A stretch of 28,903 bases of DNA from positions 1 to 28,903 of IMG/VR virus record IMGVR_UViG_3300038696_000236. One strand, written 5' to 3'. The notes under the pieces are model-generated. The model was not told the DNA's origin. It saw only the letters and a program-made list of their open reading frames with translations, and did not search any database. Below, piece after piece: positions 1-28,903 of this stretch. The position numbers and the translations under genes were made by a program. The stretch's first letter is position 1. Each line of letters opens with the position of its first letter. The DNA comes from a virus.

Positions 1-2
1 TC

Positions 3-110
3 TGCAGCTTACGCACTGTGACATGCACCGCGCGCAAGCAGGGTTGGTCTGTCATCGAAACCCTGATGAAACCGTCAGATCAGTTGATCGCAGAAATGCG
101 CCTCGGCTGA
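3..110 (+). pseudogene. Possible C-terminal remnant of a transposase (family unclear)
   Basis: An open frame enters from the window edge and stops at 108-110. Its 35 residues include TARKQGWSVIETLMKPSDQL, a polar alpha-helical tail that reminds me of the C-termini of some bacterial transposases. No catalytic residues are present. The next open stretch in the same frame, after this stop, is the IS3-type remnant, so the two may be neighbouring pieces of mobile-element debris. It could also be an ordinary gene end. The family assignment is weak. Confidence 0.3.
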
Positions 111-242
111 ATATTGAACTCTGCCACCAGCGCGGCCAAACATGCTGGGCAGTTACACATTAATGGCTTCTACAATCCACGACGGCGGCACTCTGCATTA
201 GGCTGGAAAAGCCCCGTCGCATTCGAACGGAAAGTGGCTTAA
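111..242 (+). pseudogene. IS3-family transposase (OrfB) C-terminal remnant
   Basis: The frame ending at the TAA at 240-242 encodes INGFYNPRRRHSALGWKSP followed by VAFERKVA. This is the characteristic C-terminal block of IS3-family OrfB integrases (F/YNxxRxHSxLGxxSPxxFE). The rest of the gene, including the DDE catalytic core, is missing: the frame is closed by a stop at 108-110, and the sequence just before the block (TSAAKHAGQLH) still looks IS3-like. The gene is therefore a truncated, non-functional remnant. It lies directly upstream of an intact IS630-type gene, so the left edge of the window has taken repeated insertions. Confidence 0.75.
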
Positions 243-280
243 ACAAGCACCCGGGGCGGCACGAAAGCGCGACAGGTCCA
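243..280 (+). repeat. Probable right terminal inverted repeat of the IS3-family remnant
   Basis: The bases just after the transposase stop end in GGCACGAAAGCGCGACAGGT followed by CCA. Ends of this form, finishing in CA next to the OrfB stop, are typical of IS3-family right ends. The matching left end would lie outside the window. Confidence 0.45.
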
Positions 281-351
281 GTTGCTAGCCTCACACCCGG
301 CAAGTGTCTGGGTTAGAGAACACCTGCTGAGGTCTTTAGTGAAAAAGACGG

Positions 352-1492
352 TATACTCCGATTCCTGCGGAAGCCGAATTTGATGTCTTGACGGCTGGGT
401 TTGGAACGATTCAGATATGCCTATGATCCGTCCCGGTTTTCTTTCCTCGACAGAGCGCCTTGAGCTTGAGGCCTGCGTTCGCAGTCAGCGCGAGGATCAT
501 GGCATTGCGCGGCGGGCGAATGCGATCCTGTTGTTGGATGACGGCAAGTCCTGCCAGGTGATTGCCGAATTTCTCTACCTTGACGACGACACCATCCGTG
601 GCTGGTACAATCGCTACCGCGAAAGCGGCTGGGAAGCGCTTGCCGTCGATGGCTGGAAGGGTGGCCAGTCCCGCATGACGTCAGCACAGGAAGCTGCATT
701 ATGCACTTGGCTGGAAGGACGCTTCTGCCGCTCAACGGTTGAGATCAGATCTCACATCGCCTCTGAGGTTGGGTTGGAATATTCGCACTCCGGCTGCATC
801 AAGCTTCTGGCCCGGTTGGGGTTCGAGTATTGCAAGCCCAAGGCCCTGCCACGGGCTGTCCCTGCGGAAAGGCAAGAGGAATTCATCGCGCTTTACACCC
901 GCCTGTTGAACGATCTGGGCGAGGATGAAGCCGTCTATTTTGCTGATGCAGTGCTCCCCGAATATCAGACAAAGCCCGCCTTCGGTTGGGTCAAACAAGG
1001 TTCTCACCCAGCAGTGAAGACCACCGCAGGGCGCGGGCGGGTCAACATCCACGGCGCGCTCAACCTTGAAAATTTCGATGCCCCCTTTGTCGAGCCAACC
1101 ACCGTTGATAGGGTCAGCGCCGCGCAGCTTCTCGCCAAGATCGAAGCCCGCAACCCCGACAAGCGCATCATTCATGTGATCTGGGATAACGCCGCCTACC
1201 ATAAAGGACCAGACGTCAGGGCGTTTCTCGCAAGGTCCGAGTGCAGGGTCCACCTGATCCAGCTGCCGCCCTATTGTCCGCACCTTAATCCTATTGAACG
1301 ACTATGGGCCGTCATGCACCAGCAGGTGACCCACAACCGACATTACCCCACCCAAAAACAGTTCGCGAATGCGATCCTGAAGTTCTTCCAGGAAACCATC
1401 CCAAATGAGTGGAAATCTTTCCGAAGCCAGGTGTCAGACAACTTCCGCATCATAACGCATGAGAAATTTCGGGTTTTGTAGTAGCAGTGGTA
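352..1492 (+). mobile_element. IS630-type insertion sequence (approximate limits)
   Basis: About 1.14 kb around an intact IS630-type transposase. IS630/Tc1 elements insert at TA and duplicate it. GGTATA occurs at 350-355 and GGTATA again at 1489-1494, so a TA-flanked element of roughly 354-1490 is plausible. The inner ends (CTCCGATTCCTGC on the left, CCACTGCTAC read inward on the right) match only weakly, so the limits are tentative. The right flank runs straight into the AGTGAA repeat array, and the left flank also holds TTAGTGAA (336-343). The element may therefore have inserted into a larger repeat region. Confidence 0.5.
417..1481 (+). CDS. IS630-family transposase
   Basis: A 354-residue DDE transposase that would cut and move its own element at TA sites. 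The N-terminal half (about residues 25-140) holds two helix-turn-helix regions that bind the element ends, for example around CQVIAEFLYLDDDTIRGWYN. The catalytic DDE_3 domain follows. The first acidic residue is probably D177 (YFADAVLPEY), the second D257 in VIWDNAAYHKG, and the third E294 in LPPYCPHLNPIERLW, which is the classic IS630 C-terminal signature. The length is normal for a single-frame IS630 transposase and no frameshift is seen, so it may be active. It sits 369 bases before the phage RNA polymerase operon. Its base composition looks more GC-rich than the phage genes, in keeping with recent arrival from a host replicon. Confidence 0.93.
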   Translation: MPMIRPGFLSSTERLELEACVRSQREDHGIARRANAILLLDDGKSCQVIAEFLYLDDDTIRGWYNRYRESGWEALAVDGWKGGQSRMTSAQEAALCTWLEGRFCRSTVEIRSHIASEVGLEYSHSGCIKLLARLGFEYCKPKALPRAVPAERQEEFIALYTRLLNDLGEDEAVYFADAVLPEYQTKPAFGWVKQGSHPAVKTTAGRGRVNIHGALNLENFDAPFVEPTTVDRVSAAQLLAKIEARNPDKRIIHVIWDNAAYHKGPDVRAFLARSECRVHLIQLPPYCPHLNPIERLWAVMHQQVTHNRHYPTQKQFANAILKFFQETIPNEWKSFRSQVSDNFRIITHEKFRVL

Positions 1493-1493
1493 T

Positions 1494-1529
1494 AGTGAAC
1501 ATTAGTGAACATTAGTGAACATTAGTGAA
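1494..1529. repeat. Tandem 10-bp direct repeat, unit ATTAGTGAAC
   Basis: AGTGAA starts at 1494, 1504, 1514 and 1524, exactly 10 bp apart. Three full ATTAGTGAAC units are preceded by the variant TATAGTGAAC, whose first bases may belong to the IS630 target. A period of one helical turn puts every copy on the same face of the DNA, as expected for cooperative protein binding. Confidence 0.9.
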
Positions 1530-1568
1530 CCACTTTCCTAATCACTAGTCAACACGAATGAACACTAT

Positions 1569-1617
1569 TTCACTCACCATTTCACTCCTATCCACTCAGA
1601 ATTCACTCTCATTGTTT
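1569..1617. repeat. Inverted copies of the AGTGAA box (TTCACT)
   Basis: TTCACT occurs at 1569, 1581 and 1612, the reverse complement of the AGTGAA boxes on either side. The spacing here is less regular than in the two direct arrays. This stretch links the two arrays and lies upstream of the predicted promoter. Confidence 0.7.
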
Positions 1618-1631
1618 AGGCTCCCTTTAGG

Positions 1632-1659
1632 TTTGGATGGCTGTAAAACAGGCTATAAT
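1632..1659 (+). promoter_or_regulatory. Sigma-70-like promoter upstream of RNAP subunit 1
   Basis: A perfect -10 box TATAAT lies at 1654-1659. TTTGGA (1632-1637) sits 16 bp upstream as a weak -35 box. Transcription would start near 1666 and run into the RNA polymerase gene at 1850, giving a leader of about 185 bases. A host-type promoter here is unexpected for N4, where these genes are read by the virion RNA polymerase. Promoter strength and use are inferred. Confidence 0.5.
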
Positions 1660-1670
1660 CGACAGGTCGA
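1659..1670. promoter_or_regulatory. Palindrome at the predicted start site, candidate operator
   Basis: TCGACAGGTCGA is a 5-bp inverted repeat around an AG centre. It overlaps the last base of the -10 box and covers the predicted transcription start. A repressor bound here would block the promoter. No cognate repressor can be named. Confidence 0.45.
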
Positions 1671-1672
1671 AG

Positions 1673-1739
1673 AGTGAACCCAGAGTGAATTTGAGTGAGC
1701 TTAACTGTTCACTAGTGAATTTGAGTGAATTGGAGTGAA
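1673..1739. repeat. Second phased AGTGAA array with central palindrome
   Basis: AGTGAA/G boxes start at 1673, 1684, 1694, 1714, 1724 and 1734, again in 10-11 bp steps with one step missing. TTCACTAGTGAA (1708-1719) is a perfect 12-bp palindrome made of two boxes head to head. The array lies just downstream of the predicted promoter. It looks like a multi-site operator or a centromere-like site for a small ribbon-helix-helix protein. Confidence 0.85.
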
Positions 1740-1849
1740 TCTCTCCGATTTCCGTACCTAAACCCTAAAACACTCCCAAGCCTCTGATTTAGCAAAACCC
1801 TACCTTAACCTTAACAAGGTGAAAAGGAGCGGGATAACAGGAGAACTGC

Positions 1850-2815
1850 ATGACACATCCAATGCGAAAAGAAGACTTCCACGACTCTTCAAAAGTGTTC
1901 CCACCCTTCCCTGAAGACACAGCCTCAGACATACACGAGGCTATCACTGACCTGTCAGAGACCCCGATAAGTCAGATCAACATCAACACATGCACACAAG
2001 CAGAACTGGAGCTCATGTATTCAAAGCACCAGCTCAAGCCAACCATTCGTAATGAGTTCATCGAAGGTGGATTTGAGGCTGCCCTGATACGTGACGGCAT
2101 CGACGAGGTCTTTGGCCTGGCTGTGCTCACAGAGATGGCCCTGCGCAAGCGCTGCAACGTCAACGTTATCTTGGGCATCACTCGAACCAAGGCGCCTGAT
2201 GAAGACCTACAGGGAGCTGCAGACCTCATCTTCAAGATGTGTGACCTGGACTACATGGACTCGCAGCAGATCATCAAAGAAGAAAACGACGAGCATTCCC
2301 AGGAGCTGATCGTCAAATACCAAGTCTCTCCCGCGGTACAGGCCAAGATCGATGTGTTTCAGTTTCCTCTGCCTATGGTCGTCAAACCGGAGCATGTCAC
2401 CGGGAACCAGCAAACTGGATACCAGACAATCAAAGGATCTCTGATCCTACGCAACAATCACCACGATGATGACATCTGCTTGGATCACATCAACAGAGCC
2501 AACAAGATCCCTCTGTCACTCGATGCTGATGTTGTGAGCTTCATCCAGAACCAGTGGAAGAACCTCGACAAGCCCAAGGAAGGCGAGACACGGCAGGAAT
2601 ACCAAAAGCGTGTCCGAGCTTTCCAGAAGTACGATCGGTCTTCACGTGACGTGCTGGAAGCTCTCATGGCTCAAGGCAATCGCTTCTACTTGACCCACAA
2701 ATACGACAAGCGTGGTCGGTCATACTCAGTTGGCTATCACGTAAATTACCAGTCAAATGACTGGTGCAAGGCTGTTGTAAACTTTTCCGAAGGTGAAATC
2801 ATCAACACGGAGTGA
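1850..2815 (+). CDS. N4-like RNA polymerase subunit 1 (N-terminal half of a T7-like single-subunit RNAP)
   Basis: A 321-residue protein matching the part of T7 RNA polymerase upstream of the first catalytic aspartate. Residues 172-195 (FPLPMVVKPEHVTGNQQTGY) fit the T7 PPCVVPPKPWTG...GGY block. Residues 285-293 (YDKRGRSYS) fit the T7 MDWRGRVYA motif, with D286, R288 and R290 standing for T7 D421, R423 and R425. The protein ends at NFSEGEII, where T7 reads TLAKGKPIG, and the subunit 2 gene resumes at the next T7 residues. It should heterodimerise with subunit 2 to form the phage RNAPII that transcribes middle genes, as gp15 does in N4. AGGAG at 1840-1844 precedes the ATG. The first ~165 residues replace the T7 promoter-binding N-terminal domain and I cannot match them. 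Confidence 0.88.
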   Translation: MTHPMRKEDFHDSSKVFPPFPEDTASDIHEAITDLSETPISQININTCTQAELELMYSKHQLKPTIRNEFIEGGFEAALIRDGIDEVFGLAVLTEMALRKRCNVNVILGITRTKAPDEDLQGAADLIFKMCDLDYMDSQQIIKEENDEHSQELIVKYQVSPAVQAKIDVFQFPLPMVVKPEHVTGNQQTGYQTIKGSLILRNNHHDDDICLDHINRANKIPLSLDADVVSFIQNQWKNLDKPKEGETRQEYQKRVRAFQKYDRSSRDVLEALMAQGNRFYLTHKYDKRGRSYSVGYHVNYQSNDWCKAVVNFSEGEIINTE

Positions 2816-2821
2816 ACCAAG

Positions 2822-3046
2822 ATGAGCCATATTCTAATAACTTACTGTGAGTCAGAAGGCATTCAAGCATCAATGCACAAAACTGAAACTGGCGCACAAA
2901 ATGCTCTTATGCGTGATGTCTATGAAGATTATCAAGACTTGGAGCTGCCTGAAACATATGAAGAAGCATCCAATTTCGTCAATGAATATGGTATAGATTT
3001 GCAATGGCGGATACTGGATCAAGAAAACATGGAGTTATCTAAATGA
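2822..3046 (+). CDS. Small acidic hypothetical protein
   Basis: A 74-residue acidic protein with no family I recognise. The C-terminal half (residues 35-70) is rich in Glu, Asp and aromatic residues and is probably helical. It starts six bases after the RNAP subunit 1 stop, using GGAG at 2811-2814 within the end of that gene, and overlaps the next gene by four bases (ATGA). It is therefore translationally linked in the RNAP operon. Small acidic early phage proteins often bind host enzymes, but nothing in this sequence shows that. Confidence 0.65.
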   Translation: MSHILITYCESEGIQASMHKTETGAQNALMRDVYEDYQDLELPETYEEASNFVNEYGIDLQWRILDQENMELSK

Positions 3047-3225
3047 TCAACATCATCATCATTACTGTCGGCATCTTCTCCCATTTCATGACGTACATGG
3101 TAGTCACTGCAGCCCGTGGAACAGAAGAAGTTACACAACAAAATAAATGGTTGTTTCTATTGTTTCTCTTCCTTGATCTGTTCTTCTGGATCTGGCTCAT
3201 CGCTAAATTGTTCGGCCCAAACTAA
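3043..3225 (+). CDS. Small two-helix membrane protein
   Basis: A 60-residue protein with two hydrophobic helices: residues 2-23 (INIIIITVGIFSHFMTYMVV) and residues 37-56 (FLLFLFLDLFFWIWLIAKLF). A short polar loop (AARGTEEVTQQNKW) joins them. It should span the inner membrane as a hairpin. Its start overlaps the previous stop (ATGA). Its place between the two RNA polymerase subunit genes suggests early expression. Possible roles include superinfection exclusion or a membrane anchor for the polymerase (N4 RNAPII activity is reported to be membrane-associated), but no motif decides between them. Confidence 0.65.
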   Translation: MINIIIITVGIFSHFMTYMVVTAARGTEEVTQQNKWLFLLFLFLDLFFWIWLIAKLFGPN

Positions 3226-3239
3226 GGAGTTATCTGAAA

Positions 3240-3386
3240 ATGGATCCCAATCTCGCTGAGCGAGCCCTAACTATCATCGAACAGCTCATGCCCAGGCAGC
3301 TGGGTCACAATCGCAACTTTGACTATAAAGAGCTAAACAATGTGCTCATGGAGCTGAAAGTCGAAGCTGACAAAGCAAAGGATTAA
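3240..3386 (+). CDS. Very small hypothetical protein (48 aa)
   Basis: ATG at 3240 with AAGGAG (3224-3229) ten bases before it. The product is 48 residues, mostly helical and charged (LAERALTIIEQLMPRQ early, ELNNVLMELKVEADKAKD at the end). No family is recognised. It lies in the run of small genes between the RNAP subunits, 14 bases after the membrane protein and four bases before the next start. The good ribosome binding site and tight spacing support it. Confidence 0.55.
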   Translation: MDPNLAERALTIIEQLMPRQLGHNRNFDYKELNNVLMELKVEADKAKD

Positions 3387-3390
3387 CCCT

Positions 3391-3582
3391 ATGTTCTTCT
3401 TCTATCAAAAGAACTTCGCTGGCAAATGGATCGCTCGCAAAGAGGATCAAGAGCCTACACCAAAAGGTGCAGAAAGCATCAAACGCAAACCTTTTACCTC
3501 TTCCCGGAAGCTGACTGACGAAGAGAACCAGATGACTTTGAGTGAGCTCGAAGTGCTGTATCCCATGTTCAAAGCAGCATGA
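3391..3582 (+). CDS. Small basic hypothetical protein (63 aa)
   Basis: The protein is lysine-rich in the middle (residues 12-40) with an aromatic N-terminus (MFFFYQKNF) and a helical tail around MTLSELEVLYPMFKAA. No known domain is visible. It begins four bases after the previous stop and overlaps the next gene by four bases (ATGA at 3579). Its binding site (AAAGGA, 3376-3381) lies inside the preceding gene. Membership of the RNAP operon is the only functional clue. Confidence 0.6.
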   Translation: MFFFYQKNFAGKWIARKEDQEPTPKGAESIKRKPFTSSRKLTDEENQMTLSELEVLYPMFKAA

Positions 3583-3746
3583 CACACCGTGAACCAATGT
3601 ATGTCATTCAGCATAATCAAAATGCTAAATTCTGGTGTGCTGGTAAGTGGTCTTATGATCTACTTGATGCCACAACCTTTCCAAATTCAGATCGCGGAAA
3701 CGTGAAACTAGATTCTGGAGAGCGTTGGCTAAAACTTCAGGAGTGA
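3579..3746 (+). CDS. Very small hypothetical protein (55 aa)
   Basis: A 55-residue product starting in the ATGA overlap at 3579. It contains MYVIQHNQNAKFWCAGKWSY and ends WLKLQE. The aromatic, beta-like character suggests a small compact fold, but no family is recognised. Translational coupling to the gene before it, and a stop three bases before the next ATG, make it a likely real gene. That next ATG uses GGAG (3740-3743) inside this gene. Confidence 0.5.
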   Translation: MTHREPMYVIQHNQNAKFWCAGKWSYDLLDATTFPNSDRGNVKLDSGERWLKLQE

Positions 3747-3749
3747 ACC

Positions 3750-4154
3750 ATGCCTATTGTCTATCAAAAGTGGATCAAGCGTACTGATCTCAAAGCCAAC
3801 CCTGGGAAGCTTTATGTCTTCGGGGACAACCTCGAACGTGCAGGATACGGTGGCCAAGCTAAAGAGATGAGAGGTGAGCCCAATGCCATTGGTATCGCCA
3901 CCAAGTTCTCCCCCTACTTGCACGACTCTGCGTTCTTCACCGATGCGCGTTATGATGAAATCTGGAACAAGATCGAAGATGACCTCTATGTCCTGGTAGA
4001 ACCTCTCAAAGAAGGATGGGACGTTGTCTGGCCAGAAGGCGGCATCGGATCTGGACTGAGCCAAATGCCTACACGCTGCCCTAAGTTGTGGAAGAGCCTT
4101 CAAGACGGTATCGTTATCCTTCAGAACATTGGCGAATGGCGCAGCACTGTATAA
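3750..4154 (+). CDS. Conserved phage-type protein with GGQA...RGEPNAIGI motif
   Basis: A 134-residue protein with a strongly patterned sequence: YVFGDNLERAGYGGQAKEMR (residues 22-41), then GEPNAIGIATK, and later VWPEGGIGSGLSQMP (about 93-107). Glycine-rich loops of this sort, together with the VFGDN and PNAIGI blocks, recur in small uncharacterised phage and bacterial proteins. They look like nucleotide- or ADP-ribose-binding loops (macro-domain-like), but I cannot prove the fold. It is the last of six genes inserted between the RNAP subunits. The ATG three bases after the previous stop, with GGAG eight bases upstream, fixes the start. Confidence 0.7.
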   Translation: MPIVYQKWIKRTDLKANPGKLYVFGDNLERAGYGGQAKEMRGEPNAIGIATKFSPYLHDSAFFTDARYDEIWNKIEDDLYVLVEPLKEGWDVVWPEGGIGSGLSQMPTRCPKLWKSLQDGIVILQNIGEWRSTV

Positions 4155-4155
4155 C

Positions 4156-4174
4156 AAACCACACCACACCCAAT
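4156..4174 (+). repeat. C/A-rich leader element, copy 1
   Basis: AAACCACACCACACCCAAT lies between the preceding stop and the ribosome binding site of RNAP subunit 2, 22 bases before its ATG. It contains no G. The same pattern precedes about ten genes in the window. Confidence 0.75.
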
Positions 4175-4195
4175 CTGACCTCAAAGGAATATGAC

Positions 4196-5470
4196 ATGGC
4201 TATGCAAGAATACACAGGAATCGAATACCTGAAAATCGACATCGCCTCCAACTTTGGTCTCAGCAAAGTGACTTGGGACAAGCGTCTGGAATGGTTTGCA
4301 GAGAACGAAGAAGCAATCCTTGAACTGCCTGAGCAGGTTCGCCTCAAGAACATAAAGCCAAAGTTCAAGAACCCTCAGCTGCTGATCGATGCCAAGGAGC
4401 CAGCCCTCTTCTATGCAGGTGTCAAAGCTTACGAGACAGCCATTGCAGGGAAAGCTGTTGCCTACCCTATCAGCTTGGATGCTACTGCAAGCGGTGCTCA
4501 GATCTTGGCTCTCCTGATCGGATGTGAAAGCTCAGCAAAGCTGTGCAACATCTTCGACACAGGTGATCGAGAAGACTTCTACAAGAACATCTATGAGTTC
4601 ATGATCCAGAAAGTCTCAGGCAACATCTCCAAGATCAAACACACTGATGTCAAATCTGCTGTCATGACATCTCTCTATGGATCCAAAGCCGAGCCCAAGA
4701 AGATCTTCGGTGAAGGTGAGATGCTGCAGACATTCTTCCAAACCATGGAAGAGCATGCTGGTGGTATCTGGGAACTCAACAAAGCTCTGCTTGGTCTGTG
4801 GAACCCAGAAGCTCTTACCTACGACTGGACTCTCCCTGACAACTTCCATGTCCACATCAAAGTTATGGCCAAACAGCAAGAGACTGTTCAGTTCAACAAC
4901 ACACCCCAGGAAGTAACCTACTTCGTCAATGCCCCGGTAGAGGAAGGACGTAGTCTCTCTGCCAACCTGACACACTCCGTCGACGGCATGCTTGTTCGTG
5001 AGATCCTTCGTCGCTGCAACTTTGAGCCATCCATGAAAGTGAGAGCCATGGAAGCTTGCGTCAACTATCAGAACTTCCCGGTATCATGTGGATCCACCAC
5101 AAACATCTCAATGGTTGGGAAGCTGTTGGCTCACTTTGACAAGACCGGTTTCTTGTCTGCACGTATCATCGATCACGTCACCACAGACAACATCGCAACG
5201 TTCTCGCCTGAGCAGAACGAAGCACTGTGGGAGCTGCTCGAGTCCATGCCTAAGAATCCCTTCAAAGTCCTATCAATTCACGACTGCTTCCGGTGCCTAC
5301 CTAACTATGGCAACGATCTGCGCCGTCAGTACAACCAGCTGCTACATGAGATCGGCCGCAGCACTCTCTTGGCTGATTTGGTCAGTCAAATATCTGGCTC
5401 AGAAATGTCTGTAACCAAGTATGCTGACATCTCAGCTGCTCCTCTCGAAGCCAACTACTCCCTCTCCTGA
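4196..5470 (+). CDS. N4-like RNA polymerase subunit 2 (catalytic half of a T7-like RNAP)
   Basis: The 424-residue protein carries all catalytic motifs of T7-type RNA polymerases. D95 in SLDATASGAQ matches T7 D537 (FDGSCSGIQ). K153 and Y161-G162 in DVKSAVMTSLYGSK match K631 and Y639-G640 of the O-helix. H260 in ANLTHSVDG matches H784. D363 in VLSIHDCF matches D812 of the second metal-binding site. It starts at the T7 position where subunit 1 stops, and its opening YLKIDIASNFGLSK corresponds to T7 YWLKIHGANCAGVDK. With subunit 1 it should form the N4-type RNAPII. The start at 4196 has AAAGGAAT just upstream. A longer in-frame start at 4088 would overlap the preceding gene and has no matching homology. 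Confidence 0.9.
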   Translation: MAMQEYTGIEYLKIDIASNFGLSKVTWDKRLEWFAENEEAILELPEQVRLKNIKPKFKNPQLLIDAKEPALFYAGVKAYETAIAGKAVAYPISLDATASGAQILALLIGCESSAKLCNIFDTGDREDFYKNIYEFMIQKVSGNISKIKHTDVKSAVMTSLYGSKAEPKKIFGEGEMLQTFFQTMEEHAGGIWELNKALLGLWNPEALTYDWTLPDNFHVHIKVMAKQQETVQFNNTPQEVTYFVNAPVEEGRSLSANLTHSVDGMLVREILRRCNFEPSMKVRAMEACVNYQNFPVSCGSTTNISMVGKLLAHFDKTGFLSARIIDHVTTDNIATFSPEQNEALWELLESMPKNPFKVLSIHDCFRCLPNYGNDLRRQYNQLLHEIGRSTLLADLVSQISGSEMSVTKYADISAAPLEANYSLS

Positions 5471-5490
5471 ACCAAGAAAGAACACATGTC

Positions 5491-5775
5491 ATGGCCAACG
5501 ATAAATACAAAGAGTTCCGCAACCTCATGTTCAATGAGCTGCAGATCACAAAAGCAGACATCCAACAGTGGACTCGTGAAGCCGCGAGAGAATCTGCCGA
5601 AAGCGCTATCCGTGAAATGTTTAACAGCAGTGTCATCAGCAACATGGTGTCAGCAGCAATTCGTAAGCAGTTGGTAGGGTACGGCGGCCGTCCTTCAGAC
5701 ATGGTGACAAAAGCGGTGAAAGATCAAGTAGCCGTCGAAATTGCTGCTCGCATTACTGTGGTGATGAAAGACTAA
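5491..5775 (+). CDS. Small helical hypothetical protein (94 aa)
   Basis: A 94-residue, largely alpha-helical protein with alternating charged and alanine-rich stretches (TREAARESAESAIREMFNSS, then MVSAAIRKQLVGYGGRPSDM). No family is recognised. It follows RNAP subunit 2 by 20 bases with a weak AAGAAAG site at 5474-5480, and seems to belong to the same transcript. The heptad-like spacing of hydrophobic residues would allow a short coiled coil or dimer. A role as an RNAPII accessory factor is possible from position alone. Confidence 0.6.
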   Translation: MANDKYKEFRNLMFNELQITKADIQQWTREAARESAESAIREMFNSSVISNMVSAAIRKQLVGYGGRPSDMVTKAVKDQVAVEIAARITVVMKD

Positions 5776-5780
5776 ATAAT

Positions 5781-5811
5781 CACCAAACCACACCAAACCA
5801 CCCCAAACCAA
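5781..5811 (+). repeat. C/A-rich leader element, copy 2 (three 10-bp units)
   Basis: CACCAAACCA at 5781 and 5791 and CCCCAAACCA at 5801 form a perfect-period tandem triplet. It ends 11 bases before the next ATG and directly abuts the AAGG ribosome binding site. Confidence 0.85.
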
Positions 5812-5821
5812 AGGTAATACC

Positions 5822-6451
5822 ATGAACAAATACACTCGAAACGTCTTCATCCAATCATACAAGAATGCTCTTTTGCATGCTCGAACAGGCAATGAGATCC
5901 AAGACATTTACAACGGTATGCAAACAATGGCTGCAGATTTTGATGCCCCTGTTGGAGATAACGTACCCAAACCTCAACGTGGTTGTGATTGCGATGATTG
6001 CGAAGCTATCCGGTATGACAACGAAGAACCTGAAGAACCTGAAGAACCTGAAGGTGAAGATTTTATGCAAGGTAGGGATGATTTCATAACTATGGATCAA
6101 CTCGTCAACGCATTCATTAGTGGCCGCATGGTGCCTAATGGTGAAGAGTCTAAACCTGATGAAGATGATCAACCTCTGCCTGATTGGGCAACTAGCTTTT
6201 CCAACCCACCTTTCATTCAAGTTGGTATGCAACTGCTAACCAAAGATGGACGAGTCACTGGAAATGGTGCGATTTTTGCCATGAGCTGTGATTACGTACA
6301 TGAGACCGTTTTACACATAATCACTGATGCAGGTAACACTCTTCAACTGAGTGAGAGTGCAATGAAAGATATGTTCTATCCTGGTGATTTCATCATGTCT
6401 GTTTATGCCGGTGATCCTGATGGATCCATCGTGAAAGCGTATGAATACTGA
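5822..6451 (+). CDS. Acidic hypothetical protein with EEP repeat linker
   Basis: A 209-residue, strongly acidic protein. The N-terminal ~45 residues are helical. CDCDDCEA (residues 56-63) is a small cysteine cluster that could bind a metal. It is followed by a low-complexity EEPEEPEEPEGED linker, and the linker's DNA repeats are probably prone to slippage. The C-terminal part (about 130-209) looks like a compact beta domain (IQVGMQLLTKDGRVTGNGAI) and resembles the small barrel folds of phage accessory proteins. No family is named. It is the last gene before two terminators, so it closes the RNAP transcription unit. Confidence 0.7.
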   Translation: MNKYTRNVFIQSYKNALLHARTGNEIQDIYNGMQTMAADFDAPVGDNVPKPQRGCDCDDCEAIRYDNEEPEEPEEPEGEDFMQGRDDFITMDQLVNAFISGRMVPNGEESKPDEDDQPLPDWATSFSNPPFIQVGMQLLTKDGRVTGNGAIFAMSCDYVHETVLHIITDAGNTLQLSESAMKDMFYPGDFIMSVYAGDPDGSIVKAYEY

Positions 6452-6478
6452 TCTTCGTCCCAGATCAACCTGACAACT

Positions 6479-6511
6479 GGCCTCTCCCTCACGGGAGGGG
6501 TCATTTTTTAT
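6479..6511 (+). terminator. Rho-independent terminator 1 of the RNAP operon
   Basis: CCTCTCCC (6481-6488) pairs with GGGAGGGG (6493-6500), eight pairs with one G-T, around the loop TCAC. TCATTTTTTATT follows. It lies 29 bases after the stop of the acidic protein. Confidence 0.85.
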
Positions 6512-6520
6512 TGTGATCCA

Positions 6521-6569
6521 AGTTCACAGGACGGGGTTAGACCGTCATCCTGTTTTTTGGGTGTGAACT
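6521..6569 (+). terminator. Second terminator nested in a longer inverted repeat
   Basis: CAGGACGG (6527-6534) folds back on CCGTCATCCTG (6542-6552) with a small bulge, and TTTTTT follows at 6553-6558. This is terminator-like. The whole is framed by AGTTCACA (6521-6528) and TGTGAACT (6562-6569), a perfect 8-bp outer repeat. The transcript could therefore form either the terminator or an extended stem, which hints at control rather than simple termination. Confidence 0.65.
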
Positions 6570-6700
6570 CTGGGCCGTTCCCCAGGAGAATCCCCATTGG
6601 TTCAAGACCAGTGACAGGCAAGGCCGCTAACCCCGGCATATGCTTGCCCATCGCAGGCTCGACCACCCGCTAAAACTCAAAGCGCTGAGCTTTGATATGT
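6568..6700 (+). ncRNA. Hairpin-rich non-coding segment, possible structured RNA
   Basis: Consecutive stems can be drawn. CTCTGGG pairs with CCCAGGAG (6568-6588, one bulge). ATTGGT pairs with ACCAGT (6596-6612, one G-T). GGCAAG (6617-6622) pairs with CTTGCC (6643-6648) and encloses GCCG/CGGC with a seven-base loop (6623-6637). TCAAAGC pairs with GCTTTGA (6677-6695, seven pairs). No open frame with a ribosome binding site covers it. The density of stems suggests a folded RNA. It is not a recognisable tRNA, and the strand is assumed from the neighbours. Confidence 0.4.
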
Positions 6701-6734
6701 TTGTTTACGTCATAACTTCAGGAGGTTGAACCTA

Positions 6735-6752
6735 ATGACACTGGTTAATTAA
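6735..6752 (+). CDS. Possible minigene, five codons (MTLVN)
   Basis: AGGAGGT (6720-6726) is the strongest Shine-Dalgarno match in this non-coding region. It stands eight bases before an ATG that opens only MTLVN and then TAA. Such minigenes can act as leader peptides or titrate peptidyl-tRNA. It may equally be a chance match or a ribosome binding site left behind by a deleted gene. Confidence 0.3.
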   Translation: MTLVN

Positions 6753-6794
6753 GCTCAAGTTTTTACATAAACGCTTCCCTAAATCTAAAACGTA

Positions 6795-6814
6795 TGCTCA
6801 ACGAGCAATGCTCG
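6795..6814 (+). promoter_or_regulatory. Two overlapping 3-nt-loop hairpins, candidate vRNAP-type promoter
   Basis: TGCTC-AAC-GAGCA (6795-6807) and CGAGC-AAT-GCTCG (6802-6814) share bases and cannot form together. N4 virion RNA polymerase promoters are single-stranded hairpins with a 5-7 bp stem and a three-base loop. Both of these fit that geometry. Sequence agreement with N4 was not checked. Confidence 0.3.
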
Positions 6815-7033
6815 AAATTCCCTTACAACAAGACTATGCAGACTTCCAAACATGATCGTCCAGAGTACAAACTTTGGCATAACGACATAAGGATTAGAGC
6901 ATATACCCCTGGGCCTTAAAGGCACCGTTAGCCCAAATCAACGGACTCATCTGACAGACGTGTGAACTGTCCCCTTCGCCGGTCAGGGTTACAGACCGGC
7001 CCCAATCAACCTCACCGATACCGGAGACACCAC
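6815..7033. other. Non-coding stretch before the 36-aa gene
   Basis: I see no gene here. It contains a small hairpin GCCT-TAA-AGGC near 6914-6924 and a stronger one, GCCGGTC (6978-6984) pairing with GACCGGC (6994-7000), 34 bases before the next ATG. The second stem could hide or shape the leader of that gene. No sigma-70 promoter of good quality was found by eye. Confidence 0.5.
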
Positions 7034-7144
7034 ATGAGCTCTGACACCGCTTGGAAAGCCTTTCTTGATGGGCTTCAAACCAATGATTCAGCTGCGATGA
7101 ACCAGGCTCTTCAGTCTATGGCTCGCAGCTTCATACGCAGATAA
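7034..7144 (+). CDS. Very small hypothetical protein (36 aa)
   Basis: ATG at 7034 follows CCGGAG (7021-7026). The product, which includes AWKAFLDGLQTNDSAAMNQA and ends SFIRR, is a short amphipathic helix pair. A longer in-frame start at 6962 lacks a ribosome binding site and would run through the GCCGGTC hairpin. No family is recognised. It is the first gene of the next block after the non-coding region. Confidence 0.45.
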   Translation: MSSDTAWKAFLDGLQTNDSAAMNQALQSMARSFIRR

Positions 7145-7168
7145 ATCCCTCAAAATCACGGAGTACCT

Positions 7169-7579
7169 ATGACCGATTACACTTTCACAGTGGCCATGGA
7201 TGTTCGTGCTTATGGGACTGTTGATGCCGAAGCACCTACCCTCGAAGAAGCTCTTTCAAAGATTACTACCGAATACCTCACAGAAAACTTTGAAGGTAGT
7301 GGTGGTGGATCAGACGACTTCGACATGACACCTCTGGATGCTTCAATATCAGGAGCCAACTGGGTTCCAGAAAATGATAATGATGATGGGGAATTAGATG
7401 TCAACTATCAAATACCCAATGGCATTTTTAGAATGGATATAGCTAAAGAGAATGAACCAGAGCTGACACTTAAAGCTCTACGGTTCCTCTATTTGGCTGA
7501 TCCCAGTGATGGACTGGCTGTCTTAATCACCGATCTGGAAAACCAATTTAAGCACATCAGAGGGGAAGTACCGGCATGA
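7169..7579 (+). CDS. Hypothetical protein, paralogue of the next gene
   Basis: A 136-residue acidic protein. The N-terminus (YTFTVAMDVRAYGTVDAEAP, then TLEEALSKI) looks like a small alpha/beta unit. A Gly/Asp-rich middle follows. The C-terminus carries ALRFLYLADPSDGLAVLITD and then LENQF. The following gene has the same layout and a matching C-terminal motif (ALQMMMLADPTDRTRKLLDN, then LCRQK), so the pair seems to be an old tandem duplication. The two genes overlap by four bases. GGAG at 7160-7163 supports the ATG. I do not recognise the family. Confidence 0.7.
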   Translation: MTDYTFTVAMDVRAYGTVDAEAPTLEEALSKITTEYLTENFEGSGGGSDDFDMTPLDASISGANWVPENDNDDGELDVNYQIPNGIFRMDIAKENEPELTLKALRFLYLADPSDGLAVLITDLENQFKHIRGEVPA

Positions 7580-8010
7580 CAGGATCCAGTAAAACTGAAT
7601 TATATTACGTCAAATTAGCATTCAATGTCCCTCATGTAGTTAATTTGAAAATTCAGGCAGCTTCTTTGGACGAAGCCATTCATGAAATATGTACTGTTTT
7701 TGAAGCTGCCGACAGAGAAGAAAACCCAGAATCTGTAGCTCTACATGAAGCTCAACTATTACGCATGAATGGTTCAATTCATCGGCAAATAATTAGCATT
7801 ACTCCAAATCATCAGCCAAATATTACAGATGAGTTCATAGACCTTCCCAACAAAGGTTATGCGCTTCCAAAGATTGAAGATGAAGAAGCCGAGATCCTGA
7901 TCAACGCGCTTCAGATGATGATGCTTGCTGATCCAACTGATCGCACCCGCAAACTACTCGACAATTTATGTCGTCAAAAGAAATTCTTTACCGAAGGGAA
8001 GCTCACATGA
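7576..8010 (+). CDS. Hypothetical protein, paralogue of the preceding gene
   Basis: A 144-residue protein whose N-terminus (YYVKLAFNVPHVVNLKIQAA, then SLDEAIHEI) and C-terminus (residues 113-136, LADPTDRTRKLLDN) parallel those of the gene before it. The middle differs in sequence and length. ATG at 7576 lies in the ATGA overlap with the previous stop, and GAGGGG (7560-7565) is available upstream. The two products may form a heterodimer. The next gene also starts by ATGA overlap, so three genes are translationally coupled. Confidence 0.7.
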   Translation: MTGSSKTELYYVKLAFNVPHVVNLKIQAASLDEAIHEICTVFEAADREENPESVALHEAQLLRMNGSIHRQIISITPNHQPNITDEFIDLPNKGYALPKIEDEEAEILINALQMMMLADPTDRTRKLLDNLCRQKKFFTEGKLT

Positions 8011-8369
8011 CCCTATTCACTGGAACCAACGAAAAGCGGGTGCAGAAGATCATCGAGATCATCGACCTACTCGCCAAATCAGTTGAGGCTAACAACGCAA
8101 CGACGGATGACATATGGAAGCTCATGGAGCCAGCCATCAACCATATCGGGGCATTCCTGGCTTGTGACACACCGGTTGATTATGGCGATGAGGCTCCAGT
8201 TGAACCGGTGAAGTCAGAGCACAACCCAGACTCGGTTGAACCAACTCGCATCACCATTCTGAACCTGGCCAATGAAGCTCCTCTCAAAGACCTGTCGACT
8301 GCTGTGTCGGTCTACCTGCACCGGGTCGAAGAAGAGCTGATCCAGCCAATGAAGCCCCAAGAAGGGTAG
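8007..8369 (+). CDS. Hypothetical protein (120 aa), helical
   Basis: ATG at 8007 overlaps the previous stop (ATGA), with GAAGGG (7993-7998) just upstream. An in-frame ATG at 7968 would overlap more deeply and has no such site. The product has two predicted helical regions (residues 8-50 and 90-115) separated by an acidic, proline-rich linker (DTPVDYGDEAPVEPVKSEH). No domain is recognised. It ends four bases before the DNA ligase start and probably shares its message. Confidence 0.65.
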   Translation: MTLFTGTNEKRVQKIIEIIDLLAKSVEANNATTDDIWKLMEPAINHIGAFLACDTPVDYGDEAPVEPVKSEHNPDSVEPTRITILNLANEAPLKDLSTAVSVYLHRVEEELIQPMKPQEG

Positions 8370-8373
8370 TCAC

Positions 8374-9510
8374 ATGGAAATTCTTTATTGGCGTTTTCCT
8401 ATTTATAAGCGTGGCACTAAAGGTGAAGTACGTATCTGGTACATGGATACAGGTATAGATGGATCCGGGTCTAATGAAGTCTTTGGATTTCGGACCATTT
8501 CAGGCATTGATGGAGGTGCGCTTACCAAGTCTGAATGGACTCGCGTGGCTCCCAAGAACGTCGGCCGGGCCAACGCCACCACATCTCTCTCTCAAGCTGA
8601 ATCTGAGATTGACAGTGCCTATGAGCTCAAGCTTCGGTCGGGATACTTCCGCGACATAAACGCCATCGACAAGCTGGCATTCACCAAACCCATGCTGGCC
8701 ACTGACTGGGACAAGCGAAAGTCCAAGGTCGACCTCTATGAAGGGGTGTACGCTCAACCCAAGCTCGATGGCATCCGCTGCATAGCACGTGCTGACGGGC
8801 TGTTCACACGCTCAGGCAAGCCCATATTGGCTGTGCCCCATATCTGGGACGCCTTGGTTCCACTGTTCCAGTACGAACCAGATCTGATCCTGGACGGGGA
8901 GCTCTACAACCATGATCTGAAAGACAACTTCAATGCAATTGTTGGAGCTGTTCGTCGAGCCAATCCCAAAGGCGCTGACATCGAAGTTGCAAAATCAATC
9001 CAGTACCATGTCTATGATATTCCCAGCTCATACAAAGCTTTTGGATCCCGTATTCAAGATGTTTACAGCACACTGACTGGAGCAAATGATTGCATCAAGA
9101 TTGTGCCAACTGCTTTCGTTATGTCAGAAAACATCCTCGACAATTACTATTCAGGTTGGATGGAAGAAGGCTATGAAGGTCAAATGATCCGTTTGGCTCA
9201 TGTCCCTTATGAAAACAAGCGCTCCAACTCCCTGATGAAGCGCAAGGATTTCATGACTGAAGAGTTTCCTGTTGATGATATGTCAGAAGGTAAAGGTAAC
9301 TGGGCTGGTTGCACTAAAACCGTCACAGTAACACTGCCAAATGGTAACTCATGCGAAGCAACTCTACGTGGAACCAAAGAAACCCTGACCAAACTCTGGG
9401 CAGAGCAAATACCTGACTGGGCTACTGTCCGCTTCTTTGGATACACCCCTGATGGCATGCTGCGTTTTCCAATCGCTATAGATTACGGCTACGGCAAACG
9501 CACAGACTGA
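8374..9510 (+). CDS. ATP-dependent DNA ligase
   Basis: A 378-residue ligase that seals nicks in duplex DNA through an enzyme-AMP intermediate. Motif I is QPKLDGIR with nucleophile K130. Motif III is the LDGEL block (D174-G-E176). FHVYDI-like residues lie at 211-216, motif IV is EGQMIR (268-273) and motif V is LMKRKDF (K289, K291). A C-terminal OB-fold follows (about 300-378). The N-terminal ~90 residues contain KNVGRANATTSLSQAESEID, which matches the WGR-like N-terminal region of many phage ligases. Lagging-strand and repair synthesis by the phage polymerase would need it. Only weak ribosome binding sequence is seen (AGGG 8364-8367). A ligase is an addition to the N4 core set. Confidence 0.92.
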   Translation: MEILYWRFPIYKRGTKGEVRIWYMDTGIDGSGSNEVFGFRTISGIDGGALTKSEWTRVAPKNVGRANATTSLSQAESEIDSAYELKLRSGYFRDINAIDKLAFTKPMLATDWDKRKSKVDLYEGVYAQPKLDGIRCIARADGLFTRSGKPILAVPHIWDALVPLFQYEPDLILDGELYNHDLKDNFNAIVGAVRRANPKGADIEVAKSIQYHVYDIPSSYKAFGSRIQDVYSTLTGANDCIKIVPTAFVMSENILDNYYSGWMEEGYEGQMIRLAHVPYENKRSNSLMKRKDFMTEEFPVDDMSEGKGNWAGCTKTVTVTLPNGNSCEATLRGTKETLTKLWAEQIPDWATVRFFGYTPDGMLRFPIAIDYGYGKRTD

Positions 9511-9535
9511 ACCCAACCAAATCACACCACATCCA
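9511..9535 (+). repeat. C/A-rich leader element, copy 3
   Basis: ACCCAACCAAATCACACCAC with ATCCA following, immediately after the ligase stop and 13 bases before the next ATG. Confidence 0.75.
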
Positions 9536-9547
9536 AGGATAGTCACC

Positions 9548-9835
9548 ATGTTTGATATTGATCTGATGCTAAAGCATAATCGAGAAGTCAGTCACAAATA
9601 TAATAACGGTGACGGCGGTACAGAAAGCAATGAAGGTGTTCATTGCCCCTACTGTGAATATTTCCATGAAAGTGGCCCTGATCTCGGTCAATCAGACGTC
9701 TACAGAGAAGGTGAGCACACTTTCTCTTGCTCCGAATGTAGCAAAGATTTCATCGTACAAACCCAAATTGAATTCACATGGGTTTCTACTGCAATACCAT
9801 CTCACACCATACCAAACCAAACCTCATCAAATTAA
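9548..9835 (+). CDS. Small zinc-ribbon protein
   Basis: A 95-residue protein with two CxxC knuckles: HCPYCEYF (residues 32-39) and FSCSECSKDF (about 59-68). The spacing fits a zinc ribbon of the kind found in small phage transcription or recombination factors. The tail (SHTIPNQTSS) is simply the translation of the next C/A-rich leader element, so the functional protein probably ends near residue 80. CAAGGAT at 9533-9539 supports the start. A DNA- or RNA-binding role is likely but unproven. Confidence 0.7.
   Translation: MFDIDLMLKHNREVSHKYNNGDGGTESNEGVHCPYCEYFHESGPDLGQSDVYREGEHTFSCSECSKDFIVQTQIEFTWVSTAIPSHTIPNQTSSN
9802..9830 (+). repeat. C/A-rich leader element, copy 4, lying inside a coding end
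   Basis: TCACACCATACCAAACCAAA followed by CCTCATCAA. It encodes the last residues of the zinc-ribbon protein, yet keeps its place 18 bases before the downstream ATG at 9848. Position relative to the downstream gene is therefore what is conserved. Confidence 0.75.
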
Positions 9836-9847
9836 GGAATGATCTTC

Positions 9848-10924
9848 ATGACTATGTTCCCCCTCACACCAAGCAAAGCTCGTGAAGCTATCATCGAGTG
9901 CATGCAGGTTAATCTCGTTCCTTTTTTGACGTCGAGCCCTGGTCTTGGCAAATCAAGCATCGTTCAGCAAATCACCAAAGACTTCTCCCTGGAGCTGATC
10001 GACCTTCGTCTGAGCCAGTGTGCCCCTGAAGATCTCATGGGCCTGCCTATGCGCAAAGGTGAAGGCGCTGAAATGCGTGCAGCTTTCGCACCTTTCGAGA
10101 TGTTCCCCACTGAGAACGACCCACTGCCTGAAGGCAAACAAGGTTGGATCCTCTTGCTGGATGAGTTCAACTCGGCCGCCAAGGCCGTGCAAGCATCGGC
10201 TTACAAGATTGTCTTGGATCGAATGGTTGGACAAACCCAGCTGCATGAAAACTGCTTCATTGTCTGCGCAGGCAACCTTTCTGGGGACCGGGCCATTGTG
10301 AATTCAATGAGCACAGCCATGCAATCTCGCTTGATCCATATCGAGATGGAAGCAAGCCACACTGACTTCATGAGCTATGCAGTCAAAGCCGGGATCGATC
10401 ACCGCATCTTGGGTTTCCTGGAGTTCCAGCCAAGCAAACTGCACAGCTTCAAGCCTGATCACAATGACCGGACGTTTGCTTGCCCTCGGACATGGGAATT
10501 TGCATCCAAGCTGATCAAAGGCAAATCCCTTAGTGAGATCAATGTGCCCCTTCTCGCTGGTACACTCTCGGACGGTGTCGCTGTAGAGCTGAAAGCTTTC
10601 CTCAAGGAATATGACAAGCTGCCCAGCTATGGAGCCATACTGAAGGATCCAGAGAACATTGAGATCCCTCGGGAAGCCAGCACCTGCTTTGCGGTCATCA
10701 CTATGATGCTCGACAAGTTCAAAACCAGCGACTTCGAGGAAATCGTGAAATACACCGTGCGTCTCTCTCCAGAGTTCCAGGTCATCTACTTCCGGAATCT
10801 GGTGAAGCGGGACAAGACCCTGTTCAAGCACCCTCTGTATGCGAAGAGCACTCTCCACTTGATGAAGTTCCTTACAGACCCTGATGAGGATAATTCCCAT
10901 GACACAACTTCCGCCGCTGCCTGA
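9848..10924 (+). CDS. MoxR-like AAA+ ATPase
   Basis: A 358-residue AAA+ protein. Walker A is SSPGLGKSS (K35), Walker B is WILLLDEFN (D105-E106), and NLSGDRAIVNSMSTAMQSR (about 145-163) covers sensor 1 and the arginine finger region. The C-terminal half is a helical lid. MoxR ATPases work with a VWA-domain partner as chaperone-like machines that remodel proteins, and the next gene is that partner. N4-like phages carry such a pair in this part of the genome. The ATG at 9848 is chosen because AAGGA (9834-9838) is 9 bases upstream. The ATG at 9839 is too close to it. The end overlaps the next gene by 26 bases. Confidence 0.88.
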   Translation: MTMFPLTPSKAREAIIECMQVNLVPFLTSSPGLGKSSIVQQITKDFSLELIDLRLSQCAPEDLMGLPMRKGEGAEMRAAFAPFEMFPTENDPLPEGKQGWILLLDEFNSAAKAVQASAYKIVLDRMVGQTQLHENCFIVCAGNLSGDRAIVNSMSTAMQSRLIHIEMEASHTDFMSYAVKAGIDHRILGFLEFQPSKLHSFKPDHNDRTFACPRTWEFASKLIKGKSLSEINVPLLAGTLSDGVAVELKAFLKEYDKLPSYGAILKDPENIEIPREASTCFAVITMMLDKFKTSDFEEIVKYTVRLSPEFQVIYFRNLVKRDKTLFKHPLYAKSTLHLMKFLTDPDEDNSHDTTSAAA

Positions 10925-12158
10925 CCTTTCAGGCTACCCTGATCTACCACCTCTTCCTGAGCAGCGGATCCTCGACAAATGGTTGTCCCAAACCAAGGGT
11001 CTTCTGTTCACCATGAAGGGAGCTGGTTTTCTTGGCTCCCTTCTGTGCAACCACAACTTTCAGTGGGATGTCACAGCTCCAACAGCATGGTGCAACGGGT
11101 CAACAATCGCTTTTAATCCTTGGTTCTTCATGAATTTGGAACGTGATACTCGTGTGACGCTCCTGGGTCATGAGCTGTGGCACACCGGCTTCGATCACAT
11201 GCCTCGACTTGACGGCCGGGATCCAGAACTTTGGAACATTGCTGCAGACCATGTGATCAATCTCAAGATGATCAAAGACGGGTTCTCTTTCAAAGGTCTC
11301 GAATTTGGCTGCATGGATCCACAGTATGAGAACATGTCGACAGAGCAGGTCTATGATAAGCTTAAAGCTGAAGGGTACACGCCACCTCCTTTCATGGCTG
11401 AGATCTGCCCTGAAGATGGAAAAACAGGCAATCCTAACGTACCCCCTGATCCAACTGGTGGTGGGCCAGGAGGCAACACTCCAACCCTGTGCGGCGATCT
11501 TCGTAAGCCTGAACCAGGCACAGAGTCTGACGTCAAAAACAAGATTGTTCAAGCCATCCAAGCCAGCAAAATGTCTCAAGAAGCTGGGGTCATACCTGGA
11601 GAGACTGAGCTGATCATGGAGGATTTTCTCAATCCTACTTTGCCCTGGGAGACTCTGCTCTACAAGTTCATGAACGAAATGAGCAACGATGACTATTCCT
11701 GGAAGCGCCCTTCTCGGCGGTACGAGGATGAGTACCTACCCTCTCTGCAAGGAGAGAATGGTCTTGAACATCTCATCTATTATCTGGACATTTCTGGCTC
11801 AGTGTCAGATCACGAAATCTTGCGGTTCAACTCTGAAGTCAAATACATCCATGAAGGTCTTGCTCCTAAGAGACTGACGTTGGTCACATTTGATACAGAG
11901 ATCCAAGATGTCTACGAGTTTGCAGAGGGTCAAGCGTTTGAAAAGATCGTAGTTCATGGGCGAGGAGGCACATCTTTGGACTGCGTTCAAAAGCACATCT
12001 CAAAGCACCTTCCTACAGCTGCGGTTGTTTTTAGTGACTTATTCTGTCATCCTATGACTCCAGATCCTGGAGTTCCAGTCCTTTGGATAGTCCTCGACAA
12101 CAAGAGAGCCAAGACTCTTTTTGGAACCAAGGTCCATATGGATCGCCATCAAATCTGA
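10899..12158 (+). CDS. VWA-domain protein with metallopeptidase-like N-terminus (DUF2201 type)
   Basis: A 419-residue protein in two parts. The N-terminal part has HELWH (H91-E92...H95) followed by LWNIAADHVIN (about 111-121), the pattern of the putative zinc metallopeptidase domain of DUF2201 proteins. A glycine/proline linker (about 180-205) leads to a VWA domain with MIDAS residues DISGS (D297, S299, S301), a Thr in GGTS (T359) and D380. With the MoxR ATPase upstream it should form a remodelling or proteolytic complex. Start at 10899 has GAGG nine bases upstream; an earlier in-frame ATG at 10884 overlaps that site. What substrate it acts on during infection is unknown. Confidence 0.85.
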   Translation: MTQLPPLPDLSGYPDLPPLPEQRILDKWLSQTKGLLFTMKGAGFLGSLLCNHNFQWDVTAPTAWCNGSTIAFNPWFFMNLERDTRVTLLGHELWHTGFDHMPRLDGRDPELWNIAADHVINLKMIKDGFSFKGLEFGCMDPQYENMSTEQVYDKLKAEGYTPPPFMAEICPEDGKTGNPNVPPDPTGGGPGGNTPTLCGDLRKPEPGTESDVKNKIVQAIQASKMSQEAGVIPGETELIMEDFLNPTLPWETLLYKFMNEMSNDDYSWKRPSRRYEDEYLPSLQGENGLEHLIYYLDISGSVSDHEILRFNSEVKYIHEGLAPKRLTLVTFDTEIQDVYEFAEGQAFEKIVVHGRGGTSLDCVQKHISKHLPTAAVVFSDLFCHPMTPDPGVPVLWIVLDNKRAKTLFGTKVHMDRHQI

Positions 12159-12274
12159 GCTGCATTGTAATTAACAATTACGGGGAAGCTGCAAGCGGTT
12201 GGCAGACGGTGTTGGGTGATCCCTACACCGTGCCGGGGACCACGCGCCCGGTCATCTCCACCAAACACAGAAAG
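12159..12274 (+). promoter_or_regulatory. Structured intergenic segment with three hairpins
   Basis: GTAATT-AAC-AATTAC (12167-12181) is a perfect six-pair stem with a three-base loop. CGGTGT (12207-12212) pairs with ACACCG (12225-12230). CCGGG (12233-12237) pairs with CCCGG (12247-12251). There is no T-run, so these are not simple terminators. The first has the geometry of an N4 vRNAP promoter hairpin. A frame open across the region from 12083 seems to be an accidental extension of the next gene. Confidence 0.4.
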
Positions 12275-12580
12275 ATGCCTATGACTGATAAACCAGATCC
12301 ATCTGGAAACGAAGAAATGCGTGAGTTTTCGAAAGCTATCAACCAGTTCTCAAAGAAGTATAACTGCTCTACAGCAGATGCTTTGCTTCAGTACATGATC
12401 TTCTCATTTGAGACCTTACGTCAAATGGATTTTGAAAACACGGCTTTCACAATCAAGAGCTTCAAGTCTTACATTGACGGGGACATGACGACCGAAGAGT
12501 TTTCTACTGTGATGCAAGTCTGCCGTACTCAATACTACCAAACATTCTTGCAAAAGTCTGGAGCTGTCAGGGTCCACTGA
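12275..12580 (+). CDS. Hypothetical helical protein (101 aa)
   Basis: Residues include EEMREFSKAINQFSKKYNCS and later TAFTIKSFKSYIDGDMTTEE. It is predicted to be all-helical and is not recognised. ATG at 12275, or the in-frame ATG at 12281, is preferred. Upstream extension to 12083 would run through the hairpins and overlap the VWA gene. There is only a weak AAAG ahead of the start. The stop falls inside the first unit of the GACCCACTGA repeat, which suggests the repeat grew at the gene end. Confidence 0.6.
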   Translation: MPMTDKPDPSGNEEMREFSKAINQFSKKYNCSTADALLQYMIFSFETLRQMDFENTAFTIKSFKSYIDGDMTTEEFSTVMQVCRTQYYQTFLQKSGAVRVH

Positions 12581-12610
12581 GACCCACTGAGACCCACTGA
12601 GACCCACTGG
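12571..12610 (+). repeat. Tandem 10-bp repeat, unit GACCCACTGA
   Basis: GGTCCACTGA, GACCCACTGA twice and GACCCACTGG stand head to tail at 12571, 12581, 12591 and 12601. The first unit includes the stop codon of the preceding gene, and each of the next two would supply another TGA. Confidence 0.9.
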
Positions 12611-12619
12611 CACCTGATC

Positions 12620-12650
12620 AATCACACCACACCAAATCAAATTGAACCAA
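12620..12650 (+). repeat. C/A-rich leader element, copy 5
   Basis: AATCACACCACACCAAATCA and then AATTGAACCAA, ending 11 bases before the dCTP deaminase ATG and just ahead of its AAGGAG site. Confidence 0.8.
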
Positions 12651-12660
12651 GGAGACAGCA

Positions 12661-13155
12661 ATGATCATCAACGGGAATTATCTCTTACAGGCAGCCCCCA
12701 TCAAAAACATGCTTAGTACCAAAGAGCGTAGCAACGGTGTGTCCCATGGTCTGGCTGAAGCCGGATACGACATCCGCATCAAACAGCGCATTGTGTTCAC
12801 AGAGAACAACTGCATCTACGTCAACGGTGTGCTGGCGGACAAAGGCAAATTCATCAAAGCTTCTGCAATCGATGAGTTCCAAATGCCTACCAACTTGGTG
12901 GGTGTGGTTCATGACAAATCAACTTGGGCTCGCAAGGGTTTGTCGGTTTTCAACACTGTGATCGAAGCAGGCTGGAATGGGTTCCTTACACTTGAGTTGG
13001 TTTATCACGCCAATGAATATCTCGAGATCCCTGCCGGTGCTGGCATCGCTCAGGTGCTGTTCACTAAGATGGCTCAAGATGGGCAGTACGAAGGCAAATA
13101 TCAGAACCAAGCAGACAAGCCTGTGGACGCTGTATTTGAAGGAGAACCACTGTGA
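12661..13155 (+). CDS. dcd: dCTP deaminase family protein
   Basis: A 164-residue protein of the dCTP deaminase/dUTPase trimer family. Characteristic residues are HDKSTWARKGL (84-94) and VIEAGWNGFLTLEL (100-113). The latter carries the catalytic glutamate (E112), matching E138 of the E. coli enzyme, and it is followed by IPAGAGIAQVLF (123-134). The enzyme would convert dCTP to dUTP, which dUTPase and then ThyX (16480) turn into dTTP for phage DNA synthesis. The length is a little below the E. coli enzyme, as usual in phages. AAGGAG (12649-12654) sits seven bases before the ATG. A bifunctional dCTP deaminase/dUTPase cannot be excluded. Confidence 0.88.
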   Translation: MIINGNYLLQAAPIKNMLSTKERSNGVSHGLAEAGYDIRIKQRIVFTENNCIYVNGVLADKGKFIKASAIDEFQMPTNLVGVVHDKSTWARKGLSVFNTVIEAGWNGFLTLELVYHANEYLEIPAGAGIAQVLFTKMAQDGQYEGKYQNQADKPVDAVFEGEPL

Positions 13156-13616
13156 ATAGAGCCATGACTGACACACCGGACCTATACGCTTTGCTAAAAC
13201 TGGTAACGTTTGAAAACGCGAGCCATCTGACAAACGATGTAGTTCTTTGCAACCACTGCGGCTCATTGCTACATGGTCCAGAGGAAGGCGTTTTTTGGGA
13301 AAAAGAAGCTGCCCGGCATAGGTGCGAGGGTATGTATAAGGTTGCTCTCGCCGCCGCCCTGGACCGTACTGAATCCAACACTCGTCCCACGCAGTCATAC
13401 GCATACATTGGCAAAGGCGGGAAGCCCCGGCAGGCCCGTGACATGGAGGACGAAATCGACGCCCTGGGAGCTGAGTTAAAGCAGCTGCGGGAGGCGTTGG
13501 GTGATGCGAATGAATTGGCCCATGGCGTTAGCGTCTCTGACAACCGAACTATGGCAATGTGGGGGCATCGGGTTGGGGTAGGAATCCGCGTTGCCTTAGC
13601 GGGGGTGAAGCCATGA
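13152..13616 (+). CDS. Hypothetical protein with CxxC motif and coiled coil
   Basis: A 154-residue protein. CNHCG (residues 33-37) with C58 later could bind a metal. Residues 96-125 (ARDMEDEIDALGAELKQLRE onward) form a likely coiled coil. The GTG at 13152 overlaps the dCTP deaminase stop and has GGAGAA five bases before it. ATG at 13164 is the alternative. From here to 14405 the genes overlap end to start (four-base ATGA overlaps) and look more GC-rich than the phage core, so they seem to be an acquired accessory cassette. Function unknown. Confidence 0.65.
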   Translation: MNRAMTDTPDLYALLKLVTFENASHLTNDVVLCNHCGSLLHGPEEGVFWEKEAARHRCEGMYKVALAAALDRTESNTRPTQSYAYIGKGGKPRQARDMEDEIDALGAELKQLREALGDANELAHGVSVSDNRTMAMWGHRVGVGIRVALAGVKP

Positions 13617-13777
13617 GCAGAATCATACTCCTTAATACCTCGGTCATCGCGCTTTCCGTAATCGTTTTTATAGCAGGGAGTTGGGCGCTCAACAGTGGGG
13701 GATCCAACTGCCCAACAGTGCGCTACACGCCGTCCGCAACGCTGCTAGAGCAGCTTCAACCGGAGTCCAAACCATGA
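13613..13777 (+). CDS. Small single-pass membrane protein (54 aa)
   Basis: ATG at 13613 lies in the ATGA overlap with the previous stop. Residues 4-24 (IILLNTSVIALSVIVFIAGS) are a strong hydrophobic helix. The remainder is polar and proline-rich with one Cys. It should be a signal-anchored inner-membrane peptide with its tail in the periplasm. A longer in-frame start at 13559 adds residues unrelated to a membrane protein. No function can be assigned; small spanin-like or exclusion proteins look similar. Confidence 0.55.
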   Translation: MSRIILLNTSVIALSVIVFIAGSWALNSGGSNCPTVRYTPSATLLEQLQPESKP

Positions 13778-14169
13778 CTGACCAGACCCCCAACTTTTCA
13801 GTTGCCAACCTGGAGTGGTCAGTCCGAACCGCAAACGTGCTCAGCCACGCCAAAATAGAATCTATGGAAGATTTTCTGTCGCTCAACAAACTTACCGTGA
13901 TGAGCTGGCGACAGGCTGGAACCCGAACGTGGAAGGAGATAGCGGAAATGCAAGAATACTTGCGTAACCCTCCTCCTGTTTGGAATCCCTGTGCTGCGCA
14001 TGATTTAGAGATCAAGCGTTTGCGAGAAGCGCTGGCCAAAAGCCGTGATGAAATCGACGAATACATTCGGCAAGAATACCCCTCAGATCATCCAGTGCAT
14101 GAACGATACCGGAAACGCGATTTTGCAGCCAATCCGGCCCGTATAGCCCTAGAGGAAAACGCGCCATGA
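13774..14169 (+). CDS. Stand-alone RNA polymerase alpha-CTD-like protein
   Basis: A 131-residue protein. Residues about 10-65 match the C-terminal domain of bacterial RNA polymerase alpha: LEWSVRTANVLSHAKIESME then DFLSLNKLTVMSWRQAGTRT and WKEIAEM. Compared with E. coli LTVRSANCLKAEAI...NLGKKSLTEI, R265, N268 and G296 of the DNA-binding surface are kept, while K298 is Arg and S299 is Thr. The rest (about 85-131) is a charged helix. Alpha-CTD binds UP elements and activators, so this protein could tether a polymerase to promoters or compete with the host alpha. The start overlaps the previous stop (ATGA). Similar small alpha-CTD proteins occur in some alphaproteobacterial mobile elements as far as I know. 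Confidence 0.72.
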   Translation: MTDQTPNFSVANLEWSVRTANVLSHAKIESMEDFLSLNKLTVMSWRQAGTRTWKEIAEMQEYLRNPPPVWNPCAAHDLEIKRLREALAKSRDEIDEYIRQEYPSDHPVHERYRKRDFAANPARIALEENAP

Positions 14170-14405
14170 CTCACTCCATCTGCCGCACTTGCAACGGAAC
14201 CGGCCGCGTATCTGAACGTGGGCGGCTCTACACAGACCCTGGAACCAGAACCAGTTGCCCAGACTGCTGGGATCAACACAAAGCTCAGCAGGAGAATGAA
14301 GAATCATTGGCTATGACCCATGCAGATAATCAGGAAGCGGATAATCTGATGTACAATACAATCCCACAAGGGGTTGCTATTAAGACGTACCTTGAGTCAT
14401 ATTAA
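14166..14405 (+). CDS. Small DnaJ-type zinc-finger protein
   Basis: A 79-residue protein starting in an ATGA overlap. CRTCNGTGR (residues 6-14) is a CxxCxGxG motif as in DnaJ zinc centres, and CPDCW (31-35) supplies the second CxxC. There is no J domain, so it is not a co-chaperone. Stand-alone proteins of this type are common in phages and plasmids and may fold around one zinc. The tail (about 48-79) is acidic. It closes the accessory cassette that begins at 13152. Confidence 0.65.
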   Translation: MTHSICRTCNGTGRVSERGRLYTDPGTRTSCPDCWDQHKAQQENEESLAMTHADNQEADNLMYNTIPQGVAIKTYLESY

Positions 14406-14406
14406 G

Positions 14407-14424
14407 TCACACCACACCACACCG
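14407..14424 (+). repeat. C/A-rich leader element, copy 6
   Basis: TCACACCACACCACACCG lies between the zinc-finger gene and the winged-helix gene, 15 bases before the ATG. Its presence ties the plasmid segment to the phage genes that use the same element. Confidence 0.75.
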
Positions 14425-14438
14425 CTCTAAAGCACTAA

Positions 14439-14777
14439 ATGAGGTATAGTTTGACAGAATTACTCAAAAGTGAGCAAGAATATGCATTGGAATATAAACT
14501 ACTCTGTATAAAAGAAGGGCATATGCCCCTTCATCTAACAGAGCTTCCTACACGTAAGCTACGCAAAAGCGCCAAGCGCACGCAGCTACGAGAGTTTCTC
14601 GAAACTCGTGTGGGCAACATCAAAACAGCAGAGCTTGCCAAAATCCTCAACCTCTCTGACGATTCAATACGTCGATACTGTCACACCTTCGTCAATGAAG
14701 GTTGGCTCCAAGCTGACAAGACACGAGCTGGCTACACTTACAAATCACACTTCCAAGAACAGTATGCTCCTGATTGA
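14439..14777 (+). CDS. Winged helix-turn-helix DNA-binding protein
   Basis: A 112-residue protein with a helix-turn-helix at about residues 61-85 (IKTAELAKILNLSDDSIRRY) followed by WLQADKTRAGYTYK, which reads as the wing. The first ~50 residues are basic (RKLRKSAKRTQLREF). It could control the rep gene that follows or the prophage state. It is the only likely transcription repressor in the window, but has no CI-type oligomerisation domain. The start is uncertain. ATG 14439 follows the leader element without a clear Shine-Dalgarno. ATG 14523 has AAGG close by and would give 84 residues including the whole DNA-binding domain. Confidence 0.65.
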   Translation: MRYSLTELLKSEQEYALEYKLLCIKEGHMPLHLTELPTRKLRKSAKRTQLREFLETRVGNIKTAELAKILNLSDDSIRRYCHTFVNEGWLQADKTRAGYTYKSHFQEQYAPD

Positions 14778-14784
14778 AACCCAA

Positions 14785-14826
14785 CTATGAGGTTTTCGGG
14801 GAGATGTGAGTTTCTTGCATCTCCCC
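14785..14826 (+). terminator. Terminator-like hairpin overlapping a single inverted iteron
   Basis: GGGGAGATG (14798-14806) pairs perfectly with CATCTCCCC (14818-14826), followed by TTTC. Its 5' side overlaps CTATGAGGTTTTCGGGG (14785-14801), which is the reverse complement of the origin iteron found after rep. Rep bound here, 75 bases before its own gene, could repress its synthesis, as many iteron plasmids do. Confidence 0.65.
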
Positions 14827-14875
14827 TTTCATATTTACTCTTTCATAATTTACGCACTCAATCTACGTTGATGGC

Positions 14876-15718
14876 ATGCGTGTAATAAACCTCATCCCCA
14901 GATTAGATCAGTCATTCAAGCCTACCGAGTTGATCCACATCACCGGTCATCAAAGCCTGTCTCTCAACTCCCGACGAGCCATAACCATACTTTGGCATAA
15001 GGCTCACTTGGACGGTATTGAAGAATGCAAAGACTACAAAATTGAGATCTCTGAGCTCTGCACAGAAGGTCACAAAGGTTACGAGATGGCCACTGAAGCC
15101 ATTGTAAACCTTATGCAAACTCTCATTACTATGTACCTCCCTGACGGCACTATAAGACGTGTGCAGTTCTTAGGGGGTAACGACATGGACAGCCCTGATC
15201 GACCCAGCGGCACCCTAACTTACAGCTTTGATAGACGGTTGATAGACGTCCTCAATGATTCAACTATTTGGGGTAAAATATCCCTACCTATCCTTATGGC
15301 TCTGTCGTCTAAATACTCTGTATCTCTCTATGAGAACCTGGCCCAGTGGGCAGGTCTTTCTCACAAGATCTCACAGATGCTCACTCTTAGAGAATTTCGA
15401 GGTCTTATGGGTGTCGAAGAAGGTAAGTATGAAGCTTTCGGGGAACTCAACAAGCATGTGATCAAGCCCTGTATTGCAGACATCAACGCACTGGCTCCCT
15501 TCAATATCTCAGCTTTACCGATCAAAACTGGCAGAAAAGTTACCAGTATTCGCATTGGATGGTGGTTGAAATCCCCAGAAGAAAGCGAAGCTGCGTTTGC
15601 TGAGATACGCAACACCAAGAGCGACCGCAAAGCACGTACCTCTGGACAAGCTTCTTTTGTATTTGACCCGTCTCCCTCCGTTGCGCGAATAACCAAGAAG
15701 AACCGTATAAAGACTTAA
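14876..15718 (+). CDS. Plasmid replication initiator, Rep_3 (RepB-like) family
   Basis: A 280-residue initiator. The start of the domain (HQSLSLNSRRAITILWHKAH, residues 21-40) matches the conserved opening of Rep_3 proteins, which place two winged helices on iterons. ISLPILMALSSKYSVSLYEN (about 137-156) and LTLREFRGLMGVEEGKYEAF (about 172-191) are further family landmarks, the latter being the second recognition wing. A basic, disordered tail follows. It should bind the iterons at 15852-15932, open the origin and recruit host DnaB with DnaA. No clear Shine-Dalgarno precedes the ATG (only TGATGG), so expression may be kept low. Rep lies inside an otherwise N4-like genome, which is the key oddity of the window. 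Confidence 0.88.
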   Translation: MRVINLIPRLDQSFKPTELIHITGHQSLSLNSRRAITILWHKAHLDGIEECKDYKIEISELCTEGHKGYEMATEAIVNLMQTLITMYLPDGTIRRVQFLGGNDMDSPDRPSGTLTYSFDRRLIDVLNDSTIWGKISLPILMALSSKYSVSLYENLAQWAGLSHKISQMLTLREFRGLMGVEEGKYEAFGELNKHVIKPCIADINALAPFNISALPIKTGRKVTSIRIGWWLKSPEESEAAFAEIRNTKSDRKARTSGQASFVFDPSPSVARITKKNRIKT

Positions 15719-15769
15719 CCCTTTATTTCGGTTTTTTAGGGTGGTCTCGCTGTCACGAGGCTACTTCAA

Positions 15770-15785
15770 CTGTGAGGTTTTCGGG
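15770..15785 (-). repeat. Inverted iteron copy
   Basis: CTGTGAGGTTTTCGGG is the reverse complement of the iteron consensus CCCGAAAACCTCAYAG. It lies just ahead of the DnaA boxes and faces the direct array. Confidence 0.85.
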
Positions 15786-15795
15786 TCATTCACCC

Positions 15796-15828
15796 TGTGG
15801 ATAAGTCTGTGAATAACTCTGTGGATAA
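15796..15828 (+). other. Three phased DnaA boxes
   Basis: TGTGGATAA at 15796 and 15820 are perfect DnaA boxes (reverse complement TTATCCACA), and TGTGAATAA at 15808 is a one-base variant. The starts are exactly 12 bp apart. Together with the iterons they mark a host DnaA-assisted plasmid origin. Confidence 0.88.
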
Positions 15829-15851
15829 GTAGCTGGTCTGGTACTAAAGCT

Positions 15852-15932
15852 CCCCGAAAACCTCACAGTTCGTGCCCGAAAACCTCATAGTAGTGCCCGA
15901 AAACCTCACATTTCCCCCCGAAAACCTCATAG
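15852..15932 (+). repeat. Four direct iterons (plasmid origin, oriV)
   Basis: Cores CCCGAAAACCTCA start at 15853, 15875, 15895 and 15917, spaced 22, 20 and 22 bp, about two helical turns. Each is followed by CAG, TAG, CA or TAG. They lie 135 bases after the rep stop, the usual arrangement for Rep_3 plasmids. An AT-richer stretch suited to melting (TTTATTTCGGTTTTTTA) lies at 15722-15738. Confidence 0.92.
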
Positions 15933-16014
15933 TTCGCGCCCTAAGCAACTGTAATGGTTATCCAATTCAGCCCTGAATCTTAGAATTAGAATATAAAAGA
16001 GAAGGAGATGAGCC

Positions 16015-16173
16015 GTGACAGATCCTATCGGAACCAAGGAAGGCGAGAGCTGCGGGCGTTACCCCGAGCGCAGATACTGGCCTAAGCCGTGCAAGGGAGT
16101 GATGGAGCGATGGCACAGACCTAGTGGGCCTGACGAAATTCAATGCAACACATGCCACGAAATTGGAGATTGA
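16015..16173 (+). CDS. Very small cysteine-containing protein (52 aa)
   Basis: A GTG start at 16015 with AAGGAG (16002-16007) seven bases upstream gives a 52-residue product with four Cys: C13, C26, C44 and C47, the last two as CNTC. A small zinc finger is possible. The region also reads RRYWPKPCKG and ERWHRPSGPDEIQCNTCHEI. It ends one base before the ATG of the next gene. The strong ribosome binding site argues for it despite the GTG. Function unknown. Confidence 0.5.
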   Translation: MTDPIGTKEGESCGRYPERRYWPKPCKGVMERWHRPSGPDEIQCNTCHEIGD

Positions 16174-16174
16174 T

Positions 16175-16483
16175 ATGGATAACCTACGAGACAAGATTGC
16201 GGCCGTGATCTGGCAAACTGACGGCGCACGTCCTGAATTGACTGCGGATTCCATCATCGCAGCCCTGCCCGAGATGCAGGCCGAGGCGCGGGGATATGCG
16301 CGAGGGCTGCGGGATGCGGCTGTAATCTGCAACAAGGTTCGGGGCATGAGCGTCTGCGTTCGTGACGCTGAACAAACAGATCAGGCACATGACTTAGCTG
16401 TGGATAGGTGCCAAGAATATATTCTTGCCCGCATTCCCACCGACACACCAAATCAAACCAAACCACCGGAGGCAGAAATATGA
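16175..16483 (+). CDS. Hypothetical protein (102 aa)
   Basis: ATG at 16175 follows GGAG (16165-16168). An earlier in-frame ATG at 16124 lies inside the preceding small gene. The N-terminal DNLRDKIAAVIWQTDGARPE and then TADSIIAALPEM resemble uncharacterised proteins common in alphaproteobacterial phages. The central part is Ala/Arg-rich and helical with several Cys. The end (TDTPNQTKPPEAEI) is the translation of the C/A-rich element ahead of thyX, and the stop overlaps the thyX ATG by four bases (ATGA). Function unknown. Confidence 0.62.
   Translation: MDNLRDKIAAVIWQTDGARPELTADSIIAALPEMQAEARGYARGLRDAAVICNKVRGMSVCVRDAEQTDQAHDLAVDRCQEYILARIPTDTPNQTKPPEAEI
16443..16467 (+). repeat. C/A-rich leader element, copy 7
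   Basis: ACACACCAAATCAAACCAAA then CCACC lies within the 3' end of the preceding gene and directly before GGAGG, 13 bases upstream of the thyX ATG. Confidence 0.75.
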
Positions 16484-17460
16484 ACCAGATCTTCATACAC
16501 CCTGGTCAGCCACAGATGCAGGTCGAAGTTATCTTAGCTTCACGCCAGGCTAACATGCCTGATGAAAAGCCCCTCTACACAATCCGCATGCGCTACCCTC
16601 GGCCAATCCATGGTGAGGTCATGACACACCGTGTGTTTAGCCGTAACGCCCGCAGTTCTCGCGCTGTGCCAGTGAAGACCATGCTGAACGAGGTTCGCAC
16701 CATTCCCTATGTGCCGTGGCACTGGGGAGCCAATCAGAAAGGCATGCAGGCTGACAAGGAATGTGACGAACACGTTGATGCCAGTGGGCAGGATGCGTAT
16801 GAAAATCCTATAAAGCTAACACGCGAACAAGCATGGCTTGAGGCGCGTGACGCTGCCGCATCAACTGCTGAAGCCTTTATGAACGCTGGGTATCACAAGC
16901 AAAACCCCAACCGGTTGCTGGAACCATTCTCCTGGATGGACACCCTGATCACAGCAAATGAATGGGACAACTTCCTCTGGCTACGTGACCATGCTGACGC
17001 AGAGCCTCACATCATTGATCTGGCTCGTCTGTTCAAACAGGCAATCGATGCGGCCAGAGTAAACGAGCTGGAGCCAGGAGAATGGCACCTGCCCTACATA
17101 GACATAAACGATGTAGAAGTAGGTGCTGAAATCTTTCCAGACAGTATGGATCCATTCAACAAATGGTTGTGCAAAATCTCAGCCGCTCGTTGTGCCCGGA
17201 TCAGCTACAAACCTTTCGATGGTGATCCATCATACGATCGAGAGCTGGAACGGTATGACAGCCTAGTCAGTTCTGACCGTGTGCATGCCTCACCTTTGGA
17301 GCACAGTGCTTCCCCTGATACGCTTAGTTACACGGCAATCCAAGAAGAGCCTGGTAAAGTTGGATTCAGGCGTGAATGGGCCGAACCTAGTCTACACGGA
17401 AACCTCAAAGGCTGGATCCAGTACCGCCAAACCATCCCAAATCACACCTACACTGGTTAA
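16480..17460 (+). CDS. thyX: Flavin-dependent thymidylate synthase
   Basis: A 326-residue ThyX, which makes dTMP from dUMP with FAD and methylene-tetrahydrofolate. The signature xHRxxSxNxxSxR is seen as THRVFSRNARSSR (residues 49-61), with Thr in place of the usual first Arg. SPLEHSA (about 289-295) and the ENEWDNFLWLR-type block NEWDNFLWLR (about 169-178) fit the long phage ThyX variants. It is longer than free bacterial ThyX (about 220-250), as in N4-like phages. The ATG at 16480 has GGAGG (16467-16471) upstream. It completes a route from dCTP through dUTP to dTTP with the dCTP deaminase. A C/A-rich element is translated at its C-terminus (TIPNHTYTG). Confidence 0.87.
   Translation: MNQIFIHPGQPQMQVEVILASRQANMPDEKPLYTIRMRYPRPIHGEVMTHRVFSRNARSSRAVPVKTMLNEVRTIPYVPWHWGANQKGMQADKECDEHVDASGQDAYENPIKLTREQAWLEARDAAASTAEAFMNAGYHKQNPNRLLEPFSWMDTLITANEWDNFLWLRDHADAEPHIIDLARLFKQAIDAARVNELEPGEWHLPYIDINDVEVGAEIFPDSMDPFNKWLCKISAARCARISYKPFDGDPSYDRELERYDSLVSSDRVHASPLEHSASPDTLSYTAIQEEPGKVGFRREWAEPSLHGNLKGWIQYRQTIPNHTYTG
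17424..17453 (+). repeat. C/A-rich element, copy 8, at the thyX 3' end
   Basis: CCGCCAAACCATCCCAAATC then ACACCTACAC encodes the last residues of ThyX. No plus-strand gene starts just after it; instead the minus-strand partition cassette lies there. It may be the orphaned leader of a gene displaced when the par cassette was inserted. Confidence 0.55.
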
Positions 17461-17479
17461 GAAGCAGGGGAAAAGAGAT

Positions 17480-17510
17480 CCTCTGCAGAAGGCTCCATAT
17501 TCTGCAGAGG
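17480..17510 (-). terminator. Perfect 11-bp hairpin between thyX and the par cassette
   Basis: CCTCTGCAGAA (17480-17490) and TTCTGCAGAGG (17500-17510) form an uninterrupted stem with a nine-base loop. Read on the minus strand it is followed by ATCTCTTTTCCCC, so it probably ends the partition transcript. It may serve both converging transcripts. Confidence 0.65.
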
Positions 17511-17522
17511 CTAGATGGAGAG

Positions 17523-17786
17523 CTATGTCCCAGGTTTGTCTGCACCACGGGCCTTGTTGAAATAGCTTTCCATCAACACTTCCAACATTTCCCCATTAGT
17601 TCTGCGTTCACGTTTACGCAGCTCCTGAAATCCTTCGTAGGTTTCAGCGTGCATGCGGATAGACATTTGAACCACGGGGTTAGGATCCCTGCTAGCCCAA
17701 CGACGGTTTGCAGTCTCCTTGGCTCGAGCTTTGATGTCCGTTGCTTCTTCGATGTCCAAAGGTGTGAAGTCTAATTTACGCGCCAT
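17523..17786 (-). CDS. Ribbon-helix-helix partition partner (ParG-like)
   Basis: An 87-residue protein. The C-terminal half (residues 38-77) is a ribbon-helix-helix: VVQMSIRMHAETYEGFQELR then KRERRTNGEMLEVLMESYF, with the beta strand reading the DNA. The N-terminal ~35 residues are basic and flexible (KARAKETANRRWASR), as in ParG, where the tail stimulates ParA ATPase. It overlaps the 3' end of parA by 11 bases and is co-transcribed with it. It should bind a centromere and connect the replicon to ParA. No repeat array is obvious next to the cassette; the AGTGAA arrays at 1494-1739 are a candidate target elsewhere. Confidence 0.78.
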   Translation of the reverse strand: MARKLDFTPLDIEEATDIKARAKETANRRWASRDPNPVVQMSIRMHAETYEGFQELRKRERRTNGEMLEVLMESYFNKARGADKPGT

Positions 17787-18483
17787 TGTGGTTCTCCTTC
17801 AGGGTCTTTGGTGTCTTGAGCTCTGCGGCCCATTCCATAATTCCAAGCACTTCTTCTACAAAAAGCTCAGCATTTGCGATCGCCTTGGCAACGCCACTCA
17901 CTTCGACAGTATCGAGTGAATGCAGCGTTCCTCCAAAGTGATGAAGCGATGCATAAGCCGTCCTGGCATGCAGCTCAGTCGTGAAGCTGCCAACCTTATC
18001 TCTCACTTGAGCATTCAGAGACTTCGCTAAACGCGATTTTACGGCCGCCTGAGTGCGTGCAAAGAGAATACGTACCGGTATGTCCCGGCGAAGCGCTCGT
18101 GCCTCCAGGGCCACCTGTGCGAGCGTCTCAATGGCACCTTCAGCATCAGGTTGATCATCCCCCATCGGGATAATGACCAAATCGCTCTCGCCCATGGCAT
18201 AAGCGTTGGTCCTGGTTGCTGCTCCTTCGAGATCGATGATCACATACTTGGCTACAGCCAAAGCATCAGAAATCTCATCATGGATGAAGCGTTCGCCTTT
18301 GGATGTGATGATCTTCAAGCGCTCAGGGAGTGGTCCCTTTTCAGCCCACGACATAAGTCTTTGAGCTGGGTCTGCATCGATCACAACAACATTACCGTTC
18401 CTGGCAAGTGTTGTGGCCATAATGATAGCAGACGTCGTCTTTCCTGCACCTCCTTTGGAGGAGGCGAATGTGATTACTGGCAT
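17776..18483 (-). CDS. parA: ParA-type partition ATPase
   Basis: A 235-residue ParA/MinD-family ATPase. The deviant Walker A SSKGGAGKTT carries K10 and K15. VVIDADPAQ (D36, D38) is the A' motif and YVIIDLEGA is the Walker B-like block. There is no N-terminal HTH, so this is a small type Ib ParA that pairs with a ribbon-helix-helix partner rather than a large ParB. It should segregate plasmid copies along the nucleoid. GAGG stands about ten bases before the ATG on the minus strand. It is the only operon on the minus strand, which marks it as an insertion between thyX and the replication module. Confidence 0.9.
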   Translation of the reverse strand: MPVITFASSKGGAGKTTSAIIMATTLARNGNVVVIDADPAQRLMSWAEKGPLPERLKIITSKGERFIHDEISDALAVAKYVIIDLEGAATRTNAYAMGESDLVIIPMGDDQPDAEGAIETLAQVALEARALRRDIPVRILFARTQAAVKSRLAKSLNAQVRDKVGSFTTELHARTAYASLHHFGGTLHSLDTVEVSGVAKAIANAELFVEEVLGIMEWAAELKTPKTLKENHNGA

Positions 18484-18636
18484 AGTAAATACCTCATGTG
18501 CTTCAGTTTTCCCACTTAACCCTATGCACGCAATAAAGACTTTGTCACGTTAAAAATCACACCACACCGCAACAAATCACACCGAACGGCGTTTTTCGGG
18601 ACTAAATATCACCAAATACAACTCAAGGAGTAAACC
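18484..18636. promoter_or_regulatory. Divergent intergenic region between parA and the replication module
   Basis: The 153 bases must hold the parA promoter (minus strand) and the leader of the plus-strand gene at 18637. On the plus strand ATCACACCACACCGCAACAA then ATCACACCGA (18556-18585) is a doubled C/A-rich element, and TATCACCAAATACAACTCAA (about 18607-18626) is a third partial copy next to AAGGAG. I found no convincing iteron-like parS repeats here. Confidence 0.55.
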
Positions 18637-18915
18637 ATGTCTTTCTTCGCACCCATCGAAAACAGCAACGCGCTTCTCTCTCAAGGTGGCGTTTATAAGA
18701 CTGCGCCAATATCAATCTTTGAAGATCGCCTTTACGCAAAAACCGGAACCAACTCCTACATCCGTCTGATGAAGCACGGGGCCACAAGTGCCTCCAAGAC
18801 CATGTGGAAAGAGATCGACATCGATCCCGTTGCTGGAGTGCTCTCCTTCGACACGTGGCACGCCACACTCACCCCCGCAAAAACTGCTCGAGCTCGTCGC
18901 ATCAAAGCAGTCTGA
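18637..18915 (+). CDS. Small basic phage protein (92 aa)
   Basis: A 92-residue basic protein (KTARARRIKAV at the end) with a likely all-beta core: GGVYKTAPISIFEDRLYAKT and GVLSFDTWHATLTPAKTA. AAGGAG (18625-18630) with six-base spacing gives a firm start. N4-like genomes carry small uncharacterised genes ahead of the helicase, and this appears to be one of them. A DNA-binding role is possible from its charge. It is the first gene of the long plus-strand replication run. Confidence 0.68.
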   Translation: MSFFAPIENSNALLSQGGVYKTAPISIFEDRLYAKTGTNSYIRLMKHGATSASKTMWKEIDIDPVAGVLSFDTWHATLTPAKTARARRIKAV

Positions 18916-18935
18916 TCTGAACCAAGGAAATTCAC

Positions 18936-19178
18936 ATGTCTAACATCAACCGCATCGTGAAAGTGCAGCGTCCTATTTACCCTGTAGATACTGATCCATT
19001 TTGGCTTGTTTATGACCAAGCCGGTGAGTTCGAGGATCAAATTCATGACAAAGATGTACCCAACTTAGTCAAGAGCAGCATGGGTACAAAATTCAAAGCC
19101 TTCTTTGATGCCCATTGGGACCCATCAGAAGAAATATGGCTCTTCACTGGCCCAATGGTCAAAGACAGGAACTGGTAA
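18936..19178 (+). CDS. Hypothetical protein (80 aa)
   Basis: An acidic 80-residue protein with many aromatic residues (DTDPFWLVYDQAGEFEDQIH, then AFFDAHWDPSEEIWLFTGP). AAGGAAA (18924-18930) precedes the ATG. The compact pattern suggests a small alpha/beta fold; no family is recognised. The stop lies one base before the helicase ATG, so the two are coupled. It probably serves with the helicase, judging only by position. Confidence 0.62.
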   Translation: MSNINRIVKVQRPIYPVDTDPFWLVYDQAGEFEDQIHDKDVPNLVKSSMGTKFKAFFDAHWDPSEEIWLFTGPMVKDRNW

Positions 19179-19179
19179 C

Positions 19180-20544
19180 ATGACAACTTCACTCACATCC
19201 GATCAAAAAGCTGGTGCTGACGAATTCTTCCTCTTTCTCCACAATGAAAAGCGAGACTTCGTTCTCTCAGGTGGGGCTGGAGTTGGTAAGACCTTTCTCA
19301 TGGGTCACATCGCAAATGACGTCATGCAAAAATATCATGACAGCTGCAAGATTATGGGAACCACACCAGCTTATGACACTGTCTCTTTCACAGCCACCAC
19401 CAACAAAGCTGCTGAAGTTCTTGAGCTCAGTCTTGGTAAGCCAGTTCAGACCATTCACAGCTTCTTGGGTTTGAAGGTCAAAGACAATTACAAGACCGGT
19501 AAATCTGACATCGAGAAGGTAAAAAACTGGCAGCCTAAGCGCCCTCAGATTGTCTTCATCGACGAGTCATCCATGATCGACTCCAAGCTTTATGACCTGA
19601 TCTGGGAAACACTACCTGGCTCAAAAGTAGTGTTCGTTGGCGACCATGCTCAGATGTCACCTGTGTCGGAAGCACTGTCGCCGATCTATGCCAACATCGA
19701 TCCTCAGAATTTCGTCTTCTTGAGCCAACCTATTCGAAATGCAGACTCCCCTGATCTTATGAATCTTTGTACTCAGCTACGACAAACAGTTGAGACAGGT
19801 GAATTCTTTCGCATCCAAGAAGCGCCAGGATCAGTTGAATATCTGAACAAAGAAGAGATGCCATTGGCGTTGGATCATTACTTTGCCAAAGACCTCAACC
19901 CATCTGCTCGCATCCTTTGCTACACTAACGAAAGGGTAGGGGACTACAACGAGTATATCCGCCAGATCCGCGGACTTCCGGAGCAAATCACAGCGGGTGA
20001 TATTCTTGTGGTCGCTCAAACTTACCAGAACGGTAAGGATATGTTGAGCGTCGAGCGGGAAGTGGAAATTCTTACCGTCAGCTCGATCGCAGAATCCTGT
20101 GGTTATGGGTCGTTGTTCACAGACGGGATCCCTATTGGCTATTATGAAGCCACTCTCATTGTAGCTGGCTCTCAAGTACCCATGACAATCAACCTTCCAG
20201 AGAACCAAGAACGCTGGAAAATGGGCCTCAAAATACTTGCCAAGAAAAAGCGCTGGCAAGAGTTCTTTGAGCTTAAAAATCAGTGTGTTGATCTGAGAGA
20301 TAAGGCTGCCTGTACTGCTTACAAAGCTCAAGGCAGTACCTATGAAACTGTCTTCATTGACCTGGGTAATATTGGAACTTCTTTCGATGCTAACCAAGTC
20401 GCTCGAATGCTTTTCGTGGCAGCTTCTCGTCCAACAAGTCGCATCTTTCTCTTTGGGCGACTTCCAAATCGTTATTCAGGAGGTGATTTTTCATGGCCTA
20501 CCACACAAACCAAACCATCGGTGCAAACAGCGTCCGTAGCTTAG
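19180..20544 (+). CDS. SF1B DNA helicase, Dda/RecD-like (N4 gp37 type)
   Basis: A 454-residue helicase that unwinds DNA 5'-3' ahead of the phage polymerase. Walker A is SGGAGVGKTF (K37), motif II is IDESSMID (D128-E129), and motif III is VFVGDHAQMSP (152-161). Motif V/VI residues are AYKAQGSTYETVFID and VAASRPTSRIFLFG near the end. A UvrD_C_2-type domain with YKAQGST is typical of Dda. The ATG at 19180 has AGGAA nine bases upstream. A longer reading from 19105 overlaps the preceding gene. The last ~20 residues (PTTQTKPSVQTASVA) overlap the start of the next gene by 52 bases and probably have no structural role. Confidence 0.9.
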   Translation: MTTSLTSDQKAGADEFFLFLHNEKRDFVLSGGAGVGKTFLMGHIANDVMQKYHDSCKIMGTTPAYDTVSFTATTNKAAEVLELSLGKPVQTIHSFLGLKVKDNYKTGKSDIEKVKNWQPKRPQIVFIDESSMIDSKLYDLIWETLPGSKVVFVGDHAQMSPVSEALSPIYANIDPQNFVFLSQPIRNADSPDLMNLCTQLRQTVETGEFFRIQEAPGSVEYLNKEEMPLALDHYFAKDLNPSARILCYTNERVGDYNEYIRQIRGLPEQITAGDILVVAQTYQNGKDMLSVEREVEILTVSSIAESCGYGSLFTDGIPIGYYEATLIVAGSQVPMTINLPENQERWKMGLKILAKKKRWQEFFELKNQCVDLRDKAACTAYKAQGSTYETVFIDLGNIGTSFDANQVARMLFVAASRPTSRIFLFGRLPNRYSGGDFSWPTTQTKPSVQTASVA

Positions 20545-21029
20545 CATATAACAGCATTAGGGCAATTTCAGATAACCTGACTGACCCTCGTGAACGCATG
20601 CTTTTACGGGAAAAAGAAAACCTGATAGAACGCAATCATGCTTTGGGAAACCCCGCTAATGGGTTTTTACTAGGCGGCATTTACCACACAGATCTTGTAG
20701 GCTCCCAGTCCAAGAGTGCCCCCAAGCGTCAAATCCATGATACCTTGAAGTCTGAGGGCATGGCATACTTAGCCTCCCGAACAGAGATTCAAAATGATGC
20801 ACAACGTATAACGCAGGCTCTCTCACTCCTTTTAGGCTCATGTAAAAGCTATCAAGATGTACGTGACGCCTTGCCTGACATGCTGCGAGATACGCTTACT
20901 GACACAGCTTCTTTGGATCGCTTCAAAGAACCGTATTGGACTCTCCGAAATTCTGCTCTGCAATTGCACCAGTACCGTATCGCAGAGCCATTAATGCTTC
21001 AGTATTACACACATAGAATACTGATCTGA
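20493..21029 (+). CDS. Conserved N4-type protein between helicase and DNA polymerase
   Basis: A 178-residue, mainly helical protein starting inside the helicase gene. AGGAGGTGA (20479-20487) is the best Shine-Dalgarno of the window, so the 52-base overlap is real. Recognisable stretches are ERMLLREKENLIERNHALGN and ANGFLLGGIYHTDLVGSQSK. In N4 a small gene (gp38) occupies this slot. Its function is unknown to me. Position between helicase and polymerase suggests a replisome accessory role. Within its start region is a C/A-rich element (20500-20518) encoding YHTNQTI. Confidence 0.72.
   Translation: MAYHTNQTIGANSVRSLAYNSIRAISDNLTDPRERMLLREKENLIERNHALGNPANGFLLGGIYHTDLVGSQSKSAPKRQIHDTLKSEGMAYLASRTEIQNDAQRITQALSLLLGSCKSYQDVRDALPDMLRDTLTDTASLDRFKEPYWTLRNSALQLHQYRIAEPLMLQYYTHRILI
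20500..20518 (+). repeat. C/A-rich element, copy 9, inside two overlapping genes
   Basis: ACCACACAAACCAAACCAT is read in one frame as the helicase tail and in another as the N-terminus of the next protein. Unlike the others it lies after, not before, a ribosome binding site. Confidence 0.45.
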
Positions 21030-21040
21030 AAGGATTTATC

Positions 21041-23620
21041 GTGAGATTTCAGACATTCTCTCTTCCTGAGCAATCCACATACCCAATCGCTTTCCTGGCT
21101 CCTAAACTACATCAAGGTGACATGGAGCGAGAGTACCTAGACCCTATCGCTCTGGATCCAATAGATGTTGTTGCCTACGAGCTCCACAAGACTGGCAAGA
21201 AAACTTCCATGACTGTCATGAAGGAATACTTGGACAGCCTTTTGCCTGTGCTCTCCAATCTACAAACCCAATATGTGATTGTTGGCGACGGTGATTACTT
21301 CAAAGCTCTCACCGGATTGACCAAAGCAGAGCCCTATCTAGGGTATGTGGTTCCCAACACCTATCCAGCCTCTATGGCTGGGCAGTTCAATGTGATTTTT
21401 GCTCCTAACTATCGCCAAACCTTCTACAATCCTGGTCCTGTTCGAGCCAAGATCCAACAAGCTTTAGATGCTCTTTGGGATCACCGTAAAGGCGTCTACC
21501 GGGAACCAGGATGCAACATCATCCATTTCAGCGCCTACCCTTCAACCACTGCTGATATTGCTGCTTGGCTCCAGAAGCTTATCGAGATGCGTAAGCCTCT
21601 CACCTGTGACATCGAAGCTTTCTCATTGAAGCACTATGATGCAGGCATTGGCACCATTTCTTTTGCCTGGTCTGAAACTGAAGGCATATCTTTCCCGGTG
21701 GATCTGTCGGAAAACCCGGCAGCTGTGCGCAAGCTACTTCTGAAGTTCTTCAAGGATTTCAAAGAGACTATGACCTATCACCACATCAGTTACGATGTGA
21801 CGGTCCTGATCTATCAACTCTTCATGAAAGACATCCTGGACACAGAGGGTTTGCTCACTGGTCTTGAGATCATGCTGAGAGATTGGGATGACACCAAGCT
21901 CATCGCATACCTGGCCACCAATACCTGTGCCGGTAATGAGTTAGGTCTCAAAGCTCAGGCTCAGGAATATGCTGGCAACTATGCCGTGGAGAACATCAAA
22001 GACATCACCAAGATTTCTTTGCCCAGGCTGCTCGAGTATAATCTGGTAGACACTCTGTCTACGTGGTTCGTGCGGCGTAAGCACTGGGATCAGATGGTAG
22101 CCGATGATCAACTGGACATCTATGAGACCCTCTTCAAACCAGCGATCGTCGACATTATTCAGATGCAGCTTACAGGCATGCCTGTGGATATGGAGGAGGT
22201 AAAAAAAGCTGCTGTTCTCATTGAAAATGATCGCAGTGATGCGCTTCGCCGGATCCATGATAACAAACTGGTTCAAGAGTTTACCTACCAACTCAATGAA
22301 GAATGGGTTGCCAAGCGGAATGATGAGCTCAAGGTCAAACGTGTTTCTATGGCGGATGCTGTAGAGGAGTATAATCCTAACAGTCCACCTCAAACGCAGA
22401 GACTGATCTACGAGCTTATGGGCCTACCTGTCATGGCCCGGACTGCCACCAAGCTACCATCATGCAAAGCAGACGATATTGCTAAGCTGAAGGCCCACAC
22501 AGAAAATCAGGACCACAAGGATCTGATCAATGCTCTGTTGGATTTTGCCTCGGTAGATAAGATCTACGGCACATTCCTGCCACCTATGCTCGATGCTCCT
22601 ATAGGTCCAGATGGGTGGAACTGGCTCTTTGGTAGCTTCAACCTTGGAGGGACAGTCTCAGGTCGTCTCAGCTCGTCTGGACCCAACTTGCAGAACCTAC
22701 CAGCCAAAGGACGCTATGCGAAGATCATCAAAGGGTGTTTTCGAGCTCCTCCTGGATGGGTCATGATTGGACTGGACTTCGATTCACTCGAAGACAAGAT
22801 CTCGGCCGTCACGACCAAAGACACCAACAAGCTAAAAGTTTATTTGGACAATTACGACGGACATTGCCTCCGAGCGTTTTCTTATTACGGTGAACGAATG
22901 CCAGACATTGAAAACACTCTGGAAAGTATCAACTCCATCGCCAGCAAATATCCGCAATTTAGGCAAGACTCCAAGACTCCAACCTTTTTGCTAACATACG
23001 GGGGAACTCACATTGGCCTTGTCGCCAAATGTGATCTAGCACTGGAGCAAGCCAAAGAGATCGAGTCACGGTATCATGAGCTCTACATAGAGAGCGATGA
23101 ATGGGTGGCTGCTCGCTTGGATGAAGCCAGCAAAGTCGGTTACATCACCGGTGCATTTGGTTTGCGGGTTCGGACGCCTTTGCTTAAACAGGTCATCCGA
23201 GGCAACAGAGCCACCCCTTATGAAGCTGAATCTGAGGGCCGTACTGCTGGCAATGCACTGGGTCAATCCTGGTGTCTTCTCAACAGCCGGGCTTCTGTTG
23301 AGTTTCTGCTCAAAGTCAGAGCCAGTAAACACAGGCTTGCTATACGGCCGATCGCTCACATTCACGATGCTCAGTATTTCCTGATTAGAGATGATCTGGA
23401 CGTACTGCAGTATGTGAACAAGCACCTGGTCAAAGCTGTCGAGTGGCAAGACCATCCAGACATTGCTCATGATCAGGTCAAGCTGAGTGGGGCAGTCGAC
23501 ATCTTCTTCCCCAGCTGGGCCAATCCAATCTCGATCCCAAACGGGGCCGGGACAGATGAGATACAGGATCTTGTCGCAGACAATCTCAACCCAAAATCTA
23601 AAGAAAAGGAAGCTGCATGA
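21041..23620 (+). CDS. Family A DNA polymerase with 3'-5' exonuclease (N4 gp39 type)
   Basis: An 859-residue replicative polymerase. The proofreading domain shows Exo I CDIEAF (D190, E192), Exo II HHISYD (D252) and Exo III YNLVD (Y333, D337). The polymerase domain shows GTVSGRLSSSGPNLQNLPAK (about 537-556), motif A GLDFDSLEDK with D579, motif B RQDSKTPTFLLTYGG (R641, K645, Y653) and motif C HIHDAQ with D776. Motif A departs from the textbook DYSQIE form. The first ~180 residues do not match Pol I and may be an N4-type N-terminal domain. The GTG start is preceded by AAAGGAT at 21029-21035. It should copy the genome with the helicase, SSB and primase of this window. Confidence 0.92.
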   Translation: MRFQTFSLPEQSTYPIAFLAPKLHQGDMEREYLDPIALDPIDVVAYELHKTGKKTSMTVMKEYLDSLLPVLSNLQTQYVIVGDGDYFKALTGLTKAEPYLGYVVPNTYPASMAGQFNVIFAPNYRQTFYNPGPVRAKIQQALDALWDHRKGVYREPGCNIIHFSAYPSTTADIAAWLQKLIEMRKPLTCDIEAFSLKHYDAGIGTISFAWSETEGISFPVDLSENPAAVRKLLLKFFKDFKETMTYHHISYDVTVLIYQLFMKDILDTEGLLTGLEIMLRDWDDTKLIAYLATNTCAGNELGLKAQAQEYAGNYAVENIKDITKISLPRLLEYNLVDTLSTWFVRRKHWDQMVADDQLDIYETLFKPAIVDIIQMQLTGMPVDMEEVKKAAVLIENDRSDALRRIHDNKLVQEFTYQLNEEWVAKRNDELKVKRVSMADAVEEYNPNSPPQTQRLIYELMGLPVMARTATKLPSCKADDIAKLKAHTENQDHKDLINALLDFASVDKIYGTFLPPMLDAPIGPDGWNWLFGSFNLGGTVSGRLSSSGPNLQNLPAKGRYAKIIKGCFRAPPGWVMIGLDFDSLEDKISAVTTKDTNKLKVYLDNYDGHCLRAFSYYGERMPDIENTLESINSIASKYPQFRQDSKTPTFLLTYGGTHIGLVAKCDLALEQAKEIESRYHELYIESDEWVAARLDEASKVGYITGAFGLRVRTPLLKQVIRGNRATPYEAESEGRTAGNALGQSWCLLNSRASVEFLLKVRASKHRLAIRPIAHIHDAQYFLIRDDLDVLQYVNKHLVKAVEWQDHPDIAHDQVKLSGAVDIFFPSWANPISIPNGAGTDEIQDLVADNLNPKSKEKEAA

Positions 23621-23955
23621 CCAAACTTAAAAGCGTCAAGACAAAACCAAAAACACAGAAATTCTTCTACATGGCAGCCATATTGGCCACCTACAAAAAC
23701 GAAGCCGGTGAGCCCCGTCAACGCCACTTCAATGTGATGCTGGAAACAGACTCGGTGAACATTCGCCGTGAAGAGCTTGCTTCCTTTAACGAGGCAGCTC
23801 TGGCTCGGATACATGCTGAAAATGGTGTGACAGAGGATCGAATTGGGGACATCGTCTTTATGTCGATCTGCCCTCTGGGTGTGATGGAGTCTGAAGAATT
23901 CCACGGCGCCACCACACTTGCTGAACCAAAGACAGAGACAGCTCCAGCTTCCTGA
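23617..23955 (+). CDS. Hypothetical protein (112 aa)
   Basis: A 112-residue protein with a basic N-terminus (TKLKSVKTKPKTQKF) and a mixed alpha/beta middle (FFYMAAILATYKNEAGEPRQ and so on). The ATG overlaps the DNA polymerase stop (ATGA), and AAAGGAAG is inside the polymerase gene. It lies between polymerase and nuclease, where N4-like genomes carry small unknown genes. No domain is recognised. The tail (KTETAPAS) looks disordered. Confidence 0.65.
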   Translation: MTKLKSVKTKPKTQKFFYMAAILATYKNEAGEPRQRHFNVMLETDSVNIRREELASFNEAALARIHAENGVTEDRIGDIVFMSICPLGVMESEEFHGATTLAEPKTETAPAS

Positions 23956-23963
23956 ACCAACAG

Positions 23964-24017
23964 ACGCTACACCACACCAAAGCAAACTATACCGCTTAAC
24001 GTAAAGTGGTGTAGCGT
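23964..24017 (+). promoter_or_regulatory. Perfect 12-bp inverted repeat enclosing a C/A-rich element
   Basis: ACGCTACACCAC (23964-23975) and GTGGTGTAGCGT (24006-24017) are exact reverse complements, 30 bases apart. In RNA this would fold the C/A-rich element (copy 10) into the 5' arm of a stem 28 bases before the next ATG. TCTTTC follows, too weak for a firm terminator call. It may be an attenuator or an operator. Confidence 0.75.
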
Positions 24018-24045
24018 TCTTTCACTCTCATTCAAAGGATACGAC

Positions 24046-25011
24046 ATGACCTTGACCAATGTTACCAATGTCAGCCTGCCCATTGCTGTTTGGCTCGCTG
24101 CCGACGATTACGATTTCACGCCGGGTGACAAAGCAATCTCGGCCACGTCGCTTCTGAAGCCTCTCCGCCAGATCATTCTACGGGGAAGGCTTACTGAAGA
24201 GCATGCCAAGACACCTGACGTGTCAGACTTCATCGCCTCACGCCTTGGCAGCTCCATACATGACGGAATCGAACGTGCCTGGAAGGGTAACTACCAAAAG
24301 GGTCTACGTGACCTTGGCTACCCTGACAGCCTTATCAAGAAAGTCCGGGTTAATCCTCCAGAAGACACTGATGACATACTCCCGATCTGGATTGAGCAGC
24401 GTACCACCAAAGATTTTCTTGGGTATAGAATCTCGGGTAAATTCGACATGGTTATCGAAGGCGTCCTGCAGGATTTCAAATCCACATCAGTCTATTCCTA
24501 CACCATGGGATCCAAAGACGATGACTATAGCAAGCAAGGCAGCATCTATCGTTGGCTGAACCCAGACAAGATTACCGAAGATCACATGAACATCCAGTTT
24601 ATCTTCACAGACTGGTCACGGGCCATGGCTCGACAGTCCGACACATATCCCCAGCAACGTGTTCTACAGCACCGCGTAGAGCTGATGTCTGTAGATGCAA
24701 CAGATTTGTGGATCCGTGGTCGCATTCGAGATCTGGAAAACTATGCCAACGAAGCAGAAGGGGCTCTCCCATTCTGTACGGATGAGGAGCTCTGGCGCTC
24801 AAAGCCTGTCTACAAATTCTATTCCAACCCAGCCAAGACTGACGGTCGCTGCACCAAGAGATTGGACACCATGGCCGAAGCCATTGCTTACCAAGCAGGT
24901 AAGGGAAAGGGGGGAGGCGTCATTCACACCATACCGGGTCAAGTCAAAGCATGTAATTTTTGCCCAGCCTTCCCGATCTGCACCCAGAAGGATTTATACG
25001 ATCATGGTTGA
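24046..25011 (+). CDS. PD-(D/E)XK nuclease with C-terminal cysteine cluster (N4 gp42 type)
   Basis: A 321-residue protein of the RecB/Cas4-like nuclease group. The order of motifs is GSSIHDGIE (H72), GKFD (D134), LQDFKST (D143, K145) and YSKQGSIYRWL (Q164). The C-terminus has C303, C306 and C312 (ACNFCPAFPIC) and, with an earlier Cys in ALPFC or GRC, could hold an iron-sulphur cluster as in Cas4 and AddB. It would process DNA ends during replication or recombination. N4 gp42 occupies this place. The stretch GKGKGGG precedes the cluster. AAAGGAT (24034-24040) precedes the ATG. The stop overlaps the primase start by eight bases. Confidence 0.8.
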   Translation: MTLTNVTNVSLPIAVWLAADDYDFTPGDKAISATSLLKPLRQIILRGRLTEEHAKTPDVSDFIASRLGSSIHDGIERAWKGNYQKGLRDLGYPDSLIKKVRVNPPEDTDDILPIWIEQRTTKDFLGYRISGKFDMVIEGVLQDFKSTSVYSYTMGSKDDDYSKQGSIYRWLNPDKITEDHMNIQFIFTDWSRAMARQSDTYPQQRVLQHRVELMSVDATDLWIRGRIRDLENYANEAEGALPFCTDEELWRSKPVYKFYSNPAKTDGRCTKRLDTMAEAIAYQAGKGKGGGVIHTIPGQVKACNFCPAFPICTQKDLYDHG

Positions 25012-27163
25012 TCTATCCACCATTCAACACCACCCGGCCGTTGAGGAACTTGTCGACGTTCTGACAGTCAAACTTCAAAATGACGACCCAGCTTTCTTCC
25101 GCGTCATCGTGGCTTATTTCCTGTCTGTTGCTGCGGGGACTATGCGTGCCCGTATTATGACCAAAGACCGGGGAGAAATTCCGGTGAATTCATATGCCGT
25201 AGCTCTGGCAGGCTCTGGTTCAGGAAAAGGCCACAGCTTGGGAATCCTTGAAGAATACTTTTTCAAGGACTTTCGTTCTGTCTTCACTGAGCAAACGTTG
25301 CCTATGCTGGCTGAATCTAACATGTTCAAAATTGCCAACAAGCGGGCTGCCTATAACGGCACAGAAGAGCAGCTTGAGTTCGACGCATTGAACCGTGAGT
25401 ACGAGCAAACAGGGGCATACCCCTTCGTTTTTGACAGTGGCTCTGCTGAAGCAATCAAGCAGATCCGCCAGAAGCTTTTGCTGGCTGGTGTAGGCTCAAT
25501 CAATCTGCAAGTTGATGAAATTGGATCCAACCTTGAAGGTGTTCAAGCAGCGCTCAATGCGTTTCTTGAGCTGTATGATCAAGGAAAGATCAAGGATAAA
25601 GTCACCAAAAACGGAGCTGACAATAAACGAACCACACCCATCGAAGGTAAAACACCTGCCAATCTCCTTATGATTGGAACGGATGATGCTTTACTTGATG
25701 GAGCAAAAACTGAAGCCATGTTCAACAGCTTGCTGTCAACTGGCTTGGCTCGTCGCTCTATCTTTGCCATGGGTCATCCCAGACGGACATCCTTAGAAAT
25801 GACCGATGAAGAGGTTTACAATGCCCTCAGCGATCCAGGTAACGTAGCTCAGATCGACAAATGGGCTATGCACTTTTCTCACTTGGCTGACCCAACCAAA
25901 TATGATTGGCTCATCGATCTGCCAGATGATGTTGGCATTGAGCTCACTAAATACCGTCGAGAATGTGAACGGGAAGCCGATAGAATGTCTCGTTATGATG
26001 GCATCCGCAAAGCTGAACTGTCTCATAGGTACTACAAAACCCTGAGACTGGCAGGCGCTTATGCGTTCGTAGATGAATCTATGCAAATCACTATGTATCA
26101 TTTGCATGCTGCCATGAAGCTGGTCGAAGAATCTGGGAAAGCTTTTGAGGAAATCCTGACCCAAGAAAAAGGCTATATGAAACTGGCCAGATACATTGCT
26201 GAAAAAGGCAAAAATCTGACCCATGCTGATCTGTCTGAAGCCCTTCCATTCTATAAGGGAACCAATTCTTACCGTCAGGATATGATGACCATGGCCACAG
26301 CTTGGGGCCACAAACAGCATATTATGATCAAGAAGTCCTACATCAAAACCATCGAGCTTTTCTCAGGTGAGACCCTGAAAGAAACCAATCTTGATGAGTT
26401 GAAGCTCTCCTACTCAGAAGACTTTGCCTATAACTATGAATCGGCCGAAGCTCCTTTTGACCAACTGCATACTTTGACACAGCTGCAGGATTACCACTGG
26501 GCAAACCACTCTTTCAAAGCGGGCCACCGTAATGAAGAAAACACGCTGCCCGGCTTCAACATGGTGGTCATCGACGTAGATGGGGGAGTGCCTCTATCCT
26601 ACGTACATGATCTTCTGGGTGACTACACCTTTATGACGTACACCACCAAGCGGCATACCCCAGATAATAACCGCTTCAGGCTGATCATGCCGATGAATTA
26701 TGAGCTCAATCTCGACTCTGATGATTACGTTGAGTTCATGAAAAACGTTGTGAAATGGCTACCCTTTGCAACAGACGAAAAAGCCAACCAACGGTGCCGT
26801 AAATGGCTGACACATGATGCAGGCAACTATCACTACAACACCCCTGATGATAAGAAGCTATTGGATATTCTACCGTTTGTGCCCAAGACATCCAACAACG
26901 AGGATTTCCATAAAGGTATCACTCAGCTTGGGTCTCTCGACAATCTTGAGCGGTGGTTTGCTACCCGTATGACAAACGGGGATCGCAACAATCAAATGAT
27001 TAAGTTTGCCTTGGCTCTGGTTGATAGTGGTATGGATTATGTCACCATTGAGGAAAAAGTCACTAACTTTGATAACCAGTTGCCCGATCCTCTAGGGCCA
27101 GTAGAGTTGCGCAAAACAGTTCTCGTGACTGTAGCCCGCAAACTGCAAGCTTTGGCTGCATAA
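25004..27163 (+). CDS. ATPase/primase fusion (N4 gp43 type)
   Basis: A 719-residue protein. The N-terminal half is a P-loop ATPase of the DUF3987/phage primase-helicase kind: AGSGSGKGHS (K75) is Walker A, and LQVDEIGSNL about 100 residues later is Walker B. The C-terminal part has MVVIDVDGG with D524 and D526, followed by FMTYTTKRHTPDNNRFRLIM (about 542-561). The DxD and the RFRL block resemble archaeo-eukaryotic (PrimPol-like) primases. It should prime lagging-strand synthesis and perhaps load or drive unwinding. The start at 25004 follows AAGGAT with long spacing. A reading from 24695 would overlap the nuclease gene and is rejected. Confidence 0.8.
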   Translation: MVDLSTIQHHPAVEELVDVLTVKLQNDDPAFFRVIVAYFLSVAAGTMRARIMTKDRGEIPVNSYAVALAGSGSGKGHSLGILEEYFFKDFRSVFTEQTLPMLAESNMFKIANKRAAYNGTEEQLEFDALNREYEQTGAYPFVFDSGSAEAIKQIRQKLLLAGVGSINLQVDEIGSNLEGVQAALNAFLELYDQGKIKDKVTKNGADNKRTTPIEGKTPANLLMIGTDDALLDGAKTEAMFNSLLSTGLARRSIFAMGHPRRTSLEMTDEEVYNALSDPGNVAQIDKWAMHFSHLADPTKYDWLIDLPDDVGIELTKYRRECEREADRMSRYDGIRKAELSHRYYKTLRLAGAYAFVDESMQITMYHLHAAMKLVEESGKAFEEILTQEKGYMKLARYIAEKGKNLTHADLSEALPFYKGTNSYRQDMMTMATAWGHKQHIMIKKSYIKTIELFSGETLKETNLDELKLSYSEDFAYNYESAEAPFDQLHTLTQLQDYHWANHSFKAGHRNEENTLPGFNMVVIDVDGGVPLSYVHDLLGDYTFMTYTTKRHTPDNNRFRLIMPMNYELNLDSDDYVEFMKNVVKWLPFATDEKANQRCRKWLTHDAGNYHYNTPDDKKLLDILPFVPKTSNNEDFHKGITQLGSLDNLERWFATRMTNGDRNNQMIKFALALVDSGMDYVTIEEKVTNFDNQLPDPLGPVELRKTVLVTVARKLQALAA

Positions 27164-27246
27164 CCTGATCTCTTGAAACCTCTTGGAGCCAGTTTCTTTG
27201 GCTTCAAGCTCTCAAATACACCCTGAAATAAGGAGTCAAATAACCC
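27164..27246 (+). promoter_or_regulatory. Hairpin in the primase-ATPase intergenic gap
   Basis: CTTGGAGCC (27182-27190) pairs with GGCTTCAAG (27200-27208), nine pairs with one G-T, around AGTTTCTTT. No T-run follows. It may stabilise or separate messages. Confidence 0.5.
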
Positions 27247-27975
27247 ATGACTGACGACATCAACGACCAGCTGGTGATGATCTCTGGCGCCAGCACAACT
27301 GGTAAATCAGCCAGTCTGCAGAACATGCGAGGGGGAGCCAAGAATCTCTACCTCAACTGTGAAGCAGGCAAGCGTCTACCATTCCGCAATGAGTTCAGCG
27401 CCCACAAGATTGTAGATCCTCATCAGGTCTATGAAGCATTTGATCATGCTGGTTCCAACACCGATTACACATCCATCACGGTGGACACGTCGACCTTCCT
27501 GATGGACATGTACGAATCTATGTACGTGTTGAACGCAGAGAACACGATGAAAGCATGGGGAGATTACCAGCAATACTTCAAGAACTTGATGCAGATTCAT
27601 GTTGCCAACTCTGACAAAGCTGTAATCTTCATGGCTCACACTCGCTCAGATCTGAACGAGAAAACCATGACGATGGAAACCATGGTCCCTGTAAAGGGTG
27701 CCCTGAAAAACAACGGTATCGAAGCTTATTTCTCGACGGTGGTATCTACCAAAAAAGTCACCCTCAAGGATCTGGAGAACCAAGATCCTAAACTGCTGAA
27801 CATCACACAGCAGGACGAAACGCTAGGCTACAAGCATGTCTTTCAGACCCAGTTGACCAAGGAGACCGTGGGCGAACGCATACGCTCTCCCATGGGCATG
27901 TTTGCGTCAAATCAGGTCTATATGGACAATGATGCGCAGATGCTTCTCGACCATCTGGCTTCCTACTACGCCTAA
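27247..27975 (+). CDS. RecA-like ATPase, Sak4-type (N4 gp44 type)
   Basis: A 242-residue P-loop protein. SGASTTGKSA (K20) is Walker A and SITVDTSTF (around residue 80) the Walker B region. MAHTRSD resembles the Q-loop segment of RecA-like ATPases. Sak4-like proteins are single-strand annealing recombinases that act with a phage SSB, and the SSB gene is directly downstream. AAGGAG (27231-27236) precedes the ATG at suitable spacing. N4 gp44 is the positional counterpart. It could also be an AAA_24 ATPase serving another replication step. Confidence 0.78.
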   Translation: MTDDINDQLVMISGASTTGKSASLQNMRGGAKNLYLNCEAGKRLPFRNEFSAHKIVDPHQVYEAFDHAGSNTDYTSITVDTSTFLMDMYESMYVLNAENTMKAWGDYQQYFKNLMQIHVANSDKAVIFMAHTRSDLNEKTMTMETMVPVKGALKNNGIEAYFSTVVSTKKVTLKDLENQDPKLLNITQQDETLGYKHVFQTQLTKETVGERIRSPMGMFASNQVYMDNDAQMLLDHLASYYA

Positions 27976-27977
27976 GT

Positions 27978-28020
27978 CAGACCACACCACACCGAATCAC
28001 GGTGAGCCATATCAAACCAA
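27978..28020 (+). repeat. C/A-rich leader element, copy 11, with small hairpin
   Basis: CAGACCACACCACACCGAAT then ATCAAACCAACG stands 17 bases before the SSB ATG. CACCG (27989-27993) can pair with CGGTG (27999-28003). Confidence 0.7.
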
Positions 28021-28036
28021 CGCAAGGAGACCCAAT

Positions 28037-28777
28037 ATGGGTATGTTCAAAGACCTCTCAACTGAATCCCTCGAAGCACCTGTTGACTACCTGGGTGGTA
28101 ACTTCGACCCAATCGCCACAGGCGTTTATGAGGCAACTATCAAGCTGGCATTCGCTGGTCAGTCCAAGTCCTCCAAGGCACAAAGTGTCACGCTGCATCT
28201 TGACCTTGATGGCAAAGAGCTCCGCGAGACGGTTTACGTTACCAATCGCAACAATGAGAACTTTTACGTAGACAAGACTGACAAGACAAAGAGGCATCCT
28301 TTGCCGGGATGGACAGCGATCGACGACATCTGCTTGCTGACAACACAAGATGGCCTGAATGAGCAAATTGATGAAACCAAGACCATCAAGCTGTATGACG
28401 CTGAAGCCAAAAAAGAAACAAACCAAGAAGTTCAGGTTTTCACAGCTTTGATTGGCCAGAAAATCAAAGTCGCTGTTCTGCGCCAGATCGTCGACAAGCA
28501 AAAGAAAAACGAGAGCTCCGGTGCTTATGAGAACACCGGTGAAACTCGCACTGAAAACGCCATCGACAAAGCGTTCCACGCTGAATCAGGACGTACTGTG
28601 GCTGAGTACCGCCATGAGATCGACCCTGGTGAATTCATGGAAGCCTGGAAAGCCAAAAACGACGGCAAAGACCGCAACAAATCCAAAAGTGGTGCTGCCA
28701 GCGGCAACGGATCTTCGGGTAGTGGTCAACCAGGTGCTCCAGGTGGAAAGACCCCAGCCAAAAAGCTATTCGGCTGA
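28037..28777 (+). CDS. Single-stranded DNA-binding protein (N4 gp45 type)
   Basis: A 246-residue protein with an N-terminal beta-rich domain (residues 1-200) that begins MGMFKDLSTESLEAPVDYLG, and a disordered Gly/Ser/Lys tail (about 215-246) ending KTPAKKLFG. It has no sequence match to bacterial SSB but fits the N4 SSB in position and layout. It would protect template strands and stimulate RNAPII and the recombinase, as gp45 is known to activate N4 late transcription through host RNAP. AAGGAG (28024-28029) gives the start; an upstream frame from 27902 overlaps the previous gene. The usual acidic C-terminal tip is lacking; the end is basic. Confidence 0.82.
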   Translation: MGMFKDLSTESLEAPVDYLGGNFDPIATGVYEATIKLAFAGQSKSSKAQSVTLHLDLDGKELRETVYVTNRNNENFYVDKTDKTKRHPLPGWTAIDDICLLTTQDGLNEQIDETKTIKLYDAEAKKETNQEVQVFTALIGQKIKVAVLRQIVDKQKKNESSGAYENTGETRTENAIDKAFHAESGRTVAEYRHEIDPGEFMEAWKAKNDGKDRNKSKSGAASGNGSSGSGQPGAPGGKTPAKKLFG

Positions 28778-28903
28778 TGATTATCTTTGGCATGGATCCC
28801 GGTTTTACCGGGGGCATCGCTGCCTTGGATACAGATACTGGCATGTTGGAAGTCGTTGACATGCCAGTATTTGACAACAAGCAAGGCAAAAAGATCATCA
28901 ATA
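28777..28903 (+). CDS. RuvC-like Holliday junction resolvase, 5' part (runs off the window)
   Basis: The first 42 residues (MIIFGMDPGFTGGIAALDTD onward) show the RNase H-fold opening of RuvC-type resolvases: a hydrophobic strand, then the first catalytic Asp (D7) in GMDPGFTGG. The ATG shares its A with the SSB stop (TGATG). With the Sak4-like ATPase and SSB it forms a recombination block. It would cut branched replication intermediates before packaging. The rest of the gene is beyond the window. Confidence 0.82.
   Translation, partial: MIIFGMDPGFTGGIAALDTDTGMLEVVDMPVFDNKQGKKIIN

Follow-up and report, generated by a model that had tools for sequence, protein, structure and literature searches.

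N4 and its relatives are the textbook phages whose virions deliver a polymerase of their own to initiate infection. How, then, could an N4-like phage that is carried as a plasmid begin its lytic programme? It cannot exit dormancy by means of the virion polymerase, because no virion enters. The leader of the RNA polymerase gene RNAP1 is the place to look for a solution, and one that is directly testable, since it would comprise the two polymerase genes, an operator, and its regulator. We analyzed a 28,903-nucleotide stretch of viral DNA (IMG/VR record IMGVR_UViG_3300038696_000236, positions 1 to 28,903; hereafter the window) in which about 15 copies of one short word surround the start of the early polymerase genes. 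A preliminary description of this DNA had proposed that a cooperative DNA-binding protein covers these copies and controls the RNA polymerase genes as a lysis-lysogeny switch or, alternatively, that they are the centromere of a ParA partition system.

A plasmid module in an N4-like phage

The window derives from an N4-like (Schitoviridae) phage. It encodes RNAP1, RNAP2, a family A DNA polymerase, an exonuclease, a primase, an ATPase, and VWA-type proteins, and thereby holds the core genes that define the Schitoviridae (the RNAP1/RNAP2 subunits, DNA polymerase, primase, exonuclease, and associated core genes). The window stops short of the gene for the giant virion RNA polymerase, which is present (3669 aa, phrog_2206) on contig G006; this contig is 98-99% identical to the window across most of their overlap (the window's right part) and 86% identical in one stretch. 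Metagenome 3300031216 is the source of a near-identical contig. An Rfam search of the window returned no match. The polymerase genes and the plasmid module are as follows.

1850 to 2815, + strand: RNAP1, N4-type RNA polymerase subunit (phrog_2166, E 2.3e-92); first gene 3' of the arrays
4196 to 5470, + strand: RNAP2, second N4-type RNA polymerase subunit (phrog_2051, E 3e-136)
14876 to 15718, + strand: Rep3-type plasmid replication initiator (PF21205, PF01051)
15768 to 15934, no strand assigned: Rep3 iterons CCCGAAAACCTCACAGTT in 21-22-bp steps, one copy inverted, with two DnaA-type boxes; a separate plasmid origin
17523 to 17786, - strand: ribbon-helix-helix (RHH) partner of ParA (alignment with clade homologues; weak Arc-repressor match)
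17776 to 18483, - strand: ParA (VirC1/ParA family matches)
18543 to 18587, - strand: probable RHH/ParA site 5' of parA, two GGTGTGAT words then ACGTGACA (GGTGTG element before parA clade-wide)

The window has, and relatives conserve, the genes by which a phage-plasmid is recognised: an initiator of plasmid replication with its iterons, and a partition operon. The Rep3/ParA/RHH module is syntenic, in the same N4-type context, in viral contigs including G001/G002, G005, G017, G067, G070, and G071. Only G002 and G017 carry Rep3 and a close ParA among the 50 RNAP1-bearing records tested; G067 was added to the clade through a later ParA search. Gene content and synteny place the window in a clade of N4-like phages that carry a plasmid module, and the phage, known from metagenomic viral contigs only, seems to live as a plasmid. 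In our view, this is a more important result than the arrays themselves. In the open-access literature on N4-like lysogeny that we searched, we found no description of a plasmid form of N4-like phages: a previous study called lysogenic N4-like viruses from integrase, transposase, or DGR genes and from integrated proviruses, and the word "plasmid" does not occur in it (PMC10654107). Those viruses are N4-like with a non-lytic state, as the phage described here appears to be. Because the nearest plasmid-borne relatives of Rep and ParA come from Rhodobacterales and other Alphaproteobacteria, and because an IS630 copy in the window is most similar to Roseobacteraceae copies, the host is probably a member of a Roseobacteraceae-type group.

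Two further features of these genomes deserve record. A C/A-rich element, ACACCACAC, recurs in gene spacers on the + strand of the window (4161, 12624, 14409, 14414, 18559, 23969, and 27984) and in relatives (L047, L021, and L044); it resembles the element 5' of parA, and its copies may act either as dispersed partition sites or as Rho-type terminators. In G001, the thymidylate-synthase (ThyX-like) gene (L021:7829-9796) encodes a 655-aa protein split by an apparent intein.

The AGTGAA arrays in the RNAP1 leader

The arrays occupy the RNAP1 leader, between the right end of the IS630 element and the start of RNAP1.

354 to 1492, + strand: IS630-family insertion sequence (transposase 417-1481; Pfam DDE_3 and HTH domains), with a TA duplication at 352-353 and 1493-1494
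1494 to 1562, + strand: array A, AGTGAA at 1494, 1504, 1514, and 1524 (10-bp steps), degenerate boxes at 1547 and 1557
1569 to 1607, - strand: array B, inverted boxes (TTCACT) at 1569, 1581, and 1602, degenerate box at 1591
1616 to 1631, + strand: TTAGG-N6-TTAGG pair
1654 to 1659, + strand: TATAAT, a perfect -10-like hexamer
1659 to 1670, no strand assigned: TCGACAGGTCGA, a 5-bp inverted repeat with a 2-nt loop
1673 to 1739, + strand: array C, AGTGAR at 1673, 1684, 1694 (AGTGAG), 1714, 1724, and 1734, with the palindrome TTCACTAGTGAA at 1708-1719
1757 to 1768, + strand: CCTAA pair (1757, 1764), a leader element with counterparts in G001, G017, and L003

Our recount bears out the ten direct AGTGAA/G boxes in 10-11-bp steps, the three inverted boxes, and the palindromes of the preliminary description, as well as their coordinates, and their number lies far above that in shuffled DNA: positions 1482-1850 (369 bp) hold 13 copies of AGTGAA/TTCACT, and 2000 dinucleotide shuffles averaged 0.41 copies and never gave more than 4. 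Successive direct boxes are 10, 10, and 10 bp apart in the first block and 11, 10, 20, 10, and 10 bp apart in the second, the 20-bp step containing the palindrome, within which a fourth inverted box lies at 1708. Boxes with one mismatch (1541-, 1547+, 1557+, and 1591-) add to the lattice. The forward boxes recur every 10.0 bp, a period that none of 3000 random placements reached; the periodicity of the inverted boxes alone is not significant (P about 0.25). Phasing of 10 bp on one face of the helix is an arrangement suited to cooperative binding. We conclude that the arrays are a real feature of the RNAP1 leader and specific to this lineage.

Two insertion sequences lie to the left of this leader, leaving 287-353 as the only possibly native DNA of the left flank; it contains one AGTGAA, at 338. 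A fragment at 157-286 matches the end of an IS3-family element from Rhodobacterales plasmids. We placed the ends of the IS630 element by comparison with Loktanella and Sulfitobacter copies, and its right end abuts the first box, the A of which belongs to the duplicated TA. This proximity, the IS3-like end nearby, and the presence of the same array in no other clade member could mean that the arrays are foreign DNA, carried in with insertion sequences or joined in assembly. The IS630 element has its TA duplication on both sides, however, which makes the array its target DNA, and array C is flanked by TTAGG and CCTAA elements common to relatives; we therefore regard a foreign source as very unlikely.

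Known motifs do not account for the boxes. A similarity search with the leader DNA against phage and plasmid collections gave no match, and motifs for Rep3 iterons, DnaA, LexA, CtrA, FNR, lambda arm sites, and P4 alpha were not found in the array region; for LexA, the alphaproteobacterial box was taken as GTTC-N7-GTTC, and the spacing present is N6. Phased repeats are typical of initiator sites, and some contigs with similar arrays have an adjacent replicase-type gene, such that the arrays could be origin iterons or some other DNA-processing site of the lytic programme. Yet Rep3 is already served by iterons and DnaA boxes of its own at 15768-15934, where the repeat beside rep is CCCGAAAACCTCACAGTT and not the array word; the array region contains no DnaA box; and the primase gene is core to N4-like phages, whereas the array occurs in no other RNAP1 leader. 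An origin at this site has little probability in our estimation.

The TTAGG pair, TATAAT, and TCGACAGGTCGA fall between the inverted block and the second direct block. The palindromic element reported beside the promoter was confirmed as TCGACAGGTCGA, at 1659-1670, while the sigma-70-like promoter itself stood in part: TATAAT is a perfect -10, but no -35 hexamer is recognisable at the 16-18-bp spacing of sigma-70 promoters, and a promoter scan returned 0 sites at threshold (0.8 in shuffles). A perfect -10 without a -35 is what would be expected if a phage or host protein on the phased boxes were an activator that recruits host RNA polymerase, and Firmicutes-type phage contigs do have 10-bp TTCACT arrays that separate a DUF1492/sigma-region-4-like regulator gene from the late operon. 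Array C, however, is on the downstream side of the -10, a position at which activator binding is rare, and no DUF1492-type gene was noticed in the window, albeit without a specific search. We consider an activator site unlikely, if the strongest of the alternatives to the operator discussed below.

RNAP1 leaders of relatives and arrays in other phages

Conserved arrays before RNAP1 in relatives, which the preliminary description had looked to as a check, were not found: a six-mer cluster search of 84 other RNAP1 leaders detected no array comparable to that of the window. The TTAGG pair is shared, and among the same 84 leaders it occurs only in those of G001/G002, G017, and fragment L003.

The early promoters of N4 are hairpins with 3-base loops that are recognised by the virion polymerase, and the loop of the template strand, A, G, G, reads TCC on the other strand (PMC4496689). 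We examined the early regions of four relatives for such hairpins: L037 (G001), L207 (G017), L235 (G067), and L003. Each has several hairpins with 3-nt loops and a loop of its own (G001, TCC; G017, TAC; G067, ACA; L003, TCC), one of these hairpins being in the RNAP1 leader in every case. The hairpins with TAC and ACA loops would function like the TCC form of N4, and, because each genome uses its own loop trinucleotide, these data suggest that the promoter loop changes in step with the virion polymerase. Three of the four hairpin-bearing leaders (G001, G017, and L003) also retain the TTAGG pair. In G001, the leader hairpin precedes a DprA-like gene, which in turn precedes RNAP1; this DprA/SLOG-like gene (L037:5227-5736), between leader and RNAP1, is absent from the window.

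By the same criteria (3-nt loop, stem of at least 5 pairs, at least 3 of them G-C), the window leader has no hairpin, a comparison that covers the RNAP1 leader, since native early-region DNA further left is mostly missing. The only 5-pair hairpin with a 3-nt loop in this leader, ACCTTAACAAGGT, is AT-rich and lies about 30 bp before the start codon. The window resembles N4 in that transcription of RNAP1/RNAP2 would be controlled at the same gene, with TCC loops as in N4 found in G001 and L003 (PMC4496689), but differs in that its leader has TATAAT and phased repeats in place of a hairpin.

Inspection of the relatives' leaders did reveal some clusters of other words. The G001 leader holds seven copies of AGTA/TACT in 75 bp, the highest AGTA count of that genome; four of the TACT copies are spaced by multiples of 11 bp. 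Counts of seven are also reached by other four-mers at a few further sites in G001. The G017 leader holds four copies of AGTTGA, the densest AGTTGA cluster of that genome. The G067 leader has no array-like cluster. The clusters of G001 and G017, which are modest, differ in word, and were found after inspection, are suggestive only. Repeats at L208:3700-4500 of G017 were considered as a control site and rejected, as they belong to a collagen-like tail gene.

Three AGTGAA boxes at 10-bp steps also occur in 65 unrelated viral contigs, none of which has homologues of RNAP1 or of the plasmid module. In the readable contigs, some arrays neighbour integrase genes, some have a DUF1492/sigma-region-4-like gene on one side and terminase genes on the other, and some are of low complexity. 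Because these contexts are mixed, the word is probably convergent among phages, and because different proteins use such a layout elsewhere, the layout alone does not identify the binder in the window. Arrays of TTCACT in 10-bp steps, located between a DUF1492/sigma-region-4-like gene and an HNH/terminase operon in L170:2259, L151:2313, and comparable contigs, are possibly the binding site of DUF1492/sigma-region-4-like late activators. The integrase genes adjacent to several contigs' 10-bp TTCACT arrays raise the prospect that the boxes of the window are arm-type sites of a tyrosine recombinase, that is, part of an attachment site. No Phage_integrase match, however, was found in the window or in six clade records (0/7, most of them fragments), and maintenance as a plasmid makes integration unnecessary; we consider an attachment site extremely improbable.

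Candidate binders and a proposed exit from the plasmid state

RHH proteins bind phased short repeats, and the window encodes both ParA and an RHH partner. As in RHH centromeres and operators, short phased boxes are thus present on an element that encodes these two proteins, and the arrays could be a centromere at which RHH dimers occupy the AGTGAA boxes and ParA segregates the plasmid. A centromere of this type would consist of repeats beside parA, common to systems with the same RHH recognition residues. The arrays are instead 16 kb from parA, and none of the 12 regions compared upstream of parA (11 N4-like and one from another Rep3/ParA element) contains AGTGAA, whereas GGTGTG(A) recurs there in 10 of the 11 N4-like cases and marks the parA promoter clade-wide. 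Plasmid relatives carry different repeats directly before parA. An alignment shows that the Q-x-S-x-R strand of the RHH protein is conserved in relatives without the array, which, with GGTGTG(A) and never AGTGAA upstream of parA, disfavours RHH at the array. The centromere offered by the preliminary description is accordingly highly doubtful. The predicted structure of the RHH protein gave no useful fold match.

A second candidate is encoded beside rep.

14439 to 14777, + strand: small winged-helix protein, putative binder of the arrays (weak Pfam HTH matches; structure model; homologue in G070)

Its model has a pLDDT of 75-81 over the core, and its fold neighbours are generic winged helices, with no match below E 0.001. 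Among these many neighbours are loose matches to TubR, AspA, and another pNOB8 centromere-binding protein, but unlike in the TubR and AspA systems, no tubZ- or aspA-type operon was seen. Homology is firm in G070 (E 2.8e-10), whose record lacks RNAP1, and weak in G017 and G071, both of which share an LRRVCR helix with G070; a winged-helix-like ORF in G001 shows no significant similarity to a profile derived from the window protein. No winged-helix-like gene was found near rep in G067 by a profile search, the profile already including the G001 and G017 sequences. Leader box clusters therefore co-occur with a winged-helix-like gene near rep in G001 and G017, and G067 has neither, a pattern that spans four leaders. 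The winged-helix protein appears to be the likeliest binder of the arrays.

In temperate phages, multi-box operators are sites bound cooperatively around a lytic promoter. The window is similar in that numerous phased boxes flank a probable promoter of the lytic programme, and differs in having 13 exact hexamer copies in direct and inverted blocks and a repressor that is a candidate only. We judge the chances about even that the arrays are the operator region of the RNAP1/RNAP2 operon in an N4-like phage with a Rep3/ParA module, and this is the best explanation that we can offer. A number and phasing of boxes beyond chance, the retention of TTAGG/CCTAA, and the absence of an N4-type hairpin argue for it; the lack of a -35, the negative promoter scan, and the absence of the array from 84 other RNAP1 leaders argue against it.

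Under this operator model, a dimeric regulator, most likely the small winged-helix protein, would occupy the AGTGAA boxes in a cooperative manner on a single face of the DNA helix, flanking a host-type promoter with a TATAAT -10, and would repress that promoter, possibly via looping between arrays A/B and C. In the plasmid state, no injected virion polymerase would be present; on release of the repressor, host RNA polymerase would transcribe RNAP1/RNAP2, and the lytic programme would start. The earlier proposal of a cooperative protein in control of the polymerase genes holds up as to setting, namely, an N4-type RNAP1 leader (phrog_2166) with 10-bp phasing in a phage with Rep3, ParA, and RHH, while its function as a switch, its promoter, and its binder are elements that we infer. 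Because such a leader sits in a phage with this module, regulation of RNAP1/RNAP2 is a natural decision point, for which "lysis-lysogeny switch" may prove a fitting label.

Relatives carry a quite different start signal, a hairpin, where the window has arrays. A broader scenario, which we advance tentatively and consider possible rather than probable, is that the clade is plasmid-borne and that, in the lineage of the window, a host-type promoter with a multi-box operator replaced the RNAP1 hairpin of the virion polymerase, so that lytic growth could start from the dormant plasmid with no need of an injected polymerase; operator word and winged-helix regulator may change in concert from one lineage to another. 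The leader of the window marks a group of N4-like phage-plasmids for which we found no description in the literature searched, and in our best reading, control of RNAP1/RNAP2 in such a phage would be control of its exit from plasmid dormancy.
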